From Bradyrhizobium sp. CCBAU 53338 (GTDB lineage: Bacteria; Pseudomonadota; Alphaproteobacteria; Rhizobiales; Xanthobacteraceae), in NCBI RefSeq assembly GCF_015291665.1, contig NZ_CP030048.1, positions 5,022,001 through 5,086,000 on the forward strand: a stretch of DNA of 64,000 nt. Reading direction: 5' to 3'. Of the stretch, positions 1-64,000 are shown one piece after another. The position numbers were made by a program, and so were the translations under genes. Below the pieces are notes generated by a model. That model searched no databases. It worked only from the letters and a program-made list of their open reading frames with translations, and was not told where the DNA came from. Numbering within the stretch: position 1 is the first letter of the stretch; the number at the start of each line of letters is the position of its first letter.

Positions 1-536
1 ATGCGATCCTCAGGCGGCAACAGCACGCTGAGGCGTTCCAGCAACTGCTGGCGCAATTGATCGAAGCGGTGGCGCTGGCCTGCGAGCCAGTTTTCGAACG
101 ACGGAGCCCTTTCGACCGAGAGGCCTTCGAGAAAGTCGCCGCGGAACAGAGCCAGCAACGACCGAAGATCACTTGTCGCCCCACCGCTCAGTGCTGCCGG
201 GGCTTCTCGCGCCACCCTGAGCGCATCGACGTCGAGCGCATCGGCTTCGATCTGAACCTGCTTGCGGTCGGCGATCAGCCGTATCGCTGCCGGACCGTCG
301 ACCAAGGACCGCAGCTTGGTCAGGCACCAGCGCAGTTCGCCGCGCGGATCGTCGGCGACATCCCAAAGCAGCTCGCACAGCTTTTCGCGGGAGACAGGCC
401 GCCCCGCGACCGCAAGGTAGGCAAGGAGCGCGCGGACCTTGCGTGAAGGCGGCTGGGACAGCGCGCTTCCATTCCGGATGACTTGCAACGGGCCCAACAA
501 AAGCACGCGGCCCGCCGACGGGATCGCCATTTCCAT
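1..536 (-). CDS. BTAD/SARP-like winged-helix transcriptional regulator (N-terminal part, truncated by window edge)
   Basis: Open frame on the minus strand from an ATG at 536 to the left edge without a stop; 178 codons are visible. The first ~95 residues read as an OmpR/AfsR-type winged helix: a short beta strand (VLLLGPLQVIRNG), then SRKVRALLAYLAVAGRPVSR, then LCELLWDVADDPRGELRWCL, the pattern of BTAD-type regulators found in bradyrhizobia. The region after residue ~100 starts the helical BTAD domain. The C-terminal half lies outside the window and may carry TPR, cyclase or alpha/beta-hydrolase modules, which cannot be judged here. It diverges from the haloalkane dehalogenase operon and is its likely local regulator (inference). 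A GGAG Shine-Dalgarno lies just upstream of the ATG. Confidence 0.8.
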   Translation of the reverse strand, partial: MEMAIPSAGRVLLLGPLQVIRNGSALSQPPSRKVRALLAYLAVAGRPVSREKLCELLWDVADDPRGELRWCLTKLRSLVDGPAAIRLIADRKQVQIEADALDVDALRVAREAPAALSGGATSDLRSLLALFRGDFLEGLSVERAPSFENWLAGQRHRFDQLRQQLLERLSVLLPPEDR

Positions 537-539
537 GAT

Positions 540-561
540 CGCTCCAACGCTCGCTCCAACG
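540..561. repeat. Tandem 10-bp direct repeat upstream of the BTAD regulator
   Basis: CGCTCCAACG occurs at 540-549 and again at 552-561, a 12-bp period. It abuts the start codon of the minus-strand regulator and lies in the divergent promoter region shared with the dehalogenase operon. SARP-family activators are known to bind short direct repeats spaced about one helical turn, so an operator is possible. On the minus strand each copy also contains GGAG, so part of it serves as ribosome-binding site. Confidence 0.5.
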
Positions 562-710
562 ATGGCGGCCTACAGCAGGAGGTCTTGGACATCGTGTGAC
601 ATCAGCGACGCTAGCATGGCTCAGGTTTCACGCGGAAGAGAAACAACCAGCCTCATCAGCCATTTAGCGGCGATTTTGATAACAGTCGTGCGATCTTGGG
701 AGAAGCGATC

Positions 711-1598
711 ATGACATCTGCGGCATTTCCCTATAGAAAGCAGCGGTGCAAGGTTCTCGGCCGTGAGATGGCCTATGTGGAGGTGGGACAAGGCGATCCC
801 ATCGTCCTGCTGCACGGCAATCCGACCTCGTCCTATCTGTGGCGCAATGTGTTGCCGCATCTGGAACCGTTCGGCCGCTGCATTGCGCTTGATCTGATTG
901 GCATGGGCGACTCCGACAAGCTGCCCGAGAGCGGGCCCGATTCCTATCGCTTCGTCGAGCACCGCCGCTATCTCGGCGCCCTGCTCGAGGCGCTGAATGT
1001 GCGCGAGCGCGTAATCTTGGTCATCCATGACTGGGGTTCCACCCTCGGCTTCGACTGGGCCAATCACCATCGCGAGGCCGTAAAGGGTATCGCCTACATG
1101 GAAGCGATGGTGGGCCGGCAATATTGGAACCATTGGGACAAGTTCGGAATGCGACCCGTTTTGCAGGCGCTGCGGTCCCAGGCCGGCGAGCAGATGGTGC
1201 TGCAAGACAACTTCTTCATCGAGAAGGTCTTGCCCGGCGCGATCCTGCGCAAGCTCTCGGACGCGGAGATGGCAGAGTATCGCCGGCCCTTCAGCGAGCC
1301 CGGCGAGGGCCGGCGGCCAACGCTGACCTTTCCCCGGGAGATTCCGATCGAAGGCGATCCCGCCGACGTGACGGCGGCCGTCGACGCCTATGCGGCGTGG
1401 CTGAAGAGCAGCCAGGTGCCAAAGCTGTTCCTGAAGGCGGAGCCCGGCGGAATCCTCGCCGATGGCAAAATTCTCGAACAGGCCCGAAGCTTTCCGGCGC
1501 AGACCGAAGTGACGGTCAAGGGCGTCCACTTCGTCCAGGAAGATTCGCCTGATGAGATCGGCGGCGCCATTGCAGCCTGGATGAAGACGCTACGCTGA
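711..1598 (+). CDS. Haloalkane dehalogenase (HLD-II type, alpha/beta hydrolase)
   Basis: 295 aa from the ATG at 711, preceded by GGGAGAAG at 698-705; an in-frame TTG at 696 lies upstream of that site and is less likely. It hydrolyses carbon-halogen bonds of haloalkanes to alcohol, halide and proton in the cytoplasm. The full HLD-II catalytic set is visible: halide-stabilising Asn in HGNPTS (N37), nucleophile D107 followed by W108 in the HDWGS elbow, catalytic acid E131 in the YMEAM strand, and base H273 in GVHFVQED. Length and spacing match LinB/DhaA/DbjA enzymes. First gene of a five-gene run with gaps of 14-46 nt. Rhizobial HLDs are known, but the natural substrate is usually unknown. Confidence 0.93.
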   Translation: MTSAAFPYRKQRCKVLGREMAYVEVGQGDPIVLLHGNPTSSYLWRNVLPHLEPFGRCIALDLIGMGDSDKLPESGPDSYRFVEHRRYLGALLEALNVRERVILVIHDWGSTLGFDWANHHREAVKGIAYMEAMVGRQYWNHWDKFGMRPVLQALRSQAGEQMVLQDNFFIEKVLPGAILRKLSDAEMAEYRRPFSEPGEGRRPTLTFPREIPIEGDPADVTAAVDAYAAWLKSSQVPKLFLKAEPGGILADGKILEQARSFPAQTEVTVKGVHFVQEDSPDEIGGAIAAWMKTLR

Positions 1599-1644
1599 CC
1601 GGCCGCGGCCGGCCATCATCGACGACAGACCCGACGGCGCAGTC

Positions 1645-2256
1645 ATGGCGAACGAAGACACAGTGACGCCCGACAGGATGAACGCCTTCTCCGACGGCGT
1701 CTTCGCTGTCATCATCACGATCCTGGTGCTGGAGCTCCGCCCTCCGAAGGAGGCAAGCTTCGGCGCCTTGCTGGCGCTGTGGCCGACGGCGATCAGCTAC
1801 GCCATCAGCTACCTCTTCATCGCGATCGTCTGGGTCAATCATCATCACCTCCTGCGGTTTCCCGACGTCGCGACGCACCGCCTGATCTGGGGAAATTTTG
1901 CGCATCTGTTCGCAGTCTCGTTGATGCCATTCGCGACGGCATGGATCGCGAGCACCGAATTGGGCGCAGTTCCGGTCGCGTTCTACGCGGGCGACTTCTT
2001 TCTGGTGAATGCGACGTATCTGCTGCTGTGCATGGAAGCCGTGGACAGGTCGGCGCCGCACAAGGTCGAGCCGCAGGCCCGCTTGATGATGCGCATCCGT
2101 TCGCTCGCGACGCTGCTGGTCTTTGCCGCCGCGGGCATTGTCGCGCTGCGATACCCGATCGGCGGCATGGCGATGATCTGCCTTTGCCTCGCCGTTTACC
2201 TGAGCCCGGGAGCACCGGGCACATCTCGTCCACTCAAATCGTCTCGCGTCGTCTAA
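1645..2256 (+). CDS. TMEM175-family (DUF1211) integral membrane protein, putative potassium channel
   Basis: 203 aa, ATG at 1645. The N-terminal signature RMNAFSDGVFAVIIT contains the family RxxxFSD motif (R11, F15-S16-D17), which begins the pore helix of TMEM175-like proteins. About five to six hydrophobic segments follow, with a histidine cluster (VNHHHLLRF) after the second. Bacterial members are single-repeat subunits that assemble as tetrameric K+ channels; that role is inferred from the family. It sits 46 nt after the dehalogenase and 14 nt before the next hydrolase, so it is probably co-transcribed, an unusual partner for catabolic enzymes. Confidence 0.88.
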   Translation: MANEDTVTPDRMNAFSDGVFAVIITILVLELRPPKEASFGALLALWPTAISYAISYLFIAIVWVNHHHLLRFPDVATHRLIWGNFAHLFAVSLMPFATAWIASTELGAVPVAFYAGDFFLVNATYLLLCMEAVDRSAPHKVEPQARLMMRIRSLATLLVFAAAGIVALRYPIGGMAMICLCLAVYLSPGAPGTSRPLKSSRVV

Positions 2257-2270
2257 AGAGGACTGTTTCC

Positions 2271-2969
2271 ATGGCTGAATCGAAAACTGCTCCGACGTTC
2301 GTCCTCGTTCACGGAGCCTGGGCGGACGGCTCGAGCTGGCGCAAGGTGATCGAGGCACTTGCCGCGCGTGGCGCCAAGGCGGCCGCAGCCCCTCTTCCGC
2401 TCACCAGCGTTTCGGACGACATTCGCGCGCTGGACCGCCGCCTCGCGGGGATCGACGGCCCGATCGTGCTGGTCGCCCACGCCTATGCCGGCGCCGTGAT
2501 CCCGGGTTCACAGAACGCGCGCGTCAAGGGCCTGGTCTTCGTCGCGGCATTGGCGCCCGACGACGGCGAGACCGTCGGCGACGTGTTCGGCCGGGGCAAG
2601 CCGCACCCGAAAGCGCCGCAGCTGGCGCCTGACGGTGACGGCTTCATCTGGTTGCCGGACAGCGCGTTTACGAACGCCTTCGCCCAGAACGCCAGCCCGA
2701 CGGAGAACGCCCTGTTTGCCGCCGTGCAGCGGCCGATCCACGGCGCCTGCCTGCAAGAGAAAACCGCAAAGCCGCTCTGGAAGGTCGTGCCGTCCTGGTA
2801 CCTGCTGGCCGAGCAGGATCGCATGATCAACCCCGAGACGCAGGAGTTCATGGCGCAGCGGATGAAGGCCACGATCCGGCGGCTGGACGTCGATCATACG
2901 CCAATCGCGACGGCGCCCGAGCAGGTGGTCGAATTGCTGCTCGAAGCCGGACAATCCGTGTCGGTTTGA
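2271..2969 (+). CDS. Alpha/beta hydrolase of the EstC/salicylate-esterase-like group, nucleophile serine replaced by alanine
   Basis: 232 aa from the ATG at 2271; the longer open frame upstream overlaps the preceding gene and is rejected. The fold is clear: FVLVHGAWADGSSW near the N-terminus (oxyanion region), a nucleophile-elbow position at VAHAYAGAVI, the acid-loop region WYLLAEQDRMI, and a late histidine in DVDHTPIATAPEQV (H209). The elbow, normally GHSYGG, reads AHAYAG here, so the usual Ser is Ala71. The protein may be a non-hydrolytic member, a lyase, or use another residue. It belongs to the dehalogenase run, 36 nt before the next gene. Confidence 0.85.
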   Translation: MAESKTAPTFVLVHGAWADGSSWRKVIEALAARGAKAAAAPLPLTSVSDDIRALDRRLAGIDGPIVLVAHAYAGAVIPGSQNARVKGLVFVAALAPDDGETVGDVFGRGKPHPKAPQLAPDGDGFIWLPDSAFTNAFAQNASPTENALFAAVQRPIHGACLQEKTAKPLWKVVPSWYLLAEQDRMINPETQEFMAQRMKATIRRLDVDHTPIATAPEQVVELLLEAGQSVSV

Positions 2970-3005
2970 TTTGACCAATCGCACGCGAACGTAAGGAGCA
3001 ATCCG

Positions 3006-3878
3006 ATGAATCCCATCAGATACCGTTCAGTCGAGGTCGACGGCCTCAAAGTGTTTTATCGCGAAGCGCAGAAGGTCGGAGCGCCGAAGCTGCTTCTGCT
3101 GCACGGCTTTCCCTCCTCAGGCCACATGTTCCGTGACCTGATGCCGCTGCTTGCCGACAAATTCCATCTGGTCGCGCCTGATCTTCCCGGCTTCGGCCTC
3201 ACCGACATGCCGCCGCGGGACCGCTTCTCGTACACATTCGACAACATCGCGCGGGTGATCGACCGCTTCACCGAGATCATCGGGTTCGATCGCTTTGCGA
3301 TTTACGTCTTCGACTACGGCGCGCCGGCGGGCTTCCGAATGGCGGTTCGCCATCCCGAGCGCATCACGGCGATCATATCGCAGAACGGAAACGCCTACGA
3401 AGAGGGCCTCAGTGACGGCTGGACCCCGATCCGGACCTATTGGGAAGACGCCTCGGAGGCGAACCGAAAAGCGCTGCGCGCTTTCCTCGCGCCGGAGACA
3501 ACGAGTTGGCAATACACAAACGGCGTACCCGACCCGACAAGCGTGTCACCGGACGGTCAGAACCTCGATAACTACTACCTCGCCCGTCCCGGCGCAGACG
3601 ACGTTCAGCTCGACCTGTTCGGCGACTACAAGAGCAACGTTGCGCTCTACCCCACATTCCAAAACTACTTCCGCACGCACAAGCCGCCGTTCCTGGCGGT
3701 CTGGGGCAAGAACGATCCGTTCTTCCTTCCGCCGGGCGCCGAAGCATTCAAGCGCGACATTCCGGAAGCCAGGATCCATTTCTTCGACACCGGCCATTTC
3801 GCGCTGGAGACGCACTATGCCGAGATCGCAGGGATCATCCGCGATTTCATGGACGCCCACGCAAATCGGAACAGTTGA
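3006..3878 (+). CDS. Alpha/beta hydrolase with aspartate nucleophile (epoxide hydrolase / haloalkane dehalogenase-like)
   Basis: 290 aa, ATG at 3006 preceded by AAGGAG at 2993-2998. HGFPSS (H33-G-F-P) is the epoxide-hydrolase-type oxyanion motif. The nucleophile elbow is VFDYGAPAG with D103. Candidate acid D237 sits in WGKNDPFF and base H264 in DTGHFALETH. The residue after the nucleophile is Tyr, not the Trp of true dehalogenases, which favours an epoxide hydrolase or a related C-X hydrolase. As neighbour of a dehalogenase it could act on the next pathway intermediate (inference). The cap region (~130-215) is typical in length. Confidence 0.87.
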   Translation: MNPIRYRSVEVDGLKVFYREAQKVGAPKLLLLHGFPSSGHMFRDLMPLLADKFHLVAPDLPGFGLTDMPPRDRFSYTFDNIARVIDRFTEIIGFDRFAIYVFDYGAPAGFRMAVRHPERITAIISQNGNAYEEGLSDGWTPIRTYWEDASEANRKALRAFLAPETTSWQYTNGVPDPTSVSPDGQNLDNYYLARPGADDVQLDLFGDYKSNVALYPTFQNYFRTHKPPFLAVWGKNDPFFLPPGAEAFKRDIPEARIHFFDTGHFALETHYAEIAGIIRDFMDAHANRNS

Positions 3879-3907
3879 GCAAGTAGGAACAGTTGAGGAT
3901 GTCTCGC

Positions 3908-4678
3908 ATGTCGGAGTCTGTGGCCATTGTGACCGGTGCCAGCCAGGGCATCGGACGCGCGACGGCGATACGTCTTGCGCGCGATTTTCCGGAGCTCGTG
4001 CTGGTCGCGCGCAACCGCGCCAATCTGGACGAGACGGCGGAGGCCGTGAGAGCCGCCGGCGCAAAGGCGCTGGTGATCGATGCCGATCTGGCCGAGCCCG
4101 CCGTGGCGGGCGCGATCGTCGATCAGGCGCTCGCGGCTTTCGGCCGAATCGACGCCCTGCTCAACATCGCAGGCGCCGTCCCGCAGATCGACCTGTTTGA
4201 GATGACGGATGCGCAATGGGAGGGCGGCCTCGCGCTCAAGCTCCATGGCGCACGCCGCCTCACGATCGCCGCTTGGACGGCGTTGAAGGCCACGCAAGGC
4301 TCGGTCGTGCTGATGTCCGGCAACTCCGCCCTCTTTCCAAAAGCGCCGTATGCGGCCGTCGGCACGGTCAATGCCGCTGTTGTCGCGCTGGCAAAGGCAT
4401 TCTCCGACCGCGGCATCGCCGATGGCGTGCAGGTCAACAGCGTGCTGCCGGGACCGGTGATGACGGGACGCCGCCGTTCCTATCTCGAGCATTGGGCCCC
4501 GCTGCACAACATGACGGTCGAGCAAGCCACGGCAAACTTTCCGAAGGAAGCCGGTATCGCGCGCTATGGCGAGCCCGAGGAGATCGCCGAGTTGATGGCA
4601 TTCCTCGTATCGTCTGGCGCGCGCTGGATGACCGGCTCGACGCTGCGCATGGACGGCGGCGAAGTGAAATCGATTTGA
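3908..4678 (+). CDS. SDR-family oxidoreductase lacking the usual active-site lysine
   Basis: 256 aa if the ATG at 3908 is used, with GAGGA at 3895-3899 as ribosome-binding site; an ATG at 3899 is the alternative. The Rossmann motif TGASQGIG (residues 9-16), NIAGAVPQ at the NNAG position and a C-terminal MDGG tail place it in classical SDRs. The catalytic strand reads MSGNSALFPKAP then Y148-A-A-V-G152. The YxxxK lysine is therefore glycine, which should impair normal alcohol/ketone redox chemistry. Last gene of the dehalogenase run; converges on the next gene with a 47-nt gap. Confidence 0.85.
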   Translation: MSESVAIVTGASQGIGRATAIRLARDFPELVLVARNRANLDETAEAVRAAGAKALVIDADLAEPAVAGAIVDQALAAFGRIDALLNIAGAVPQIDLFEMTDAQWEGGLALKLHGARRLTIAAWTALKATQGSVVLMSGNSALFPKAPYAAVGTVNAAVVALAKAFSDRGIADGVQVNSVLPGPVMTGRRRSYLEHWAPLHNMTVEQATANFPKEAGIARYGEPEEIAELMAFLVSSGARWMTGSTLRMDGGEVKSI

Positions 4679-4725
4679 TTGCCTGGAGGTCTATTCGCCA
4701 GAATACGCCTCGCCGGTTGCCGGAT

Positions 4726-5694
4726 TCAATGCTCGCCGAGTTGCTCGCCAAAAAACCTCACCACCGCCGCGTTGAACTCGCGGTGAAAACCTGCCCTGTC
4801 GAAGCTTGCCGGCGTGTCGGTACAGATGCGTGGGACGGCTGCGGCAAGCTCGGCCGAGCACGGCGCGAGGAACGCGTAATGGCCGGCCGGCACGACATGG
4901 ATTTCGGGGTTGCCCGGCAGGCCATCCGCGACGCGCGCGGTGCCCGAACCGTCGCCGACGCCCGGGCCGCCGAACTGCGAGCGCCAGAACTGGAATGGCA
5001 AGGTGACCACGGCGAGATTCTCGCGCGTCAGGAGGCCCGGCGCAGGATCGACGATGACAGCGGTGCGGATACGCGCATCGCGGATCGGCTCTGGCGGCGT
5101 CACGCCATTGTGCAGCTCGGCGCACGCACCGGTCGTCTCCTTGCAGAGGCCCGTGACCCTCGCGAAATCCGGCCTAGTCCCCATCAACACGAAGCCGGTG
5201 GCGCCGCCGAGCGAGAAGCCGAAAAAGCCGATCTTGGCCGGGTCGATCACTGCCCTGTCCCTCCAGTCCTTCAGCACGAAGTCGAGCAGGCGCACGATGT
5301 CCGCGGGCCGCGATTCCCAGACGGACAAGGTGTTGCGCCGCGAGGAGTCGTTCGCGGTGTCACCGGGATGATTGATGGCCGCAACAACGAAGCCGGCATC
5401 GGCCAATGCCTCCGCCGTGTCGTGTTGCTGACCGAAAAACCCGCCCCGGCCGTGCGAGTAGATGACGAGCGGAAGCTTTGTCCCCGTGACGGGACAATCC
5501 TTCGCGCCCTTCAGGTCGAAATCAGCGCTGACCGCAAGACGGCCAAGCTTGACATGCGTCGGCTCCGCCGCGCACGGATACCAGATCGCGCCCGACAGTG
5601 CCGGATCGGACTGGAGGAGCTGAATGCCCGCGGCCCTGGCAAACGAGCCGAGACATAGAAACGCGACGGCGAAAGCCCGGATGACCTTGCGCAA
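4726..5694 (-). CDS. Secreted alpha/beta hydrolase (dienelactone hydrolase / PAF-acetylhydrolase-like)
   Basis: 322 aa using a TTG start at 5692-5694 with AGGGAG at 5701-5706 six bases upstream; the same frame extends further but without a comparable site. The N-terminus is a signal peptide (basic MRKVIR, hydrophobic AVAFLCLG, cleavage near ARAAG). The mature protein has YSHGRGG (oxyanion), the nucleophile motif GFSLGG, and a late PAGHYAF segment with the probable catalytic His. Substrate is unknown; paralogues are annotated as dienelactone hydrolases or lipoprotein-like esterases. Periplasmic location is inferred from the leader. Confidence 0.82.
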   Translation of the reverse strand: MRKVIRAFAVAFLCLGSFARAAGIQLLQSDPALSGAIWYPCAAEPTHVKLGRLAVSADFDLKGAKDCPVTGTKLPLVIYSHGRGGFFGQQHDTAEALADAGFVVAAINHPGDTANDSSRRNTLSVWESRPADIVRLLDFVLKDWRDRAVIDPAKIGFFGFSLGGATGFVLMGTRPDFARVTGLCKETTGACAELHNGVTPPEPIRDARIRTAVIVDPAPGLLTRENLAVVTLPFQFWRSQFGGPGVGDGSGTARVADGLPGNPEIHVVPAGHYAFLAPCSAELAAAVPRICTDTPASFDRAGFHREFNAAVVRFFGEQLGEH

Positions 5695-5762
5695 CGGAAG
5701 CTCCCTGGTTTTCGCGTGGGAGTTGAGCGGGCAAGCGTAGCGGAATTGTGGCTTCAATCCCG

Positions 5763-6734
5763 CTAGGAACGTGCGCGCGGCACTATCCGGGCCAGCAGAG
5801 GCACGTTTGCGTGCCACAGCAAGCAATCGCGCGCCCGCGCGCTCTGGCCCGCAGCAAGCTCGGCAAGCTGCGCGCGCGAGAACACGTGCCGCTCGCAGTA
5901 GAACGGGCGAAGCGGCGAGCGCGAGAAGAAATTGTAGAACAGCGCGGAGCGGTCGCGCGCGATCGCCGGCCGGCCGCGATGATAGCGGCTTGCGACATCC
6001 GCGAAGATCACGGTGCCCGCCTTGCCGGTGCAACTCGTGACATCACCAGGCTCCAGCGCCCCGCCGAGACGCTGCTCCAGCATTTCCTGGGTCAGCACCG
6101 GAAAATTGCCGCCGTCGAGCTGGTCGCTGCCCGGAAAGGCGCGATGCAGGATCTCGAGCGGACCGCCATCCTCGTCGACATCGTGCAGATAGACGATGAC
6201 CTTGACCATCCGCCGATCCTCGACGTCGCGATGCCATCGGCGCGCGGCGACCTGCCGGCCATCGGCCAGGGTATGGAAGAAATTCAGCGTGTCGCAGGCC
6301 GCAGGCAAGCCGAGATAGGTCTCGACGATGTCGAGGATGCGGTCGTCGAGGGGCCAGCGGACGATATGCGGATGATGCATCATCTCTTCGGCGCCGACCT
6401 GCACCGTGTATTCGCCGGCAAACTCGCCTTGCCCGGCACGGAGCGAATAGGCGCTCGCGATGCCCGTCGCCGACCTCCACAATGCGCCGGTGCCGGGCAG
6501 ATCCAGCCTGTCGAGCGAGGTGACGTAGACGCCGTTCCTCTCCAGACCGGCGACGATGTCGTTGTCGAACGGCGAAAGTTGAGGCAGGCGCGGCCTGTGG
6601 GATGCGCGCGCCTTTTCGTAACTCTCGTTCAGTTTCCGGCTGATGGCCGGCATTGCGAGCAACCGCGAAGCGGTCTCGGCCGGCAGGCTGCGGACCCGGC
6701 GCAAGGCCCGGTAACGCAGCGTCTTCTGCTTCAT
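5763..6734 (-). CDS. Phytanoyl-CoA dioxygenase (PhyH)-family Fe(II)/2-oxoglutarate oxygenase
   Basis: 323 aa, ATG at 6732-6734. The facial triad is visible: H168-R-D170 in RRWHRDVED and distal H252 in SRYHRGRP, followed by arginines (R260/R262) suited to bind 2-oxoglutarate. The jelly-roll core spans roughly residues 105-275. Members hydroxylate diverse small molecules; the substrate here is not deducible. Same strand as the secreted hydrolase downstream (69-nt gap), possibly co-transcribed. Confidence 0.8.
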   Translation of the reverse strand: MKQKTLRYRALRRVRSLPAETASRLLAMPAISRKLNESYEKARASHRPRLPQLSPFDNDIVAGLERNGVYVTSLDRLDLPGTGALWRSATGIASAYSLRAGQGEFAGEYTVQVGAEEMMHHPHIVRWPLDDRILDIVETYLGLPAACDTLNFFHTLADGRQVAARRWHRDVEDRRMVKVIVYLHDVDEDGGPLEILHRAFPGSDQLDGGNFPVLTQEMLEQRLGGALEPGDVTSCTGKAGTVIFADVASRYHRGRPAIARDRSALFYNFFSRSPLRPFYCERHVFSRAQLAELAAGQSARARDCLLWHANVPLLARIVPRARS

Positions 6735-7055
6735 GTCGCGAAGTCCCCAAATTGCAATCGCCCCGTCGTGCGGTCGCCTCGTCGTGCGAGGCGGCCGGCC
6801 ACGAACTCATCGCCGAGATGAGAGGCCAAAATCCGGCTCGAGTGTTTCGGAGTGTGAACCGGAGCCTGGATGCTCTCAATTTGTGCGAACAACGCGCGCG
6901 GTATGCAGACGGCTCGTCACGACACGCACCGGCCCGGCCGCAACGTCAGGCAAAAAAACCGACGGTGCCATGTCGGATCGGCGTGGCCGCGTTCGTCCTT
7001 GGGCCATGATTGGGCAATAGACCTCGCGCCCATCGGTTCACAGGGAATAACGACC
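6735..7055. other. 321-bp divergent intergenic region
   Basis: Lies between the leftward PhyH gene and the rightward SRPBCC gene, so both promoters must be here. No coding frame with a plausible start and ribosome-binding site, no strong hairpin and no recognisable RNA gene was seen. Confidence 0.5.
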
Positions 7056-7499
7056 ATGCCGAACACCGTACGTCTGCACCGCGTCCTCACCACCAGCCCT
7101 GAAAAGGTCTATCGCGCCTTCATCGAGGCCGATGCGCTGGCGAAATGGCTGCCACCCAATGGTTTCACCTGCACCGTGCATCATCTGGAGGCCAAGGTCG
7201 GCGGCACGTTCAAGATGTCCTTCCGGAATTTCACGACGGGCAACGGCCATTCCTTCGGCGGCGAATATCTCGAGCTCGTTCCCGGCCAGCGCCTGCGCTA
7301 CACCGACAAATTCGACGACCCCAATTTGCCGGGCGTGATCGAGGTGATCGTGATCTTGAAGAAGGTCTCTGTCGGCACCGAGGTGGACATCACGCAGGCC
7401 GGCCTACCCGACGTCATCCCGGTCGAGGCCTGCTATCTCGGCTGGCAGGAATCGCTGCGCAACCTGGCGAAGCTCGTCGAGCCGGAGATCAATCAGTAG
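7056..7499 (+). CDS. SRPBCC (AHSA1/START-like) family protein
   Basis: 147 aa from the ATG at 7056, preceded by AGGGAA at 7043-7048. The start is typical of AHSA1-like proteins: PNTVRLHRVLTTSPEKVYRAFIEADALAKWLPP. It continues with the VGGTFKMSFRNF and GEYLELVPGQRLRYTDKF beta strands and a long C-terminal helix (GWQESLRNLAKLVE). These helix-grip proteins bind hydrophobic ligands; many single-domain members are uncharacterised. The longer in-frame extension upstream has no start signal. Confidence 0.88.
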   Translation: MPNTVRLHRVLTTSPEKVYRAFIEADALAKWLPPNGFTCTVHHLEAKVGGTFKMSFRNFTTGNGHSFGGEYLELVPGQRLRYTDKFDDPNLPGVIEVIVILKKVSVGTEVDITQAGLPDVIPVEACYLGWQESLRNLAKLVEPEINQ

Positions 7500-7551
7500 C
7501 ACCAAATCGGAATAGCATCGGATTGAATCCATGCGGCCGCGGCTTGCGCCG

Positions 7552-7695
7552 CCTCTCCCGCTTGCGGGAGAGGCCGACGCGCTCGCAGAGCGCGGCGGGT
7601 GAGGGTTCTCGCCGCGCAGGGACGTTTTCGGCAATCGTCAACAATCCCGATGCGGAGATACCCTCTCCCCAACCCTCTCCCGCAAGCGGAGAGGG
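7552..7695. repeat. Dispersed palindromic repeat region (bradyrhizobial REP-like)
   Basis: Contains a perfect hairpin at 7552-7573 (CCTCTCCCGC, TT loop, GCGGGAGAGG). A second related hairpin lies at 7673-7695 (CCCTCTCC ... GGAGAGGG). Sequences of this kind flank many genes in Bradyrhizobium genomes (recalled, not searched). It sits between convergent genes, so it may also stop transcription from both sides. Confidence 0.65.
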
Positions 7696-7733
7696 AGCGC
7701 ACCACCCCCCTTGGCGACCATGCGCCCCCCCAA

Positions 7734-9062
7734 CTACGCGCCCGTCTTCTTCAGGCCGCCGTCCGCGGTCCAGCGATCCGGCTCGGGGCTGTGTCCGATC
7801 AGCGCGAGGCCGTAGGCGATCGACTCGAACTGGTCGCCCGACATCAGCCGCTCGTTGCCGAACCGGTCGGCGAACAGTTTTCGCACGGCGGGCACGAACG
7901 AGGTGCCGCCGGTCAGGAACACCTTCTCGATGTCGCGCGCGGTGATGCGGGCTTCGCCGAGCACCTTGTCGACGGTGGCGCCGAGGCGCGCGATGTCGTC
8001 GGCAATCCAGGCGTCGAACTTTGTCCGGGTAATGGTCGAGCCGATATCGACGCCGCCGCCCTTGAAGCGGAAGTCGACCTCGTCGCTGGCCGAGAGCGCG
8101 ACCTTGGCGTCCGACACCGCGCGATACAGCGAAAAGCCGAGATCGAGATCGACGATGGTGATGAAATCCTCGAGCTGATCAGGCTTCAGCGCGCTGCGTG
8201 CGAGCTCCCTGAGCTCGCGCAGGTCACCGTTGCTCTTCATCAGCGCGAGCTGATGCCAGCGCGCGAGATTGGTGTAATGGCTGTTCGGGATCGGCAGCAC
8301 CTTGTCGAACGAGCGGAAGCTCGAGCCCTTGCCGAGCCGCGGCGAGACGACGCGATCGACGATGCGATAGTCGAACGTGTCGCCCGCAATCCCGATGCCG
8401 GCATGGCCGAGCGGTTCGGCGCGCAAGTGTCCGCCGGCGCGCGAGAAGCGCATCACCGAGAAGTCGCTGGTGCCGCCGCCGAAATCCGCAACCAGCACGG
8501 TGGCGTCGCGCTCGAGGCGCCGCGCAAAGGAGAACGCCGCGCCCACGGGCTCGTAGACGTAACGGGCGTGGCCGGCGCCAAGGCGCTCGAACGCGGCGCG
8601 GTAGCGCTGCATGGCGAGGTCGTCGTCGGGATTGCCGCCGGCGAAGCGCACGGGACGGCCGACGGTGATGTTGGCCGCCTCGAAGCCGAACCTGTCGCCG
8701 CCATGACGCGCCAGCGTGCGCAGGAACGCCGCCAGAATGTCCTCGAACTTGAAGCGCTGCCGGAACACCTGCGTGGTGTTGAAGCTGGAGCTCGCCGCAA
8801 AGGTCTTGAACGACTGGAGGAAGCGATAGACGTGGCGTCCCTCGAGAAACTGCTCGATCGCCCACGGCCCGCCTTCGGCCTGGGCGCCGGCGCCGGGCCG
8901 GTCCTCCCAGAAGCACAGCGCGGAGACGTAGGTGCTGTGGCGCTGGCCGCCATGGTCGAAGCGGATGGCCTCGACCCGGCGGTCATCAGCCGCAAGGGCG
9001 ACGACGGTGTTGCTGGTCCCAAAATCGATGCCGATCGAGACGGCGGGCGAGGCGCTCGACAT
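7734..9062 (-). CDS. Hsp70-family ATPase without substrate-binding domain (YegD-like)
   Basis: 442 aa, ATG at 9060-9062. Actin/Hsp70 nucleotide-binding motifs are present: phosphate 1 loop GIDFGTSNT (residues 11-19), phosphate 2 VLVADFGGGTSD, and the adenosine-binding LTGGTSFVP near the C-terminus. Length equals a nucleotide-binding domain plus insertions; the canonical Hsp70 peptide-binding domain and lid are absent, as in E. coli YegD. Function of the YegD group is poorly known. A palindrome lies 50 nt upstream of the start. Confidence 0.88.
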   Translation of the reverse strand: MSSASPAVSIGIDFGTSNTVVALAADDRRVEAIRFDHGGQRHSTYVSALCFWEDRPGAGAQAEGGPWAIEQFLEGRHVYRFLQSFKTFAASSSFNTTQVFRQRFKFEDILAAFLRTLARHGGDRFGFEAANITVGRPVRFAGGNPDDDLAMQRYRAAFERLGAGHARYVYEPVGAAFSFARRLERDATVLVADFGGGTSDFSVMRFSRAGGHLRAEPLGHAGIGIAGDTFDYRIVDRVVSPRLGKGSSFRSFDKVLPIPNSHYTNLARWHQLALMKSNGDLRELRELARSALKPDQLEDFITIVDLDLGFSLYRAVSDAKVALSASDEVDFRFKGGGVDIGSTITRTKFDAWIADDIARLGATVDKVLGEARITARDIEKVFLTGGTSFVPAVRKLFADRFGNERLMSGDQFESIAYGLALIGHSPEPDRWTADGGLKKTGA

Positions 9063-9112
9063 GAACCACTCTGCAAGATGCCTGGAAAAGGGGGCGAACC
9101 ACTAGCCGTTTT

Positions 9113-9124
9113 GCACTGCAGTGC
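9113..9124. promoter_or_regulatory. Perfect 12-bp palindrome upstream of the Hsp70-like gene
   Basis: GCACTGCAGTGC at 9113-9124 is a perfect palindrome in the leader/promoter of the leftward Hsp70-like gene, 51 nt before its ATG. It could be an operator; nothing else supports a specific regulator. Confidence 0.3.
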
Positions 9125-9284
9125 CAAGGGGCCGGTTCAGGGCCGATCCGTAGTGGTCCGGACCCGGCTTTTCGCTGGTTTAGCCTGAAACGGCCCGTTT
9201 TGAGCTCCAAATCGACGTCTTTAACCAGGTGTTATGCTGCAATGCGGTAGTTCGAATGCTGCTATGCAATGAGATGCATGGACA

Positions 9285-9302
9285 TTGGCATCTGGTATAC
9301 AT
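9285..9302 (+). promoter_or_regulatory. Shared operator-like element, copy 1
   Basis: TTGGCAT-CTG-GTATAC-AT, 57 nt before the 45-aa gene. It matches the elements at 9679, 11156 and 12703 in bases and spacing. The GTATAC core is palindromic, like sites of FadR/VanR-type GntR regulators (family knowledge; identity here is inferred). Confidence 0.6.
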
Positions 9303-9358
9303 AAAACAACCTTCGAAATGAGACAGCAATACTGACCGTCTCAAGAAAGGGAATTCCA

Positions 9359-9496
9359 ATGTCGAAGACCGCTGCCGTTGCCCTCGCCCCCGCTTCCTCG
9401 CCGTTCGCCCGTCTGGTGGCTGCGATCGACCGCCTGTTGCTGGCCTATGCCGAAATGAACATCCGCAACGGCGACGTGCCCCGCTTCGGCCTGTAA
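9359..9496 (+). CDS. 45-aa conserved-type small protein
   Basis: ATG at 9359, stop TAA at 9494-9496, with GAAAGGGA at 9344-9351 as ribosome-binding site. The sequence starts MSKTAAVALAPASSPFARL, has an amphipathic helix (VAAIDRLLLAYAEM) and ends in NIRNGDVPRFGL. Similar tiny proteins with a C-terminal IRNGD-x-P-x-FGL tail occur in bradyrhizobia as hypothetical proteins (from memory). It has its own upstream element and a strong intrinsic terminator at 9573, so it looks like an independent transcription unit. No function can be assigned. Confidence 0.75.
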   Translation: MSKTAAVALAPASSPFARLVAAIDRLLLAYAEMNIRNGDVPRFGL

Positions 9497-9572
9497 GCAT
9501 CAGGACGAGAAGCCGGCGCGTCGAATTGTCGCGGCGGTTGCAAGAGCTGCGAACTCCTACTTCTGAAGAATT

Positions 9573-9601
9573 GGCCCCGCTCTGCGGGGCCATTTCTTTT
9601 T
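9573..9601 (+). terminator. Rho-independent terminator after the 45-aa gene
   Basis: GGCCCCGC, TCT loop, GCGGGGCC at 9573-9591, followed by the T-rich run ATTTCTTTTT. Confidence 0.88.
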
Positions 9602-9678
9602 GGATATCGGCACATTGCGCAGCCTCGAAAAGCGAGGTTGCGTCATAAGCGCACAATGGGCCGTCGTGCGCTTGAAGC

Positions 9679-9696
9679 TTGGCATAATGAATACAA
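9679..9696 (+). promoter_or_regulatory. Shared operator-like element, copy 2
   Basis: TTGGCAT-AAT-GAATAC-AA, 50 nt before the first OFA transporter. One mismatch to GTATAC. Confidence 0.6.
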
Positions 9697-9745
9697 GAAT
9701 GACGCCAAGCGCATTCAAAAAACAGAAGCGCAAACTGGAGGATTC

Positions 9746-11035
9746 ATGACGGACATGGTGCAAGCAACAACAGCTGCTACAGCCGCACGCGTCAGCGACA
9801 CGTATCGCTGGGCGCAACTGGCGATCGGCGTAGCGGCCATGGTGATGATCGCCAACTACCAATACGGCTGGACGTTCTTCGTCCCCGACATCCAGAAGAA
9901 ATTCGGTTGGGATCGCGCCTCGATCCAGTGGGCCTTTACTCTGTTTGTTTTGTTCGAGACCTGGCTGGTGCCGGTCGAAGGATGGTTTGTCGATAAATAC
10001 GGTCCGCGTCTCGTCGTGCTCGTCGGCGGCGTGCTCTGCGCGATCGGCTGGGCGATCAACGCGCAGGCGACCACGCTCAACGGCTACTATCTCGGCATGA
10101 TCGTCGCGGGCATCGGCGCCGGCGGCGTCTACGGCACCTGCGTCGGCAATGCGCTGAAATGGTTTCCCGACAAGCGCGGTCTCGCCGCGGGCATCACCGC
10201 CGCCGGCTTCGGTGCAGGCTCCGCGCTCACCGTCGCGCCGATCCAGGCCATGATCAAGGATAGCGGCTTCCAGACCACCTTCCTCTATTTCGGCCTCGGC
10301 CAAGGCATCATCATCTGCGTTCTCGCCTTCTTCCTGCTGGCGCCGAAGGCGGGCCAGGTGCCGAACGTGGTGGCGAATGCCGCGCTGTTGCAGACGCGGC
10401 GCAACTACCAGCCGACCGAAGTTCTGCGTCAGCCGATCTTCTGGCTGATGTACTTCATGTTCGTGATCGTCGGCGCCGGCGGTCTGATGGTGACGGCGAA
10501 CCTGAAGCCGATCGCGGTCGACTGGAAGGTCGACGCCATCCCGGTCACGCTGATCGGCATGACCATGACCGCGGTGACGTTCGCTGCAACCATCGACCGC
10601 GTGCTCAACGGCCTGACGCGTCCGTTCTTCGGCTGGATCTCCGACATGATCGGCCGCGAGAACACGATGTTCATCGCCTTCGGCATGGAGGGCGTCGGCA
10701 TCTGGATGCTCTACCTCTGGGGCCACGATCCGATCTGGTTCGTGATCCTGTCGGGCTTCGTGTTCTTCGCCTGGGGCGAGATCTACTCGCTCTTCCCCTC
10801 GACCTGCACCGACACGTTCGGCGCAAAGTTCGCGACCACCAATGCCGGCCTGCTCTACACCGCCAAGGGCACCGCCGCATTGCTGGTGCCGCTGGCGAAC
10901 TACGTGCAGCAGACGTCGGGCCATTGGGACAACGTGTTCATCCTCGCCGCCGGCGCCAACATCCTGGCCTCGCTGCTGGCGCTGGTGGCGCTGAAACCCT
11001 GGCGCAAGGCGGTTGTCGCGAGATCGACGATCTGA
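9746..11035 (+). CDS. Oxalate/formate antiporter, MFS OFA family (copy 1)
   Basis: 429 aa, ATG at 9746 after GGAGG at 9737-9741. Twelve hydrophobic segments are readable. OFA hallmarks include the opening RWAQLAIGVAAMVMIANYQYGWTFF, the tight glycine helix GMIVAGIGAGGVYGTCVGNA, and the WFPDKRGLAAGITAAGFGAGSA loop. The C-half carries LFPSTCTDTFGAKFATTNAGLLYTAKG. OxlT-type carriers exchange oxalate(2-) for formate(1-) across the inner membrane. Close paralogue of the next transporter. Formate produced or imported could feed the Fds complex at 24.7 kb (inference). Confidence 0.88.
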   Translation: MTDMVQATTAATAARVSDTYRWAQLAIGVAAMVMIANYQYGWTFFVPDIQKKFGWDRASIQWAFTLFVLFETWLVPVEGWFVDKYGPRLVVLVGGVLCAIGWAINAQATTLNGYYLGMIVAGIGAGGVYGTCVGNALKWFPDKRGLAAGITAAGFGAGSALTVAPIQAMIKDSGFQTTFLYFGLGQGIIICVLAFFLLAPKAGQVPNVVANAALLQTRRNYQPTEVLRQPIFWLMYFMFVIVGAGGLMVTANLKPIAVDWKVDAIPVTLIGMTMTAVTFAATIDRVLNGLTRPFFGWISDMIGRENTMFIAFGMEGVGIWMLYLWGHDPIWFVILSGFVFFAWGEIYSLFPSTCTDTFGAKFATTNAGLLYTAKGTAALLVPLANYVQQTSGHWDNVFILAAGANILASLLALVALKPWRKAVVARSTI

Positions 11036-11062
11036 ACGCATCGGCAAAGCCGTTCCAGACGG

Positions 11063-11095
11063 ACGCCCGGCCTCATGGCCGGGCGTTTTCGTTTT
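11063..11095 (+). terminator. Rho-independent terminator after OFA copy 1
   Basis: ACGCCCGGCC, TCAT loop, GGCCGGGCGT at 11063-11086, followed by TTTCGTTTT. Confidence 0.9.
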
Positions 11096-11155
11096 GGCTG
11101 CGCCCGGACATCCGCCGGTCTTACCGCAACGCACCCAAAAATTCGCGCTTGCTTC

Positions 11156-11173
11156 TTGGAATATATTATACCA
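11156..11173 (+). promoter_or_regulatory. Shared operator-like element, copy 3
   Basis: TTGGAAT-ATA-TTATAC-CA, 95 nt before the second OFA transporter; two mismatches to the consensus TTGGCAT-N3-GTATAC-MA. Confidence 0.55.
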
Positions 11174-11268
11174 AGCTTCCTTTGGCGCTTGCGACGATAA
11201 GTCACGACATTTGCGACACTCAGTCACAATGAAGACAAGGCGCGTCATTGGGAGCTCAAGGAGGAATC

Positions 11269-12570
11269 ATGGCTGCAAGCATGAATGCGACGTCGCCCAC
11301 CGGCGGCTTTCGCTGGGTTCAGCTCATTGTCGGCGTCGTCTGCATGGCGATGATCGCGAACCTGCAATATGGGTGGACCTACTTCGTCGGACCGATGTCC
11401 AAGGCGAACTCGTGGGACGTGGGCAGCATCCAGATCGCCTTCAGCATCTTCGTCGCACTCGAGACGTGGCTGACGCCGGTTGAAGGCTGGATCGTCGACT
11501 CGCTCGGCCCGCAACGCGGACCCAAGCTCATGGTCGCCGCGGGCGGCCTCTTCGTTGCCATTGGCTGGCTCATCAATGCGAAGGCGACTTCGCTCGAAAT
11601 GCTCTATCTCGGCGCAGTCATCTCCGGCGTCGGCGCGGGCGGCATCTATGCCACCTGTGTCGGCAATGCCGTGAAATGGTTCCCCGATCGCCGCGGCCTC
11701 GCGGTGGGCCTCACTGCGGCGGGTTTCGGCGCGGGTGCGGCCGTCACCGTCATTCCGATCCAGAAGATGATCGCATCCATCGGCTATGCCGACACCTTCT
11801 TCTGGTTCGCTCTCGGACAGGGCGGCATCATCTTCATCCTGGCCTGGCTGCTGCGTTCGCCGGAGCCGAGCGAAGTGCCTGCCGCCGGCGCCGTGAAGGT
11901 TCTGCAGTCGAAGACCAGCAGCACGCCCGGCCAAATGCTGGCTTCTCCGGTATTCTGGCTGCTCTACGTCATGTTCGTGCTGGTGTCTGCGAGCGGACTG
12001 ATGGTGGCGGCGCAGATCGCGCTGATCGCCAAGGACTATGGCGTGGCGCAGTCGGTGGTGTTGTTCGGAGCGACAACGCTGATCGTCTCGGGCGTGATCG
12101 ACAACCTTGCCAATGGCGGCGCGCGGCCGTTCTTCGGCTGGGTGTCCGATCAGATCGGCCGCGAATACACGATGGCCATTGCCTTCACCGCCGGCGGCCT
12201 CGCCTACTGGCTGCTCGGCACGGCGGGAACGACGCCCTGGACCTTCGTGATTTGTGCGGCGCTGATCTTCTTCACCTGGGGCGAGATCTTCAGTCTGTTC
12301 CCGTCGACCTGCACGGATATGTTCGGTCCGAAATATGCGACGACGAACACCAGCCTGCTCTACACCGCCAAGGGACTGTCCGCTTTCGTCGTCCCTCTCG
12401 CCAACGTCCTGAAGAGCTATACGGGGAACTGGCATTCGGTGTTCGCCATCGCCGCGATCATGAACTTCGCCGTCGTCGGCCTGGCGCTGTTCGTGGTGCG
12501 ACCGATGCGGTTGTCGATCAGCGCTTCACAGGACAAGCAGGAGCGCGCGGTCGGCCAGCCTGCCGAGTAG
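11269..12570 (+). CDS. Oxalate/formate antiporter, MFS OFA family (copy 2)
   Basis: 433 aa, ATG at 11269 after AAGGAGG. Same architecture as copy 1, including MIANLQYGWTYFVGPM, GVGAGGIYATCVGNAVKWF, PDRRGLAVGLTAAGFGAG and FPSTCTDMFGPKYATTN. The two are clearly paralogous but divergent over most of their length, so the duplication is old and the copies may differ in affinity or direction. It has its own element and terminator, so it is a separate transcription unit. Confidence 0.88.
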   Translation: MAASMNATSPTGGFRWVQLIVGVVCMAMIANLQYGWTYFVGPMSKANSWDVGSIQIAFSIFVALETWLTPVEGWIVDSLGPQRGPKLMVAAGGLFVAIGWLINAKATSLEMLYLGAVISGVGAGGIYATCVGNAVKWFPDRRGLAVGLTAAGFGAGAAVTVIPIQKMIASIGYADTFFWFALGQGGIIFILAWLLRSPEPSEVPAAGAVKVLQSKTSSTPGQMLASPVFWLLYVMFVLVSASGLMVAAQIALIAKDYGVAQSVVLFGATTLIVSGVIDNLANGGARPFFGWVSDQIGREYTMAIAFTAGGLAYWLLGTAGTTPWTFVICAALIFFTWGEIFSLFPSTCTDMFGPKYATTNTSLLYTAKGLSAFVVPLANVLKSYTGNWHSVFAIAAIMNFAVVGLALFVVRPMRLSISASQDKQERAVGQPAE

Positions 12571-12596
12571 ACCGCCTCAACCAGAAGACCAAACGC

Positions 12597-12630
12597 AAAG
12601 GGCGCACTTCGGTGCGCCCTTTCTCGTTTG
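12597..12630 (+). terminator. Rho-independent terminator after OFA copy 2
   Basis: AAAGGGCGCAC, TTCG tetraloop, GTGCGCCCTTT at 12597-12622, followed by CTCGTTTG. Confidence 0.9.
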
Positions 12631-12702
12631 ACCGCGCAACTGACAAACGTCAGCAATGCTGCCGCAAGATTTTTCGGATCAACCAAATCCAGCGCTTGAC
12701 GA

Positions 12703-12720
12703 TTGGCATTATGTATACCA
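12703..12720 (+). promoter_or_regulatory. Shared operator-like element, copy 4
   Basis: TTGGCAT-TAT-GTATAC-CA, 34 nt before the CBS-domain gene. Its GTATACCA is the reverse complement of the TGGTATAC found at copy 1, which shows the symmetry of the core. Confidence 0.6.
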
Positions 12721-12753
12721 CACTTCCCCCATCATTCACCCAGGGAGGTTGCA

Positions 12754-13179
12754 ATGCTGGTCGGAGACATTCTGCGCAAGAAGACACCGCGCGTTGTCAC
12801 GGTGCGAATGAACGAAACGGTGGGTATTGCCGCCAAGCTGATGCGGGCCAACAACATCAGCGCGCTGGTGGTGAAGGACGTGGTCCGCTCCGAAGGCAAC
12901 ACCGCGGTCGGCATGTTCACCGAGCGTGACGTGGTGCGCGCGGTCGCCGAGCACGGCGCCAACGCGGTCAACGTCAAGGTCTCGCAACTCATCTCGGTGC
13001 AGCAGCTCGTCTCCTGCACCTCCTCGGACACGATCGAGCACGTCAGGCATCTGATGAACCGGAATCACATCCGGCACCTGCCCGTGATCGACGACTACAG
13101 CCTCGTCTCCGTCATCAGCATGCGCGACATCGCCGCTGCCGTCGACGAGGCGACCAACAGCACGCCGCAAGCGGCCTGA
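12754..13179 (+). CDS. Two-CBS-domain protein
   Basis: 141 aa, ATG at 12754 after GGGAGG at 12743-12748. A Bateman pair fills the protein. CBS1 covers ~residues 8-70 (VVTVRMNETVGIAAKLMRAN ... VGMFTERDVVRAV) and CBS2 ~78-135 (LVSCTSSDTIEHVRHLMNRN ... SVISMRDIAAAV). The TERD and MRD motifs match adenosine-ligand sites of CBS pairs. Such proteins sense AMP/ATP/SAM-type ligands. Sharing the upstream element with the OFA transporters suggests a role under the same growth condition. Confidence 0.9.
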   Translation: MLVGDILRKKTPRVVTVRMNETVGIAAKLMRANNISALVVKDVVRSEGNTAVGMFTERDVVRAVAEHGANAVNVKVSQLISVQQLVSCTSSDTIEHVRHLMNRNHIRHLPVIDDYSLVSVISMRDIAAAVDEATNSTPQAA

Positions 13180-13221
13180 TCGCCTCAGGCGGCCACACCT
13201 CTTCCCCTGCGACTACCGGCC

Positions 13222-13245
13222 CCGGCTCGGATCCATCCGAGCCGG
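13222..13245 (+). terminator. Strong hairpin after the CBS gene, possible terminator
   Basis: Perfect 11-bp arms CCGGCTCGGAT and ATCCGAGCCGG around a 2-nt loop; the following T-run is short (CTTTC), so termination is plausible but not certain. Confidence 0.5.
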
Positions 13246-13290
13246 ACCGGATCTTTCGTCCCAAAATTCCGGTACTCCCGCGAGGATTTC

Positions 13291-14310
13291 ATGAAGATCT
13301 GCATCTACGGCGCCGGCGCGATCGGCGGATATCTCGGCGTGCAGCTGGCGCGCGCAGGCGCCGATGTCAGCCTGGTCGCACGCGGCGCACACCTCGCCGC
13401 GATGCGCGAGCGCGGCCTGACTCTGCTCGCCGGCGAGGAGACGCACACCGTCCATCCCCGCTGCACCGACGACGCAGCCGAGCTCGGCGTGCAGGACTAC
13501 GTCATCGTCACGCTGAAGGCGCATTCGATCACCGGCGTCATCGAGAAGATGCAGCCGCTGCTCGGGCCGCACACCCGCATCGTCACCGCGGTCAACGGCA
13601 TCCCCTATTGGTACTTCCACAAGCACGGCGGCGCCTACGAGGGCTCGACGCTCGAGAGCATCGATCCCGGCGGCCGGCAATGGCGCGAGATCGGCGCCGA
13701 GCGCGCCATCGGCTGCATCGTCTATCCCGCCACCGAGATCGAGGCGCCTGGCGTGATCCGCCACGTCTACGGCAACAATTTCCCGCTCGGCGAGCCCTCC
13801 GGCGACATCACCGCCGACGTGCAGCGCCTCGCCGACCTCTTCGTCGCGGCCGGCCTGAAGGCGCCGGTGCTCGACCGCATCCGCGACGAGATCTGGCTCA
13901 AGCTGTGGGGCAATGTCTGCTTCAACCCGATCAGCGCGCTGACCCATGCGACGCTCGACGTGATCTGCACCGATCCCGCCACGCGCGCGCTGTCGCGCGC
14001 GATCATGGTGGAGACGCAAGCCATCGCCGAAACGTTCGGCGTCAAGTTCCGCGTCGATGTCGAGCGCCGGATCGAGGGCGCCCGCAAGGTCGGCGCGCAC
14101 AAGACCTCGATGCTCCAGGATCTCGAGCGCGGCCGCCCGATGGAGATCGATCCGCTCGTCACCGTGGTGCAGGAGATGGGCCGCCTCACCAAGATCCCGA
14201 CGCCCGCGCTCGACTCGGTGCTGGCGATGGTGACCCAGCGCGCCCGCATCGCCGGCCTCTATGACGGCGTCTCCACGCCATCAGATCCTCGCGCACTGGC
14301 GGTGGCGTGA
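13291..14310 (+). CDS. Ketopantoate reductase-family protein (PanE/ApbA-like)
   Basis: 339 aa, ATG at 13291. The N-terminal Rossmann fold binds NADPH via IYGAGAIGGYLG (GxGxxG) and VARGAHLAAM. The C-domain has KLWGNVCFNPISALTHAT, holding the catalytic Lys and substrate Asn of 2-dehydropantoate 2-reductases, and ending with GRPMEID. PanE makes pantoate for CoA, but this subgroup (GIPYWYFHKHGG insert) is often found beside FAH hydrolases and may reduce another 2-oxoacid. Its stop overlaps the next ATG by one base, indicating translational coupling. Confidence 0.85.
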   Translation: MKICIYGAGAIGGYLGVQLARAGADVSLVARGAHLAAMRERGLTLLAGEETHTVHPRCTDDAAELGVQDYVIVTLKAHSITGVIEKMQPLLGPHTRIVTAVNGIPYWYFHKHGGAYEGSTLESIDPGGRQWREIGAERAIGCIVYPATEIEAPGVIRHVYGNNFPLGEPSGDITADVQRLADLFVAAGLKAPVLDRIRDEIWLKLWGNVCFNPISALTHATLDVICTDPATRALSRAIMVETQAIAETFGVKFRVDVERRIEGARKVGAHKTSMLQDLERGRPMEIDPLVTVVQEMGRLTKIPTPALDSVLAMVTQRARIAGLYDGVSTPSDPRALAVA

Positions 14311-15095
14311 TGAGCAACGAAACAAAAAAATGGCTCCGCTTCCGTCACGCCGGCACCACCGGCTTCGGCACGCTGACCGCATCGGGCATCAGCGTGCATG
14401 ACGGCGAGATGTTCGGCCGCAACGCAGGCACAGGCAAGACGCTGGCGCTGTCGGAGGTCGAACTGCTGGCGCCCTGCACACCCAGCAAGATCGTCGCGCT
14501 CTGGAATAATTTCCACGCGCTCGCGGCCAAGCTGAACCAGCCCGAGCCGCCTGAGCCGCTCTACCTGCTCAAGGCCACCACCACCATCACGACGCCGGGC
14601 GCCGTGATCTGCCGTCCCTCCTACTACGACGGCAAGACCACCTATGAGGGCGAGCTCGGCATCGTGATCGGCAAGACCTGCGCCCGCGTCTCGCCCGCCG
14701 AGGCCGACAGCTTCATCTTCGGCTACACCTGCGTCAACGACATCACCGCCAACGACATCCTGACCAGCGATCCCACCTTTCCCCAATGGGCGCGCGCCAA
14801 GGGCATCGACGATTACGGCCCGTTCGGCCCCGTCATCGCGACCGGCCTCGACCCGGCCAAGCTCACCGTCCGCACCATCCTCAACGGCGCCGAGCGGCAG
14901 AACTATCCGATCTCGGACATGATCTTCAGTGCGCAGGCGCTCGTCAGCAAGATCTCCCACGACATGACCCTGCTCCCCGGCGACCTCATCGCCGTCGGCA
15001 CCTCGGTCGGCGTCGGCGTCATGAAGGAGCCGGTGAACACGGTGACCGTCGCCATCGACGGCATCGGCGAGCTGACCAACGAGTTTCGGCTATAG
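14310..15095 (+). CDS. Fumarylacetoacetate hydrolase (FAH)-family protein
   Basis: 261 aa from the ATG at 14310, which shares one base with the preceding stop (TGATG). The divalent-metal ligands of the FAH fold are visible: E113 and E115 in YEGELGIVIG and D144 in CVNDITAND. The core continues with DYGPFGP and LLPGDLIAVGTSVGVG. Family members cleave acylpyruvates or 2-hydroxyhepta-2,4-diene-1,7-dioate-type compounds, or decarboxylate oxaloacetate. Coupling to the PanE-like reductase suggests one pathway handling a 2-oxoacid. Confidence 0.87.
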   Translation: MSNETKKWLRFRHAGTTGFGTLTASGISVHDGEMFGRNAGTGKTLALSEVELLAPCTPSKIVALWNNFHALAAKLNQPEPPEPLYLLKATTTITTPGAVICRPSYYDGKTTYEGELGIVIGKTCARVSPAEADSFIFGYTCVNDITANDILTSDPTFPQWARAKGIDDYGPFGPVIATGLDPAKLTVRTILNGAERQNYPISDMIFSAQALVSKISHDMTLLPGDLIAVGTSVGVGVMKEPVNTVTVAIDGIGELTNEFRL

Positions 15096-15111
15096 CTGCA
15101 AACGCGGTGCC

Positions 15112-15143
15112 GTAGTCCGGATGGAGCGAAGCGCAATCCGCAA
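15112..15143. repeat. REP-like dispersed repeat fragment
   Basis: GTAGTCCGGATGGAGCGAAG followed by CGCAATCCG resembles the repeats (GTAGCCCGGATGGAGCGAAG-type) scattered in bradyrhizobial intergenic DNA; identification is from memory. Confidence 0.5.
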
Positions 15144-15256
15144 GGACATCGGCGGCATCTTCTCGGCCATCCGCAACAGCCTGAACCGGATCGCGTGAAG
15201 GGCCGGACATACAGTCCGGTTCGAACCGCGATCAACCTGGCTGCGACTATCAGCAC

Positions 15257-15973
15257 ATGCGCTTCATCCTCGGCTTCCTGTCCGGTCTGCTCGGCGCGCT
15301 CGCCGGCTGGGCGGGCCTTGCCGCGCTGGTGGTCCTGCTGGCGGGACCGGACCGCGATGGCGGCATCGCCATGAGTGCCTTCTTCGACATCGGCCCGATC
15401 GGCGGCGTGGCCGGCCTGATCGCCGGCATCTGGCTGTTCATGCGCTTCGGCCTGGTCCGAAACGCAGCGCCAGAGCCGCCCGCGGAGACCTCCGATGCCA
15501 CGCCTCGGCGCACAACGCGGCTCTCCTTCCCCTTTGCCGTCACCGTCGCGCTCATCGTGGCCATTCTTGGCTGGTGGGGATGGTACGAACTCATCCGCTC
15601 GCCCAATCTCAGTCACGGCTTCATGACGCTCCAGGTCGAGTTTCGCCTGCCGGCCGGCATGAGCCTGCCGGACAAGGAGGAAGACGTGCATATCGAGGTC
15701 GAGGAGGCCTCGGGCTACGCCGATGCGATGTTGCCTCCGAACTGGCGTGCCCATGATGGCGATCGCCGGGCGATCATCGCCACGACCTCGCTGATGTACA
15801 AGACACGCCACCGCGCCGTCAGCCTGACCCTGCCTGACGTGCCCACGCAACGCTGGTCGATCGACCTTCCCTCCGATCCCGCCCCCACGCCCGGCTTCTC
15901 ACCGTGGCGCGTCGCGACCGACGGATCGCCTACGAAGATCGAGATGCATTTCCGGCTGAGCGCCGATCGCTGA
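15257..15973 (+). CDS. Hypothetical membrane protein
   Basis: 238 aa, ATG at 15257. Two N-terminal membrane helices (residues ~3-28 and ~43-65) and a third at ~95-115 (FPFAVTVALIVAILGWWGWY) precede a soluble, beta-rich domain of ~120 residues. That domain begins FMTLQVEFRLPAGMSLPDKE and probably faces the periplasm. No catalytic motif was recognised. Conserved-hypothetical style; function unknown. Confidence 0.75.
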   Translation: MRFILGFLSGLLGALAGWAGLAALVVLLAGPDRDGGIAMSAFFDIGPIGGVAGLIAGIWLFMRFGLVRNAAPEPPAETSDATPRRTTRLSFPFAVTVALIVAILGWWGWYELIRSPNLSHGFMTLQVEFRLPAGMSLPDKEEDVHIEVEEASGYADAMLPPNWRAHDGDRRAIIATTSLMYKTRHRAVSLTLPDVPTQRWSIDLPSDPAPTPGFSPWRVATDGSPTKIEMHFRLSADR

Positions 15974-16143
15974 AGAGCGCGCGACGCGCCGAAATAATTC
16001 GACACACATCACATCTGCGCGTGCCCGACAGATGCCGCCAACATGTCGCTGGGGTGCCCCAACTTGGTCGCATTCGGCCGCCCTTGTGGGAGGCGTGTCT
16101 GGGGGCACGGCTCGGCCGTGTTTGGACCAAACCTGCTAGGGGT

Positions 16144-16347
16144 ATGACTGTGAAGAAAATCGTATTTGTTCTGGGTGCGACGCTTGCTCTGGTGACGGCC
16201 GCCAACGCTGCCGATCTGCCGCGCCGCCAGCCCGTGCCGGTTTATCCGGCCGAGCAGGCCCCGATCGGCAAGATGCCGATCGGCAAGAGCCCGGTTGGCA
16301 AGGCCCCGATCGGCAAGGCGCCCGGCCCGGTCGCCGCGCGCTACTGA
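16144..16347 (+). CDS. Small secreted protein with PIGK pentapeptide repeats
   Basis: 67 aa from the ATG at 16144; a GTG at 16150 lies seven bases after AGGGG (16138-16142) and may be the true start. A signal peptide (VKKIVFVLGATLALVTAANA, cleavage before ADLP) is followed by a proline-rich stretch. Four near-identical pentads come next: PIGKM, PIGKS, PVGKA, PIGKA. The tail is GPVAARY. The mature peptide is cationic and about 45 residues long. No family recognised. Confidence 0.72.
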   Translation: MTVKKIVFVLGATLALVTAANAADLPRRQPVPVYPAEQAPIGKMPIGKSPVGKAPIGKAPGPVAARY

Positions 16348-16393
16348 GCGACGCGCAGGATTTGCGCAAGCGCCGACAGTCGAGGGGCATCGC

Positions 16394-17053
16394 GTGACGA
16401 ACGAATTTGATCGATCGGGATCCTGCATCCTGGCGGGCCTCGCGCTTGCGACCATGATCGCCTGCGCGACGCCATCGGCCTCGGCCCAAGAGAAGAACCA
16501 CCAAACGAACAAGCGCATGGCCGACGCCAGCGCGCTTGTTTCGACCGACGCCGCTTCGCGCGCACCGCAAGCCACGCGGCGCTCGGCTGCGCGGGCGGAG
16601 AAGGGCCCCTACTACGTCGACTTCCGCGCGCGGACGGCGGCGAGCTGGGGCCATGCCTTCGTCTGGTATGGCAAGACCAGCGAGCGCGCCGTCGAGGTCG
16701 CCGGCCTGACGCCGGCCGGTGATACCTGGACCTATGTGCTCGGCTATCTCACCTGGGTGCCGTCCGAGACCGGTGCGAGCTATGGCGATCTCGACCCGGA
16801 CTATCTGACCGCGAGCTATCGCGTGTACCTCAACGAAGCCGACGCCAAGCGCGTCTTCGCCTATATCGAGAAGCTGAAGGCGAGCTCGCCGGTCTGGAAT
16901 GCCGAGACCACCAACTGCACCGGCTTCATCGGCGACATCGCCGAGTACATGGGATTGAAGGTCCCCAACCGCTGGCAACGCCCGGAAAACTTCGTCAACA
17001 GCCTTAAAGACATGAACGGCGGCCGCCAGATCGTACGGCTGTCGGCGGAGTAG
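16394..17053 (+). CDS. Secreted protein with NlpC/P60-like (DUF4105-type) features
   Basis: 219 aa from a GTG at 16394, seven bases after GAGGGG. An N-terminal hydrophobic leader (CILAGLALATMIACATPSASA) contains a Cys, but the lipobox is weak. The core has ASWGHAFVWYG and, ~90 residues later, ETTNCTGFIGDIAEYMGL. The pairing of a GHxF strand with an NCxxF helix resembles permuted papain-like NlpC/P60 or DUF4105 proteins. C and H could form the catalytic pair (inference). Starts 46 nt after the PIGK-repeat gene, so the two may form an operon. Confidence 0.72.
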   Translation: MTNEFDRSGSCILAGLALATMIACATPSASAQEKNHQTNKRMADASALVSTDAASRAPQATRRSAARAEKGPYYVDFRARTAASWGHAFVWYGKTSERAVEVAGLTPAGDTWTYVLGYLTWVPSETGASYGDLDPDYLTASYRVYLNEADAKRVFAYIEKLKASSPVWNAETTNCTGFIGDIAEYMGLKVPNRWQRPENFVNSLKDMNGGRQIVRLSAE

Positions 17054-18398
<1,345 letters not shown>

Positions 18399-18423
18399 TC
18401 ACTGCAAGAAGCGAGAGCAATTC

Positions 18424-19392
18424 ATGAAGGCTTACGTCTACGGTCCTGAAGGCGCTCGGATTTCCGACGTCGCTCAACCAAAGCCGAAAGGCACGCAGGT
18501 CCTCGTCAAGGTCCGCGCCTGCGGCCTCAATCGCGCCGACACCGGCATGCGCAAGGGCCACGCGCACGGCGCGGCCGGTGGTGCCGGCACCGTGCTCGGC
18601 ATGGAATGGGCCGGCGAAGTCGCCGAGCTCGGACCTGACGCGAAGGGCGTCAAGGTCGGCGATCGCATCATGGGGTCGGGCGGCGCGGCCTTCGCGGAGT
18701 ATACGCTCGCCGATCACGGCCGGCTGTTCCGCGCCCCCTCGAACATGAACTTCGAGGAGGCCGCCACCCTGCCCGTCGCGCTCGCGACCATGCACAACGC
18801 CGTCGTCACCGTCGGCGGCGTGAAGCCCGGCCAGGCCGTGCTGGTCCAGGGCGCCAGCTCCGGCGTCGGCCTGATGGCGATGCAGATTGCAAAACTCAAG
18901 GGCGCGAGACTCGTGATCGGGTCCTCGACCGACGCCTATCGCCGCGGCCGGCTGAAGGAGTATGGCGCCGACCTATCGGTCGACTCCTCCGATCCCAAAT
19001 GGGTCGACGAGGTGCTGAAGGCGACGAACGGCGAAGGCGTCGATCTCATCGTCGACCAGGTCTCCGGCAAGGTCGCCAACCAGAACCTCGCGGCGACGAA
19101 AGTCCTTGGCCGCATCGTCAATGTCGGCCGGCTCGGCGGCACCCATGCCGACTTCAACTTCGACCTCCATGCCGCCCGCCGCATCAGCTATATCGGGGTC
19201 ACCTTCCGTACCCGCACCATCGAGGAGGTCCGCGAGATCTTCGAGGAGGTCAGGAAGGACATCTGGGGCGCGGTGGAATCGCGAAAACTCCAGCTGCCGA
19301 TCGACAAGGTCTATCCGCTCGACCAGATCGACCAGGCGTTCGAGCACATGGAGGCGAACAAGCATCTGGGGAAGATCGTGGTGACGCTGTGA
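18424..19392 (+). CDS. Zinc-independent MDR oxidoreductase (quinone oxidoreductase-like)
   Basis: 322 aa, ATG at 18424. The GroES-like N-domain has VRACGLNRADTGMRKGH and VLGMEWAGEVAELGPD without the structural or catalytic zinc cysteines. The Rossmann domain opens with VLVQGASSGVGLMAMQIAKL (AxxGxxG-type NADPH site). The tail KVYPLDQIDQAFEHMEANKHLGKIV is typical of QOR-type MDRs. It likely reduces quinones or enones with NADPH. Downstream lies a dispersed repeat. Confidence 0.88.
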   Translation: MKAYVYGPEGARISDVAQPKPKGTQVLVKVRACGLNRADTGMRKGHAHGAAGGAGTVLGMEWAGEVAELGPDAKGVKVGDRIMGSGGAAFAEYTLADHGRLFRAPSNMNFEEAATLPVALATMHNAVVTVGGVKPGQAVLVQGASSGVGLMAMQIAKLKGARLVIGSSTDAYRRGRLKEYGADLSVDSSDPKWVDEVLKATNGEGVDLIVDQVSGKVANQNLAATKVLGRIVNVGRLGGTHADFNFDLHAARRISYIGVTFRTRTIEEVREIFEEVRKDIWGAVESRKLQLPIDKVYPLDQIDQAFEHMEANKHLGKIVVTL

Positions 19393-19401
19393 CGACCGCC
19401 G

Positions 19402-19500
19402 TCCTTCCGGGGGCGGCTCAAAGAGCCGAACTATGCGCAGTTGCGCACCTGAGAATCTCGAGATTCCGGGTTCGCCTTCGGCGCCCCGGAATGACGGTGG
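19402..19500. repeat. Dispersed palindromic repeat element
   Basis: On the minus strand it reads CCGTCATTCCGGGGCGCC, GAACCCGGAATCTCGAGATT, then CTCAGGTGCGCAACTGCGCA. This is the pattern of a repeat abundant in Bradyrhizobium intergenic regions (recognised from memory). It carries nested palindromes around AATCTCGAGATT and TGCGCAGTTGCGCA. Confidence 0.65.
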
Positions 19501-19588
19501 TGAAAGGCATCCGCTCCTGCAACTCACTCGCGACTAGTTCTGTGGATGGTCGCTTGATGTTCACGGTCGCCCTGCTAAATCCCCCGCC

Positions 19589-20980
19589 ATGAGCGGACAA
19601 CACGACAAGACATCGGTCGCGGCCATCTCGATCCTCGCCAGCGGCGGCATGGCGGCGGCCAAATTCGTGGTCGGGATCGCGATCGGATCGCTGGCGCTGA
19701 TCTCCGAGGCGCTGCATTCCTCGATCGACCTGGTCGCGACCATCATCACCTGGGCGGTAGTGCGGGTCTCCGACAGGCCGGCCGACGACGAGCATCATTA
19801 CGGTCACGGCAAGCTGGAGAGCATCTCCGCACTCGGCGTCACCGCGATGCTCTACGTGCTCGCGGGCGGCATCCTGGTCGAGGCCTATAGCCGGCTGCGC
19901 GAGGGAACCCCACCGCCGACGATTTCGGCCGTGCCGTTCGTGGTGCTGGTGATCGACATCGTCGTCAATCTCTGGCGCGCCCGCGCGCTGCACCGCGCCG
20001 CCCGCGAGACCCGAAGCGAGGCGCTCGCCGCCGACGCACTCCATTTCGCCTCCGACGTCATGGGCTCGTGTGCCGTGATCGCGGGCCTGATTCTCGCTGC
20101 CTTCGGCTTCTGGTGGGGTGACGCGGCCGCGGCCAGCGCGGTGGCCGTGATGATCGCGGCTCTCGGCCTGCGGATGGCAAGCTCCACGGTGCAGACGCTG
20201 GTCGACCGCGCGCCGGAGGGCGCGCAGGAAAAGGCCACCGCCGCGATCCGCGGCGTGCCCGGCGTGATCGACGTCGAGCGCCTGCGCGTGCGCATGGTCG
20301 GGGCGACCACGTTCATCGACAGCATCGTCAACGTGCCGCGAACCTACCCGATCGACCGCGTCGAAGCCATCAAGCGCAACGCCGAAGCTGCCGTCAGCAA
20401 GGCGTTCGGCGATGCCGATCTCTCCTTCACCGCCGTCCCCGTCGCCCGCAACAACGAAACCGTGCGCGACCGCATCATGGTGATCGCGCGCAATTCCGGC
20501 CTCGCCATCCACCATGTCACGGTGCACGATTTGGGCACGGCGCAGAACCTGGGCGCCAAGCTGATCGTCAGCATCGACCTCGAGGTCGACGCCGACATGC
20601 AGCTCGAGGCCGCCCATGACGTCGCCAACACGCTGGAGCGGAACATCCAGGAGGAGTTCGGCGAGGACGTCGAGGTCGATGTCCATATCGAACCGCTGGA
20701 ACCGGAACTGCCGTTCGGGGTCGACGCCGCGCCGGAACGTGTGCAGACCATCGCGGCGGCGCTCACCGAGTACGCCGCGGGCGGGGAGATCCACGACATC
20801 CATAATGTGCGCGTGCGCAACACCGACGCCGGCGAGATCGTCAACTTCCACTGCCGCGCCACGCCGTCGATGAGCGTGATCAGGGTGCACGAGCATGTCG
20901 ACGCGATCGAGCGTCGGCTGCGTCGCGCGTTCCCGAGCGTGAAGCGCGTCATCAGTCACGCCGAACCGCCCCGCACGTGA
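19589..20980 (+). CDS. Cation diffusion facilitator with duplicated C-terminal domain
   Basis: 463 aa, ATG at 19589. The membrane part (~1-210) has CDF metal ligands H43 and D47 in EALHSSIDL and a second HxxxD in ADALHFASD. A cytoplasmic ferredoxin-like dimerisation domain follows (~215-295). The protein then continues for ~165 more residues with a second domain that includes HHVTVHDLGTAQNL, DLEVDADMQLEAAHDVANTL and a histidine-rich tail. Standard CDFs are ~300 aa, so this is a long-form exporter of Zn, Co, Fe or Mn; the metal cannot be told from sequence. Confidence 0.88.
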   Translation: MSGQHDKTSVAAISILASGGMAAAKFVVGIAIGSLALISEALHSSIDLVATIITWAVVRVSDRPADDEHHYGHGKLESISALGVTAMLYVLAGGILVEAYSRLREGTPPPTISAVPFVVLVIDIVVNLWRARALHRAARETRSEALAADALHFASDVMGSCAVIAGLILAAFGFWWGDAAAASAVAVMIAALGLRMASSTVQTLVDRAPEGAQEKATAAIRGVPGVIDVERLRVRMVGATTFIDSIVNVPRTYPIDRVEAIKRNAEAAVSKAFGDADLSFTAVPVARNNETVRDRIMVIARNSGLAIHHVTVHDLGTAQNLGAKLIVSIDLEVDADMQLEAAHDVANTLERNIQEEFGEDVEVDVHIEPLEPELPFGVDAAPERVQTIAAALTEYAAGGEIHDIHNVRVRNTDAGEIVNFHCRATPSMSVIRVHEHVDAIERRLRRAFPSVKRVISHAEPPRT

Positions 20981-21205
20981 CGCGCAAGGTGCGAGGAGTC
21001 ACACGTTCTCGTTTCGGACTCCAGATGCACGTGAGTTTGCGGAGTCGAAGCGCGCAGACTCTTCGTTGGATAAGAATTATTTCGCGTTAACGTTTCGTTG
21101 ACTCTCGACAGCCTGCGAAAACTGGATTCAAATCGCTGTGATTCGAGAGCGATGTGGGGCTGCTTTCGAACCGAGTAGCAAGCAGGTTTTCAGGGGGCCG
21201 AAGGC

Positions 21206-23536
<2,331 letters not shown>

Positions 23537-23539
23537 ATC

Positions 23540-24433
23540 CTACGATTGCAGCGTCGGCGCCACTTCGCGTGCGACGTTGACCAGCGCCGCGATCAGCGGC
23601 GTCATCGGATCGCGCTGCGGAATTACGAGGCCAATGCTGTAATTGACCTCCGGATCGGTGATCGGGATCGAACGCACCTTGTCGGACAGGCCGAGCGTCT
23701 CGGCGAGCTTGGCCGGCATCACGCTCGCCCACCGCCCGGTCTTGACGTGGGTGAACAGCACCAGCAGCGAGTTCGAGGTCAGTGTCGGCGTCGCCTCCGC
23801 GCCGACCGAGCGCAGCGCGCGGTCGATGATGCGGCGGTTCTGCATATCCGGAGTCAGCAGGCACAGCGGCACCTGCCCGACCTCCTTCCAGGTCACCGTC
23901 TCGCGATCTCCGAACATGCCATCGGGCGCGGTGAGCAGGCGATAGCTCTCGTTGTAGAGCGGAATGGTGCGCACCTTCCCGATCGGCTCGTTCTCGATAT
24001 AGGTCAGCCCGGCATCGACCTCGAGATTCTCGAGCAGCCCCAGCACCTCCGATGAGGTCGTCGAGCGGATGCTGAAACGCACCTCGGGATGCCGCGCGCG
24101 GAACGGCGTCGTCAGCGAGGCGACCATGCCGAGCACGGTCGGAATCGCCGCGATGCGGATCTCGCCGGAGAGCTGATGCTTCAGTCCGTTGATCTCGTCG
24201 CGCATCGCGCGCGCATCGCCGACGATGCGCCGCGCCCAGTCCAGCGCCCGCTCGCCCTCGGGGGTGAAACCCTGGAAGCGCGATCCGCGCTGCACCAGCA
24301 TTACGCCGAGGATCTCCTCGAGCTGCTTGAGCCCGGTCGACATGGTCGGCTGGGTGACGCCGCAGGCCTCTGCCGCCCGTCCAAAATGCCGTTCCTTGGC
24401 CAGCGCCAGCAGCAGTTCAAGCTTGTCGATCAA
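23540..24433 (-). CDS. LysR-family regulator of the formate dehydrogenase operon
   Basis: 297 aa with a TTG start at 24431-24433 preceded by AAGGGGA. The N-terminal helix-turn-helix runs LALAKERHFGRAAEACGVTQ and PTMSTGLKQLEEILG. The effector domain has two periplasmic-binding-like lobes (EIRIAAIPTVLGMV and VPLCLLTPDMQNRR). Divergent from fdsG with a 224-bp shared region, the usual layout for a LysR regulator controlling its neighbour. In related proteobacteria the fds operon has a comparable regulator (FdsR). Effector unknown, formate or a reduced cofactor is plausible. Confidence 0.88.
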   Translation of the reverse strand: MIDKLELLLALAKERHFGRAAEACGVTQPTMSTGLKQLEEILGVMLVQRGSRFQGFTPEGERALDWARRIVGDARAMRDEINGLKHQLSGEIRIAAIPTVLGMVASLTTPFRARHPEVRFSIRSTTSSEVLGLLENLEVDAGLTYIENEPIGKVRTIPLYNESYRLLTAPDGMFGDRETVTWKEVGQVPLCLLTPDMQNRRIIDRALRSVGAEATPTLTSNSLLVLFTHVKTGRWASVMPAKLAETLGLSDKVRSIPITDPEVNYSIGLVIPQRDPMTPLIAALVNVAREVAPTLQS

Positions 24434-24542
24434 CCGTCCGTCCCCTTGGTCACCGTCGTGGCATGCAAGCTATCACGGCGGGCCTGCACCAACACGCAAA
24501 AACCGGCAGCCGATACAAGTTTCATTACCTGATCGTATCGAT

Positions 24543-24578
24543 CGATTGCGCTTTCAAATCGATCTGAATTCGCAATCG
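24543..24578. promoter_or_regulatory. Inverted repeat in the lysR-fds divergent region
   Basis: CGATTGCG at 24543-24550 and CGCAATCG at 24571-24578 form an 8-bp inverted repeat spaced by 20 bp, about 80 nt before fdsG. ATCGAT motifs surround it. It is a candidate LysR recognition site; no experiment or alignment supports it yet. Confidence 0.4.
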
Positions 24579-24657
24579 CAGCATGAGACAGCTTTATTGA
24601 TCTTCGAATGATTCCAAATAGTTTGCGCGCAAGGGACGCTCAATTTGAGAACGAAGA

Positions 24658-25146
24658 ATGACAGCGGTTTTTGAGCCTTGTTACGAGCCTTGGAACGACA
24701 CGCGCGGGGCGGAGATCATCGCCGAACACGCCAGCCAGGAAGGCGCGACGCTGGTGATTCTGCACGCGCTCCAGGAGGCGTTCGGCTATGTGCCGGAGGC
24801 CGCAATTCCCATGGTGGCGCAGGCGCTGAATCTGTCGCGCGCCGAAGTCCATGGCGTCTTCACCTTCTATCATGATTTCCGCCACAAGCCGGCCGGCCGC
24901 CACGTGCTGAAGCTGTGCCGCGCGGAAGCCTGCCAGGCTGCCGGCGGCGATGCGCTGGCGGCGCGCGCCGAAGCCAAGCTCGGCGTGTCGCTCGGCCATA
25001 CCACTGCGGACGATCGCGTCACGCTGGAGCCGATCTACTGCCTCGGGCTGTGCGCGACCGCGCCGTCCGCAATGCTCGACGGCCGCCTCATTGGCCGGCT
25101 GGACGAGAAGCGCATCGACGCGCTGGTCGCGGAGGCGCAGCGATGA
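24658..25146 (+). CDS. fdsG: NAD-dependent formate dehydrogenase, gamma subunit
   Basis: 162 aa, ATG at 24658. NuoE-like thioredoxin fold with a [2Fe-2S] cluster: C-x4-C in LCRAEACQAAG and C-x3-C in YCLGLCATAPSAM. It forms with FdsB the NAD-reducing module of the cytoplasmic molybdenum formate dehydrogenase (formate + NAD+ to CO2 + NADH). Length fits FdsG. Its stop overlaps the fdsB start by ATGA. Confidence 0.93.
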   Translation: MTAVFEPCYEPWNDTRGAEIIAEHASQEGATLVILHALQEAFGYVPEAAIPMVAQALNLSRAEVHGVFTFYHDFRHKPAGRHVLKLCRAEACQAAGGDALAARAEAKLGVSLGHTTADDRVTLEPIYCLGLCATAPSAMLDGRLIGRLDEKRIDALVAEAQR

Positions 25147-26699
25147 ACATGAAGATCTTCGTTCCTCGCGACGCCGCCGCGGTTGCCGTCGGCGCCGACG
25201 AGGTTGCCGTTGCGTTCGAGCAGGTTGCGGCCAAGCGCGGCCTGCCCGTCGAGATCGTCAGGACCGGCTCGCGCGGGCTCTGCTGGCTGGAGCCGATGGT
25301 CGAGGTCGCGACGCCGAAGGGCCGGTTCGCCTATGGCCCGGTCAGCGCGGAAGACGTCGCCTCCGTATTCGAGTCGATGGCGAGCAACGGCCCGCACGCG
25401 TTGCGGCTCGGCATCGCCGACGAAATTTCCTGGCTCAAGCGCCAGACCCGCCTGACGTTCTCCCGCTGCGGCGTGATTGACCCGCGCTCGCTCGAGGACT
25501 ACCGCGCCCACGGCGGCTACAGGGGCCTCGAGCGCGCGCTCTCGCTCGGCCCGGACGCGATCCTCAACGAAGTGACCGCCTCGGGCCTGCGCGGCCGCGG
25601 CGGCGCGGGCTTCCCGACCGGCATCAAGTGGAAGACGGTGGCGCAGGCCAAGGCGGACCGCAAATTCATCGTCTGTAACGCGGACGAAGGCGACAGCGGC
25701 ACCTTCGCCGACCGCATGATCATGGAAGGCGATCCCTTCCTCGTCATCGAGGGCATGACGACATCAGGCATCACCGTCGGCGCCACCAAGGGTTACATCT
25801 ACATCCGCAGCGAATATCCGCATGCGGTCGAGGCGATGAATGCAGCCATCGTCGCGGCGCGGCGCGGCGGCTATCTCGGCGACAAGATCGGGGGCTCGAC
25901 CCACAGCTTCGACATGGAGGTGCGCGTCGGCGCCGGCGCCTATGTCTGCGGCGAAGAGACCTCGCTGCTGGAGAGCCTCGAAGGCCGCCGTGGCCTGGTG
26001 CGTGCCAAGCCGCCGCTGCCCGCGCATCACGGCCTATTCGGCAAGCCGACCGTCATCAACAACGTGCTGTCGTTCGCCGCGATCCCCTTCATCCTCGCCG
26101 AAGGCGCCAAGGCCTATGCGGATTTCGGCATGGGTCGCTCGCGCGGTACGATGCCGATCCAGCTCGCCGGCAACATCCGCCAGGGCGGCCTGTTCGAGAC
26201 CGCGTTCGGCGTGACGCTGGGCGAGCTCGTCGACGACATCGGCGGCGGCACCTTCACCGGCCGCCCGGTTCGCGCCGTGCAGGTCGGCGGCCCGCTCGGC
26301 GCCTACTTCCCCCGCGCGCTGTTCGACACGCCGTTCGACTACGAGGCGTTCGCCGCACGCGACGGCCTGATCGGCCATGGCGGCATCGTCGTGTTCGACG
26401 ACAGCGTCGACATGCGCAAGCAGGCGCGTTTCGCCATGGAGTTCTGTGCCGTCGAGTCCTGCGGCAAGTGCACGCCCTGCCGGATCGGCTCGACCCGCGG
26501 CGTCGAGACCATCGAGAAGATCATCCGTGGCGAGCGCGTCAGCGAAAACCTCGCGCTCGTCGAAGACCTCTGCAACACCATGAAATTCGGCTCGCTCTGC
26601 GCACTCGGCGGCTTCACGCCCTACCCCGTGCTCAGCGCATTGAAGCACTTCCGGGAGGACTTCGCACCCATCCCGACCACGCTTCAGGCCGCGGAATAG
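25143..26699 (+). CDS. fdsB: NAD-dependent formate dehydrogenase, beta subunit (FMN, NAD site)
   Basis: 518 aa, ATG at 25143 within the ATGA overlap. A thioredoxin-like N-terminal region (~1-110) is followed by a NuoF-type domain. FMN/NADH loop: SGLRGRGGAGFPTGIKW, then CNADEGDSGTFADR. The [4Fe-4S] cluster motif is ESCGKCTPCRIGSTRG plus the late Cys in FGSLCALGG. It hands electrons between FdsA clusters and NAD+. Ten-nt gap to fdsA. Confidence 0.94.
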   Translation: MNMKIFVPRDAAAVAVGADEVAVAFEQVAAKRGLPVEIVRTGSRGLCWLEPMVEVATPKGRFAYGPVSAEDVASVFESMASNGPHALRLGIADEISWLKRQTRLTFSRCGVIDPRSLEDYRAHGGYRGLERALSLGPDAILNEVTASGLRGRGGAGFPTGIKWKTVAQAKADRKFIVCNADEGDSGTFADRMIMEGDPFLVIEGMTTSGITVGATKGYIYIRSEYPHAVEAMNAAIVAARRGGYLGDKIGGSTHSFDMEVRVGAGAYVCGEETSLLESLEGRRGLVRAKPPLPAHHGLFGKPTVINNVLSFAAIPFILAEGAKAYADFGMGRSRGTMPIQLAGNIRQGGLFETAFGVTLGELVDDIGGGTFTGRPVRAVQVGGPLGAYFPRALFDTPFDYEAFAARDGLIGHGGIVVFDDSVDMRKQARFAMEFCAVESCGKCTPCRIGSTRGVETIEKIIRGERVSENLALVEDLCNTMKFGSLCALGGFTPYPVLSALKHFREDFAPIPTTLQAAE

Positions 26700-26709
26700 G
26701 AGAACGACA

Positions 26710-29583
26710 ATGTCTCTGATCGAAGAGATCGACTTCGGCACGCCGCGCTCCAAATCATCAACGATGGTCACGCTGACCATCGACGGCAACGAGGTTACGG
26801 TGCCCGAGGGCACCTCGATCATGCGCGCCGCGATGGATGCAGGCCACCAGATCCCGAAGCTCTGCGCGACCGACATGGTCGACGCGTTCGGCTCCTGCCG
26901 GCTCTGCGTCGTCGAGATCGAGGGCCGCGCCGGCACGCCGGCCTCCTGCACCACGCCCGTGATGAACGGCCTCGTCGTCCACACCCAGAGCGAGCGGCTG
27001 AAGCAGCTGCGCAAGGGCGTGATGGAGCTCTACATCTCCGACCATCCGCTCGACTGCCTCACCTGCGGTGCCAACGGCGATTGCGAGCTGCAGGACATGG
27101 CCGGCGCCGTGGGCCTGCGCGAAGTGCGCTATGGCTATGATGGCGAGAACCACGTGTTCGCAAAGTCCAACGGCGAGGTCAACGCCGCCTGGATGCCGAA
27201 GGACGAGTCCAACCCCTACTTCACCTACGATCCCTCCAAGTGCATCGTCTGCTCGCGCTGCGTCCGCGCCTGCGAGGAGGTGCAAGGCACCTTCGCGCTG
27301 ACCATCTCCGGCCGCGGCTTCGACAGCCGCGTCTCGCCCGGCATGAGCGAGAGTTTTCTCGGCTCCGAATGCGTCTCCTGCGGCGCCTGCGTGCAGGCCT
27401 GCCCGACCGCGACGCTGACGGAAAAGTCCGTGATCGAGATCGGCCAGCCCGAGCATTCCGTCGTCACCACCTGCGCCTATTGCGGCGTCGGCTGCGCCTT
27501 CAAGGCGGAAATGCGCGGCGAGGAAGTCGTGCGCATGGTGCCGTACAAGGACGGCAAGGCCAATCGCGGCCATTCCTGCGTCAAGGGCCGCTTCGCCTGG
27601 GGCTACACCAACCACAAGGAACGCATCCTCAATCCGATGATCCGCGAGCGGATCGAGGATCCCTGGAAGGAAGTGTCCTGGGATGAGGCGTTCTCGTTCG
27701 CCGCCGCCAAGATGCGCGGCATCCAGGACAAGTACGGCCGCGATGCCATCGGCGGCATCACCTCGTCCCGCTGCACCAATGAAGAAACCTATCTGGTGCA
27801 GAAGCTGATCCGCGCCGGCTTCGGCAACAACAACGTCGACACCTGCGCCCGCGTCTGCCACTCGCCGACCGGCTATGGCCTGTCGCAGACCTTCGGCACC
27901 TCGGCCGGCACCCAGGATTTCGACTCGGTCGAGGACACCGATGTCGCCGTCATCATCGGCGCCAATCCGGCTTCCGCTCATCCCGTGTTTGCTTCGCGCC
28001 TCAAGAAGCGGCTGCGCCAGGGTGCAAAACTGATCGTGATCGATCCGCGCCGCACCGAGATGGTGGAATCGCCGCACGTGAAGGCGCTGCACCTGCCCTT
28101 GATGCCCGGCACCAACGTCGCGGTCGTGACCGCGCTGGCGCATGTCATCGTCACCGAAGGCCTCGTCAACGAAGCCTTCGTGCGCGAACGCTGCGACTGG
28201 AGCGAGTTCGAGGAATGGGCCACTTTCGTCGCGCAAGCGAAGCACAGCCCGGAAGCCACCGCCATCCTCACCGGCGTCGATCCGAAGACGTTGCGTGAAG
28301 CCGCCCGCATCTATGCGACCGGCGGCAACGGCGCGATCTACTACGGGCTCGGCGTCACCGAGCACAGCCAGGGCTCGACCACTGTGATCGCGATCGCCAA
28401 CCTCGCGATGGCGACCGGCAATATCGGCCGTCCCGGCGTCGGCGTGAACCCGCTGCGTGGCCAGAACAACGTGCAGGGCTCCTGCGACATGGGCTCGTTC
28501 CCGCACGAGCTGCCCGGCTATCGCCACATCTCTGGCGATGCCGTGCGCGACCAGTTCGAGGCGCTCTGGAACGTCAAGCTCAACCCGGAGCCGGGCCTGC
28601 GCATTCCCAACATGTTCGATGCCGCGATCGAAGGCACGTTCATGGGCCTCTACGTGCAGGGCGAGGACATTCTCCAGTCCGACCCCAACACCAAGCACGT
28701 GGTGGCGGCGCTATCGGCGATGGAATGCGTCATCGTCCACGACCTCTTCCTGAACGAGACCGCAAACTACGCCCACGTCTTCCTGCCCGGCTCGAGCTTC
28801 CTCGAGAAGGACGGCACCTTCACCAACGCCGAGCGCCGCATCCAGCGCGTCCGCAAGGTGATGTCGCCGAAGAACGGCATGGCCGACTGGGAAGTCACCA
28901 TTGCCCTCGCCAAGGCGATGGGCTTAGAGATGAACTACAGCCACCCCTCCGAGATCATGGACGAGATCGCGGCGCTGACGCCGACCTTCACCGGCGTTTC
29001 CTACGCCAAGCTAGACGAACTCGGCTCGGTGCAGTGGCCCTGCAACGAGAAGGCGCCGGAAGGCACGCCGGTGATGCACATCGACGGCTTCGTGCGCGGC
29101 AAGGGCAAGTTCATCGTCACCGAGTATGTCGCAACCGACGAGCGCACAGGCCCCCGCTTCCCGCTGCTGCTCACCACGGGGCGCATCCTCAGCCAGTACA
29201 ATGTCGGTGCGCAGACGCGGCGCACCGACAACGTGGTCTGGCATGCCGAGGACCGGCTGGAGATCCATCCGCACGACGCCGAGCAGCGCGGCGTGCGCGA
29301 CGGCGACTGGGTGCGGCTGGCCAGCCGCGCCGGCGAGACCACATTGCGCGCTGAAATCACCGACCGCGTGTCGCCTGGCGTCGTCTACACCACCTTCCAC
29401 CATCCGGATACGCAGGCCAACGTGATCACGACCGACTATTCGGACTGGGCGACCAACTGCCCCGAATACAAGGTGACGGCCGTGCAGATCTCGCCCTCGA
29501 ACGGCCCGTCCGACTGGCAGAAGAGCTACGACGAGCAGGCGCGGCACTCCCGCCGCATTGCGCCGGCCGAGGCCGCGGAGTAA
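26710..29583 (+). CDS. fdsA: NAD-dependent formate dehydrogenase, alpha subunit (Mo-bis-MGD catalytic subunit)
   Basis: 957 aa, ATG at 26710. Clusters from the N-terminus: [2Fe-2S] (GSCRLCVVEIEG and SCTTP), His-Cys3 [4Fe-4S] (HPLDCLTCGANGDCELQD), two ferredoxin-type motifs (CIVCSRCVRACEE and CVSCGACVQACPTA), and the catalytic-domain [4Fe-4S] (CAYCGVGC ... SCVKG). The molybdenum ligand is Cys383 in ARVCHSPTGYG, not selenocysteine. The C-terminal MGD-binding domain (~820-940) includes TTGRILSQYNVGAQTRR. Matches oxygen-tolerant FdsA of Rhodobacter and Cupriavidus type. Confidence 0.95.
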   Translation: MSLIEEIDFGTPRSKSSTMVTLTIDGNEVTVPEGTSIMRAAMDAGHQIPKLCATDMVDAFGSCRLCVVEIEGRAGTPASCTTPVMNGLVVHTQSERLKQLRKGVMELYISDHPLDCLTCGANGDCELQDMAGAVGLREVRYGYDGENHVFAKSNGEVNAAWMPKDESNPYFTYDPSKCIVCSRCVRACEEVQGTFALTISGRGFDSRVSPGMSESFLGSECVSCGACVQACPTATLTEKSVIEIGQPEHSVVTTCAYCGVGCAFKAEMRGEEVVRMVPYKDGKANRGHSCVKGRFAWGYTNHKERILNPMIRERIEDPWKEVSWDEAFSFAAAKMRGIQDKYGRDAIGGITSSRCTNEETYLVQKLIRAGFGNNNVDTCARVCHSPTGYGLSQTFGTSAGTQDFDSVEDTDVAVIIGANPASAHPVFASRLKKRLRQGAKLIVIDPRRTEMVESPHVKALHLPLMPGTNVAVVTALAHVIVTEGLVNEAFVRERCDWSEFEEWATFVAQAKHSPEATAILTGVDPKTLREAARIYATGGNGAIYYGLGVTEHSQGSTTVIAIANLAMATGNIGRPGVGVNPLRGQNNVQGSCDMGSFPHELPGYRHISGDAVRDQFEALWNVKLNPEPGLRIPNMFDAAIEGTFMGLYVQGEDILQSDPNTKHVVAALSAMECVIVHDLFLNETANYAHVFLPGSSFLEKDGTFTNAERRIQRVRKVMSPKNGMADWEVTIALAKAMGLEMNYSHPSEIMDEIAALTPTFTGVSYAKLDELGSVQWPCNEKAPEGTPVMHIDGFVRGKGKFIVTEYVATDERTGPRFPLLLTTGRILSQYNVGAQTRRTDNVVWHAEDRLEIHPHDAEQRGVRDGDWVRLASRAGETTLRAEITDRVSPGVVYTTFHHPDTQANVITTDYSDWATNCPEYKVTAVQISPSNGPSDWQKSYDEQARHSRRIAPAEAAE

Positions 29584-29587
29584 CGGC

Positions 29588-30418
29588 ATGCACGTGGCGG
29601 TCCAGGCCATCGATCGGGAAATCTGGCGCGATGGTGTCGCGTCCGAGGGCACACGGCTGATCCCCGAGGAGACGCCGCTGGCGCTGACCTATAATGGCGG
29701 CACCTACGCCGTCATGATGGGGACGCCGCAGAATCTGGAAGATTTCGCCGTCGGCTTCAGCCTGGACGAAGGCATCATCACATCGGTCGACGACATCAAG
29801 TCGCTCGACGTGGTCCGCCTCGACGACGGCATCGAGCTGCGCATGTGGCTCGAGCAGGACAACGCTGCGCGCATCAGCGAGCGCCGCCGCCACATTGCCG
29901 GCCCCACCGGTTGCGGCATTTGCGGCATCGACTCGATCGCGGAAGCCGTGCGGCCCGCTTCCATCGTGCCGCCGGGCCAGTCCTTCACACCGCAGCAGAT
30001 CATGACGGCGATGCAGGCGATCGCCCCGCTGCAATCGATCAACATGCAGACCCGCGCGGTGCACGCCGCGGCGTTCTGGTCCCCCTCGAACGGTATCGTG
30101 GCCCTGCGCGAGGACGTCGGCCGCCATAACGCGCTCGACAAGCTCGCTGGCTCGCTGGCGCGCAGCCGGACGAGCGCAAGCGCAGGCCTGGTGCTGCTGA
30201 CGAGCCGCGTCTCGGTCGAAATGGTGCAGAAGACCGCCGCGATCGGCGCGCCCGTGATGGTCGCCGTCTCCGCCCCCACCGCGCTTGCGGTCCGCACCGC
30301 AGCGGCTGCCGGTATCACGCTGATTGCCATCGCCCGCAGCGACGGGTTTGAAGTGTTCACACACCAGGGCCGCATCACGGCTCGTCGTGCTCAGGAGATC
30401 ATCGATGTCGTCGCCTGA
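29588..30418 (+). CDS. fdhD: Formate dehydrogenase accessory sulfurtransferase FdhD
   Basis: 276 aa from the ATG at 29588, 4 nt after fdsA. FdhD moves sulfur from a cysteine desulfurase to the molybdenum cofactor before insertion into FdsA. The sulfur-carrying CxxC is C109-G-I-C112 in GPTGCGICGIDS. Further conserved text includes REDVGRHNALDKL and SRVSVEMVQKTA. It overlaps fdsD by 14 nt. Confidence 0.94.
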   Translation: MHVAVQAIDREIWRDGVASEGTRLIPEETPLALTYNGGTYAVMMGTPQNLEDFAVGFSLDEGIITSVDDIKSLDVVRLDDGIELRMWLEQDNAARISERRRHIAGPTGCGICGIDSIAEAVRPASIVPPGQSFTPQQIMTAMQAIAPLQSINMQTRAVHAAAFWSPSNGIVALREDVGRHNALDKLAGSLARSRTSASAGLVLLTSRVSVEMVQKTAAIGAPVMVAVSAPTALAVRTAAAAGITLIAIARSDGFEVFTHQGRITARRAQEIIDVVA

Positions 30419-30641
30419 CCGCCTCGTCTACATGGCAAACCAGATCGGCACCTTCTTCCGCAGCCAGGGCCACGACAAGGCCGTGCCCGGGATCGCCGAT
30501 CACATCAGGAAGTTCTGGGATCCCAGGATGAAGCGCGCGATCTTCGCGCATCTCGATGCCGGCGGCGCGGGCCTCGAACCGAACGTGCTCGAAGCCCTCA
30601 CCTCGCTCAAGCAGACGACTTCCCTTCCAGAAGCGCACTGA
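30405..30641 (+). CDS. fdsD: Formate dehydrogenase delta subunit
   Basis: 78 aa, ATG at 30405 with AGGAG at 30393-30397, overlapping the end of fdhD. The sequence LVYMANQIGTFFRSQGHDKA and IADHIRKFWDPRMKRAI is the FdsD signature. The small subunit supports cofactor insertion or stability of the Fds complex. The last 35 nt overlap the 3' end of convergent glnE. Confidence 0.92.
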   Translation: MSSPDRLVYMANQIGTFFRSQGHDKAVPGIADHIRKFWDPRMKRAIFAHLDAGGAGLEPNVLEALTSLKQTTSLPEAH

Positions 30642-33585
30642 ACACGCGCCGCACCTCGCTTTGCGTCTCCTTCACGCGCGCCTCCAGCGAGGAGAAATCC
30701 GGCGCATCGCCGGCGCGCGCCATCACGCGCTGAAGGTCTGTTCCCGCCGTTTCCGGCTTGAAGCGGTCGCTGACGCAGAGCCGCAGGATCTGCGTCAGAT
30801 CGTGATAGAGCCGCGCCGCGGCGCGGAGGATCTCGGCTTCCGATTGCGGCAGCACGCCGAGCCTGGCGGCATTCTCCAGCACCTGCAGTGTGCTGACATC
30901 GAGAATGTCGGGCTTGTCGTGTGCATGGACGAGCTGGAGATATTGCGCGATGAAATCGATGTCGACCATGCCGCCTGAGGCATATTTCAGGTCCCAATGG
31001 TCGGTCTCGCCCTTCTCCTGCGCGATCGCACGGCGCATGTCGGCGACGTCGTTGGCGGTAGTCGCAGGGTCGCGCGGGCGGGTCAGCACCTCGCGGATGA
31101 TGCGCTCGATCCGCGCGGTGAATTCTCCCGAGGCCGACACCACGCGTGCGCGCGTCAGCGCCATGTGCTCCCAGGTCCATGCTTCATTGGCCTGGTAGTC
31201 CGCGAAGGAGACGAGGCTGGACGCCACCGGACCCGCGCGCCCCGAAGGTCGCAGTCGCATGTCGATCTCGTACAGCACGCCGTAATTGGTGCGGGTGGTG
31301 AACGCGCTGATCAGGCGCTGGGTGAAGCGGGCGAAATAATGCGCGCCCTGGAGCGATTTCCGGCCGTCGGAGTCCGGATCGTCGCTGTCGAAATCATAGA
31401 GCAGGATCAGGTCGAGGTCGGAGGATGCGGTCATCTCGCGGCTGCCGAGCCGCCCCATCGCGATGATGGCGGTCTCCTGCCCTTTGATGCGCCCGTGCTG
31501 AGCGGCAAAGCGATCGGCGACGAGACCGTGCACGGTATGGACGATGCCCTCGGCGACGTCGGCAAAGGCCGTGCTGGCCTGCTGCGCCGAGACGGTGCCC
31601 GAAAGAATGCGCGTGCCGATCAGGAACAAGCTCTCCTGCCCGAACAGGCGCAGCCGGTCCAGAAATTCCTCGTAGGAGCCGGCATCCTGCACCGTGACCG
31701 CAAGCCGCGCCGACAATTCCCGCTTGTCGGGCATCGCGCCGAAGAAGCGCGGATCGATCAGGCCGTCCATCAGCTGCGGCTGCCGCGCCAGCATCTCGCC
31801 GAGCCGGGGCGCGGCGCCGAGCACGAGCGCAACGAGCGCGACGAGATCGCGGTTCTGGCCGAGCAGCGTGATCAGTCGGCCGCCGCGCTGGAGCGCCTGG
31901 AGGAAATGGTCGAAGGCCACGACGGCGCGGTCCGGCTCCTCGGCATGCGCGAGACCGTCGATCAAAGCCGGCACGAACTCGACGAAGGCATTGCGGGTCT
32001 GCTCGTTGCGGAAGACGCGGTAGTCGCCGGTGAGCCAGTCGCGGATGGTCTGCGCCACGGCGGCTGGCTTCTTGAAGCCAAGCGTCGTCAGATGCTGGAG
32101 CAGGCGCGGATCGTCGGGACCTGCGCGATAGTCGATCGCGGGCAAGCTTGCCGTACCGGTCGGATCGTCGCCTTCGAACAGCTTTTCGTAGTGTCCCTGG
32201 ACGATCTCGAGCTGACGCAACAAGTCGCGCGCAAACGTCTCGCGGCTTTGATAGCCGAAGAACCAGGCGAAGCGTTCGACCGCCTCCTTGTCCTCAGGCA
32301 GCGCATGGGTCTGCTCGTCGGCAATCATCTGGAGACGGTGCTCGGCGCGGCGCAGGAATTCATAGGCCGTGGTCAGCTCGTCGCGGGCCGATGAGGTGAT
32401 CCAGTTGCGAGCAGCGAGGATGTTCAGCGCGGCAAGCGTCGGTCGCACGCGCAATTCCGGTTGGCGGCCGCCGGCGATCAATTGCTGGGTCTGCGCGAAG
32501 AATTCGATCTCGCGGATGCCGCCGCGACCGACCTTGACGTTGTGGCCCTCGACCGCGATCTCGCTCTGGCCGCGATAGGTCTGCATCTGCCGCTTCATGT
32601 CGTGCACGTCGGCGAGTGCGGCGAAATCGAGATGCTTGCGCCAGACAAAGGGCGCGATTTCGGCGAGCAGCGCCTCACCCGCTCTGGGATCGCCGGCGCA
32701 GGCGCGCGCCTTGATCATCGCCGCACGCTCCCAGGTGCGCCCTTCCCGCTCGTAATAGTTCAGTGCGGCATCGCGCGAGATCGCCACTTGCGTCGAGGAC
32801 GGATCGGGACGCAGCCTCAGGTCGACACGGAACACGTAGCCGTCATAGGTGCGCTGCTGGAGGATGCGCGCCACGCCTTGCGTTACCCGGACGAAGAACG
32901 GCTGCGGCTCGATTTCGGGTGCGAGCGTCGTGGCATCGGGATCGAAGAACACGATCAGATCGATGTCGCTGGAGTAGTTCAGCTCGCCCGCACCCATCTT
33001 GCCCATGGCGAGCACGATCAGACCGCAGCCGATCTCCGGCGCCTCTGGATCTGATGGCACGATCTTGCCGCGTGCGGCTTCCTGTCGCAGCAGGTACTGG
33101 AGCGCCGCCTGCACCGAGGACACCGCGAGATCGGTCAGCGCAGCCGTCACCCGCATCACCGGCCAAACCCCGCCGATGTCGCACAGCGCGATCAGGAGCG
33201 CCGCTTCCGCCTTCATGCGGCGAAGCAGCCGCATCACCTCGGCTTCGTCGGGCGCCGCCAGCACAGCGGCCCTCGCCTCCGCGATCAGCGCGGCGAGATG
33301 CGTATCCGGTTCGCTTTCGAGCAGCCGGATCAGGCGCAGCGTATCGGCGCGCACCAGATCGAACAGATAAGGCGAGAATTCTGCGATCCCGGCCAGGATC
33401 TCCCGCGCAAAGGGATGGACCAGCAAGGCTTCAAGACGGGTCGATTGTGCCGGCTCGAGCTCGGCCAGCCAGCCTTCGAAACGTCGCTCGTCTGACATGG
33501 AAGCGGCAATATGGGGAGCTTCCGCGAAGCGCGCGACCAGGCTCTCACCATGCTTGTCCGCGTTTCCCGGCGCGGAGTGGTTCAT
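30607..33585 (-). CDS. glnE: Bifunctional glutamine synthetase adenylyltransferase / adenylyl-removing enzyme
   Basis: 992 aa, ATG at 33583-33585, overlapping the upstream kinase stop by ATGA. Two nucleotidyltransferase halves are visible: the adenylyl-removing half with MGKMGAGELNYSSDIDLIVF, and the adenylyltransferase half with MGRLGSREMTASSDLDLILL. The G-x-G-S / D-x-D motifs are intact in both. GlnE sets glutamine synthetase activity in response to PII (GlnB) and glutamine. Slightly longer than the E. coli enzyme (946 aa). Last gene of the degP-RR-HK-glnE set seen in rhizobia. Confidence 0.95.
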   Translation of the reverse strand: MNHSAPGNADKHGESLVARFAEAPHIAASMSDERRFEGWLAELEPAQSTRLEALLVHPFAREILAGIAEFSPYLFDLVRADTLRLIRLLESEPDTHLAALIAEARAAVLAAPDEAEVMRLLRRMKAEAALLIALCDIGGVWPVMRVTAALTDLAVSSVQAALQYLLRQEAARGKIVPSDPEAPEIGCGLIVLAMGKMGAGELNYSSDIDLIVFFDPDATTLAPEIEPQPFFVRVTQGVARILQQRTYDGYVFRVDLRLRPDPSSTQVAISRDAALNYYEREGRTWERAAMIKARACAGDPRAGEALLAEIAPFVWRKHLDFAALADVHDMKRQMQTYRGQSEIAVEGHNVKVGRGGIREIEFFAQTQQLIAGGRQPELRVRPTLAALNILAARNWITSSARDELTTAYEFLRRAEHRLQMIADEQTHALPEDKEAVERFAWFFGYQSRETFARDLLRQLEIVQGHYEKLFEGDDPTGTASLPAIDYRAGPDDPRLLQHLTTLGFKKPAAVAQTIRDWLTGDYRVFRNEQTRNAFVEFVPALIDGLAHAEEPDRAVVAFDHFLQALQRGGRLITLLGQNRDLVALVALVLGAAPRLGEMLARQPQLMDGLIDPRFFGAMPDKRELSARLAVTVQDAGSYEEFLDRLRLFGQESLFLIGTRILSGTVSAQQASTAFADVAEGIVHTVHGLVADRFAAQHGRIKGQETAIIAMGRLGSREMTASSDLDLILLYDFDSDDPDSDGRKSLQGAHYFARFTQRLISAFTTRTNYGVLYEIDMRLRPSGRAGPVASSLVSFADYQANEAWTWEHMALTRARVVSASGEFTARIERIIREVLTRPRDPATTANDVADMRRAIAQEKGETDHWDLKYASGGMVDIDFIAQYLQLVHAHDKPDILDVSTLQVLENAARLGVLPQSEAEILRAAARLYHDLTQILRLCVSDRFKPETAGTDLQRVMARAGDAPDFSSLEARVKETQSEVRRVFSALLEGKSSA

Positions 33586-35042
33586 GCCACCTTCTGTGGC
33601 ACATCCGCTACTGCAGGAGCAACCCTGTCGCCGGCCCCCACGCGCGCCGGCAGCAGCAGCGTGGCAACGAGACCGGGCTGGGCGTCGCCCAGGCGCAATT
33701 CACCGCCATGCAACGTAGCGACGGCGGAGGCGAGGCTGAGGCCAAGGCCGGAGCCCGGCATGGTGCGGCTCGCCTCCAGCCGGACGAATCGCTCGACGAC
33801 GTGCTTGCGGTCGGCCTCGGGAATTCCGGGGCCGCGGTCGGCGACGCTGAGCAGCACCTGATCGCCTTCGCGCTTCGCCTCGATCGTGATCTGACGGGCA
33901 TCCATGCTGATCACGGTTCCCTGGGGCTGAGCGTCCGGCTTGCCGTACTTGATCGCGTTCTCGACCAGATTGGCGAGCGCCTGGCTGATCAATTCGCGAT
34001 TGCCGTGAATGGGCGCCGCCTGGGTCTTGACCTTCAAGGTCATGCCGTCGTCTTCGGCCAGCGGCTCGTACAGCTCGTGAATGCCGACCGCGACGTCGGC
34101 GGCGTCGAAATCATCCATGTTGCCGCGCGCCTGGCCGGATTCGGCGCGCGCGATCATCAAGAGCGCATTGAAGGTGCGGATCAGCCCGTCGGATTCCTCG
34201 ATGGTCCGCTCCAGCGCGGTGCGATAATCGGCCTCGCAGCCCGATTTCGCCAGCGCCTCCTCGGCGCGATTGCGCAAGCGCGTCAGCGGCGTCTTGAGGT
34301 CGTGCGCGATGTTGTCGGAGACCTCCTTCAGCCCCGACATCAGCGCCTCGATCCGCTCCAGCATGGCGTTGAGATTCTCGGCGAGGCGATCAAGCTCGTC
34401 GCCGCTGCGGCCGACCGGCAGGCGCTCGCTGAGATCGCCGGTCATGATGCGATGCGCCGTGCCGGACATCGCATCGATGCGCGTCAGCACCCTGCGCGCG
34501 ACGAAGACGCCGCCGCCGAGGCCGAGCACGACGACGATCAGGATCGACCATTGCGCGGCCTTGGCCACGATGCTGAACAAGCGCCGCCGCTCGGCAAGAT
34601 CGCGGCCGATCAGGAGGCGGAAGCCGTTTTCGAGCTGGGTGACGCGCACCAGCGCGCGATGGTCGCGATCGTCGGCATCCTCGATCCGACGATAGGCCGT
34701 CTCCGACCAGCCGGTCGTTCCCATCACGCCCGGCGCCAGCGAGCCGACATTGCCGGCGATCGCCTGCCCGGTCGGCGTCGTCACGAGATAGAGGTTGGCG
34801 CCCGGCCGCAGCGCGCGGTACTCGATCGTTCGCACGAGGCCGACCAAGCCGCGGCGATCATAGATCACGTTGATCTCCGAGGTCTCGGCATTCACCGTCT
34901 GGGTGATTTCCTCGGTGATAAGCCGCCGCGTATTCCAGGCGAAATAGCCGAGCAGCGAGGCCGCGAACATCGCGAACAGCAGCAGATAGACCAGCGTCAG
35001 CCGGAATGCCGTGGTGCGGACGAGTTTACCGAATGCCGTCAC
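33582..35042 (-). CDS. HAMP-domain sensor histidine kinase of the degP-glnE locus
   Basis: 486 aa. N-terminal helix (~10-32), periplasmic sensor (~35-155), second helix (~160-185), HAMP (~185-237), HisKA with H247 in SDNIAHDLKTPLTRL, and HATPase with NLVENAIKYG, ADRGPGIP and GSGLGLSLA. It phosphorylates the response regulator encoded just upstream; the two genes overlap by 17 nt. Likely an envelope or stress sensor because the pair sits between degP and glnE (inference). Confidence 0.9.
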   Translation of the reverse strand: MTAFGKLVRTTAFRLTLVYLLLFAMFAASLLGYFAWNTRRLITEEITQTVNAETSEINVIYDRRGLVGLVRTIEYRALRPGANLYLVTTPTGQAIAGNVGSLAPGVMGTTGWSETAYRRIEDADDRDHRALVRVTQLENGFRLLIGRDLAERRRLFSIVAKAAQWSILIVVVLGLGGGVFVARRVLTRIDAMSGTAHRIMTGDLSERLPVGRSGDELDRLAENLNAMLERIEALMSGLKEVSDNIAHDLKTPLTRLRNRAEEALAKSGCEADYRTALERTIEESDGLIRTFNALLMIARAESGQARGNMDDFDAADVAVGIHELYEPLAEDDGMTLKVKTQAAPIHGNRELISQALANLVENAIKYGKPDAQPQGTVISMDARQITIEAKREGDQVLLSVADRGPGIPEADRKHVVERFVRLEASRTMPGSGLGLSLASAVATLHGGELRLGDAQPGLVATLLLPARVGAGDRVAPAVADVPQKVA

Positions 35043-35706
35043 GGATCATGTACCCGGCGCCGCGGATCGTGTGCAGCAGCGGCCGCTCAAATCCCTTGTC
35101 GATCTTGGAGCGCAACCGCGAAATGTGCACGTCGATCACGTTGGTTTGCGGATCGAAATGATAGTCCCAGACGTTCTCCAGCAGCATGGTGCGCGTCACC
35201 ACTTGGCCGGCATGCTTCATGAGATATTCGAGCAGGCGGAATTCGCGCGGTTGCAACGTCAGCTCGTCCTTGCCGCGGGCGACGCGGTGGGAGAGCCGGT
35301 CGAGCTCGAGGTCGCCGACGCGATAGAGCGTGTCCTCCGCCGGACCGCCGCGGCGGCGCGACAGCACCTCGACGCGAGCCAGCAGCTCGGCAAAGGAATA
35401 AGGCTTCGGCAGGTAGTCGTCGCCGCCGGCGCGCAGACCCTTGATGCGGTCGTCAACCTGCCCGAGTGCGGAGAGAATCAAGACCGGTGTCGTATCGCCC
35501 GTGTCGCGCAGCGCGCCGATCAGCGACAGACCGTCGCGCTTGGGGAGCATGCGATCGACCACGAGCACGTCGTAATCGCCGTTCTCGGCCATGGCGAGGC
35601 CTTCCTCGCCGTCACCGGCGTGGTCGGCAATGTGTCCGACCTCGCGAAACGCCTTCACGAGATAGTCGGCGGATTCGCGGTCGTCTTCGATGATGAGGAG
35701 GCGCAT
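35026..35706 (-). CDS. OmpR-family response regulator of the degP-glnE locus
   Basis: 226 aa from the ATG at 35704-35706; an in-frame TTG at 35736 would add 10 residues. Receiver domain: acidic pocket E7-D8-D9 and phospho-acceptor D51 in VLVVDRMLPKRDG, with Lys in DDYLPKPYSF. The winged-helix DNA-binding domain (~130-222) has LQPREFRLLEYLMKHAGQVV and NVIDVHISRLRSKID. Coupled to the kinase gene by overlap. May regulate degP upstream in the same direction. Confidence 0.9.
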   Translation of the reverse strand: MRLLIIEDDRESADYLVKAFREVGHIADHAGDGEEGLAMAENGDYDVLVVDRMLPKRDGLSLIGALRDTGDTTPVLILSALGQVDDRIKGLRAGGDDYLPKPYSFAELLARVEVLSRRRGGPAEDTLYRVGDLELDRLSHRVARGKDELTLQPREFRLLEYLMKHAGQVVTRTMLLENVWDYHFDPQTNVIDVHISRLRSKIDKGFERPLLHTIRGAGYMIRDGIR

Positions 35707-35800
35707 CGTGCGTTCAGCGGCGGTCAAGGAGGTCAACCTTCTCTAAACATGGCGCGAGCGGCAATCGCATGCAAGCCAAGCGAACGGAACGTGGATAGGC

Positions 35801-35839
35801 AAAAAGGCGGGCGGTGAAGCTGGGGGGACCTCACCGCCC
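35801..35839 (-). terminator. Intrinsic terminator downstream of degP
   Basis: Arms GGGCGGTGA (35809-35817) and TCACCGCCC (35831-35839) form a 9-bp stem; read leftward it is followed by CCGCCTTTTTGCC, a T-tract. It would end the degP message before the response-regulator gene. Confidence 0.75.
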
Positions 35840-35842
35840 TAG

Positions 35843-35957
35843 ACCTTCCGACGGAGGGGGGCGTGTTTCCACCGGAAGGTAGGTGTGGGGAGCGAGCGTT
35901 GCGCTGCTCCCCGGAAGAGTGCCGGCGGCGGGGGCGACCGATGCCGGCGACACTCTT
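35843..35957. repeat. Three further consecutive inverted repeats between degP and the response regulator
   Basis: Stem 1: ACCTTCCG (35843-35850) with CGGAAGGT (35873-35880). Stem 2: GGGGAGC (35887-35893) with GCTCCCC (35906-35912). Stem 3: AAGAGTG-CCGGC (35915-35926) with GCCGG and CACTCTT (35943-35957). With the terminator this makes four hairpins in ~150 nt. They may protect the degP 3' end or act in processing. Confidence 0.6.
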
Positions 35958-35978
35958 CATCTCGACGGCCTCCTGAAG

Positions 35979-37556
35979 CTAGCCCTTGGCGATGGGCACC
36001 GCGACGAAGCGCGACTGGCCGCCGCTCTTCACGCGCATCAGGACGCTGTTCTTGTTGTCGGACCGCGCCGTGTTGATGGCGTCGCGGACTTCGCCGGCGG
36101 TGCTCACGCTCTTGCCGCCGACTTCGAGGATCACGTCTCCTTCCTTGAAGCCGCGTTCGGCCGCAGCGCTCTTCGGATCGACTTCGGTGACCACGACGCC
36201 GTCCTTGCCGGCGCCGGCCACGGAGTTGGCGGGCGCAACGGTCATGCCGAGCTTCGGCACATCGGTGCCCCTGCTCGCACCCTTGCCGCTGCCGTTATCA
36301 GTGTCGGCCTTGGCCTCGACCGTGTTCGGCAGCTGGCCGAGGGTGAGGTTGACGACCTTGTCCTGGCCCTTGTGCAGCACGTCGAGCTTTACGGTCGCAC
36401 CGGGCGCCATGCCACCGATGGTGCGGGCGAGTTCGCGCGCATCCTTGACGGAATCGCCGTTGACGGCCGTGATCACGTCGCCGGACTCGATACCGGCCTT
36501 CGCGGCCGGACCGTCCTTCTGCGGCTCCGCGACCAGCGCGCCTTCGGCCTTCTTCATCCCCAGGCTGTCGGCGATGTCGGACGTGACGGGCTGGATCTGA
36601 ACGCCGATCCAGCCGCGGCTGACCGAGCCCTTGTCCTTGAGCTGGGCGACCACGCTCTTGACGGTGTTGGCTGGAATCGAGAACGCAATACCGACGCTGC
36701 CGCCGGAGGGCGAGTAGATCGCGGTGTTGACGCCCATCACTTCGCCGTTGGTGTCGAAGGCCGGACCGCCCGAATTGCCCTTGTTCACGGGCGCGTCGAT
36801 CTGGATGAAATCGTCATAGGGGCCGTTGCCGATGTCGCGGCCGCTGGCCGAGACGATGCCGGCAGTCACGGTGCCGCCGAGGCCGAAGGGATTGCCGACC
36901 GCGAGCACCCAGTCGCCGATCCGCGGCTTGCTGTCCGCGAGCTTGGCGAACGGGAAGTTCGAGCCGCCCTCGACCTTGATCAAGGCGAGGTCGGTGCGCT
37001 GGTCGGTGCCGATCACCTTGGCGCTGTAGGTCTTGCCGTCGTCGGTGGTGACCTCGACCTTGTCGGCGCCGTCGACCACGTGGTTGTTGGTCACCGCAAA
37101 GCCGTCAGCCGAGATGAAGAAGCCGGAGCCCTGGCCCTGCACGACGCGGCCACGACCGCCGCCCCTGAGGCCGGGGATGCCATCCGGACCGCCGAAGCGG
37201 CGGAAGAAGCGTTCCATCGGCGAGCCCGGCTGGAATGGCGAGGAATCATCGCCGTCGTCGTTGCTCGTGGCCTTCTCCTTGATGTTGACCTTCACCGAGA
37301 TCACCGAGGGCTTCACGCGCTCGACGATGTCGGCGAAACCGATCGGACGATCGACCTTCTTGACCTCGTTGTTGACCTGCGCGTGCGCCGGGCTGGAGAA
37401 CAAATCCGCAGGCGACGTCGACGGGCTGAAGCCGTGGACGGCGATGCCGAGGCCGGCGACGACCGAGGCCATCAGCGCGATCCTGCGGGCGGAAAACACC
37501 GAACGGCGGGACTGCCGGTAGGACGGAAGGTTCGTGAGATCGGGACGGTCGGTCAT
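35979..37556 (-). CDS. degP: DegP/HtrA-type periplasmic serine protease (Do family)
   Basis: 525 aa from the ATG at 37554-37556 with GGAGACC upstream; the 16-codon longer frame lacks a site. An N-terminal membrane/signal segment (RRIALMASVVAGLGIAVHGF) is followed by a trypsin-like domain with His in VTNNHVVDGAD, Asp in RTDLALIKVE and Ser in NKGNSGGPAFD. Two PDZ domains follow (~290-385, RGWIGVQIQPV; ~415-515, KLGMTVAPANS). It degrades or refolds damaged envelope proteins. Symbol by family; rhizobia have several paralogues. Confidence 0.93.
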   Translation of the reverse strand: MTDRPDLTNLPSYRQSRRSVFSARRIALMASVVAGLGIAVHGFSPSTSPADLFSSPAHAQVNNEVKKVDRPIGFADIVERVKPSVISVKVNIKEKATSNDDGDDSSPFQPGSPMERFFRRFGGPDGIPGLRGGGRGRVVQGQGSGFFISADGFAVTNNHVVDGADKVEVTTDDGKTYSAKVIGTDQRTDLALIKVEGGSNFPFAKLADSKPRIGDWVLAVGNPFGLGGTVTAGIVSASGRDIGNGPYDDFIQIDAPVNKGNSGGPAFDTNGEVMGVNTAIYSPSGGSVGIAFSIPANTVKSVVAQLKDKGSVSRGWIGVQIQPVTSDIADSLGMKKAEGALVAEPQKDGPAAKAGIESGDVITAVNGDSVKDARELARTIGGMAPGATVKLDVLHKGQDKVVNLTLGQLPNTVEAKADTDNGSGKGASRGTDVPKLGMTVAPANSVAGAGKDGVVVTEVDPKSAAAERGFKEGDVILEVGGKSVSTAGEVRDAINTARSDNKNSVLMRVKSGGQSRFVAVPIAKG

Positions 37557-37777
37557 GCAGAGGTCTCCAGGGCCTTGAAATCCTTCGGGTGCCAGTGGCG
37601 GCACCGTAGGGACCTGAAGATGGGGGCTTCAGCCTTACCGCGCGCTGGCTGCGGGGTTAAACTTTTGTAATGAAGGCGGGACCGTGCTGCGGCAGTTTAG
37701 CGCAGGCCAAAAGTCGCGTTCTTACAGGAGCTTAAAAGGATTCCGGCGAGATCGGCCAAAGCGCCCTCCGCCCTTCG

Positions 37778-39121
37778 TCAACTTGCCCTGACGCTGGCGA
37801 TGAATTCGTCGACTTCGCGCTTCAGGGTCTCCGCCTGCTGCGACAGATCGACGGCGGAATCCCGGGCTTCAGCCGCCATGCGGCCGGTCTCGGCCGAGGT
37901 CGAGGTGATCTGAACGATGTGGTTGGAGACGTCGAGCGTGCCGCGCGCGGCGTCCTGGACGCTGCGGCTGATGTCCTGCGTGGCATTGCGCTGCTGGGCG
38001 GTGTCGACCTCGATGCCGGACATGATCGACGAAATCTCCGACAGCGTCTTCGAGATCGCGTCGATCGCGCCGCGCGTCTCCGCGGTGATGCCCTGGATGC
38101 TGGCAACATGCGCGGTGATTTCCTCCGTCGCCTTGCTGGTCTGATGCGCAAGGCTCTTCACTTCCGAAGCAACCACCGCAAAGCCCTTGCCGGATTCGCC
38201 AGCCCGCGCCGCCTCGATCGTGGCGTTCAGCGCCAGCAGATTGGTCTGCGATGCGATCGCCTGCACCAGTTGGACGACCTCGCCGATCTTGTCGGCGGCA
38301 TCCGACAGCGTATGGATGGTGTCGCGGCTCTTCTCGGCTTGCGCCGCCGCGCCCTCGGCGCGCTGCGTCGCGTCCGTGACGCGGCGACTGATCGTGCCGA
38401 TCGAGTTCGTCATCTCCTCGGCCGAGCCCGCAACCGTCTGCACGCTGGCGCTGGCCTGGCTCGCGCCGCTAGCGACGGCATTGGCCTTGCTGCTGGTATC
38501 GTTGGCGGTCTGCGACAGCGTCTCGGCGTTGCGCTTCAGGTGCACGGCCGACGACGCCACGCTGTCGACCACGCTGGCGACGAGCCCGTTGAAGCCCTTG
38601 ATCCGGTCATCGAGGTATTTTGAACGGTCAGCCTGGTGCTGCGCTTCGTGCAACTGCTGCTCGGTGAGACGGCGCCGCTCGATCCCGTTGGTCTTGAACA
38701 CTTCCAGCGCACCGGCGAGCAACCCAATCTCGTTGGTGCCGCCGAGACCCGGGACCGGCGTCTCGAATTTCTGGTCGGCAACCTCGCGCATGGCATGCAC
38801 GATCGCCGCCAGGGGATTGAGAATGCCGTTGCGCACGGCGAACCAAGTGGTGAGGCAGATCGCGACGGCGATGACCGCGATCACGCCGCAGGCGACCAGG
38901 AACCAGGAGAACGCGGCCTGCGCCTGCTGGTAGATCTGCATCGCGTGGTCGCGCGCAGGACCGCTCAGCGCGGCGACGTCGGACGAGAGGCTGGTAATCT
39001 CGTTGTTGAGATAGAGCACCGCGACGAAACCCGTGCCGCCACCAATGCCCAGCAGGAACAATAATGCAGCGACGACGGCGCCGACCAGAAAACGGATCGT
39101 CAAATTGCTGTTCGTGAACAT
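37778..39121 (-). CDS. Methyl-accepting chemotaxis protein
   Basis: 447 aa. Two membrane helices (~10-35 and ~75-97) enclose a very short periplasmic loop (~40 residues), then HAMP (~97-150) and a cytoplasmic signalling coiled coil. The hairpin tip reads [30 protein letters not shown], here split by position at residues ~288-317. The tiny sensor loop argues for internal or membrane-potential sensing rather than a large periplasmic ligand. It lies between cycL and degP, a place where other rhizobia lack it as far as I recall. Confidence 0.92.
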
Positions 39122-39224
39122 CGCTCGGAGACCCAGAGTCTAGAATCAAATCTCGCGACAAGCTTCCAGACAAAGGTCAACAGAGCATGAAACGCGCTCC
39201 GCCCAACATCCTACGTATCATTAC

Positions 39225-39713
39225 TTAGGGCTGGGACGACTTCGCATCTTCGGACATCAACGCCGCGAGCCTCGCCTCTTCGTCCGGCGTCAGCGGCGGC
39301 GTCGGCAGATCTGCACCGTCCTGCGTGCGCCGGCGATTCTGCCGCCACAGCGCGAAGCCGCCACCCATCAGCAGCAGCGGCGCGAGCAGCCACAACAGCA
39401 TGGTCTGTCGCTCGAAGCGCGGCTTCAGCAGCACGAATTCGCCGTAGCGCGCGACCAGGAAGTCGAGCACCTGCGAATTGCTGTCGCCGGCCGCGATCCG
39501 CTCGCGCACCAGGAGCCGCAGGTCGCGCGCGAGCGGCGCATCGGAATCGTCGATCGACTGGTTCTGGCAGACCATGCAGCGCAGCTCGCGCGACAATGCG
39601 CGCGCGCGCGCTTCCTTGGCCGGATCCGACATGATCTCGTCGGGCTGCACGGCATGCACCGCAGGCACGGCCAGCAGCATCAGCGCGACGAACGCGGCCA
39701 TCATGCGGCGCAT
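39225..39713 (-). CDS. ccmH: Cytochrome c biogenesis protein CcmH/CycL
   Basis: 162 aa, start at 39713, 4 nt after the ccmF stop. Signal peptide (MMAAFVALMLLAVPAVHA), then the redox motif C46-M-V-C49 in LRCMVCQNQSIDDSDAPLA, and a C-terminal membrane helix (~103-122). CcmH reduces apocytochrome c CXXCH cysteines before haem ligation. Single-domain form; the TPR half is the separate CcmI. Known as cycL in Bradyrhizobium/Sinorhizobium. Confidence 0.95.
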   Translation of the reverse strand: MRRMMAAFVALMLLAVPAVHAVQPDEIMSDPAKEARARALSRELRCMVCQNQSIDDSDAPLARDLRLLVRERIAAGDSNSQVLDFLVARYGEFVLLKPRFERQTMLLWLLAPLLLMGGGFALWRQNRRRTQDGADLPTPPLTPDEEARLAALMSEDAKSSQP

Positions 39714-39717
39714 CGGA

Positions 39718-41700
39718 TCACTCCGCCGGCTGCAGGCGCTGCTTGGCTCGCGCCGGCTTCGGCGCGCCGACGCGCAAGCGACGATCCGACAGCGACAGCA
39801 TGCCGCCGAACGCCATCAGCACCGGCCCCCACCAGATCATCAGCACCAGCGGCTTGTGGTAGATGCGCACGGCGATCCCGCCCTCGGCGGTGACGTCACC
39901 GAGCGAGATGTAGAGCTGGCTCGCGCCGCGGGTCAGCAGCGCGGCCTCGGTGGTCGAGGAGCCGCGCGTGGTAAAGCTGCGCTTCGACGGCGTCATCACG
40001 CTGAGCGCTTCGCCGCCCCGGCTGACGTTGAACTGCGCGATCATCTCGCGGTAGTTCGGCCCCTGCCGCTCGAGCAGGCCGTCGAGCTTCAGATCATAGC
40101 CGGCGACCTGCGCCACGTCGTTCGGCTTCATCGTCGCGATATATTCGCTGTTCCAGGTCGTCTCGCAGACGATCCCGATCAGCGCGACACCGAGACCGGC
40201 ATGCGCAAACGCGGTGCCCCAGGCCGAGCGAGGCAGGCCGCGGGCGCGGTGCAGCGTGGTCGCGAAAGGCAGGCGAAACAGGCCGGTTCGTTCGGCGATG
40301 TCGGTCACGGCGCCGGCGATGACGAAGATGCCAAGCCCGATCGCCAACGGCGCCAGCGCACTGCCGCCACGCGTCCAGGCCCAGACGATGGCGATCACGA
40401 CGAGGCCTGCGACGCCCGCCGCAAGCAGGCGCTGGGTCACACCGAGCAGGTCGCCGCGCTTCCACGCCAGCATCGGCCCGAACGGCACCGCAAGCAGCAG
40501 CAGTGCGAACAGCGGCACGAAGGTGAGATTGTAGAAGGGAGCACCTACCGACATCTTGAAGTCGGCGAGCACTTCCATCGCGAGCGGATAGAGCGTGCCG
40601 AACAGCACGACGGCGCAGGCCACCGTGAGCAGCAGATTGTTCAGCACCAGCGCGCCCTCGCGCGAAATCGGCGCGAACAACCCCCCCTGCTTCAACGAGG
40701 TCGCGCGTCCCGCGAACAGCGACAGGCTGCCCCCGATGAACAGGCAGAGGATCAGCAGGATGAACACGCCGCGGGTCGGATCGTTGGCGAAGGCATGCAC
40801 GGAGGTGATGACCCCCGAGCGCACCAGGAAGGTGCCGAGCAGCGACAGCGAGAAGGTCAGGATCGACAGAAGAATGGTCCAGACCTTCAGCGCATTGCGC
40901 TTTTCCATCACGAGCGCCGAATGCAAGAGCGCGGTGCCGGCGAGCCACGGCATCAGCGAGGCGTTCTCGACCGGGTCCCAGAACCACCAGCCACCCCAGC
41001 CGAGCTCGTAATAGGCCCAGTAGGAGCCCATCGCGATGCCGAGGGTCAGGAAGATCCAGGCGACCAGCGTCCACGGCCGCACCCAGCGCGCCCAGGCCGC
41101 ATCGATGCGTCCCTCGATCAGGGCCGCGATCGCGAAGGAGAACGAGATCGAGAAGCCGACATAGCCGAGATAGAGCATCGGCGGATGCACGGCGAGACCG
41201 ATGTCCTGAAGCACCGGATTGAGATCGCGCCCCTCGATCGGCGGATTGGCGATGCGCAGGAACGGATTCGAGGTGATCAGGATGAAGAGATAGAAGGCGC
41301 TCGCGATCCAGGCCTGGACCGCCAGCACATGCGCGCGCAGCGACAGCGGCAGATTGTTGCCGAAGGCCGCAACGAGCCCGCCGAACAGCGCCAGGATCGA
41401 CACCCACAGCAGCATCGAGCCTTCATGGTTTCCCCAGACCCCGGTGATCTTGTAGATCAACGGCTTCATGGAGTGCGAGTTCTCGTAGACGTTGGCGACG
41501 GAGAAATCCGAGTTCACGTGCAACGTCACCAGCGCGATGAACGACGCCCCGACGAACAGGAGCTGCGCCAGCGCGGTGGAACGCGCCACGTTCATCAAGG
41601 CGGGATCGCGCAGGCGCGCGCCGATGACAGGCACGAAGGACTGGATCAGCGCCAGCGCGAGCGCCAGCACCAGCGCGTAATGTCCGGCTTCCGCAATCAC
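39718..41700 (-). CDS. ccmF: Haem lyase subunit CcmF/CycK
   Basis: 660 aa from a GTG at 41698-41700 that overlaps the ccmE stop (GTGA); the longer frame into ccmE is rejected. About 15 membrane helices. The WWD motif is [18 protein letters not shown], and periplasmic loop histidines include [13 protein letters not shown] and [12 protein letters not shown]. CcmF with CcmH and CcmI attaches haem from CcmE to apocytochromes. Known as cycK. Confidence 0.95.
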
Positions 41701-42218
41701 CGCATCGCTCCCTGCGAATTGCCCTGCGCCGTCGTGGCGGCAGGCTTGGCACCACCAGACGCCTTGTCGGAAGCCTGGGCGCCGTAATCGTCCTTCCAAT
41801 GTCCCTGCTTCTTCAGGGCATCGGCAACGTCCTTGGGCATGTAGGTCTCGTCGTGCTTGGCGAGCACGGTATCGGCCTTGAACACGCCGTTGGCATCGAG
41901 CGCGCCTTCGGCGACGACGCCCTGCCCTTCGCGGAACAGATCGGGCAGAATGCCCTTGTAGGCAACGGGCAACTTGGCGCCGCCGTCGGCAACTTCAAAC
42001 GTCACCGCCAGATTGTCGCCGCGCTGGAGCGAGCCCGGCTGCACCAGGCCGCCCAGGCGAAAACGGGTGCCGGGTTGGACGTGCTTTTCGGCCACCATGG
42101 TCGGGGTCGAAAAGAACACGATGGAGTCGCGCAAGGCATTGAGGACCAGCGCGGCCGCGAGCGCGAGAACGGCGAGCGAGCCGCCGATGATGGTCATACG
42201 TCGCTGCTTGCGCGTCAT
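41697..42218 (-). CDS. ccmE: Haem chaperone CcmE/CycJ
   Basis: 173 aa from the ATG at 42216-42218 (MTRKQRRM). One N-terminal membrane anchor (~9-28), then an OB-fold domain. The covalent haem ligand is H122 with Y126 in [10 protein letters not shown]. The tail after ~135 is Ala/Gly/Gln-rich and probably disordered. It carries haem from CcmC to CcmF in the periplasm. Known as cycJ. Confidence 0.95.
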
Positions 42219-42255
42219 GGCGTATCCGTTCTCCGCTCGTCTCGTGCTGCGACCG

Positions 42256-43371
42256 TCATCCGTCGAGCCCGAGAGTCTTGAGGCCTTCATTGAGCTGGCG
42301 CAGCCGCTCGGCGTTGTTGGCGACCGCCTGTCGGGCGTCGCTCGAGGCGCCCATCGCCTTGTCGCGGTCGCCCATCACCAGATAGGCGCGCACCAGACGC
42401 AGCCAACCCTCGACGTCGTCGCCGTTCTGCTTCAGCCGCGTGGCGAGCCGTTCGACCATGCCGCGGATCATCGCATTGCGATCGCCATCCTTCATTTCCT
42501 TGGACGCTGCGATCGTCTCATCCGACAGCGCCGGCATCGTCACGCCGCCACCGCCGACACGCGCGAGCGAAGTCTGCACCAGCGGCCGCCACGGCGCATC
42601 CGCCGGCGCCTTCGCCAGCAGCGCGCGCCAGATATTGGCCGCGTCATCCCTGCGACCGTCCTGCTCGGCGGCGAGCCCGAGGAAATAGTTCGCCTTGGGA
42701 TCGTCCGCGTTCAGCGCATGCGCGCGCTCGAACTCGGTCTTGGCTTCCGCCGTCACCACGCCGCTGGCGGCAGCCGCGATGGCCTCGCCGAGATCGGAGC
42801 GCCGCTCCGCGCTCTCGCCATTGTAGGCGATCGAATTGCGATAGGCGCGCACGGCCTCGTCGAAACGGCCGAGTCGCTCCAGCACCGGCGCAAGCACGTT
42901 CCAGCCGCGGCCGTCGGTCGGGTTCTTTTCCAGATGTTGCTGGACCTGCACCACGAGGTTCTCGAGCGACTGCGCCATGCCGGAACCTGCACCGCGCTCG
43001 CGCTCCGCCAGCGGGAAATCACGCAGCGTCGGCGAGCCGAGCGGAACGTAGATGGCAATCGCGGCCAGAGGCAGGCCGACCAGCGCCAGCACGGCTGCCG
43101 CGCGGCGCCATTTCAGGCTGGTTGCCGGCGCGAGCGCGGACTCGCTGCCGGCAGCGGCGAGCAGCCTGCGGCTGATCTCGACGCGTGCGGCCTCGGCCTC
43201 AGGTAGCGCGATCAGCCCTGCGGCAAGATCCCGCTCGATCTCGGCCAGTTGGTCCTTGTAGACCGCGACCTCGCTGCCTTGATCTTGATCGCGCGCGCCA
43301 CGGCCGAGCGGCCAGAGCACGGCGAAAATCGCCGCGACCGTCATCAGCGCGAACACGAACCATAGCGTCAT
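42256..43371 (-). CDS. ccmI: Cytochrome c biogenesis TPR protein CcmI/CycH
   Basis: 371 aa from the ATG at 43369-43371; an upstream 26-codon extension has no signal. Membrane helix 1 (~2-22), cytoplasmic coiled loop with [17 protein letters not shown], helix 2 (~92-112), then periplasmic TPR repeats ([48 protein letters not shown]). CcmI binds apocytochrome C-termini and delivers them to CcmFH. First gene of cycHJKL. Confidence 0.93.
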
Positions 43372-43502
43372 CTGGCAAGCTTCCGGCAGCGCGTGAGCCG
43401 CGCCCATAGGTGGCTTTACACCACGGCCGGACGATGCGGCAATTGACAATTGTCAATTTGGCGCGAGCACACCCTGTCCCGAAAGGGTGATAATCCAACG
43501 GC

Positions 43503-43772
43503 TTAGCTGATCTCGAAGTCGACGCTTTGAGCGGCGTCCTCGCCATGCCCGTTGAGAGCCCTCAAGAAGTATGTTCCCGGCTCGATGGCCTCGGGCAATC
43601 TGATGCGCAACGCCCCGACGGGAACGGGCGATGCGACCCTGGTGACGGTCTCGGGCAGTTGTCGACCGCTCGCCTTTTCGACCAGCACCACCTTCGCACC
43701 GACCATCAGTCGTTGATATTTGGCAACAATGACGCGGTTTTCGATTTCGATGGAGCTGATAATGGGTTTCAT
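43503..43772 (-). CDS. Small beta-rich hypothetical protein
   Basis: 89 aa from the ATG at 43770-43772; an upstream in-frame start at 43841 gives 112 aa. No leader. Alternating hydrophobic strands (IEIENRVIVAK, GAKVVLVEKASG, LRIRLPEAIEPGTYFLRA) suggest an Ig-like or transthyretin-like sandwich. No family recognised. Sits alone between cycH and the 467-aa gene. Confidence 0.6.
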   Translation of the reverse strand: MKPIISSIEIENRVIVAKYQRLMVGAKVVLVEKASGRQLPETVTRVASPVPVGALRIRLPEAIEPGTYFLRALNGHGEDAAQSVDFEIS

Positions 43773-43871
43773 GCGCCCACAGATAGAAATTCCAATGCTT
43801 GCACGGCGACCGTAGGGCCCGCAGCAGGCACCGTCAACCACAAATTGTGATCACGAAAAGATGCGCTTGAA

Positions 43872-45275
43872 TCAGCTCGCGCGCGTCGATTTGCGTTCGC
43901 CCGTCGCGGCGTTCTCCGCGGCTCGGCTCATCAGCGAGGCGTAATCGTCGCCGAACAGCACCTGGCAGAAGCGGATCGCCGCCTGCACCTGCTGCTGCCG
44001 GTAGGCGCGGACCTTGTGGTCGGCGCCGCGCAACGACTGCACCACCTGCTCGGTCGAGCGTTCGACATATTGCTGGAGGTCGGAATAGGTGCGCAGCGTC
44101 ACCTCGTTGATGGCGAGCTCGCTGGCGAAATTGCGGCAGGTCGCGACGAAGTCGATCAGCGCGACGGTTTCCTCGACCTCGGTGCTGTCGATCCGCGCGC
44201 CAGGCGGAATGTCCTTCTCGGGGCGCTGGCGCAGGATGCGGCGAACGCGGCCGGGAACGCTGTCGATTTCCGATTGCAGCGCATTGGAGATGTCGGCCCG
44301 GATCGAGGTCAGCTGCTTGCCCCAGGCGGAATCGTTGCGCAGGTCGAGCTCGGTGCGCAGGCCGCGGACGCCGTCATGCAGCGCCTTGAGATTGTCGGCG
44401 ACGGTCTCGAAATGGCCGCGCTTGATGTCCATGCGCAAATTGGCGGCAACGCGGGACAGATCGTGCAGGGCCATCGTGACGGCGACGCCATAGGGCGTGG
44501 CTGCGACGCGAATCTCGTCGTCGGAGGCGGCGATCTTGATGGCGAGGCGAATGATCTGCCACGGCGCGGTCATGCGCTGGACCACCACCGACAGCGCAAA
44601 GGGCAGCATCTGCGGGGTCTGGAGCACCGGAATGTTCAGCGCTGCGGTCACCGAGGCGATCTGGGGATCTCCGAACGCACGCAGGAAGCGCGGCAGTTTT
44701 TCTTTCAACGTGCCCATGGCCTCGCGAACGGCGAGCACCGCGCCGATCGAATAGAGGTCCTCGATCACGTTGGGCGGACCGACCCGGGCGAGCGCGCGCG
44801 ACTTGTCGCCGCCGCCAGGCCCCGTCAGCTCGAAGATGGCGTCCGCAGCCACGGCCTGAAGCTTGAGCGCCAGCGCCTCGACCTGCCCGGAACTGTCCGT
44901 GGCCGGCATGCGCGCCAGCGCCGCCTCGAATTCGTTGATCTTGTCCGGGGCGCCATCGCGGCCGAGCCATTGCCAGATCGGATGAAGCGAGGAGCGGCGG
45001 ATCTGCCCGACCCGAATTGGCGCGCCAGCCTCGATCAGGAACGGTTCCAGCACCTGGAACAGCAACCGCGACAGATCGTCGGTGCGCGGCGGCGTGGCCT
45101 CGTCGGCCTCTGTCTTCCGCACGATCTTGCGGAGCTGTTCGAGCACCAGGGTCGCCACAGCCGTGTCCTGGCCGCGCTCGAGCGCGCGCTCGAACTCCCG
45201 CATCAGCAGCGCCTGCGCCTGCGGCGGGAGCTGCGCGAGATATTCCCTCAGCCGCTCGATCGATGTCTGGCTCAT
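43872..45275 (-). CDS. Conserved hypothetical protein, 467 aa
   Basis: Largely helical cytoplasmic protein with no leader or membrane segment. It starts SQTSIERLREYLAQLPPQAQ and has long amphipathic helices, such as ALSVVVQRMTAPWQIIRLAI and LRTYSDLQQYVERSTEQVVQ. Near the C-terminus is FCQVLFGDDYASLMSRAAEN. I do not recognise a domain. The position between cycH and feuQ on the same strand suggests a core rhizobial gene of unknown role. Confidence 0.75.
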   Translation of the reverse strand: MSQTSIERLREYLAQLPPQAQALLMREFERALERGQDTAVATLVLEQLRKIVRKTEADEATPPRTDDLSRLLFQVLEPFLIEAGAPIRVGQIRRSSLHPIWQWLGRDGAPDKINEFEAALARMPATDSSGQVEALALKLQAVAADAIFELTGPGGGDKSRALARVGPPNVIEDLYSIGAVLAVREAMGTLKEKLPRFLRAFGDPQIASVTAALNIPVLQTPQMLPFALSVVVQRMTAPWQIIRLAIKIAASDDEIRVAATPYGVAVTMALHDLSRVAANLRMDIKRGHFETVADNLKALHDGVRGLRTELDLRNDSAWGKQLTSIRADISNALQSEIDSVPGRVRRILRQRPEKDIPPGARIDSTEVEETVALIDFVATCRNFASELAINEVTLRTYSDLQQYVERSTEQVVQSLRGADHKVRAYRQQQVQAAIRFCQVLFGDDYASLMSRAAENAATGERKSTRAS

Positions 45276-45423
45276 GCGCCCGGGTAATGCACGGTAAAAT
45301 GGCGGACGTAGGATGCGTCCTTGCCGATCATAGATGGGTGCGCCTTAAGAAGCCGTTGAGGAAGTCGCTCCGAAACCCTCCGGTTTCGCCCGGAAGCCAA
45401 AATAAGCGTTTCGGATCAGAGGA

Positions 45424-46848
45424 TTATATTCCCGGCAGGACCAGCTCGGCCCGCAAGCCTCCGATCGGCGCGTGGCCGAGTGAGAGGCTGCCGCCATAGA
45501 GCGCGGCAAGATCGGTCACGATCGACAGCCCCAGCCCTGAACCCGGCTTCGATTCGTCGAGCCGCTGGCCGCGGCGGGAAACCTGGGCGCGCTCGGCCTC
45601 CGAGAGGCCGCGCCCGTCGTCGTCGACGATCAGCCGCAGCCTGGGGGCTGCGCCCGTCTCGGTCGGGGCCTCCACCAGCACCTCGATGAAGACGCGCGAG
45701 GCCGCCCATTTGCAGGCGTTGTCGACGAGATTGCCGACCATCTCCTCCAGGTCCTGCCGCTCGCCCCGGAATTTCGCCGAGGGATCGGCCTTCGCCTCAA
45801 CAGCGATGCCGCGGCCGCGGTGGATCTTCTCCATGGTCCGCCGCAACGCCTCGATGGCGGGCGCCACCTCCGTCACGGTGCCGACGATCGAGACCCTCGC
45901 CGCGATGCGGGCGCGCTCCAGGTGATGGGCGAGCTGGTTGCGCATCACGTCGGCCTGCTCCATCACCTTGGCCGCGAACGGATCGGCGGCGTGCGTTCCG
46001 GCCTCGTTGACGATCACCGAAAGCGGCGTCTTGATCGCATGGGCGAGATTGCCGACATGGGTGCGGGCCCGCTCGACGATCTCCCTGTTGGCGTCGATCA
46101 GCGCGTTGGTCTCGCGCGCGAGCGGCGCGATCTCGACCGGGAATTCGCCCTCGAGCCGCTCGGCCCGCCCGGAGCGAATGTCGGCGATGGATTCGGAAAT
46201 CCGCTTGAGCGGCGCAAGGCCGAAGCGGACCTGGAACACCGTCGTCAGCAGCAGCACGATGCCGAGCGCGGTGAAGGTGCCGCCGAGGTAGTAGTCAAAA
46301 CTGCGCGTCTCGTCGAAGATCTCGGTGTCGTCGCCGGCGACGCTGACCAGATATTTGCCGTCGGCGCCGAGGTCGACGGGACGTTCGACCATGCGCAGAT
46401 TCTGGCCTTCCGGCCCATCGACATAGGCGAGACGAATGCCGGCCGCGGTGAGTTCGGCGCCCTTGTCTTCGAGCTTCGGCAGCTTCTTGTCCCAGAGCGA
46501 GCGCGACGAGCGCACCTCCGGCTTCTCGGTGTCGGTGCGCGTGATCTGCCAGTACCAGCCCGACAGCGGCAGCTCGAACAGCGGCTCCCCGAGCGACTGG
46601 AACTGGCGATCCGGCGGCTCGTCGGGGGTGGCGACCTCGGCGATCAGGGTGCGCAGATAGAGGTTGAGCCGGCGGTCGAAGGCACGCTCGGTAGCGTTCT
46701 TGTAGACCGATGACAGCACCACGCCGGTGATCGCCAGGATCACCACCAGCCAGGCGGTCGCCGACAGGAACAGTCGGTTGGCAAGCGAGCTGGCGGGCAT
46801 CGGAATGATCCCGGAGGCGCGAGATGGCGGCATGGCGTCGGCGGTCAT
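45424..46848 (-). CDS. feuQ: Sensor histidine kinase FeuQ
   Basis: 474 aa. Membrane helices at ~28-50 and ~190-210 flank a ~140-residue periplasmic sensor. HAMP-like linker, then H270 in GNLAHAIKTPLSVI, and HATPase boxes NLVDNACKWA, DDDGRGLS and GSGLGLSIV. NLAHAIKTPL is the PhoQ/FeuQ type H-box. In Sinorhizobium FeuPQ senses osmotic state and is needed for cyclic glucan export and symbiosis (family knowledge). Symbol by sequence character and synteny beside cycHJKL. Confidence 0.82.
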   Translation of the reverse strand: MTADAMPPSRASGIIPMPASSLANRLFLSATAWLVVILAITGVVLSSVYKNATERAFDRRLNLYLRTLIAEVATPDEPPDRQFQSLGEPLFELPLSGWYWQITRTDTEKPEVRSSRSLWDKKLPKLEDKGAELTAAGIRLAYVDGPEGQNLRMVERPVDLGADGKYLVSVAGDDTEIFDETRSFDYYLGGTFTALGIVLLLTTVFQVRFGLAPLKRISESIADIRSGRAERLEGEFPVEIAPLARETNALIDANREIVERARTHVGNLAHAIKTPLSVIVNEAGTHAADPFAAKVMEQADVMRNQLAHHLERARIAARVSIVGTVTEVAPAIEALRRTMEKIHRGRGIAVEAKADPSAKFRGERQDLEEMVGNLVDNACKWAASRVFIEVLVEAPTETGAAPRLRLIVDDDGRGLSEAERAQVSRRGQRLDESKPGSGLGLSIVTDLAALYGGSLSLGHAPIGGLRAELVLPGI

Positions 46849-46905
46849 GTCAGGACCAAGGCCCGTGTCGGGCAGCCCGTCAAGCCAATATCCTTCGAAA
46901 GGCTC

Positions 46906-47580
46906 TCAGGCGCCCGGTGCCGGCGGCGGGGTCAGGAGATAGCCGAGGCCGCGGACGGTCTGGATGATGTCGACGTCGAGCTTCTTGCGGATGCGGCCGA
47001 CAAAGACTTCAATCGTGTTGGAGTCGCGATCGAAATCCTGGTCGTAGAGGTGCTCGACCAGCTCGGTGCGCGACACCACGCGCCCCGAATGGTGCATGAG
47101 GTAGGCCAGAAGCCGATATTCGTGCGAGGTCATCTTGACCGGATTGCCCGACACGCTGACACGGCCGGTGCGGGTGTCGAGCGTGACGGGGCCGCAGCTC
47201 AATTCGCTCTGGGCATGGCCGGCCGAGCGGCGCAGCAGCGCACGGATGCGCGCCAGCACTTCCTCCAGATGGAACGGCTTGGGCACGTAATCGTCGGCAC
47301 CGGCATCAAAACCCTGGACCTTGTCGCTCCAGCGGTCGCGCGCGGTGAGAATCAAGACCGGCATGGTGCGGCCGTTGCGGCGCCAGGCTTCCAGCACCGA
47401 GATGCCGTCCTTCTTGGGCAGACCGATATCGAGCACCACGGCGTCGTACGGTTCGTTGTCGCCGAGATAGTGCCCCTCCTCTCCGTCGAAGGCGCGGTCG
47501 ACGACATAGCCGGCGTCCGTCAGCGCCTTGGTGAGCTGGCGATTGAGATCGGGGTCGTCCTCAACAACAAGCAGGCGCAC
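46906..47580 (-). CDS. feuP: Response regulator FeuP
   Basis: 224 aa, OmpR/PhoP family. The receiver has E7-D8-D9, phospho-acceptor D51 in AVVLDIGLPKKDG and Lys in DDYVPKPFHLEE. The winged helix (~128-220) reads MTSHEYRLLAYLMHHSGRVV and VEHLYDQDFDRDSNTIEVFV, very close to rhizobial FeuP. It lies 57 nt before feuQ on the same strand. Confidence 0.85.
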   Translation of the reverse strand: MRLLVVEDDPDLNRQLTKALTDAGYVVDRAFDGEEGHYLGDNEPYDAVVLDIGLPKKDGISVLEAWRRNGRTMPVLILTARDRWSDKVQGFDAGADDYVPKPFHLEEVLARIRALLRRSAGHAQSELSCGPVTLDTRTGRVSVSGNPVKMTSHEYRLLAYLMHHSGRVVSRTELVEHLYDQDFDRDSNTIEVFVGRIRKKLDVDIIQTVRGLGYLLTPPPAPGA

Positions 47581-47822
47581 GCTTCTCTCCAGAAATAAGC
47601 CGCATGAACACCGCTCCAGATGAGCAATTCCGGCGTGAACTGAATATGAACGCCGGGAACCACCCGCGTTACTTTTTGGTCATATAAGATTTGGCGCGAG
47701 TCAATGCGACTGCGCCCGCCAGGCCACCGGAAGAACCGGCGGCATGGCGGGCGCGGTGTGCCGCTGATGGCGGCGAGGCGGAAGGTCCGCCCTTCCTGTT
47801 CGATCTGCCCGTCAGATTGCCG

Positions 47823-47978
47823 TCAGGTCCGGAAGAACACGAACCAGATGACGGCGAGGATCAGGATCGCGAGCCCGGTCGAGATGGCGAGCAGTGCGGC
47901 CACCGACGGCCCCGGTTCGCCCTGGCGCGCCTCGGTCGCAGTTTCGACGATCTGATGCTCCTCGCGCGTGGTTGCCAT
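47823..47978 (-). CDS. 51-aa single-pass membrane protein upstream of feuP
   Basis: ATG at 47976-47978 with GAGGT at 47983-47987, stop at 47823. Acidic hydrophilic N-terminus (MATTREEHQIVETATEARQG), then one membrane helix VAALLAISTGLAILILAVIW and a short FVFFRT tail. Codon use fits the neighbourhood. It lies 242 nt upstream of feuP in the same direction. In S. meliloti a small regulator (feuN) precedes feuPQ; homology is not evident here, only position. Confidence 0.6.
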   Translation of the reverse strand: MATTREEHQIVETATEARQGEPGPSVAALLAISTGLAILILAVIWFVFFRT

Positions 47979-48213
47979 GGTGACCTCGATCCCTGGATGT
48001 CGCCTCCGATGGCCGCGACTTCCTCGCAGCCTGTGTCCCGAGCCAACGCCCGATCCGATTTGATGTTCCGGCTCTTGCGCCCCGCATCGGGCCGAACCGC
48101 TGAGGTCAGCGACTGGTTAACGCAGTTGCAAGATTCCGCCCGAACCTGTGTATGATTCGGTGTTCCCCGATGGTATCCTCATAGGTCTGTCCCCGTTGCG
48201 TTTGGAGTAGCCC

Positions 48214-49200
48214 ATGGCCCCCCGCGCCAATTGGAAGGGTTTTCTGCGTCTCTCGCTCGTGACCTGCCCGGTCGCGCTGTATCCGGCCACATCGGATACC
48301 GAGAAGGTCTCGTTCAACCAGATCAACCGCAAGACCGGCCACCGGATCAAATATCTCAAGGTCGACGCCGAGACCGGTGACGAGGTGACCTCCGAGGACA
48401 TCGTCAAGGGCTACAAGGTCGACACCGACACCTACATCGAGGTCACCAAGGACGAGCTCGACGACATCGCGCTGGACTCCACCCACACGATCGAGATCGA
48501 CGAATTCGTGCCGAAGTCCGACATCGACAACCGCTATCTGATCCGCCCCTATTACCTCGTGCCCGACGGCAAGGTCGGCCACGACGCCTTCGCGGTGATC
48601 CGCGAGACCATCCGCAGCATGGACAAGGTCGCCATCGGCCGCGTGGTGCTGACCAACCGCGAGCACATCATCGCACTCGAGCCGCTCGACAGCGGCCTGA
48701 TGGGCACGCTGCTGCGCTACCCGTACGAGGTGCGCAGCGAGAAGGAGTATTTCGACGACATCCAGGACGTGAAGCTGACGAAGGATATGCTCGACCTCGC
48801 CAAGCACATCGTCGAGAAGAAGTCCGGCGCGTTCGAGCCGGAGCTGTTCGAGGATCACTACGAGACCGCGCTGATCGATCTGATCAACAAGAAGCGCGCA
48901 GGCACGCCGATCGCGGCCAGGTCCACGCCGAAGAGCGGCGGCAACGTCATCAATCTGATGGACGCGCTGAAGAAGAGCCTGGCAAGCGAAAAGGATGCAG
49001 TTCCGGCGGCGAAGGTCGCCAAAGAAACCGCCAAGGAAACCGCAAAAGCCAAGAAGCCGAAGAAGCGCGTCGAGGGCCAGCGCGAGATGCTGCTGCCGAT
49101 CTCCGGCAAGGGCGGCAAGGACGCCGCGGCCAGGGAAACCGCGCCGAAGAAGGCCGACAAGCCTGTACGCGCGACCACGCGAACCAAGAAGGCCGGCTGA
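48214..49200 (+). CDS. ku: Non-homologous end-joining protein Ku
   Basis: 328 aa, ATG at 48214 after GGAG at 48204-48207. Begins APRANWKGFLRLSLVTCPVA, the standard Ku start. The beta-barrel core contains VSFNQINRKTGHRIKYLK and the bridge/dimer region DKVAIGRVVLTNREHIIAL. A Lys/Ala-rich tail after ~262 (KETAKETAKAKKPKKR ... TRTKKAG) is typical of proteobacterial Ku and aids DNA binding and LigD recruitment. Homodimeric DNA-end binder; ligD is not in the window. Confidence 0.95.
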   Translation: MAPRANWKGFLRLSLVTCPVALYPATSDTEKVSFNQINRKTGHRIKYLKVDAETGDEVTSEDIVKGYKVDTDTYIEVTKDELDDIALDSTHTIEIDEFVPKSDIDNRYLIRPYYLVPDGKVGHDAFAVIRETIRSMDKVAIGRVVLTNREHIIALEPLDSGLMGTLLRYPYEVRSEKEYFDDIQDVKLTKDMLDLAKHIVEKKSGAFEPELFEDHYETALIDLINKKRAGTPIAARSTPKSGGNVINLMDALKKSLASEKDAVPAAKVAKETAKETAKAKKPKKRVEGQREMLLPISGKGGKDAAARETAPKKADKPVRATTRTKKAG

Positions 49201-49258
49201 CGGCATCGCATCACCGACCGCGCCGTGACGCCTCCCCTCACCGATCGGGCAGACTGAT

Positions 49259-49495
49259 ATGCCCTGGTCGACGCCGTTCGACGATCCGATCGGATTGCGC
49301 GGCGGCGCCAGGCTGCGCACGTTGCAGGAGGCCGCGGACTTCATCATGCAGCTGTCCGAAGACGAGCAGCAGGAGCCGCGCTGGCAAACCGCCATCGAGA
49401 TGCTGATCAACGCGGCAGAGACCGGCGGCGGCTGGCTGATATTCGCCCGCATCGGCATGCTGCGCGCATTGAACGCGGATCGCCGGCCTCGATGA
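49259..49495 (+). CDS. Small hypothetical protein downstream of ku
   Basis: 78 aa, ATG at 49259. The text PWSTPFDDPIGLRGGARL, LRTLQEAADFIMQLSEDEQQ and FARIGMLRALN matches a family of ~80-aa bradyrhizobial proteins of unknown function (recalled). These have PF-D/E-DPI at the start and ARIG(M/V)-RALN at the end. 58 nt after ku; could be co-transcribed. Confidence 0.68.
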   Translation: MPWSTPFDDPIGLRGGARLRTLQEAADFIMQLSEDEQQEPRWQTAIEMLINAAETGGGWLIFARIGMLRALNADRRPR

Positions 49496-49683
49496 GGCCT
49501 CGCTCGGCATGCTTGCCGATCGGTTGACGAACAGCCTCAACAGACCCTTAAGCGGCAGCTCACTTGTCACGTCACGTTGCCATCATGCCGCACCCGGGTA
49601 TTCCTACGGGACGCAAAATTAACCGTTGATTCCCCTTGCGCGCAGCATGGTCCGGCCATCGAAAAAGCAGGGCTCGCACGACT

Positions 49684-49866
49684 GTGCCGCAGCAGGACGT
49701 CAGAAAAAACTACATCGGCATCGTGAATGAAACGGCCGAGGACGAGCGTATCGCCGACGCGGCGGTGCGGGCGCAGGCGCATGTCGTTGGCTATCTGATC
49801 GGACGCCTCGCGGCCGCGCTGGGACGGCCTCCAAAGGCGGCGCCGGGACGCACCACCACGAGTTGA
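49684..49866 (+). CDS. Small hypothetical protein (tentative)
   Basis: 60 aa from a GTG at 49684 preceded by AGCAGGG at 49666-49672. The sequence PQQDVRKNYIGIVNETAEDE is followed by a helix with an alanine-rich stretch VVGYLIGRLAAALGRPP. No family recognised; start and reality uncertain. Confidence 0.42.
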   Translation: MPQQDVRKNYIGIVNETAEDERIADAAVRAQAHVVGYLIGRLAAALGRPPKAAPGRTTTS

Positions 49867-50052
49867 GGCATGCGCGCTTCCGTTCATTTGAATGGATCAT
49901 GAAACCTTCGCTTAACGGCTGTCACGTTAAGACACATCAGGTCGGGTCGGCCGAACCCGCCTTTATTGATGCGCGACAAGCGCCTCGTCGATCACTTTAC
50001 CACTTTGATAACGCCGCGCGCCTACATTGGACCGGATGAACAGGAGTTGGCG

Positions 50053-50217
50053 ATGACTTTGCTCAGGTCTTTTCTTGCCGATGAGAGTGCCGCCACCGCG
50101 ATCGAGTATGGCCTGATCGCCGCCGGCATCGCGCTCGCCATCGTCACCGTCGTGACCAACACGGGCAGCGTCCTCCTCAGCAACAAGTTCAACTCGATCA
50201 GCACGGCCATGAAGTAG
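50053..50217 (+). CDS. Flp-family type IVb pilin
   Basis: 54 aa, ATG at 50053 after CAGGAG at 50041-50046. Short basic leader, then ESAATAIEYGLIAAGIALAI, the Flp/PilA N-terminal helix with the EY pair. The residue before the expected cleavage (A|ATAIEY) is Ala rather than Gly. It would polymerise into Tad pili for attachment. No tad/cpa genes lie nearby, so it is an orphan pilin. Confidence 0.9.
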   Translation: MTLLRSFLADESAATAIEYGLIAAGIALAIVTVVTNTGSVLLSNKFNSISTAMK

Positions 50218-50368
50218 ACCCGACGCGCCGTCGTGGCCACCAGCGGGCCCGTCCCAGGCGCGGCCCGACGACCGGCTGGTTTGGCTGACCCAGCGGACCA
50301 TGATCTGGGTCAAGCCTGTCGCGTCAGCGACAGTTTAGCATGAGCGACCCGACTTTTGTGGTCCGTCC

Positions 50369-51910
50369 ATGCCCCCCGATCCCTCGCGTTCCCAGCTCAA
50401 GATACGCCGCGTCCATCTCGATACGGGCCGCGAGAACGTCGTCGTCGTTTCCAGGCGATCGAAGGCACTGCGCGCGGATATCTTTCGCGGCTTCAGCCGC
50501 GTCGAGCTTCGCCTCGACGACAAGACGCTGCTTGCGACACTCCTGATCACCGACGACGATGCGCTGGCGGCCCAGGACGAAATCGGCCTCTCCGAGCCCG
50601 CCTTCCACCGCTTCGCCAAACCGGTCGGCACGCTGGTCACGGTCGCACCCGCCGCGCCGCCGGAGAGTCTCGAAGCCGTGCGCGCCAAGATCCGCGGTCG
50701 AACGCTCGACAAGGCCGAGATCGACGCCATCATCAGCGACCTCGCGCATTTTCGCTATTCCGACATGGAGATCGCCGCCTTCCTGATCGGCTCGGCGAGC
50801 TTCATCACCAGTGACGAGCTCCTGGCCCTGACAGGCGCCATGGCGCAGGCCGGCACGCAGCTCGTATGGCCCGACCAGATCGTGGTCGACAAGCACTGCA
50901 TCGGCGGCATTCCCGGTAACCGCACCTCGATGATCGTGGTGCCGATCGTCGCAGCCCACGGTCTCCCGATCCCGAAGACATCCTCGCGCGCCATCACCTC
51001 GCCGGCCGGAACGGCCGACACGATGGAGGTTCTGGCCCGCGTGAATGTCGGCGTCGAGGAAATGAAGTCGATCGTCTCGTCCTGCAACGGATGCCTGATC
51101 TGGGGCGGACACGTGAACCTGTCGCCGGCCGACGACGTGCTGATCTCGGTCGAACGCCCGCTCAGCCTGGACACCCGCGAGCAGATGGTCGCCTCCATCA
51201 TGTCGAAGAAGATCGCGGCGGGATCGACGCACCTGCTGATCGACATTCCGGTCGGGCCGACCGCGAAAGTCACCACCGCCATGGACGCGATGAGGCTGCG
51301 AAAGCTGTTCGAATTCGTCGGCGACCGGTTCGGCCGCACGGTCGAGGTGATCACGACCGACGGCCGCCAGCCGATCGGCAACGGCATCGGGCCGGTGCTC
51401 GAGGCCAACGACGTGATGGCGGTGCTCGGCAACGAGGAAGATGCGCCGCGCGACCTGCGCGAGAAATCGCTGCGGCTCGCCGCCCATCTCCTGGAATACG
51501 ATCCGAAGCTGCGCGGCGGCGCCGGCTATGCCCGCGCGCGTGAACTGCTCGACAGCGGCGCCGCCCTGAAGCAGATGCAGAAGATCATCGACGCCCAGGG
51601 TCCGTCGAAATGCAGCACCGATCTCGGACCCAGCAGCTTCGACGTCAAGGCGGCGCATGACGGCACGGTCGCCACGATCGACTGCCTCCGTCTCAACCGC
51701 CTCGCCCGCACCGCCGGCGCGCCACTCGACAAGGGCGCCGGCATTCGCCTCTTCAAGAAGATCGGCGACCGGGTCGAGCAGGGCGAGCCGCTCTACCGTG
51801 TCTACACGTTCGAAGGGCCGGAGCATGATCTGGCCGCGTCTGCCGCCCAGCAGGAGACCGGCTACATCGTCAACGGTCACGAGGCCCCACCGGGCAGGAC
51901 GCCGTCGTGA
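50369..51910 (+). CDS. Thymidine phosphorylase / AMP phosphorylase-family enzyme
   Basis: 513 aa, ATG at 50369. Nucleoside-phosphorylase class II fold with an N-terminal ~85-residue domain as in archaeal AMP phosphorylase. Conserved motifs: [20 protein letters not shown] (phosphate/substrate loop), [20 protein letters not shown], and [19 protein letters not shown]. The C-terminal barrel-sandwich domain has [16 protein letters not shown] and [16 protein letters not shown]. It either phosphorolyses thymidine/uridine or converts NMP to ribose-1,5-bisphosphate plus base; sequence length favours the AMPpase-like branch. GTGA overlap with the next gene. Confidence 0.88.
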
Positions 51911-52827
51911 GCACGGTCGTGTTCCAGACCTTGCCCTCCGGCGCCGGCGCGGCGAAGCGCATCGCGGCGCGGCTCGGACTGGCCTGCGAGGAGGTCGCCC
52001 TGCACCGCTTTCCGGACGGCGAACTGCGCGTGACGGTCGCGCCGGCGGCCGACACCACCATCCTCTATGCGTCGCTCGATCAACCCAATGACAAGCTGAT
52101 CGCCGTGCTGTTCGCCGCGGAAGCGCTGCGGCGCGGAGGCGCGAAGCGGCTGGTGCTGGTCGCGCCCTATCTCTGCTACATGCGGCAGGACATCGCGTTT
52201 CATGCCGGCGAAGCCGTCAGCCAGCGCGCCGTGGGCACCCTGCTTGCGGCGATCGTCGATCGCGTCGTCACCGTGGATGCACATCTGCATCGCACCGCCG
52301 ACATCGCTTCCGTGTTCCCTGGCATCGAAGCCGAGAATCTCTCCGCCATGCCGGCGATCGCAGACGCGCTCGCCGCCGGCGGCGTCGATCCCGCCACCAT
52401 CGTGATCGGTCCCGATGCGGAGTCCGAGCCCTGGGTCAAGGACCTGGCCGGACGGCTGGGCCTGCGGCACGCCGTCGCGCGCAAGATCCGGCGCGGTGAT
52501 CGTGCCGTGGACATTGCGTTCGCAGATGCCGGGCTGCTGGCAGGACGGCCGGCCCTGATGGTCGACGATATCGTATCGTCCGGGACCACGCTGATGGCCG
52601 CGGCGAAGGCGTTACTGTCGATGGGCGCGACGACCGTGGATTCGATCGTGACGCATGCGCTGTTTCCACCCGCGATGATCGCTGCATTCATCAACGCCGG
52701 CGTCCGCTCCGTCCGCTCGACGGAAAGCGTACCGCATCCGACCAACGCGATCGCCCTCGACGCGCCTCTCGCGGCCGCCTTGCGGTCCGAACTCGGTACC
52801 ACACCTTCGCCGGAGACAACGACATGA
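51907..52827 (+). CDS. PRPP synthase-like protein (ribose-phosphate pyrophosphokinase family)
   Basis: 306 aa from a GTG at 51907 overlapping the previous stop. Motifs: [44 protein letters not shown] at the divalent-metal loop, and the PRPP loop [13 protein letters not shown]. Canonical PrsA has VDD-x-x-DTGGT and D-x-H-x-x-Q; both are altered here, so substrate may differ (for example ribose-1,5-bisphosphate) or activity may be reduced. A housekeeping prs should be elsewhere. ATGA overlap with the next gene. Confidence 0.85.
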
Positions 52828-54419
52828 GCATCACCGTCCGTTTCTGCGGTGCCGCGCGCACCGTGACCGGCTCGAGCTATCTGTTCCAGACCGCAACCGG
52901 CCGCTTTCTGGTGGATTGCGGCCTGTTCCAGGGCCAGAAAACGCTCAAGGAGCTCAACTACGGCGCCTTCCCCTTCCGGCCGACCGATATCGACGCCGTC
53001 GTGCTGACGCACGCTCATATCGACCACAGCGGATTGCTGCCAAAACTCGTGCGCGAAGGATTTGACGGACCGATCCTGGCGACGCGCGGCACGATCGACC
53101 TCTGCTCCTACATGCTGCCGGACGCCGGCAGCATCCAGGAGTCCGAAGTCGCGCAGCTTAACCGGCGCAACAAGGCCCGCGGCCGCAAGGAGGTGCAGCC
53201 GATCTACACGCAGGCGGACGCGGTCGCGTCGCTGCAATCGTTTCGCGCCGTCGACTATGAACGCTGGATCGATGTCATCCCGGGCGTCCGTGCGCGCTAC
53301 TGGAATGCCGGTCATCTGCTCGGCTCCGCCTCGATCGAGCTCGAGATCGCCCAACGAGGCTCCCCGCGCCCGCTGCGCGTGCTGCTCTCCGGCGATGTCG
53401 GGCCGGAAGCCAAGCTGCTCCAGCCCGATCCCGAAGCACCGAGCGACCTCGACTACGTGATCTCCGAATCCACCTATGGCGACCGGGTGCGCGCCGCCAC
53501 GACGCCTGCGCTCCGCCGGCAGCATCTCGCGGCCGAGGTACGCGACGCTGCCGCAGCCGGAGGCGCGCTGCTGATACCCGCCTTCGCGGTCGAACGCACG
53601 CAGGAGCTGATCGTCGACCTCGTCGACCTGATGGAGCACGGCGAGATTCCGAAAGCGCCGATCTTCCTCGACTCGCCGCTGGCGATCCGCGCCACCGAAG
53701 TGTTTCGCCGGCACGCCGCGAGCCTCGACCCGAGCGTCGACGCCGAACGCCTGCTCAACTCGCCGCATCTCAAATTCACCGAGACCGCGGACGAGAGCAA
53801 GGCGATCATGCGGCTCAGCGGATTTCACATCATCATCGCGGCCAGCGGCATGTGCGACGCCGGACGCATCCGCCACCATCTGAAGCGCTGGCTCTGGAAC
53901 GAGCGCGCGACCGTGCTGCTCGCCGGCTTCCAGGCGAGCGGCACGCTCGGCCGCTTCCTGCAGGACGGCGCCAAAGCCGTGCGGATCCAGGGAGAGGAAA
54001 TCAGGGTCGCGGCACGGATCCGCATGATCGACGAATATTCGGGTCACGCCGACGGCGCAGGCATGGCCGGCTGGATTGCCGCACGGCGCCCCATCGCCCG
54101 CGGGCTGTTCCTGGTCCATGGCGAGGAAGGCGCCATCGCAGGTCTCGCCGAGCGAGTCGCCGAACGGATCATTCCGGCGGCCAAGGTGTACCAGCCGGTG
54201 CTGGACGACATCTATGAACTCGCAGCCCCCGAACCGCGCGTGATCGACGTCGATCATCGCCGGCGGCTCGCGCCGGAGGCTGTGACCCACCTCGACTGGC
54301 ACAACGAGATGTCGGAGCTGATGCTCGACATCAACGACAGGGTCGGCGCAGCTGCCGACGACCGTGCCCGCGGCGTCATCATCCGAAAGCTGCGCCGCGC
54401 GCTGGAAGACAAAGTATAG
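52824..54419 (+). CDS. MBL-fold beta-CASP RNase (CPSF73/YSH1-like)
   Basis: 531 aa, ATG at 52824 overlapping the previous stop. Metal site H63-A-H65-I-D67-H68 in LTHAHIDHSG, then YWNAGHLLGSASIEL and LLSGDVGPEAK. Beta-CASP motifs include YVISESTYGDR, LIPAFAVERTQELI, SGMCDAGRIRHHL and DEYSGHADGAG. An additional ~75-residue helical C-terminus follows the core. Such enzymes cleave RNA endo- or 5'-exonucleolytically. Third gene of the coupled operon. Confidence 0.9.
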   Translation: MSITVRFCGAARTVTGSSYLFQTATGRFLVDCGLFQGQKTLKELNYGAFPFRPTDIDAVVLTHAHIDHSGLLPKLVREGFDGPILATRGTIDLCSYMLPDAGSIQESEVAQLNRRNKARGRKEVQPIYTQADAVASLQSFRAVDYERWIDVIPGVRARYWNAGHLLGSASIELEIAQRGSPRPLRVLLSGDVGPEAKLLQPDPEAPSDLDYVISESTYGDRVRAATTPALRRQHLAAEVRDAAAAGGALLIPAFAVERTQELIVDLVDLMEHGEIPKAPIFLDSPLAIRATEVFRRHAASLDPSVDAERLLNSPHLKFTETADESKAIMRLSGFHIIIAASGMCDAGRIRHHLKRWLWNERATVLLAGFQASGTLGRFLQDGAKAVRIQGEEIRVAARIRMIDEYSGHADGAGMAGWIAARRPIARGLFLVHGEEGAIAGLAERVAERIIPAAKVYQPVLDDIYELAAPEPRVIDVDHRRRLAPEAVTHLDWHNEMSELMLDINDRVGAAADDRARGVIIRKLRRALEDKV

Positions 54420-54621
54420 CTGCGCTCGCAACGACGGAATGTGAGGCGACAGCCCGCTCGATCAACACCGTTTCATCGGCACGCATACTCTCGCGTTCTC
54501 GCGCCTGTTTTCGCCCGAGCTTTGCCAACTTTGACGATCGTGTCAGTGCTGATAGTCTTCATACCCTGGCGCGATAGGCCATGCAGTCAGTCATTGAACC
54601 ATAACCATCTGAAGGACGCCG

Positions 54622-55047
54622 ATGAAACGCACGACGCTTCTGGCCCTCGGCCTCATGTTGATCGGCGTCTGGTCGCAGGACAGCGCGCGCGGACAGAATT
54701 CCTCCACGGCGCCGGTTTCCCTCACTCCGCCCAACGCATCTTCGCAGCACGCGAGTCCCAGGAATTCCAAACCCAAGCGCGAGCCGACAGTGCTCACGAA
54801 CGCTAGGACCTCACCGGCCAGAGAGCCGTCTCCACCCGTGATCGGCGGTTTTCCGGCAATGCCGAACCCGGCCGCCGATTACGACGGCTTCAACGCCAGT
54901 ACCGACGACAGCGACGCGCCGAGCCAGGTCACGCCGCCTGCGAGGTCGCGCGCGGCATCCGGCTCCGGTCTGGACCCGCAGACGCTGGTCGATCAGGAGG
55001 ACGAGGCGTTGAAGCGCAAGCTGACGATTTGCCAGAAGTGCAAATAG
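54622..55047 (+). CDS. Secreted proline/serine-rich hypothetical protein
   Basis: 141 aa, ATG at 54622 with AAGGAC upstream. Signal peptide (MKRTTLLALGLMLIGVWSQD SARG region), followed by a low-complexity Pro/Ser/Thr segment. The C-terminus is short and ordered-looking: LDPQTLVDQEDEALKRKLTI then CQKCK, a CxxC that might bind metal. No family recognised. Confidence 0.68.
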   Translation: MKRTTLLALGLMLIGVWSQDSARGQNSSTAPVSLTPPNASSQHASPRNSKPKREPTVLTNARTSPAREPSPPVIGGFPAMPNPAADYDGFNASTDDSDAPSQVTPPARSRAASGSGLDPQTLVDQEDEALKRKLTICQKCK

Positions 55048-55170
55048 AGCTGCCGCCAGGTCGCTGCATGGCTGATTGTCATTTGCTCACGCTTTACGCC
55101 TCCGGCATTTCCTGATCCTCTCTCCTCCAATGGGCCGGAGCAACCGGCCAGGCCTGAGGAGAGAGACGCC

Positions 55171-56805
55171 ATGAAGCTCGGCACCGCCATTGCGGAAATC
55201 ATGCGGCGCGAGGGGATCGAGATCCTCTGCGGTTATCCGGTCAATCATCTGATCGAGCACGCGGCCAAGGCCGAGATTCGGCCCGTGATGGTGCGGCAGG
55301 AGCGCGTCGGCGTTCACATGGCGGATGCGATCTCGCGGGTGACGTCTGGGCGCACGATCGGCGCGTTCTGCATGCAGCACGGGCCCGGCGCCGAGAACGC
55401 GATGGGCGGCGTCGCGCAGTGCTTTGGCGAATCCGTGCCCGTGCTGGTGCTGCCGATGGGCTATCAGCGCAGGCTCGCGCATATCGAGCCGAACTTCAAT
55501 TCGAGCGAGGCGATGAAGCCGTTTGCGAAATCGTCCGAGCCGATCATCCTGGCGGCCGAGGTCGCCAACATCTTTCGACGCGCCTTCACCAAGCTGAAGA
55601 ACGGCCGCGGCGGGCCTGTGATCGTCGAAATCCCCTCCGACATGTGGAACGAGGAAGTGCCGGAACCGCTGAACTACACGCCGGTGCTGCGCACGCGCTA
55701 CGGCGCCGACCCTGTTCATGTGAAGGAGGCTGCCGCCCTGCTCGTGAATGCAAAACGGCCGGTGCTCTATGCCGGCCAGGGCGTGCACTACGCGCAGGCC
55801 TGGCCGCAGTTGAAGCGGTTGGCGGAACGGCTGGCCATCCCCGTCACTACCAGCCTCGGCGGTAAATCATCGTTCCCCGAGACGCATCCGCTCTCGCTCG
55901 GCTCGGGCGGCCTTGCCGTGCCGCGCGCGGTGCCGAAGTTCCTGGCCGAGGCCGACGTCATCTTCGGCATCGGCTGCTCCTTCACCGAGACCAGCTTTGG
56001 CATCGCCATGCCGAAGGGCAAGACCGTCATCCATTCCACGCTCGATCCCAACCATCTCAACAAGGATGTCGAAGCGAAGATCGGCCTCGTCGGCGATGCC
56101 GGTCTCGTGCTCGATGCGCTGCTGGAGGAGATCGGCAAGACCGTCACGAAGGATCGCGATGCATCGACGGTCGCCGCCGAGATCGCGACCTCGCACAAGG
56201 AATGGCTGGCGAAATGGATGCCGAAGCTGACCAGCAATGACGCGCCGCTCAATCCCTATCGCGTGCTGTGGGATCTGCAGCACACCATCGACATCGACAA
56301 CACCATCATCACCCATGATGCCGGCAGCCCGCGCGACCAGCTATCGCCGTTCTGGAAGGCGGTGACGCCGCTCTCCTATCTCGGCTGGGGCAAGACGACG
56401 CAGCTCGGCTACGGCCTTGGCCTGGCGATGGGTGCAAAGTTGGCGAAGCCCGACAAGCTCTGCATCAATGTCTGGGGCGATGCGGCGATCGGCTTCACCG
56501 GCATGGATTTCGAGACCGCTGTGCGCGAGCGCATCCCGATCATGTCTATTCTTCTGAACAACTTCTCGATGGCGATCGAGCTGAAGGTGATGCCGATCTC
56601 GACCGAGAAATATCGCTCGACCGACATCTCCGGCGACTATGCGGCGATGGCGCGCGCCTTCGGCGGCCATGGCGAGCGGGTGACAAGGCCTGAGGACATC
56701 ATCCCCGCGATCAAGCGCGGGATCCAGAAGACGAAGGAAGGCGTGCCGGTGCTGCTGGAATTCATCACCAGCAAGGAAACCGAGGTATCGCGCCCGGGCA
56801 CGTGA
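55171..56805 (+). CDS. Thiamine-diphosphate-dependent enzyme (acetolactate synthase-like)
   Basis: 544 aa, ATG at 55171 after GAGGAGAGAG. Three ThDP-family domains. Catalytic Glu E44 in MVRQERVGVHMADA activates the cofactor. The ThDP/Mg motif spans G436-D437 (WGDAAIGFTGMDFETA) to N463-N464 (SILLNN). The Q/H pair near MQHGPGAENAMGG resembles carboligase and decarboxylase members. Reaction unknown: candidates are acetolactate synthase, oxalyl-CoA decarboxylase-like or benzaldehyde-lyase-like chemistry. Stands alone. Confidence 0.87.
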   Translation: MKLGTAIAEIMRREGIEILCGYPVNHLIEHAAKAEIRPVMVRQERVGVHMADAISRVTSGRTIGAFCMQHGPGAENAMGGVAQCFGESVPVLVLPMGYQRRLAHIEPNFNSSEAMKPFAKSSEPIILAAEVANIFRRAFTKLKNGRGGPVIVEIPSDMWNEEVPEPLNYTPVLRTRYGADPVHVKEAAALLVNAKRPVLYAGQGVHYAQAWPQLKRLAERLAIPVTTSLGGKSSFPETHPLSLGSGGLAVPRAVPKFLAEADVIFGIGCSFTETSFGIAMPKGKTVIHSTLDPNHLNKDVEAKIGLVGDAGLVLDALLEEIGKTVTKDRDASTVAAEIATSHKEWLAKWMPKLTSNDAPLNPYRVLWDLQHTIDIDNTIITHDAGSPRDQLSPFWKAVTPLSYLGWGKTTQLGYGLGLAMGAKLAKPDKLCINVWGDAAIGFTGMDFETAVRERIPIMSILLNNFSMAIELKVMPISTEKYRSTDISGDYAAMARAFGGHGERVTRPEDIIPAIKRGIQKTKEGVPVLLEFITSKETEVSRPGT

Positions 56806-56921
56806 GCGGCGTTAACGGTCGGACGTATTTCTGCAATGATATCGCTGGCGCCCTTGATTTGACGGTGGAATACTGGCGTTCCGGATAGTTTGAGATCTGC
56901 ACCTGCGGGCGCCTGCCCGAT

Positions 56922-58949
56922 ATGGAATTGTCGATGAATGCGCTCGCCCAGGACGCTGATATTGCGCGCCAGACTGCCGAGCTTGAGCAGAGGCTACAAT
57001 GGAGCGCCGCCGAGACCGAGCGCCTGCGGCATGAGCTCGCCCTGTCGCGCGAACGCCAGACCGCCGGCGCGGACGTCCTGGCGACAATTGCCAGCACCTC
57101 GGGCGACGCCGATCATGCCTTGCAGCAAATCGCGGAGACCACGGCGCGGCTGTTCGGCGCCTCCAGCGTCTCGATCCAGCTCGCCGAGAACGGCGAATGG
57201 GGCAAGGCCTACCGCTACGGCGCAAGCGCGCAGCGCATCCGCGCCGCGGTACCGCTCACCGACATCAAGGTCGGCGGCCGCAACATGCCCGGCGCGGTCG
57301 TCGGACGAAACCAGCAGATCCATGCGCCGGACCTCGACAATCTCGAAGGCGATCTGGCCGACTTTCCGGGCTTGCCGCACGCCCGCGCCGCCGGCACGCG
57401 AACCATCTGCGGAACGCCCTTGCGCAGCAAAGGCAGGGCGATCGGCTCGTTGATCGTTCACCGGGACCGCCTGGAGCCCTTCTCCGACGAAGAGCTGGCG
57501 CTGCAGCAGAGCTTTGCCGACCAGGCGGCGATCGCCATCGAGAACGCGCGGCTGTTCAACGAAACCAGGGAGACGCTGCAGCAGCAAACCGCAACCGCCG
57601 ACGTCCTCAAGGTCATCAGCCGCTCCGCCTTTGACCTCGAGACCGTGCTCAACACGCTCACGGAATCGGCGGCACGGCTCTGCAATGCAGATATGGCTGC
57701 GATCACGCGCCAGCAGGCCGACGGCGGATACGCGCATGCCACGCGTTATAATTTTGCGCCGGAATGGGACCGCGTATCCAGCACCGTAAGGCTTTACCCC
57801 GGCCGCGGCAGCCTGGTGGGGCGGGTGCTGCTAGAAGGCAAAGCGGTGCAGATCACCGACGTGCTGATTGACCCCGAATACGCCTTTCCCGAGCAGCAGC
57901 GGGCCGGCGGCTATCGCACCCTACTTGGCGTCCCCTTGCTCCGCGAAGGGCAGCCGATCGGCGTTCTCTTCCTCGGACGTGCTACCGTCAACCCGTTCTC
58001 CAACCGGCAGATCGAGCTGGTGCAGAGCTTCGCCGACCAGGCCGTGATAGCGATCGAGAACGTCCGCCTGTTCGACGAGGTGCAAGCGCGCACCCGCGAA
58101 CTCGCCCAATCGCTTGAAGATCTCCGCGCGGCGCAGGACCGGCTGATCCAGACCGAGAAGCTGGCCTCGCTCGGCCAGCTCACCGCGGGCATCGCGCACG
58201 AGATCAAGAATCCGCTCAACTTCGTCAACAATTTTGCTGCGCTGTCGGCCGAGCTGACGGACGAGCTGAACGAGGTGCTGGCACCCGTCCCGCTCGGCGA
58301 CGCTCTCCGCAACGACGTCGACGAGTTGACGGGCATGCTGAAGGACAATCTGCAAAAGGTCGTGCAGCACGGTAAGCGCGCCGATTCCATCGTCAAGAAC
58401 ATGCTGCTGCATTCGCGCGAAGGCGGCGGCGAGCATCGCTTGAGCGACATCAACGCACTGGTCGAGGAGAGCCTCAACCTTTCTTATCACGGCGCGCGCG
58501 CCGAGCAGCCGCAGTTCGACGTCACGCTGAAACGCACGTTCGATCCGGCGGCAGGTTCCGCCGAGGTGTTCCCGCAGGAGATCACGCGGGTGCTGCTGAA
58601 CCTGGTCTCGAACGGGTTCTATGCGGTGGCCAAACGCAAGGCCGAGAGCGGCGCCGGCACGTTCGAGCCTGTCGTGACTGTCACGACCCGCGATCGTGGC
58701 GATACCATCGAGATCCGCATCCGCGACAACGGCACCGGCATTCCCGACGACGTGAAGGCGAAGATGTTCAATCCGTTCTTCACCACAAAGCCGGCCGGCG
58801 AAGGCACCGGCCTCGGGCTGTCGATGAGCCACGACATCGTGGTGAAGCAGCATGGCGGCACGATCGACGTCGCGACGGAGCCGGGCCAGTTCACGGAGTT
58901 CACGATCGTGTTGCCGCGCAAGAGCGGCTTCGTGGGTGGAGGCGGCTAG
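56922..58949 (+). CDS. Soluble double-GAF sensor histidine kinase
   Basis: 675 aa from the ATG at 56922 (an ATG at 56934 is equally plausible). No membrane helix. N-terminal coiled coil (~10-50), GAF1 (~55-210), GAF2 (~225-385), both ending in SFADQAxIAIEN-RLF. A long helix leads to H426 in GIAHEIKNPLNFVN, and HATPase boxes NLVSNGFYAV, DNGTGIP and GTGLGLSM complete the protein. GAF domains bind cyclic nucleotides, haem or other small ligands; none is identifiable. No cognate regulator adjacent. Confidence 0.88.
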   Translation: MELSMNALAQDADIARQTAELEQRLQWSAAETERLRHELALSRERQTAGADVLATIASTSGDADHALQQIAETTARLFGASSVSIQLAENGEWGKAYRYGASAQRIRAAVPLTDIKVGGRNMPGAVVGRNQQIHAPDLDNLEGDLADFPGLPHARAAGTRTICGTPLRSKGRAIGSLIVHRDRLEPFSDEELALQQSFADQAAIAIENARLFNETRETLQQQTATADVLKVISRSAFDLETVLNTLTESAARLCNADMAAITRQQADGGYAHATRYNFAPEWDRVSSTVRLYPGRGSLVGRVLLEGKAVQITDVLIDPEYAFPEQQRAGGYRTLLGVPLLREGQPIGVLFLGRATVNPFSNRQIELVQSFADQAVIAIENVRLFDEVQARTRELAQSLEDLRAAQDRLIQTEKLASLGQLTAGIAHEIKNPLNFVNNFAALSAELTDELNEVLAPVPLGDALRNDVDELTGMLKDNLQKVVQHGKRADSIVKNMLLHSREGGGEHRLSDINALVEESLNLSYHGARAEQPQFDVTLKRTFDPAAGSAEVFPQEITRVLLNLVSNGFYAVAKRKAESGAGTFEPVVTVTTRDRGDTIEIRIRDNGTGIPDDVKAKMFNPFFTTKPAGEGTGLGLSMSHDIVVKQHGGTIDVATEPGQFTEFTIVLPRKSGFVGGGG

Positions 58950-58954
58950 CGCCG

Positions 58955-60541
58955 TTACTCCGCCATCTCGACGGCCTGCGTGGTGGTGGGACCGGCCAAC
59001 GGCCGCTCCTCCATCATGATCAGGCAGAGCGAGGCGGTGGCCATCAGCGCGGTCGCGGCCGCGAAGACATAGCGGAAGGCGTGCCGCATGTCTTCAGTCG
59101 GAATCGCCGGGATGCCGCCTGCTACGTGATGCTCGCCGGCCAGCGGAATGTCGGCGCCGAGCGAGATCAGCAGGATCGCGGCGAACGCGGCGACCGTGAA
59201 CGAGGACATCAGCGAGCGGAAGAAGTTCATCGCACCGGTGATGGTGCCGACCTGCGGGCGGGCCACCGAATTCTGCAGCGAGACCACGCAGACCGGGAAA
59301 GTCGTGCCGAGGCCAAGTGCAAAGGCGGCCATCAGCGTCAGAAGCCCCCATAGCGGCAGCGTGGTGACGGTGAGGCCGAGCGCGCAGATCGCGGCCCAGG
59401 AGGTGCCGATGATGGCGACGCGCTTGTAATGCTTGGCGCGCGCCATGGTGCGGCCGGCGATCGCAGCACCGCAGGTCGAGACCGCCGCGAGCGGGATCAG
59501 CGCAAGGCCCGCCTCGCTGGCGCTGAGGTGATAGACCGACTCGTAATAGAGCGGCAGCTGCACGGTGAGGCCGGTGATGGCGCCGAGGCCGCAGCCGCCG
59601 GCGGTCAGCGCGAACGGCGCGACCGATCCCGAGAGCAGCGGCAACGGCAGGAACGGCTCGTCGGCGCGGCGCGCGTGCCAGACGAAGGTGAGCGCGAGCG
59701 CGACGGCACCGCCCACCATCGCAAGAATGGTCGGCGACAGCCATGTGTAGCGCGTGCCGCCCCAGGTCAGCACCAGCATGAAGACGACGGCGGAAGCCAT
59801 CAGCAGGACGCCGCCGAGCCAGTCGACCTTGCGCTTGCGGTGGAACACCGGGATCTTGCTCATCTTCGGCAGCAGCAGCGCGAGTGCTGCCGCCGCGAGC
59901 GGCAGATTGATCCAGAAGATCATCGACCAGTGCAGATGCTCCGCAAACACGCCGCCGATGACGGGGCCCAAGATGCCGCCGACCATCCAGACGCTGGAGA
60001 AATAGGCTTGGTATTGCCCGCGCTCGCGCGGGCTCACGACGTCGGAGATCACGGTCTGCACGACGGGCATGATGCCGCCGCCGCCGAGCCCCTGGAGGCC
60101 GCGGGCCAGGATCAGCATCGGCATGCTCGGCGCGATCGCGCACAGGATCGAGCCGGCGATGAAAAGGCTCAGCGAGACGATGATCATCACCTTGCGGCCG
60201 TAGATGTCGCTCAGCGTTCCGAACACCGGTGCAACCGCGGTCGAGGCGAGCAGATAGGCGGTGATGACCCAGGACAGGTTCGACACATCCTGGAACTGGC
60301 GCCCGATGGTCGGCAGCGCCGTGGCGACGATGGTCTGGTCGAGCGCGGCCAGGAACATCGTCAGCATCAGGCTGATGACGATGGTGCGTACCTCGTCCGA
60401 GGTCAGCGGTGCCGGCGGCGAGATCGGCGGCGCGTCACTCACGCTGATGACCTCGCCTGGAAGGCGGGTCAGTTCCTCGGCAATATCGTCGGGCAAGGTC
60501 TGGATCTCGGCAGAGCTGCTCTGCCGTGTGAACTGGTTCAT
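58955..60541 (-). CDS. MFS multidrug exporter, DHA2 (EmrB-like) family
   Basis: 528 aa. A ~50-residue hydrophilic N-terminus precedes 14 membrane helices. Motif A is GTLSDIYGRK, and motif D1/antiporter text LDQTIVATALPTIG is typical of DHA2. The helix-5 motif C region reads WMVGGILGPVIGGV. It exports hydrophobic drugs by proton antiport. No EmrA partner adjacent. The C-terminus meets the GAF kinase end with a 5-nt gap (convergent). Confidence 0.9.
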   Translation of the reverse strand: MNQFTRQSSSAEIQTLPDDIAEELTRLPGEVISVSDAPPISPPAPLTSDEVRTIVISLMLTMFLAALDQTIVATALPTIGRQFQDVSNLSWVITAYLLASTAVAPVFGTLSDIYGRKVMIIVSLSLFIAGSILCAIAPSMPMLILARGLQGLGGGGIMPVVQTVISDVVSPRERGQYQAYFSSVWMVGGILGPVIGGVFAEHLHWSMIFWINLPLAAAALALLLPKMSKIPVFHRKRKVDWLGGVLLMASAVVFMLVLTWGGTRYTWLSPTILAMVGGAVALALTFVWHARRADEPFLPLPLLSGSVAPFALTAGGCGLGAITGLTVQLPLYYESVYHLSASEAGLALIPLAAVSTCGAAIAGRTMARAKHYKRVAIIGTSWAAICALGLTVTTLPLWGLLTLMAAFALGLGTTFPVCVVSLQNSVARPQVGTITGAMNFFRSLMSSFTVAAFAAILLISLGADIPLAGEHHVAGGIPAIPTEDMRHAFRYVFAAATALMATASLCLIMMEERPLAGPTTTQAVEMAE

Positions 60542-60703
60542 CTCGGGCGTGTCAGATCGAGCGTGTTGCGGCGCAAAGCCGCGAAGGATTCGTTCTATGA
60601 AGCCAATCTAGACAGCAAAGTTCTTCTCAGGCAGGCACCGCCGCGCATGGGTGCATCCCGCCCCGGGGTCATCCCGATGATGTGATCCGGGATTACCGGC
60701 AGA

Positions 60704-61219
60704 TCAGTCTTTGGGACGTCGCTTCAGGCGCGCCCGCTTCGGCAGCTGCCCCGGCCATTGCACCAGATAATGCTCGAGCTCTTCGTCAGGGATCTCCACT
60801 TCGGTGCCGGCGACCCGGCCGCGCACGGAGACGCCGGCCTCGTGCACCGTATTGGGATCGCCTGAGACCAGCGGGTGCCACCAATAGAGATCGCGGCCCT
60901 CGGCCACGAGCTTGTAGCCGCAGCTCGGCGGCAGCCATTTCAGGTCCCGGACACTCTCGGGAGTCATGACCACGCAATCGGGAACGGAGTCGAAGCGATT
61001 CGCGTAGCTCTTGCAGCCGGCCGTGCAGGAATCGAGCAATTTGCAGCTCACGTCGGTGAAATAGATCTCGCCGGTATCCTCATCTTCGAGCTTGTTCAGG
61101 CAGCAGCGGCCGCAGCCGTCGCAAAGGCTCTCCCATTCGGCCGGCGACATGTCCTCCATCTTCTTGGTTTTCCAGAAGAATCCATCCTGGTCTGAAGGTC
61201 GTTTTGGAGCTGCGGTCAT
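60704..61219 (-). CDS. YcgN-family cysteine-cluster protein (UPF0260)
   Basis: 171 aa from the ATG at 61217-61219. The family opens [20 protein letters not shown]; the cysteine cluster is [14 protein letters not shown], then [16 protein letters not shown], and [11 protein letters not shown] and [19 protein letters not shown]. Eight or more conserved Cys suggest an iron-sulfur or zinc site. Function unknown in all species. Confidence 0.9.
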
Positions 61220-61512
61220 GCGCCTGATACTGATCCAAAGAGCTGCGGCCGGCACTTTCTAGGGCGGGCTGCCCAAAAGCTGCAAGCAAGGCCCGCAAAA
61301 GACCCGTAATGAACCGGGGTTCAATTAGGCCTGTTGTTCAAATTGCGAGCGTGACCATTGGTTTATAGGCCCCGCTCGGCTAGAAGAACAGCAAGTCCCC
61401 TGAGGTGCGCGACACGGGCGCCTTGGGTTTGCCGCAACAATCCCGCAAGACGTCTCGATGCCGCCCCGGCCGGGTGCTTGAACGCTGTCGAAGCGAGCCT
61501 CAAGGGTTCTAG

Positions 61513-63801
61513 GTGGTCCAGAACACACCATCCAACTGGAAGAGCAGAGTCCGGAACTTCTTCCTGGACCTCGATGCGCGCATCGACTCCTCGCTGTTCT
61601 CCTCCGCCAAGGGCATCCGCGAGCTCTACGAGCGCTACTCGACCTTCATGGACCGCTTCTATGTCGGGCGGTGGAAGCGCTGGGTGTTCATCGAGCCGCT
61701 GTCGGAGGCCGCAACGATCGGCCTCGGCGGCATGGTGCTGATGCTGATCCTGGCCATCCCCGCTTTCCGCGAGACCGCGGACGAGGACTGGCTGAAGAAG
61801 TCCGACCTCGCCGTGACCTTCCTCGACCGTTACGGCAACCCGATCGGCAGCCGCGGTATCAAACATAACGACTCGATCCCGCTGGAAGACTTTCCGGACG
61901 TGCTGATCAAGGCGACGCTCGCCACCGAAGACCGCCGCTTCTACGACCATTTCGGCATCGACATCGCCGGCACCGCGCGCGCGCTCGTCACCAACGCGCA
62001 AGCCGGCGGCGTCCGCCAGGGCGGCTCCTCGATCACCCAGCAGCTCGCCAAGAACCTGTTCCTGAGCAACGAGCGCACCATCGAGCGCAAGATCAACGAG
62101 GCGTTCCTCGCGGTCTGGCTGGAATGGCGCCTGACCAAGAACGAGATCCTCAAGCTTTACCTGGACCGCGCCTATATGGGCGGCGGCACCTTCGGCGTCG
62201 ATGGCGCTGCGCATTTCTACTTCAACAAGTCCGCGCGCGACGTGACGCTGGCCGAGGCCGCGATGCTCGCCGGCCTGTTCAAGGCGCCGACCAAATACGC
62301 CCCCCACATCAACCTGCCCGCCGCGCGCGCCCGCGCCAACGTCGTGCTCGACAACCTCGTCGATGCCGGCTTCATGACCGAGGGCCAGGTGTTCGGCGCC
62401 CGTCGCAACCCGGCCTTCGCGGTCGACCGCCGCGACGAGGCCTCGCCGAACTATTACCTCGACTACGCCTTCGACGAGATGCGCAAGCTCGTCGACACCT
62501 TCCCGAAGTCCTACACCGAGCGCGTGTTCGTCGTTCGCCTCGCGATCGACACCAACGTGCAGAAGGCCGCCGAAGACGCGATCGAGAACCAGCTGCGCCA
62601 GTTCGGCCGCGACTACCACGCCACGCAAGCCGCGACCGTCGTCGCTGATCTCGACGGCGGCATCCGCGCCATGGTCGGCGGCCGCGATTACGGCGCGAGC
62701 CAGTTCAACCGCGCCACCGACGCCTATCGCCAGCCCGGCTCCTCGTTCAAGCCCTACGTCTACACGACGGCTCTCCTCAACGGCTTCACGCCGAACTCGA
62801 TCGTGGTCGACGGCCCGGTCTGCATCGGCAATTGGTGCCCGCAGAACTATGGCCATTCCTATTCCGGCCCGGTGACGCTGACGCAGGCGATCACGCGCTC
62901 GATCAACGTCGTGCCGGTCAAGCTGTCGATCGCGATCGGACAGAAGGAACAGCCGAAGGCGCCGAACCCGGCCAAGATCGGCCGCGCCAAGATCGTCGAG
63001 GTCGCGCGCCGCTTCGGCATCAAGGCGCCGCTGCCCGACACGCCGTCCATGCCGATCGGCTCGGACGAAGTCACCGTGCTCGAGCACGCCGTGGCCTACG
63101 CGACCTTCCCGAACCGCGGCAAGGCGGTGACGCCGCATGCAATCCTCGAGGTGCGCACCGGCGCCGGCGACCTGGTCTGGCGCTGGGACCGCGACGGTCC
63201 GAAGCCGAAGCAGGCGATCCCGCCGAACATCGCCGCCGACATGGCCGGCATGATGAGCCACGTCGTCAGCGAAGGCACTGCGCGCCGCGCCGCACTCGAC
63301 GGCATTCCGACCGCCGGCAAGACCGGCACGACCAATGCGTATCGCGACGCCTGGTTCGTCGGCTACACCGGCAATTTCACCTGCGCGGTCTGGTACGGCA
63401 ATGACGACTATTCGCCGACCAACCGCATGACCGGCGGCTCGCTGCCGGCGCAGACCTGGCACGACATCATGGTCGCGGCGCATCAGGGCGTCGAGGTCCG
63501 GGAGATTCCCGGCGTCGGCATGGGCCAGAAGCTGCCGCCGCAGCCGAGGGACGCGCAGGCCAACGCGGCGCCGAAGGTGCTTGAGACCAAGCCCGGTCCG
63601 CCGCCGGTGCTGACCAAGCGCGGCGCCGACATCCTGGTGCGCGTCGAGAAGATGCTCGACGACGCCGCCAAGACCGCGAACAAATCGGCTGATAACGACA
63701 GCCAGCCGGCCAGGCCGGCGTCCTCGACGAGCGCGCTCGCCTTCCCGCAGAATTACGCGGCGGAGGAGAACGCGAACGCATCCACCCCGCGCAAGAACTG
63801 A
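61513..63801 (+). CDS. Penicillin-binding protein 1A, bifunctional transglycosylase/transpeptidase
   Basis: 762 aa from a GTG at 61513 with AAGGG at 61502-61506. One membrane anchor (~68-86). Transglycosylase (GT51): catalytic Glu in LATEDRRFYDHFG and GGSSITQQLAKNLF. Transpeptidase: SxxK at S410-S-F-K413, SxN in ITRSINVVPVK, and KTG in AGKTGTTNAY. A Pro/Ala-rich C-terminal tail (~690-762) is probably disordered. It builds periplasmic peptidoglycan. Confidence 0.93.
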   Translation: MVQNTPSNWKSRVRNFFLDLDARIDSSLFSSAKGIRELYERYSTFMDRFYVGRWKRWVFIEPLSEAATIGLGGMVLMLILAIPAFRETADEDWLKKSDLAVTFLDRYGNPIGSRGIKHNDSIPLEDFPDVLIKATLATEDRRFYDHFGIDIAGTARALVTNAQAGGVRQGGSSITQQLAKNLFLSNERTIERKINEAFLAVWLEWRLTKNEILKLYLDRAYMGGGTFGVDGAAHFYFNKSARDVTLAEAAMLAGLFKAPTKYAPHINLPAARARANVVLDNLVDAGFMTEGQVFGARRNPAFAVDRRDEASPNYYLDYAFDEMRKLVDTFPKSYTERVFVVRLAIDTNVQKAAEDAIENQLRQFGRDYHATQAATVVADLDGGIRAMVGGRDYGASQFNRATDAYRQPGSSFKPYVYTTALLNGFTPNSIVVDGPVCIGNWCPQNYGHSYSGPVTLTQAITRSINVVPVKLSIAIGQKEQPKAPNPAKIGRAKIVEVARRFGIKAPLPDTPSMPIGSDEVTVLEHAVAYATFPNRGKAVTPHAILEVRTGAGDLVWRWDRDGPKPKQAIPPNIAADMAGMMSHVVSEGTARRAALDGIPTAGKTGTTNAYRDAWFVGYTGNFTCAVWYGNDDYSPTNRMTGGSLPAQTWHDIMVAAHQGVEVREIPGVGMGQKLPPQPRDAQANAAPKVLETKPGPPPVLTKRGADILVRVEKMLDDAAKTANKSADNDSQPARPASSTSALAFPQNYAAEENANASTPRKN

Positions 63802-63810
63802 TCTGGTCCC

Positions 63811-64000
63811 GTGCGGCTGATCCTGATCACATTGACGGCCCTTCTGCTCGCGACCGTGGTCGGCGTCGGCGCGACCTGGATGACGACGACCCGCGGCACC
63901 GAGATCGGCACACTGACCATCGGCGCCTGGACCGCCCGCCCCCGCACCGGCACCGGCGACGTCGATCCCTATTCGCGCGCCACCATCGTCCGCAACGGCG
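63811..64000 (+). CDS. DUF1214-like membrane-anchored protein (N-terminus only, truncated by window edge)
   Basis: GTG at 63811, open to the right edge (63 codons). The start RLILITLTALLLATVVGVGA is an uncleaved anchor or signal, followed by TRGTEIGTLTIGAWTARPRT and VDPYSRATIVRNG, which matches the N-terminus of DUF1214 proteins in rhizobia (from memory). Nine nt after the PBP1A stop, likely same operon. Confidence 0.7.
   Translation, partial: MRLILITLTALLLATVVGVGATWMTTTRGTEIGTLTIGAWTARPRTGTGDVDPYSRATIVRNG

Follow-up and report, generated by a model that had tools for sequence, protein, structure and literature searches.

PhnN, a P-loop kinase, converts ribose-1,5-bisphosphate (R15P) to PRPP. 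In archaea, the NMP shunt, or pentose bisphosphate pathway, consists of NMP phosphorylase, R15P isomerase and RubisCO (PMC9700705), and the accessible part of a second source has the Thermococcus enzyme forming R15P from NMPs (PMC8376864). A regulatory rather than biochemical description exists for bll3117-bll3116-bll3115 of Bradyrhizobium diazoefficiens, which the accessible portions of PMC9104804 and PMC6515984 give as FixK2-dependent and microoxia-induced; there, these are presented as regulated genes, without function or activity.

Here, we analysed a 64,000-nucleotide stretch of DNA from Bradyrhizobium sp. CCBAU 53338 (the window), with a three-gene operon that specifies the same three products as bll3117-bll3116-bll3115 behind an identical upstream box. 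Judged from its alignments, the middle protein (PRSL) is a conserved, altered PRPP-synthase relative whose changes cluster around the transferred group.

Results

The operon and its conservation

The following features are referred to throughout.

50300..50313, + strand: FNR/FixK2-type box ATGATCTGGGTCAA, 55 nt upstream of the first start codon
50369..51910, + strand: PHOS, NMP (AMP) phosphorylase-like, 513 aa; TIGR02645 745.4 bits, 4ga5 match
51152..51157, + strand: PHOS base-site E262-R263, invariant in 22/22 aligned relatives
51907..52827, + strand: PRSL, divergent PRPP-synthase homologue, 306 aa; NF005537/PRK07199 384.9 bits (cut-off 322)
52282..52293, + strand: PRSL HLHR, residues 126-129, the metal His plus added H128 and R129
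52408..52425, + strand: GPDAES at PRSL residues 168-173, replacing the canonical diphosphate loop SPDVGG
52824..54419, + strand: beta-CASP metallo-beta-lactamase RNase-like protein, 531 aa; Pfam PF10996, PF00753, PF07521
53010-53027, + strand: zinc motif HAHIDH of the third gene

An earlier sequence-only reading had described three genes coupled by 4-nt overlaps and asked whether the arrangement is conserved. The overlaps are as described (GTGA at 51907-51910, ATGA at 52824-52827, all genes on the + strand), and PRSL follows PHOS at a distance of no more than 600 nt in 71 of the 80 named loci and in 34 of 36 loci fetched in a phylum-wide sample, so the pairing is not due to chance. Of 46 further gammaproteobacterial PHOS carriers, 38 likewise have a PRSL that scores above the family threshold. 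The RNase gene, found near PHOS in just 42/80 named loci, is the least constant partner, and an RNA step would therefore not be obligatory. In the counts, the PRSL of G575 (321.3 bits against a cut-off of 322, with one stop) was taken as present, and G311, whose PHOS frame departs from the family after about 300 residues, was still treated as a PHOS genome. Among 134 loci, no stop-to-stop frame of 560 aa or longer joins PHOS to PRSL, RNase, phosphoketolase or acetate kinase; the PhnN fusion of L093 (below) was detected separately. A possible viral copy of PRSL was seen on a single short contig (L098).

PHOS groups with AMP phosphorylases

PHOS exceeds the cut-off of TIGR02645, a hypothetical equivalog named putative thymidine phosphorylase (745.4 bits against 434.6). 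For the thymidine/pyrimidine test we used curated cut-offs for five models (by name, three for thymidine and two for pyrimidine phosphorylases), excluding the archaeal family. PHOS falls below TIGR02644 (192.4/409.05), NF004490 (188.8/269), NF004747 (151.2/559) and TIGR02643 (129.1/570.7); it passes NF003338, subfamily 'thymidine phosphorylase' (695 against 434), a model that holds AMP-phosphorylase-like members. The solved relative 4ga5, which we take to be the Thermococcus AMP/NMP phosphorylase, matches residues 11-494 (E 1e-100). It thus aligns from PHOS residue 11, while nucleoside phosphorylases align only from about residue 94-106, and Glu-Arg at the base site is common to PHOS and 4ga5 where the pyrimidine phosphorylase 1brw aligns Arg-Asp. 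Taken together, the models, the N-terminal region and the Glu-Arg pair place PHOS on the AMP-phosphorylase rather than the thymidine side, as previously suggested, yet it misses the cut-off of the AMP phosphorylase equivalog TIGR03327 (485.4 bits against 535).

PRSL retains the fold and loses the canonical diphosphate loop

By homology, PRSL belongs to the PRPP-synthase fold; the 50 matches listed in a fold comparison comprise PRPP synthases together with PRPP-synthase-associated proteins and phosphoribosyltransferases. It retains the adenine site FPDGE, RQD, K193, R195 and DD, as well as H126, D170, D220, D221 and T228; the E. coli counterparts (H131, D170, D220, D221, T228) have metal and ribose-phosphate roles according to the accessible part of PMC9232217. 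The loop at 168-173 lacks the PDxGG pattern. We take PDxGG to be the diphosphate loop of PRPP synthase. In counts that include a few genomes fetched twice, E172 of this loop occurs in 149/150 operon-linked matches, H128 in 150/150 and R129 in 149/150 PRSL matches, against GG in 12/12 canonical copies and H128 or R129 in 0/13, these controls being drawn solely from the genus and order to which the window belongs. The basic residue after RQD is mostly lost in the subfamily (39/150). Of the proposed 'altered metal and PRPP loops', the change in the diphosphate loop is thus borne out, near-invariantly, whereas the metal and ribose-phosphate residues are retained. The window genome (G000) also encodes a canonical PRPP synthase.

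Two outcomes named beforehand as fatal to the sequence-only reading, a phosphorylase confined to thymidine/uridine and a normal kinase in an unconserved operon, are not apparent at the level of sequence.

The third gene encodes a predicted RNase

The third protein combines Lactamase_B, Beta-Casp and RMMBL domains (PF00753, PF10996, PF07521) with the zinc motif expected of a beta-CASP ribonuclease, and is a predicted RNase. Its closest solved relative is Ribonuclease TTHA0252 (E 5e-69). Type VII CRISPR Cas14 (336.8 bits against 800) and archaeal aCPSF1 (252 against 580.2) were considered and rejected.

Links to R15P

Elsewhere, a PHOS-family domain is fused to PhnN (P0001, P0044, P0083, P0104, P0106 and locus L093). 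PhnN is N-terminal in 5/5 fusions scanned, and a second domain order, suspected from lengths, was not borne out. The base site of these relatives carries Thr instead of Glu in 120/120, so their substrate may differ from that of PHOS. In L093 the fusion is preceded by a nadC-like gene; the nadC enzyme uses PRPP. The fusions and the AMP-phosphorylase affinity of PHOS argue for the link to R15P that had been proposed.

Of the PHOS genomes, 9 of the 10 that lack PRSL carry PhnN, compared to 30 of the 119 with PRSL. This count leaves out L015, L104, L084 and L091 (second entries of counted genomes) and G408, G470 and G292, in which PHOS sits at the end of a contig and PRSL could not be judged; G580, the same genome as G035, was dropped from one count, and PhnN was tested in 80 of an initial 114 entries. 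PRSL is lacking chiefly in genomes that contain PhnN, a pattern consistent with a role as an R15P sink, though it does not fix the product. Once corrected for the tree, with independent pairs, the exchange is not significant (median p 0.25), and we no longer treat it as a firm law. In the window's genus PhnN occurs in 17/19 genomes with PRSL and 3/3 without, and where its context was read it lies in the C-P lyase operon. G559 has neither PRSL nor PhnN.

An R15P isomerase had been called absent, and none was found: the best TIGR00511 match in the window genome reaches 138.7 bits against a cut-off of 314.1, and 0/36 carriers have a match above it. RubisCO, also called absent, is missing from the operon, but the genome has two PF00016 matches, and 19/36 carriers have RubisCO.

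A FixK2-type box and low oxygen

The box upstream of PHOS has 1 mismatch to TTGAYNNNNRTCAA. Of 79 named loci (the 80 minus one without upstream sequence), 24 have an upstream box with at most 1 mismatch, where 1.5 are expected. The same 14-mer is given for bll3117 in the accessible portions of PMC9104804 and PMC6515984. With a FixK-type box upstream, the window operon is a putative FixK2 regulon member, and the low-oxygen induction that was to be looked for has already been measured for the B. diazoefficiens ortholog operon. In the accessible parts of the sources, this ortholog is absent from the bacteroid-induced list and from the earlier direct FixK2 regulon; the main text of the transposon paper PMC8225791 does not mention these genes.

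The phosphoketolase gene of G000 has the FixK box TTGACCTCACGCAA, which the accessible portions of PMC9104804 and PMC6515984 give for bll2518. No acetate kinase follows it within an 8-kb stretch. Phosphoketolase stands in line with PRSL or RNase in 4 loci from three families and near PHOS in only 6/116 loci. Within the genus, 15/21 non-carriers have one; only 8/32 carriers outside it do, and since most of these lack the enzyme, we downgraded it as an obligatory partner.

Discussion

We favour, at somewhat less than even confidence, a low-oxygen-induced module that would recover the ribose of 5'-mononucleotides, PHOS converting NMPs to R15P and PRSL removing it. The supporting facts are observed: gene order and overlaps, conservation, the box, the PRSL loop and the PhnN fusion. 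In an optional first step, the RNase would supply 5'-NMPs. PHOS would then, quite likely, phosphorolyse these to base and R15P. PRSL, seen as a PRPP synthase reshaped in the surroundings of the transferred phosphate, would remove R15P, probably by passing the C1 phosphoryl to AMP or ADP (R15P + AMP (ADP) <-> ribose-5-phosphate + ADP (ATP)). Reverse PRPP synthase turns PRPP and AMP into ribose-5-phosphate (R5P) and ATP; the same phosphorus would be attacked here, with the distal phosphate absent, and a single reaction would do the work of PhnN and reverse PRPP synthase combined. R5P, once isomerised, may enter the FixK2-type phosphoketolase to give acetyl phosphate in the window's genus and in a few other lineages.

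Rather tentatively, PRSL may thus be a new ribose-1,5-bisphosphate:AMP (or ADP) phosphotransferase, derived from PRPP synthase through closure of the site for the distal phosphate. Together with NMP phosphorylase, it would capture the energy of the glycosidic bond as nucleotide phosphate and yield ribose-5-phosphate (passed on to phosphoketolase in some lineages), a RubisCO-free, isomerase-free bacterial use of RNA ribose at low oxygen.

The alternative that survives best, the route of the earlier sequence-only reading and unlikely in our judgement, is that PRSL uses ATP to turn R15P into PRPP, PhnN's reaction on an unrelated fold, and NMP ribose is recycled to PRPP. Both the PRPP-forming PhnN, fused to PHOS elsewhere and present in nine of the ten PHOS genomes without PRSL, and the nadC-like gene of L093 are in its favour. 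It requires transfer of the gamma-phosphoryl onto the sugar's phosphate, a one-phosphate shift from the chemistry of a fold in which the acceptor used by PRPP synthases is the C1 oxygen, and the in-line phosphoketolase of some lineages points to R5P instead.

That PRSL is an ordinary, divergent PRPP synthase for low oxygen (R5P + ATP -> PRPP + AMP), with PHOS recycling AMP or other NMPs, agrees with its fold, its retained adenine-site and ribose-phosphate residues and its NCBIfam name, ribose-phosphate diphosphokinase. A canonical synthase already in the genome, and a diphosphate loop and post-RQD residue altered across the subfamily, make this quite unlikely.

Both steps are reversible in principle, and the same residues would fit a biosynthetic direction, in which PRSL makes R15P from R5P and ATP/ADP and PHOS joins it to free bases as an energy-sparing low-oxygen salvage to NMP. 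Many loci without RNase are compatible with this direction, which we nonetheless hold improbable: the RNase of the other loci and the in-line phosphoketolase in some fit breakdown better. Archaeal-style conversion of R15P to ribulose-1,5-bisphosphate by a weak isomerase-family (MtnA-like) protein is highly improbable, for the RubisCO large-chain matches and one sub-cut-off isomerase-family match of G000 stand against RubisCO in only about half of the carriers, no isomerase over cut-off and a PRSL left unexplained.

Should the R15P:AMP (or ADP) phosphotransferase reading be correct, R15P would be a working intermediate in many proteobacteria without the archaeal isomerase/RubisCO route, and the PRPP-synthase relative beside PHOS would bear the wrong reaction in its name. 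Genes of the soybean symbiont's microoxia-induced set would gain a function, tying RNA turnover to low-oxygen energy supply, and the family would offer a test bed for the change from diphosphotransferase to phosphotransferase.

Compared with PRPP synthase (1u9y, 3mbi, human PRPS1/2, E. coli Prs), PRSL shares fold, FPDGE, RQD, metal His/Asp and DDxxSxGxT; it differs in having GPDxE(S/A) for PDxGG, the added H128-R129 and the mostly lost basic residue after RQD. The PhnN-thymidine phosphorylase-like fusions resemble the PHOS-PRSL pairing in joining a PHOS-family domain to an R15P enzyme, but they carry a P-loop kinase rather than PRSL, and the 601-aa form is without the N-terminal region of PHOS. 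With the archaeal NMP shunt (PMC9700705) the module shares a homologous first enzyme, predicted here to make R15P as well; unlike the shunt, it pairs this enzyme with PRSL, related to PRPP synthase, and the RNase, joined in some lineages by a phosphoketolase, in place of an R15P isomerase, which was not found.

The operon and the identity of its first gene

Three genes of the window, with a four-base overlap at each of their two junctions (PHOS/PRSL and PRSL/RNase), encode an AMP-phosphorylase-like protein (PHOS), a divergent PRPP-synthase homologue (PRSL) and a beta-CASP RNase-like protein. They lie in a genome of 8.28 Mb, and the named loci closest to them are mostly from Bradyrhizobium.

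Features of the operon and its surroundings
35803-35962, minus strand, BjrC80 sRNA of Bradyrhizobiaceae (Rfam, 130.8 bits)
48214-49200, plus strand, Ku end-joining protein, upstream flank of the operon (profile match)
50300-50313, FixK-type box ATGATCTGGGTCAA, upstream of PHOS
50369-51910, plus strand, PHOS, 513 aa
51907-52827, plus strand, PRSL, 306 aa
52824-54419, plus strand, beta-CASP RNase-like protein, 531 aa
55171-56805, plus strand, thiamine-diphosphate enzyme, downstream flank of the operon (NF004807, 944.6 bits, cut-off 607)

Genes for Ku and the thiamine-diphosphate enzyme are also found near the operon in two other loci (L061 and L062).

By profile search, PHOS scored 745.4 bits against TIGR02645, a model of type hypothetical equivalog named 'putative thymidine phosphorylase', and 485.4 bits against the AMP phosphorylase model, short of its cut-off of 535. 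Against models of thymidine and of pyrimidine nucleoside phosphorylases (TIGR02644, NF004490, NF004747, TIGR02643) it stayed under 200 bits each time, below cut-off. Among proteins of solved structure, 4ga5 and 4ga4 match best; both are deposited as 'putative thymidine phosphorylase', and we take them to be the Thermococcus AMP phosphorylase. PHOS aligns from residue 11 with 4ga5 and from about residue 94-106 with nucleoside phosphorylases, and the Glu-Arg at its base site is shared by 22/22 aligned relatives and by 4ga5. The Thermococcus enzyme, too, was once misnamed thymidine phosphorylase, and is reported to convert natural NMPs to base and ribose-1,5-bisphosphate (R15P) (PMC8376864). Judged by its sequence, PHOS is probably an NMP phosphorylase.

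Conservation of the gene set

PHOS is the hub of the operon, PRSL its usual partner and the RNase an optional one. In a phylum-wide sample, 34 of 299 genomes exceeded the TIGR02645 cut-off; around these matches (36 loci, excluding the window's own and a truncated match in genome G292), 34 loci had PRSL and 17 had the RNase. Among the 80 top-scoring loci out of 584 named ones, a choice that over-weights near relatives, PRSL lay at most 600 nt downstream of PHOS in 71 and the RNase was nearby in 42. A second sample, from the class of genome G305, gave PHOS over cut-off in 49/229 genomes, PRSL in 28/30 short loci, and PRSL over cut-off in 38/46 further PHOS carriers. Inside the genus the distribution is patchy, and NF005537 exceeded its cut-off in 17 of 36 genomes, own genome counted.

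With PRSL missing, the RNase gene follows PHOS by at most 66 nt in L110, L113, L143 (Bradyrhizobium), L122, L126 and L140; a PHOS-RNase pair therefore exists without PRSL. Prs-like copies carry an internal stop in L016 and are in pieces in L018, and the PHOS frame of L094 departs from the family after about 300 residues.

Possible exchange of PRSL and PhnN

PhnN is the kinase that converts R15P to PRPP. Fusions with a PHOS relative behind PhnN were found in L093 and in 5/5 scanned proteins. Of the best 120 fusion matches, with source names including Caballeronia, Cupriavidus, Pseudomonas and Bosea, 117 begin with a GPSG P-loop and all 120 have Thr in place of the base-site Glu, so the substrate of the fused relatives may differ. 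In L093 (7925-10580), a nadC-like gene lies immediately before the fusion gene, a PRPP-using step adjoining a possible PRPP-making protein.

PhnN exceeded its cut-off in 9/10 PHOS genomes without PRSL versus 30/119 with it. A fuller count outside the genus gave 6/7 versus 15/106 (Fisher p 1.3e-4, which ignores kinship), and inside the genus there was no contrast (3/3 versus 17/19). PRSL status changes seven times along the PHOS tree; over independent pairs, changes of PhnN opposed those of PRSL in about 3 cases and matched them in 0.1 (median p 0.25). The exchange pattern is suggestive, not proven.

phnJ adjoins the PhnN gene in L225, L228 and the window's own genome (L229); no C-P lyase gene was found among the scanned PhnN neighbours of L224, L226 and L227. 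In L224 (485-4267), from a PRSL-less genome, the stand-alone PhnN has a purine-breakdown neighbour ~1.7 kb away, a gene with a urate oxidase N-terminal domain.

Proposed mechanism

PHOS would convert NMP and Pi to base and R15P, which PRSL would then remove. When a PRPP-synthase site runs in reverse, the AMP phosphate attacks the PRPP phosphorus adjoining the sugar C1 oxygen. Because R15P presents that same phosphorus and lacks only the distal phosphate, and because the residues altered in PRSL are located where the diphosphate would be handled, our preferred PRSL reaction is R15P + AMP (ADP) <-> ribose-5-phosphate (R5P) + ADP (ATP). This would equal PhnN and reverse PRPP synthase summed, and would therefore explain how PhnN could replace PRSL. 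Alternatively, PRSL may turn R15P into PRPP, as the sequence-only reading proposed.

Following the preferred reaction, R5P would enter phosphoketolase where present, or the ordinary pentose phosphate route. Phosphoketolase genes belong to the same gene string as PRSL or the RNase in L081, L087, L088 and L091, loci from three bacterial families (f49, f79, f33); they overlap PRSL in the first two by longest reading frames, and lie further from the operon in L096 and L105 (6/116 loci in total). PF03894 occurs in 17/19 same-genus carriers, 15/21 same-genus non-carriers and just 8/32 carriers outside the genus; these counts speak against a general phosphoketolase role and weaken that step. The profile search found R15P isomerase over cut-off in 0/36 carriers, and RubisCO is present in 19/36.

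Probable regulation by low oxygen

The box ATGATCTGGGTCAA is the identical 14-mer printed for bll3117 of B. diazoefficiens, where bll3117-bll3116-bll3115 is a predicted operon and fixK2 deletion changes bll3117 by -6.6 and bll3115 by -30.6 (PMC9104804). Under microoxia, bll3117, bll3116 and bll3115 show protein log2 changes of 2.1, 4.4 and 2.9 and mRNA fold changes of 5.1, 7.7 and 15.4; the same source lists for them no bacteroid change and no place in the earlier direct FixK2 regulon (PMC6515984). With at most one mismatch, the box occurs upstream in 24/79 named loci, versus 1.5 expected, and in 7/7 named Bradyrhizobium loci. At the phosphoketolase gene of the window's genome stands TTGACCTCACGCAA, the box printed for bll2518, which, along with a gene for acetate kinase, depends on FixK2 (PMC9104804). 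Recurring neighbours across 116 loci are CRP/FNR regulators (9), universal stress proteins (11) and PPDK (6). A perfect FNR/FixK-type box, TTGACAATTGTCAA, lies at 43443-43456 of the window.

Relation to known systems

In the open-access literature we found no paper assigning the operon a function, nor one in which AMP phosphorylase and phosphoketolase are both named. Expression data on the operon and its regulation have already been published. The operon may be regarded as a variant of the NMP shunt in which one enzyme is possibly new.
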